From: Candidatus Tectimicrobiota bacterium
GTDB taxonomy: Bacteria > JACPSX01
DNA length: 7,001 nucleotides
Reading direction: 5' to 3'
Assembly (NCBI GenBank): GCA_016193065.1
Contig: JACPSX010000031.1
Coordinates: forward strand, 1-7,001
Every line of letters begins with the position of its first letter. Position 1 is the stretch's first letter. A program made the position numbers and the translations under genes. Below the pieces are notes generated by a model, which saw only the letters and a list, made by a program, of their open reading frames with translations, was not told the DNA's origin and did not search any database. This document shows, piece after piece, positions 1-7,001 of the stretch.

Positions 1-189
1 GATCCAACCAATGCGAAAGGGATTCAGTCCGTCGAGAAATTGTTTCACGTCGACCTCGAATTGCCCATGCGCGTGACGAACCGCGTCGGAGGCCGCGTGT
101 ATGTCCGGGTTGACCACGGACGGGAACCTCTCGTCAAACAGTGGTACCGCCGCCTGAGACAGCTTTTCCTTTCCCGGTTTAATGTCTAG
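1..189 (+). CDS. C-terminal end of a probable M50-peptidase/HlyD-like membrane protein (partial)
   Basis: Frame 1 is open from the window edge to TAG at 187-189 and gives the last 62 residues of a protein. The tail contains GGRVYVRVDHGREPL followed by QWYRRLRQLFLSRFNV at the very end. From memory, this ending resembles the C-terminus of large proteins annotated as 'putative peptide zinc metalloprotease' or HlyD-like adaptor (M50 site-2-protease-like membrane core plus a biotinyl-lipoyl arm), which are often encoded beside short SecA-like proteins. No catalytic motif (HExxH) is inside the window, so the family call is an inference from a short conserved tail. The stop overlaps the next gene's ATG by 8 nt (ATGTCTAG), which implies translational coupling with the SecA-like gene. 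If the call is right, it would be the inner-membrane and periplasmic part of the export system suggested by the downstream genes. Confidence 0.55.
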   Translation, partial: DPTNAKGIQSVEKLFHVDLELPMRVTNRVGGRVYVRVDHGREPLVKQWYRRLRQLFLSRFNV

Positions 190-2173
190 CGCGCTGCTTG
201 GAACGGAGTTGACGCGGGGGGCCTACCCCGAGCGGGCGGATCCACGGATCGGGCGACTCGATCAGTTCGGCGCCCGCGCGGTGGGAGGGATCGTCCGCTG
301 GGCAAAGCCCCGGCTGCAGCCCCCGGTTCGAATTATCGCGGCGGTCGCCGCCCATGAACCATCTGTCACCGGTCTCAGCGACGAGCAGATCCGGGAGACC
401 TGCCGGGACCTCCGGGTGCGCCTGCGCCGCGAAGGATTTCGGGAGGATTTGGTGGGCCGTTCTTTCGCTCTGGTTCGCGAGGTGGGCAGTCGGACACTGG
501 GCCAGAGGCACTTCGACGTACAACTGATCGGAGGGTGGGTGTTGTTAAACGGCATGGTGGCCGAGATGGAAACGGGGGAGGGGAAGACGCTGACCGCAAC
601 GCTGGCGGCGAGTACGGCGGCGCTGGCGGGCATTCCCGTGCACATCATCACCGTGAACGATTATCTGGCCTCCCGGGACGCGGAGTGGATGGGTCCCATC
701 TACGGCGCCTTGGGCTTGAGCGTCGGTGTGATCAAGCACGGGTTGGATCCCGATGCTCGCCGGGCGGCGTACGCATGCGATGTGGCCTATTGCACGAACA
801 AGGAGATCACCTTTGACTACTTGAAGGACCGGATCGTATTGGGGCGCCAGTCGGGGAGGATTCGCCTCCACCTGGAACGCCTTTACGGGGAGCAGGCACG
901 CATGCGCCGGCTCCTGATGCGCGGCCTTCATTACGCCATCGTGGACGAGGCCGATAGCGTCCTTATCGATGAAGCGCGAACTCCATTGATCATCGCCGGC
1001 GCAGTCAAGTCCGAGCAGGAGCTCCATGTGTATCAGGCGGCGCTCTCCCTGGCCGCGCAGCTCGAGCAGGAGCGCGACTTCATCCTGGATGGACCCGAAC
1101 GAAACATCCGGCTGACTCCGGAGGGCGAAGCGCGACTCGAGGAGATGGCGCGGGTGCTGGGGGGTGTATGGATCGGTCGCCATACCCGAGAGGATCTGGT
1201 GCGCCAGGCCCTGGTCGCGCAGCGGCTCTTCCAGCGCGACAAGCACTACCTGGTGAGGGATGGGAAGGTGGAGATCATCGATGAGTACACGGGTCGCGTG
1301 ATGCCGGATCGGTCCTGGGAGCACGGTCTCCATCAGATCGTTGAGGCGAAGGAAGACTGCCCGCTCACCGATCGGCAGGATCCCTTGGCCCGGATCAGTT
1401 ACCAGCGATTTTTCCGGCGATACTTGAGGCTCTCGGGCATGACCGGGACAGCGCGGGAAGTGGCGGGGGAATTATGGTCGGTGTACCGATTGCCGGTCAT
1501 CTCCGTGCCGACCAACCGGCCCATCCACCGTCACCCATATCGGGACCGCGTTTATCTGACGGCGGAGGAGAAGTGGGAGGCGATTGTCAAGAAGATTGCG
1601 GAAATCCACAAAACCGGGCGCCCGGTCCTCGTGGGCAGCCGTTCGGTGTCGGCCTCGGAGCACCTAAGCGGCCTTCTGACCTCTGCAGGCCTCTCGCACC
1701 AGGTCCTCAACGCCCGTCAGGATCAGGAAGAGGCTGAGATTATCGCTCGCGCGGGGGAACAGGGGCGGATCACCGTCGCGACCAACATGGCCGGCCGGGG
1801 GACGGACATCCGGCTTGGTCCCGGGGTCGCGGACCTGGGGGGGCTCCACGTGATCGCCACGGAACGCCATGATGCGCGCCGCATCGATCGCCAGCTCTTC
1901 GGACGCTGCGGGCGTCAGGGAGATCCAGGCAGCTACCAGGCCATTCTGTCCCTCGAGGATGAAATCGTCTCTCTGGGCGGCGGCCGCTTCTGGCCCCGGC
2001 TCGCCGCCGCCACGGGGAGCAAGGGTAGCCCGCCTGCTCAGCCCGTAGCGAATTTCGCCGTCCGGCGGGCGCAGCGCGCCGCAGAACGACTGCACTCGCG
2101 GATACGGCGGGATCTGCTGAAAATGGACCAGATGTTGGGGTCCTCACTGGCCTTTACCGGGCGGATAGAATAA
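182..2173 (+). CDS. Short SecA-like preprotein translocase ATPase (accessory SecA)
   Basis: This is a 663-residue DEAD-box motor of the SecA family. Visible parts in order are: the Q-motif region FDVQLIGG (111-118), Walker A TGEGKT (131-136), VNDYLASRDAEWMGP (158-172), the DEAD box VDEAD (254-258) with DEARTPL nearby, the PPXD substrate-binding domain (about 266-375, ending near IDEYTGRVMPDRSWEHGLHQ), SGMTGTA (418-424), and NBD2 with NMAGRGTD (535-542) and the arginine-finger motif RRIDRQLFGRCGRQGDPGS (566-584). Both nucleotide-binding domains look intact. Housekeeping SecA proteins are about 800-900 residues. This one stops about 40 residues into the helical scaffold (QRAAERLHSRIRRDLLK), so it lacks the helical wing, the two-helix finger and the zinc-binding tail. 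GRCGRQGD replaces the usual GRSGRQGD. The start at 182 overlaps the previous stop and has no clear Shine-Dalgarno, which fits coupling. Its neighbours (TolC, HlyD adaptor) suggest a dedicated export role rather than general secretion. Confidence 0.93.
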   Translation: MSSALLGTELTRGAYPERADPRIGRLDQFGARAVGGIVRWAKPRLQPPVRIIAAVAAHEPSVTGLSDEQIRETCRDLRVRLRREGFREDLVGRSFALVREVGSRTLGQRHFDVQLIGGWVLLNGMVAEMETGEGKTLTATLAASTAALAGIPVHIITVNDYLASRDAEWMGPIYGALGLSVGVIKHGLDPDARRAAYACDVAYCTNKEITFDYLKDRIVLGRQSGRIRLHLERLYGEQARMRRLLMRGLHYAIVDEADSVLIDEARTPLIIAGAVKSEQELHVYQAALSLAAQLEQERDFILDGPERNIRLTPEGEARLEEMARVLGGVWIGRHTREDLVRQALVAQRLFQRDKHYLVRDGKVEIIDEYTGRVMPDRSWEHGLHQIVEAKEDCPLTDRQDPLARISYQRFFRRYLRLSGMTGTAREVAGELWSVYRLPVISVPTNRPIHRHPYRDRVYLTAEEKWEAIVKKIAEIHKTGRPVLVGSRSVSASEHLSGLLTSAGLSHQVLNARQDQEEAEIIARAGEQGRITVATNMAGRGTDIRLGPGVADLGGLHVIATERHDARRIDRQLFGRCGRQGDPGSYQAILSLEDEIVSLGGGRFWPRLAAATGSKGSPPAQPVANFAVRRAQRAAERLHSRIRRDLLKMDQMLGSSLAFTGRIE

Positions 2174-2192
2174 CCAAGGGAACATAGGTCTG

Positions 2193-2233
2193 CCCCTTTC
2201 TCCCTGGAAGGGGGGAGGATGAAGGTGAGGGGG
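2193..2233. repeat. Copy of a widespread palindromic intergenic repeat (REP-like)
   Basis: The spacer between the SecA-like and TolC-like genes holds CCCCTTTCTCCC, then a short loop, then GGAAGGGGGGAGG and GAAGGTGAGGGGG. CCCCTT (2193-2198) pairs with AAGGGG (2208-2213). On the reverse strand it reads CCCCCTCACC, CCTCCCCCCTTCC, GGGAGAAAGGGG. This follows the layout of a very common degenerate repeat found between genes in many Gram-negative bacteria (CCCTCACC-n-CCCTCTCCC-n-GGGAGAGGG). The family assignment is from memory. No T-run follows the hairpin, so it is not an obvious terminator. An in-frame ATG at 2219 lies inside this repeat, which argues against it being the tolC-like start. Confidence 0.5.
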
Positions 2234-2243
2234 TATGGCAGAA

Positions 2244-2249
2244 GGGAGG
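2244..2249 (+). promoter_or_regulatory. Ribosome binding site that decides the tolC-like start
   Basis: GGGAGG lies 5 nt before ATG 2255, an ideal Shine-Dalgarno spacing. The alternative in-frame ATG at 2219 has its purine run (GGGGGGAGG) directly abutting it with no spacer, and lies in a repeat. This favours 2255. Confidence 0.6.
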
Positions 2250-2254
2250 GAAGT

Positions 2255-3940
2255 ATGCGCAAGATGGTTCTTCTGGTCTTTTTTCTTTCGCTGATCCAAA
2301 TCCTGTCCCTTCCGGAGTTTCTCCTGGCGCAGGGACTCCCAAACCGGAGTCCGAATGGAAGTTTCGGTGGGGTAGCGGGCGGGCGGGATGGCGTAGTCGA
2401 CATCGAGCTGAAAAAACCGCCTTTACAGGGGGAGATCCGTTTGTTCCTGCGCAGGGCGGTGGAGTTGGCCCTGGAGCGCAGCCCAGCCCTGGTCGTGGAG
2501 AAAATCCGGCTGGAGCAGGAACGCACGAAGATTGTTGAGCAAAAAGGGGAGTTTGATCCGACGGTGAGCTTCTCTTCGACGGCGGCGGAAAGAGAGAATG
2601 TCAACGCGAGCCGGTTTTTCCCCTCGGGAACCTACGTTGAGAAGGAAAGAACCCAAGAGCTCGGCTTCAAGGGGAAGATTTTCGCCGGGGGAAAATACGA
2701 GAGCACTTTTCGCTTTCAGGAGCTCAAGTCAACCTCCAACACGCAGACTTTGAGTCCCCAGTACGGCCCCACCCTGAGCTTTAATTTTTCTCAACCGTTC
2801 CTGCGCGACTTCGGCCTGGATGCGAATCTCTCCCGTATCCGGGTGGCGCAAAAGGGAGAGGAGATTGCCGAGCAGGACCTGGCTTTGCAACTGTCCGGGA
2901 TGATCCAAAAAGTCGTGGAGGCCTACTGGAACCTGTTGTTCCTGCGACAGGACCTGGAAGTGAAAAACGTGGGACTTGATTTCGCCAAAGCATTGCTGCG
3001 GCAAAACGAAGATCTTTTCCGGGCGGGGAAGGTAGCTCAGGTGAGCGTCCAGGAGGCCCGGGCGGGGGTTGCGGAGCGCGAGGAAGCGGTGATTGTTGCG
3101 GAGAATGAGGCGAGAAAGGGAGAGGATCAGTTGAAACTGCTCCTTTACACGGGGCTGGAGGGCGTAAGTCTAGTGCATCTGGACACCCTGAGGGACGAGC
3201 CGATCGACCTGGATGTCAGGAAAAGCGTGGAACTGGCCTTACTGAAAAGACCGGAGATCGTGCGTCTGAGAAGGATCGTGGAACAGAAGAAGATCGAGGA
3301 GAAGTTCGCATCAAACCAGAAGCTCCCACGCCTGGATCTGACCGCCCAGTACAACATGGTGGGACTCTCCGGAAAACCCAGCAGCACCCCGATCAGTCCC
3401 GGTGGGCCCAGCGCGGGATCCCTGGTGGCGGGCTCCGCCTTCGAGGACAAAACTCACCCGATAGACGCCTTTAACAAGTTTTTCACCCGGGACGGGTTTG
3501 ATCAGTGGCTGGTGGGGATCAAGCTGGAGTTTCCCTTGGGCAACCAGACCGCCAAGGCAAAGATGACCGAAGCGACCCTGAGTTTAATGGAGGCGCAGAG
3601 CGGCCTTCACCGCCTGGAGGAAGAGACATCCGTGCAAGTAAGAAACGCAATTCGAGATGTACTCACGGCCCGCAAACGGATTGAGGCAACCCGGGCCTCT
3701 ATGAGGCTGTTCGAAGAGCAGCTCGGCGGGACACGGAAGAAATTCGAGGCAGGCATCGCGACCAGCTATGAGGTGCTCAAAGTTCTGGACGATCTGGCCA
3801 CGGCAAAGACGAGGGAATTGAAGGCACTGATGGACTATAATGTTGGCAAGACCGCGCTCAACGTAGCCGAAGGCAGTGTTTTGGAGAAATTCGATGTGGA
3901 GATCGGGAAGCCGCCGCGCTATGTGTTCAAGAATTATTGA
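2255..3940 (+). CDS. TolC-family outer-membrane efflux/secretion channel protein
   Basis: From ATG 2255 the product is 561 residues. It opens with MRK and a hydrophobic stretch (residues 4-24) ending in LLAQG, a classical Sec signal peptide for export to the outer membrane. Two outer-membrane efflux protein (OEP) repeats are visible. The first (about 61-300) runs from IRLFLRRAVELALERSPAL through a beta region and the helical AYWNLLFLRQDLEV (223-236) to LFRAGKVAQVSVQEA. The second (about 318-541) begins LDVRKSVELALLKRPEI and ends with FEAGIATSYEVLKVLDDLA. A Gly/Ser/Pro-rich stretch (about 370-397) fits an external loop before the GIKLEFPLGN strand. Two tandem repeats of long helices plus beta strands are the TolC design: a trimeric channel across the outer membrane and periplasm. 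An in-frame ATG at 2219 would add 12 residues, but it falls in an intergenic repeat. The adaptor gene follows 41 nt after the stop, as expected for an export pair. Confidence 0.92.
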   Translation: MRKMVLLVFFLSLIQILSLPEFLLAQGLPNRSPNGSFGGVAGGRDGVVDIELKKPPLQGEIRLFLRRAVELALERSPALVVEKIRLEQERTKIVEQKGEFDPTVSFSSTAAERENVNASRFFPSGTYVEKERTQELGFKGKIFAGGKYESTFRFQELKSTSNTQTLSPQYGPTLSFNFSQPFLRDFGLDANLSRIRVAQKGEEIAEQDLALQLSGMIQKVVEAYWNLLFLRQDLEVKNVGLDFAKALLRQNEDLFRAGKVAQVSVQEARAGVAEREEAVIVAENEARKGEDQLKLLLYTGLEGVSLVHLDTLRDEPIDLDVRKSVELALLKRPEIVRLRRIVEQKKIEEKFASNQKLPRLDLTAQYNMVGLSGKPSSTPISPGGPSAGSLVAGSAFEDKTHPIDAFNKFFTRDGFDQWLVGIKLEFPLGNQTAKAKMTEATLSLMEAQSGLHRLEEETSVQVRNAIRDVLTARKRIEATRASMRLFEEQLGGTRKKFEAGIATSYEVLKVLDDLATAKTRELKALMDYNVGKTALNVAEGSVLEKFDVEIGKPPRYVFKNY

Positions 3941-3968
3941 CGGGCAGCGGGCGCGATTCGGGCGAGAT

Positions 3969-3975
3969 GGAGGGG
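3969..3975 (+). promoter_or_regulatory. Ribosome binding site that decides the adaptor start
   Basis: GGAGGGG is followed by a 6-nt gap and then TTG 3982. ATG 3967 overlaps this site and has only a weak GGCGAG upstream. The site therefore points to a TTG start, which also yields the tidiest signal peptide. Confidence 0.5.
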
Positions 3976-3981
3976 ATTGAA

Positions 3982-4803
3982 TTGAAAATTGTGGGGTGTG
4001 CTCTGGCATCCGTATTCTTCCTGTTATCTTCTGCCTCCGCCGCTCCGCTCAGGGCTGCGGGGGTGGTTCGTGCCCAGGATGAGGTTGTGGTGAAGAGCGA
4101 GGCTAGCGGGATCCTCTGGAACATCCGGGTCGAGGAAGGACAGCAAGTTCGAGAAGGCCAGCTTCTGGTGGAGCTGAAGAACAATCGGCAGAAAATCGGG
4201 GTGGAACTGGCGCGGGCAAACCTGCTGAAAGCCCAATCCTCCCTGGTGGCATCCAAGGTTGCTTACGAAAACGCGAAGAAGGAGTGGGCCCGGGTCAGCA
4301 TCGCCGGGGATGCGCTGCCGCGCAAGGAATTGGAGGACAAGGAGGATGAAACACTCCGCCTGCAGGCCTTGCTGCAGGTCCAGGAAGGGGAGATCGAGCA
4401 GGCAAAGGCGGAGTTGAAATTGCGGGAAAACGAGCTCACGGAAACGCAGTTGTTGGCACCTTTCAGCGCAGTTGTGACTCAGATCTTCATCCATAAGGGG
4501 GATGCGGTGAGACCCCTGGAAACGCCCGTTTTGGAGTTGGTGGCGCTTGATCGGCTCTACGTGGAGTTGGTTCTGCCGGTGGAGGTCTTGCCACGGGTTC
4601 GCGTGAATCAGCGGGTGAGGGTCCAGACGGAGAGAGAGATTCTCGGCCGCGCGGGAGTTTTGGAAGGGAGGGTGAGCCATATAAATCCCAAGGTGGATGC
4701 CTCGAGCCGCACGTTTTTCGTCAAAGTGATTTTTTCTGATCCGCAAGGTAAAGTACACCCGGGCATGCTGGGCGAGGTCAGTTTCCCCGAGTCGAACCCG
4801 TAG
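3982..4803 (+). CDS. HlyD/RND-type periplasmic adaptor (membrane fusion protein)
   Basis: From TTG 3982 the product is 273 residues. In-frame ATG 3967 would give 278 and TTG 3937, overlapping the tolC-like stop, 288. The N-terminus MKIVGCALASVFFLLSSASA is a good signal peptide (cleavage near residue 21). Next comes a first lipoyl half (about 36-65, ASGILWNIRVEEGQQVREGQ), an alpha-helical hairpin rich in Glu/Lys/Leu/Ala (about 66-155), a second lipoyl half (LLAPFSAVVTQIFIHKGDAV, about 157-176), a beta-barrel (LDRLYVELVLPVEVL onward) and a membrane-proximal segment with SHINPKVDASSRTF and HPGMLGEVSF. This is the usual domain order of RND-type adaptors, which bridge an inner-membrane pump and TolC. 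It is short for the family, lacks an N-terminal membrane helix beyond the signal peptide, and no RND pump is encoded beside it. The inner-membrane partner may be the M50-like product upstream (inference). Confidence 0.88.
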   Translation: MKIVGCALASVFFLLSSASAAPLRAAGVVRAQDEVVVKSEASGILWNIRVEEGQQVREGQLLVELKNNRQKIGVELARANLLKAQSSLVASKVAYENAKKEWARVSIAGDALPRKELEDKEDETLRLQALLQVQEGEIEQAKAELKLRENELTETQLLAPFSAVVTQIFIHKGDAVRPLETPVLELVALDRLYVELVLPVEVLPRVRVNQRVRVQTEREILGRAGVLEGRVSHINPKVDASSRTFFVKVIFSDPQGKVHPGMLGEVSFPESNP

Positions 4804-4882
4804 CCGTCAGGCCCCTGAATCCTGTTCCGTCCATGTTTTTCGCCCACCAAATCTGACGCTTCATTCCGGCCTTCAGGCCAGC

Positions 4883-4892
4883 CGATCCGTCC
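4883..4892. repeat. Left target-site duplication of the MITE-like element
   Basis: CGATCCGTCC, directly abutting the left terminal inverted repeat. An identical copy abuts the right end at 5199-5208. Confidence 0.75.
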
Positions 4893-5198
4893 CTTGCCCA
4901 CCCCCAGTTTGCCTAAGAAGGAACAATTGCTATCCCCATCAGCTCCTCGGGGTGCCCCCTTGGGCTCACGAAGCGCTTGCGATGAGACATTTGCCGGCCA
5001 AATCGAGAGGGATTTGCCTCGCAACCGCTTAGATCGCCTGCGGGGGCAACCCCTCGGAGGAGAGAGTACCAAGGGGACTGTCCTTCCTGCCCTGAGCGCA
5101 ACTGCCGGGAGCAGCGGCACCCAGAGGGTACCCGACCGGGAGAAGGGCAGGAAGACAGACCCTTCGCCAGGGATTCGCCAAAAGTGGGGGTGGGTAAG
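4893..5198. mobile_element. MITE-like non-autonomous transposable element, 306 bp, strongly structured
   Basis: The left end CTTGCCCACCCCCAGTTT (4893-4910) and the reverse complement of the right end, CTTACCCACCCCCACTTT (5181-5198), match at 16 of 18 positions. A perfect 10-bp direct repeat flanks the element exactly on both sides. Terminal inverted repeats abutting a target duplication are the signature of DDE-transposase mobilisation, and the size and lack of a credible ORF make it non-autonomous. Direct repeats near 10 bp are known for some IS4-type elements, but I cannot assign a family. Inside are long inverted repeats: 4943-4959 with 5042-5062 (two small bulges), within it 4971-4982 with 5019-5030 (one C-C mismatch) and a hairpin ATTTG/CAAAT (4989-5003), then a second domain 5071-5093 with 5144-5164. 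The rest of the gene-free stretch shows nothing clear at 4804-4882 (only a short GGCC-TTCA-GGCC hairpin at 4868-4879 without a T-run). Confidence 0.75.
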
Positions 5199-5208
5199 CG
5201 ATCCGTCC
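5199..5208. repeat. Right target-site duplication of the MITE-like element
   Basis: CGATCCGTCC, identical to 4883-4892 and directly abutting the right terminal inverted repeat. It lies 3 bp before the putative ribF promoter -35 box. Confidence 0.75.
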
Positions 5209-5211
5209 CCG

Positions 5212-5240
5212 TTGACGAAGGTGAGTTTTTGTGTTAACGT
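5212..5240 (+). promoter_or_regulatory. Putative sigma70-type promoter for ribF
   Basis: A -35-like TTGACG (5212-5217, five of six consensus bases) is followed by a 17-nt spacer and a -10-like TAACGT (5235-5240), which keeps the key T1, A2 and T6. TGT directly before it supplies an extended -10 (TGnTAnnnT). Transcription would start near 5247, leaving a leader of about 50 nt before the GTG at 5296. No FMN riboswitch is apparent in that leader. The -10 match is only moderate, so this is a prediction. Confidence 0.45.
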
Positions 5241-5295
5241 CCTGCGCCTAAACCCCGGAAGATGCGGGCTATAGCTGAGTTGCAGGCAGGATACC

Positions 5296-6264
5296 GTGGA
5301 AATCATTCGCGATTCGAAAGACATTCCCTCTCGTCCTCGAAAGCCGATTCTCACGATCGGAAACTTCGACGGAGTCCACGTGGGGCATCAGTTTATCTTT
5401 CGCAACGTGGCCCAGCAGGCCGACGCCGTGGGGGGGACCAGCATTGCCTTTACCTTTGAACCCCACCCGTTGAAAATTCTCGACCCGGAGCACCTACCGC
5501 CGCGCCTGACCACGGCCAACCAGAAACTGGACATCATGGGGCAGTGTGGCCTCGACATGGCGATTTGTGTGGACTTTACCCGTGAGTTTTCCCGCTTGGC
5601 CCCTGAGGAGTTCGTGCATGAATACCTGTGCAAGCGCCTGGCGGTTTCCGAGGTCTTCGTGGGTGAGGGGTTTGCTTTCGGCCGGGACCGGACGGGCTCC
5701 ATTGCCACATTGCGCAGTCTCTCCCAAACGTGCGGCTTCCAGGTAAACGTCGCCGCGCCGGTAAAACTGGGTCCCCATCGGGTGAGCAGCACTTTGGTCC
5801 GGCAGTGGGTGGAGGAGGGGAGAGTGGATGAAGCGGCTCCTCTCCTCAACCGCCTCTATACCCTGGTCGGAAAGGTGGCCCAGGGGGCGAGCCGGGGCGC
5901 GGCGCTGGGATTTCCCACGGCGAACCTGCTCCCGGGAGAACAACTTCTCCCCAAGCGGGGAGTGTACGCCGCCTATATCGGCTGGCGCGGCATGGAGCTG
6001 CGCGGGGTGGTCAATGTCGGGGTCGCGCCCACCTTCGCGGGGGAACAGGTCCTGGTTGAAGCTCACCTGTTCGACTTTCATCGCGACCTCTACGGCGAGA
6101 CTCTGGAGGTGGGCTTTGTCAAGCGGCTGCGGGATGAGCGCAAATTTCCGCAGGTTGAAGATCTGGTGGCTCAGATCCGCCGCGATGCGGAAGACGCACA
6201 AGCTCTCTTTTCTTCTCTCGAACGAGAGCCCCTGCGCTGGGGCCTGAGGATCCGCAATCTCTAA
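5296..6264 (+). CDS. ribF: Bifunctional riboflavin kinase / FAD synthetase RibF
   Basis: This 322-residue cytoplasmic enzyme phosphorylates riboflavin to FMN and adenylylates FMN to FAD with ATP. The N-terminal FAD-synthetase (nucleotidyltransferase) module shows IGNFDGVHVGHQ (21-32), FEPHP (54-58), VGEGFAFGRDRTG (122-134) and SSTLVR (164-169). The C-terminal riboflavin-kinase module shows GFPTANL (205-211, the PTAN nucleotide-binding motif), RGVYAAY (221-227), NVGVAPTF (240-247), VEAHLFDF (254-261, with the conserved Glu) and DLYG (264-267). The length of about 310-320 residues is normal for the family. The start is GTG 5296, with an AGG-containing site (GGCAGG) about 5 nt upstream; no nearer in-frame ATG precedes the FDG motif. 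It lies 98 nt after the MITE-like element and probably has its own promoter at 5212-5240. The next gene starts 7 nt downstream, so the two are probably co-transcribed. No link to the export genes is evident. Confidence 0.97.
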   Translation: MEIIRDSKDIPSRPRKPILTIGNFDGVHVGHQFIFRNVAQQADAVGGTSIAFTFEPHPLKILDPEHLPPRLTTANQKLDIMGQCGLDMAICVDFTREFSRLAPEEFVHEYLCKRLAVSEVFVGEGFAFGRDRTGSIATLRSLSQTCGFQVNVAAPVKLGPHRVSSTLVRQWVEEGRVDEAAPLLNRLYTLVGKVAQGASRGAALGFPTANLLPGEQLLPKRGVYAAYIGWRGMELRGVVNVGVAPTFAGEQVLVEAHLFDFHRDLYGETLEVGFVKRLRDERKFPQVEDLVAQIRRDAEDAQALFSSLEREPLRWGLRIRNL

Positions 6265-6271
6265 CTCCGGA

Positions 6272-7001
6272 ATGATCCGCAAAGTCGGGCTGGGACTTTT
6301 CCTGAGCGCCGTGTTTACGGTGCTCTTGCTGCGCAACGTCAGTTGGGCCGATCTCCGGGAATCCCTGGCCAGGGTGAATTACTGGATCATCGTCCCTCTG
6401 ACCGCCATGACCCTCTTTAGCACTCTCCTGCGGTCCTGGCGCTGGCTCTATCTCCTGGCTCCGGTGAGACCCGTTGGCGTCGTGAGATTGTTCTCGGCGA
6501 ATTCCATCGGCCTCATGGCCAATATGATCTTTCCCGCCCGCCCGGGGGAATTTGTCCGCGCTTACGTCCTGGGGCACTTTGCCTCTGACGGAGGACATCC
6601 GCCGGCTCCTGCGCCTGGGGGGATGGCTCTCTTTTCTGCTTTATGTCGGGCTTCTCGCATTTCTGGTTTTACTTCGCCAGAAGCCGGAGCTGGCCCATGC
6701 GGTTATCCACAAGGCGTTGTTCTGGACCTCGGCGGGATTGCGCCACCGGGTCCGGGAACTGATGGATTCCTTTTCGATGGGGCTCCGGGTCCTTGGCAGC
6801 CCGGGTCACTCCCTCGGAGTGGCACTCTTCTCGGCTATCCTCTGGGTGTTTTATGCATTCATCAATTACGTAATCCTGGCCTTTTTTGGACTCCAGATCC
6901 CCGTGGCGGGACTTTTTCTCCTGATGGTCTTCCAGGCTTTTGGGGTCATGCTCCCCTCTTCTCCCGGCTTTGTGGGGACCTATCATGCCGCCACCGTAGC
7001 A
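6272..7001 (+). pseudogene. Flippase-like / LPG-synthase-type membrane protein (UPF0104-like), frameshifted and internally deleted, partial at right
   Basis: From ATG 6272, frame 2 gives 103 good residues: TM helices near 4-21 and 37-52, then LRSWRWLYLLAPV, a SIGLMANMIFPARPGEFVRAYVLGH block and F. This matches the N-terminal part of the lysylphosphatidylglycerol-synthase TM / flippase-like family, integral inner-membrane proteins often linked to lipid or polyprenyl-carrier translocation. After 6580, frame 2 turns into a Gly/Pro-rich non-membrane sequence, while frame 3 (from about 6579 to the edge) reads LPLTEDIRRLLRLGGWLSFL, more TM helices, MDSFSMGLRVL and AFGVMLPSSPGFVGTYHAA, typical of the same family's C-terminal half. 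The usual segment between the halves (roughly 35-40 residues with an SxxLATxxxERxxDG-like motif) is absent in all frames. I read this as a deletion of a length not divisible by three, or an assembly fault. It starts 7 nt after ribF, with only a weak GGA as ribosome binding site. Confidence 0.75.

Follow-up and report, generated by a model that had tools for sequence, protein, structure and literature searches.

The window, meaning the whole 7,001-base stretch of DNA analysed here, corresponds to the entire contig C14 of a fragmented 2.9 Mb assembly and carries the following features:

1..189, + strand: C-terminal end (62 codons and the stop) of a PqqD/M50/HlyD membrane protein, assigned by alignment to the end of a 715-aa family; the gene is cut by the contig start
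182..2173, + strand: short secondary SecA-like ATPase, 663 aa (Pfam domains, alignment and model)
182..189, + strand: overlap of 8 bases between the start of SecA and the stop of the preceding gene (an overlap of exactly this length in 22 of the 47 loci compared)
2219..3940, + strand: TolC/OEP-family outer-membrane channel, 573 aa (PF02321, 7.2e-45; TIGR01844, 4.6e-29, below its cut-off)
3937..4803, + strand: HlyD-type periplasmic adaptor, 288 aa (PF16576 (HlyD_D23/HlyD_3), 8.5e-20; TIGR01730 above its cut-off)
5296..6264: ribF, after the adaptor gene

The M50/HlyD tail and the SecA-like, TolC and adaptor genes lie on one strand, and the adaptor gene is followed by a repeat, ribF and a flippase-like gene. 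This arrangement, including the overlap of the short SecA gene with an M50/HlyD-like tail, had been proposed in the initial annotation and was confirmed by alignment and Pfam; its statement that the visible block lacks an ABC or RND pump also held, a Pfam search of the 7,001 bases revealing no ABC, RND or MFS pump genes. An Rfam search of the window retrieved no RNA element. The adaptor start, as listed, is a TTG; starting at a later ATG (~3967) would place a hydrophobic signal segment at the N-terminus, as judged by hydropathy. The same 8-base overlap was found in 22/47 loci, and many others have one of 4 bases, a pattern suggestive of translational coupling between the SecA-like gene and the one upstream. 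Since contig C14 extends no further than the window, the rest of the upstream gene cannot be read from it, and neither this remainder nor a GAF-HlyD gene was found elsewhere in the fragmented assembly.

The 663-aa protein matches the Pfam domains SecA_DEAD (1.5e-106), SecA P-loop (1.7e-58) and SecA_PP_bind (1.2e-27), and gave no Pfam match to SecA_SW (scaffold/wing). Both nucleotide-binding domains and the preprotein-binding domain are retained in the short SecA: the Walker A motif (TGEGKT, ~nt 572-589) and the DEADS box (~nt 944-958) are intact in the window's gene, and TGEGKT, DEADS, ATNMAGRGTDI and GRCGRQGD (motif VI arginines) are intact in essentially all the members. The helical wing, the two-helix finger and the C-terminal tail are missing, as deduced from the homology to known SecA, which stops at residue 604-616 of the B. 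subtilis protein, and from the AlphaFold model (pLDDT 81), which ends with a single long scaffold helix; in the alignment they are lacking in 18/18 members. These 18 members measure 655-685 aa, versus 764-1,213 aa for the housekeeping SecA frames, and the window's protein scores below every SecA cut-off, the PRK-type limits included. A tree built from 47 short and 30 housekeeping SecA proteins placed the short ones in one group (support 1.0) with no housekeeping SecA inside, in which the window's protein clustered with the Desulfobacterota loci L009, L010, L012 and L025. The housekeeping SecA of the window's genome is encoded by a second SecA_DEAD gene, on contig C282.

The product of the first 189 bases of the window (frame 1) aligns with the C-terminus of the 715-aa M50/HlyD family, scoring 72.5 bits (E 8.9e-20). 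The suspicion that the upstream gene encodes an M50/HlyD membrane protein was substantiated in the relatives: HExxH and a second motif, NxNPLLRxD, are present in 15/15 full-length proteins, in which approximately seven membrane helices are predicted, and a PqqD-like N-terminus scored above the Pfam cut-off in both members tested (n=2). The periplasmic barrel-hairpin of the HlyD part, as modelled, fits MacA/AcrA (Z 13-15). When the whole model was compared with the PDB, the HlyD part was clear, the N-terminal PqqD-like part reached a Z of about 10 with entries of other function, and the membrane part was barely covered. Among NCBIfam models, the M50 part matched the daptide intramembrane metalloprotease best (7e-46, below cut-off).

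A search with the SecA protein retrieved eighteen loci encoding the short SecA, in Desulfobacterota, Gamma-, Beta- and Alphaproteobacteria and one Opitutaceae (Verrucomicrobium) genome, and the cassette is kept in all of them (one truncated), as well as in further Gammaproteobacteria and in closed plasmids; the joint conservation on which the initial annotation depended extends across several proteobacterial classes and a Verrucomicrobium. The gene 5' of SecA encodes the 715-aa M50/HlyD protein in the 18 loci, preceded by a GAF-HlyD gene in 16/18 and by a fragment of it in a 17th (the window contig starts inside the M50 gene); an adaptor of the window's kind lies 3' of SecA in most of the related loci; a DUF3467 gene accompanies the cassette in some; and TolC adjoins it in a minority (L011, L012, L015, L025 and a Methylosinus plasmid). 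The fuller cassette, as read from these gene orders and domain predictions, is DUF3467 – GAF-HlyD – PqqD/M50/HlyD – short SecA – adaptor (– TolC). An RND or ABC pump just upstream, the alternative foreseen initially, was not found inside the cassettes of the relatives: of 57 loci scanned for motifs, only four have ABC genes, in each case beyond the limits of the cassette. One divergent cassette (L223) has a full-length ABC gene ~3-5 kb upstream, and the Pseudosulfitobacter cassette has an RND pair at a distance of ~16 kb; neither was counted as part. Databases at present label the LEPR-XLL, PqqD/M50/HlyD and DUF3467 proteins as 'prepilin peptidase', 'DEAD/DEAH box helicase', 'PqqD family protein' or 'unknown function'.

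The initial annotation held that the substrate may be encoded upstream of the window. This guess fits the relatives, which carry a giant LEPR gene upstream of the cassette or on its other side; no LEPR protein was found by an NF012209 search of the window's own fragmented assembly. The search with this NCBIfam model (LEPR-8K, 'LEPR-XLL domain') covered 19 genomes and exceeded the cut-off in 14. The LEPR gene and the cassette share one contig in 9/18 loci, as judged by identical length of the contig and consistent position, adjoining in most of them and ~6 kb apart in L012. The giants that accompany the cassette are often 6,000–13,000 aa long; those on the same contig in the loci measure, for example, 6,258, 6,855, 8,616, 8,640 and, at most, 12,340 aa. 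RTX, Calx-beta, T1SS-143 or cadherin-like repeats occur in parts of the giants. In closed plasmids of Methylosinus, Mesorhizobium, Pseudosulfitobacter and Pontibrevibacter, a giant (8,847-12,918 aa) and the cassette form one gene run: the giant, usually DUF3467, then GAF-HlyD, PqqD/M50/HlyD, short SecA and adaptor, with TolC last in Methylosinus. The LEPR/MEPR motif is at the N-terminus of the giant in the four closed plasmids with a readable N-terminus; in a fifth, the giant reading frame spans the record start. Among 44 N-termini with the LEPR motif, most have a basic stretch before it, and the hydrophobic peak is low (median 1.1, versus 2.3 and 2.7 in the signal peptides of the window's adaptor and TolC), so that by predicted hydropathy these N-termini are devoid of a strong hydrophobic signal core.

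The co-occurrence of both protein types was quantified in 369 Gammaproteobacteria drawn evenly from the class, with short SecA called at E <= 1e-228. Short SecA was detected in 13 genomes, LEPR proteins in 35 and both in 10; LEPR proteins were thus present in 10/13 genomes with short SecA versus 25/356 of the others (Fisher p 4e-9, a value uncorrected for shared ancestry), and were not detected in 3/13. An M50/HlyD relative was present in 21 of the 25 LEPR genomes without short SecA at this cut-off, and several of these 21 encode a divergent short SecA directly 3' of M50/HlyD. The threshold undercounts such divergent proteins, since members of G247 and G376, located beside M50, score ~700 bits. 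A domain-wide sample of 386 genomes contained LEPR proteins in seven: cassette and giant were side by side in one of them (G278), and two others (G247 and G376) have the pair of M50 and short SecA. No M50 partner was found in 4/7 of these LEPR genomes, indicating that LEPR proteins are not exclusive to the cassette. Several LEPR cassettes lack an adjacent short SecA (L208-L210, L218, L221-L227), and in G713 and G484 the short SecA is encoded at a distance from M50. We considered that the apparently SecA-free cassettes L208-L210 and L218 could use another motor; L208-L210 break off within the giant gene, and no more than a few candidates were scored in each genome in the search for short SecA.

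The conservation of the cassette, the adjacent LEPR giants, the co-occurrence, the PqqD domain and conserved motifs of the M50 protein, the intact ATPase motifs, separate clade and structural fit (to the SecA of 6itc) of the short SecA, the weakly hydrophobic LEPR N-termini and the lack of an ABC transporter lead us to favour the view that the cassette is a secretion route dedicated to giant proteins with an LEPR tag, of which the window probably carries the 3' part. Against this reading stand the LEPR, GAF-HlyD and complete M50 genes missing from the window's genome, a result that fits a broken assembly; the three short-SecA Gammaproteobacteria without a detected LEPR protein; the several LEPR cassettes without an adjacent short SecA; and the four domain-wide LEPR genomes without an M50 partner. 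We infer from gene neighbourhood and domain make-up that the giants are the substrates, and likewise in which order they would be handled, what would form the pore and that they may be cleaved, as follows. The giant, a surface protein rich in repeats that has a basic N-terminus and the LEPRxLLSAD motif, would stay unfolded in the cytoplasm, perhaps with the help of the DUF3467 protein; the M50/HlyD membrane protein would recognise this N-terminus with its PqqD-like (RRE) domain; the short SecA would push the chain through a channel formed by the M50/HlyD protein or assembled around it; the link to TolC would be made by the HlyD domains of the M50/HlyD protein together with GAF-HlyD and the separate adaptor; and the M50 site may trim the LEPR leader. 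The original suggestion that SecA and the M50 protein replace the pump is retained here as a prediction. If the proposal is true, SecA has been put to new use in driving a tripartite exporter, and the LEPR-XLL, PqqD/M50/HlyD and DUF3467 proteins acquire a testable function.

An unlikely alternative is that the short SecA works as an accessory SecA2, feeding the giants via SecYEG to the periplasm, with M50/HlyD, GAF-HlyD, adaptor and TolC acting in a separate second step. The motor and preprotein-binding domains do align closely with the SecA of the SecA-SecY complex 6itc (model residues 14-616, Z 41.5, rmsd 3.0, 593 aligned), and the window's genome also keeps a housekeeping SecA; however, the wing, finger and tail are absent from all 18 aligned members, the LEPR N-termini lack a strong signal-peptide core, and the short SecA gene is usually coupled by overlap to the M50/HlyD gene. 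It is quite improbable that the system serves maturation, in which PqqD/M50 would recognise and cut an N-terminal leader, as RiPP-type intramembrane proteases do, and another pump would export the product. The union of a PqqD domain and HExxH in one protein and the daptide metalloprotease match of its M50 part agree with such a role, but the same protein bears the periplasmic HlyD barrel-hairpin, two more HlyD proteins and sometimes TolC are co-encoded, and the motor ATPase would be left without explanation. We give still less weight to ordinary efflux, in which the window's TolC and adaptor would merely neighbour SecA and serve an ABC or RND pump encoded elsewhere: the adaptor exceeds the RND_mfp cut-off and TolC is beside only a minority of the related cassettes, but such an adaptor follows SecA in most of them, and in the Methylosinus plasmid as well as L011, L012, L015 and L025 the TolC gene is part of the cassette's own gene run.

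The possibility that the module is a novelty confined to the window was rejected, as it had already been described by Kamneva, Poudel and Ward in 2015 (PMC4452313), of which the initial annotation is an independent rediscovery. These authors reported a secondary SecA_DEAD protein without scaffold/wing, encoded near M50/HlyD, GAF-HlyD, adaptor and OEP genes, noted the absence of an ABC transporter, proposed that SecA acts as the ATPase while the M50 protein forms the pore, and called the broader role of the module "completely unknown". The window resembles that module in its second SecA_DEAD gene besides the housekeeping one (C14 and C282), in a SecA devoid of SecA_SW and placed in a clade apart from housekeeping SecA, and in the M50/HlyD protein adjoining SecA, whose last 62 residues are visible. 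The 2015 text gives no substrate and does not include LEPR, giant, RTX, adhesin, PqqD or DUF3467; the proposed substrate link, the predicted PqqD domain and the putative DUF3467 partner are additions beyond the 2015 description found. A cassette that has been an orphan for a decade thereby gains a candidate substrate class comprising some of the largest bacterial proteins. No link between the module and the LEPR-XLL giants was found in the open-access papers searched. The giants neighbouring the cassettes carry the N-terminal motif of the LEPR-XLL proteins (NF012209, LEPR-8K) above cut-off; in the literature searched, no exporter is assigned to these proteins and the motif is named only in passing, for a Vibrio protein of ~8,000 aa that has RTX and serralysin parts at its C-terminus (PMC10868602).

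Compared with type I secretion (ABC-HlyD-TolC), the window shares the HlyD adaptor and the TolC channel, and several giants share RTX, T1SS-143 or Calx-beta parts, whereas the cassette has no ABC transporter but encodes a SecA-like motor plus an M50/HlyD membrane protein. As in the Gram-positive accessory SecA2 systems, there is a second SecA with an intact motor, and the best PDB sequence match of the short SecA is C. difficile SecA2; in contrast, the cassette SecA lacks wing, finger and tail, and its partners are HlyD/M50/TolC, not SecY2/Asp. With respect to the canonical SecA/SecA2 translocase, Walker A, DEAD box and motif VI arginines are kept, and wing, finger and tail are absent. We tentatively suggest, with slightly more doubt than confidence, that the cassette constitutes a distinct system for the secretion of giant proteins, in which a PqqD-type domain of the M50/HlyD membrane protein would read an N-terminal LEPR tag and a finger-less SecA would drive the chain through a channel, with no C-terminal type I signal, SecYEG or ABC transporter involved.

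On several plasmids (loci L228-L232), the short SecA, the shortened secondary ATPase of the cassette, has been publicly annotated either as a 'DEAD/DEAH box helicase' or as a 'prepilin peptidase', and the cassette is therefore missed by name searches. One Pseudosulfitobacter plasmid carries a SapC-family gene between the M50/HlyD and short SecA genes (L231 18869-19690). Remoter M50/HlyD relatives (L223-L227; 260-360 bits) accompany proteins with a LEPRLMFDAA-type N-terminus and lack an adjacent SecA, possibly representing a SecA-independent branch.

Genes encoding the LEPR giants, very large proteins with an N-terminal LEPR-XLL motif, are directly adjoined at three comparison loci by GGDEF/EAL and hybrid histidine kinase genes, a neighbourhood hinting that these surface proteins might be under c-di-GMP control:
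L171 12283-17197
L172 3907-8819
L218 3021-6146

Downstream of the adaptor gene, the window contains:
4893-5198, interspersed repeat, located ahead of ribF
6272-7001, flippase-like (LPG_synthase_TM) gene

The reading frame of the flippase-like gene apparently changes past ~6590, which suggests a frameshift or a chimeric join; its final 93 bases match the beginning of contig C200 at 90% identity. The repeat is present in more than 40 diverged copies over the assembly (~68-100% identity, both strands), and matched no Rfam family. It contains GGGACTGTCC-like segments, which we take to be reminiscent of REP-type repeats.
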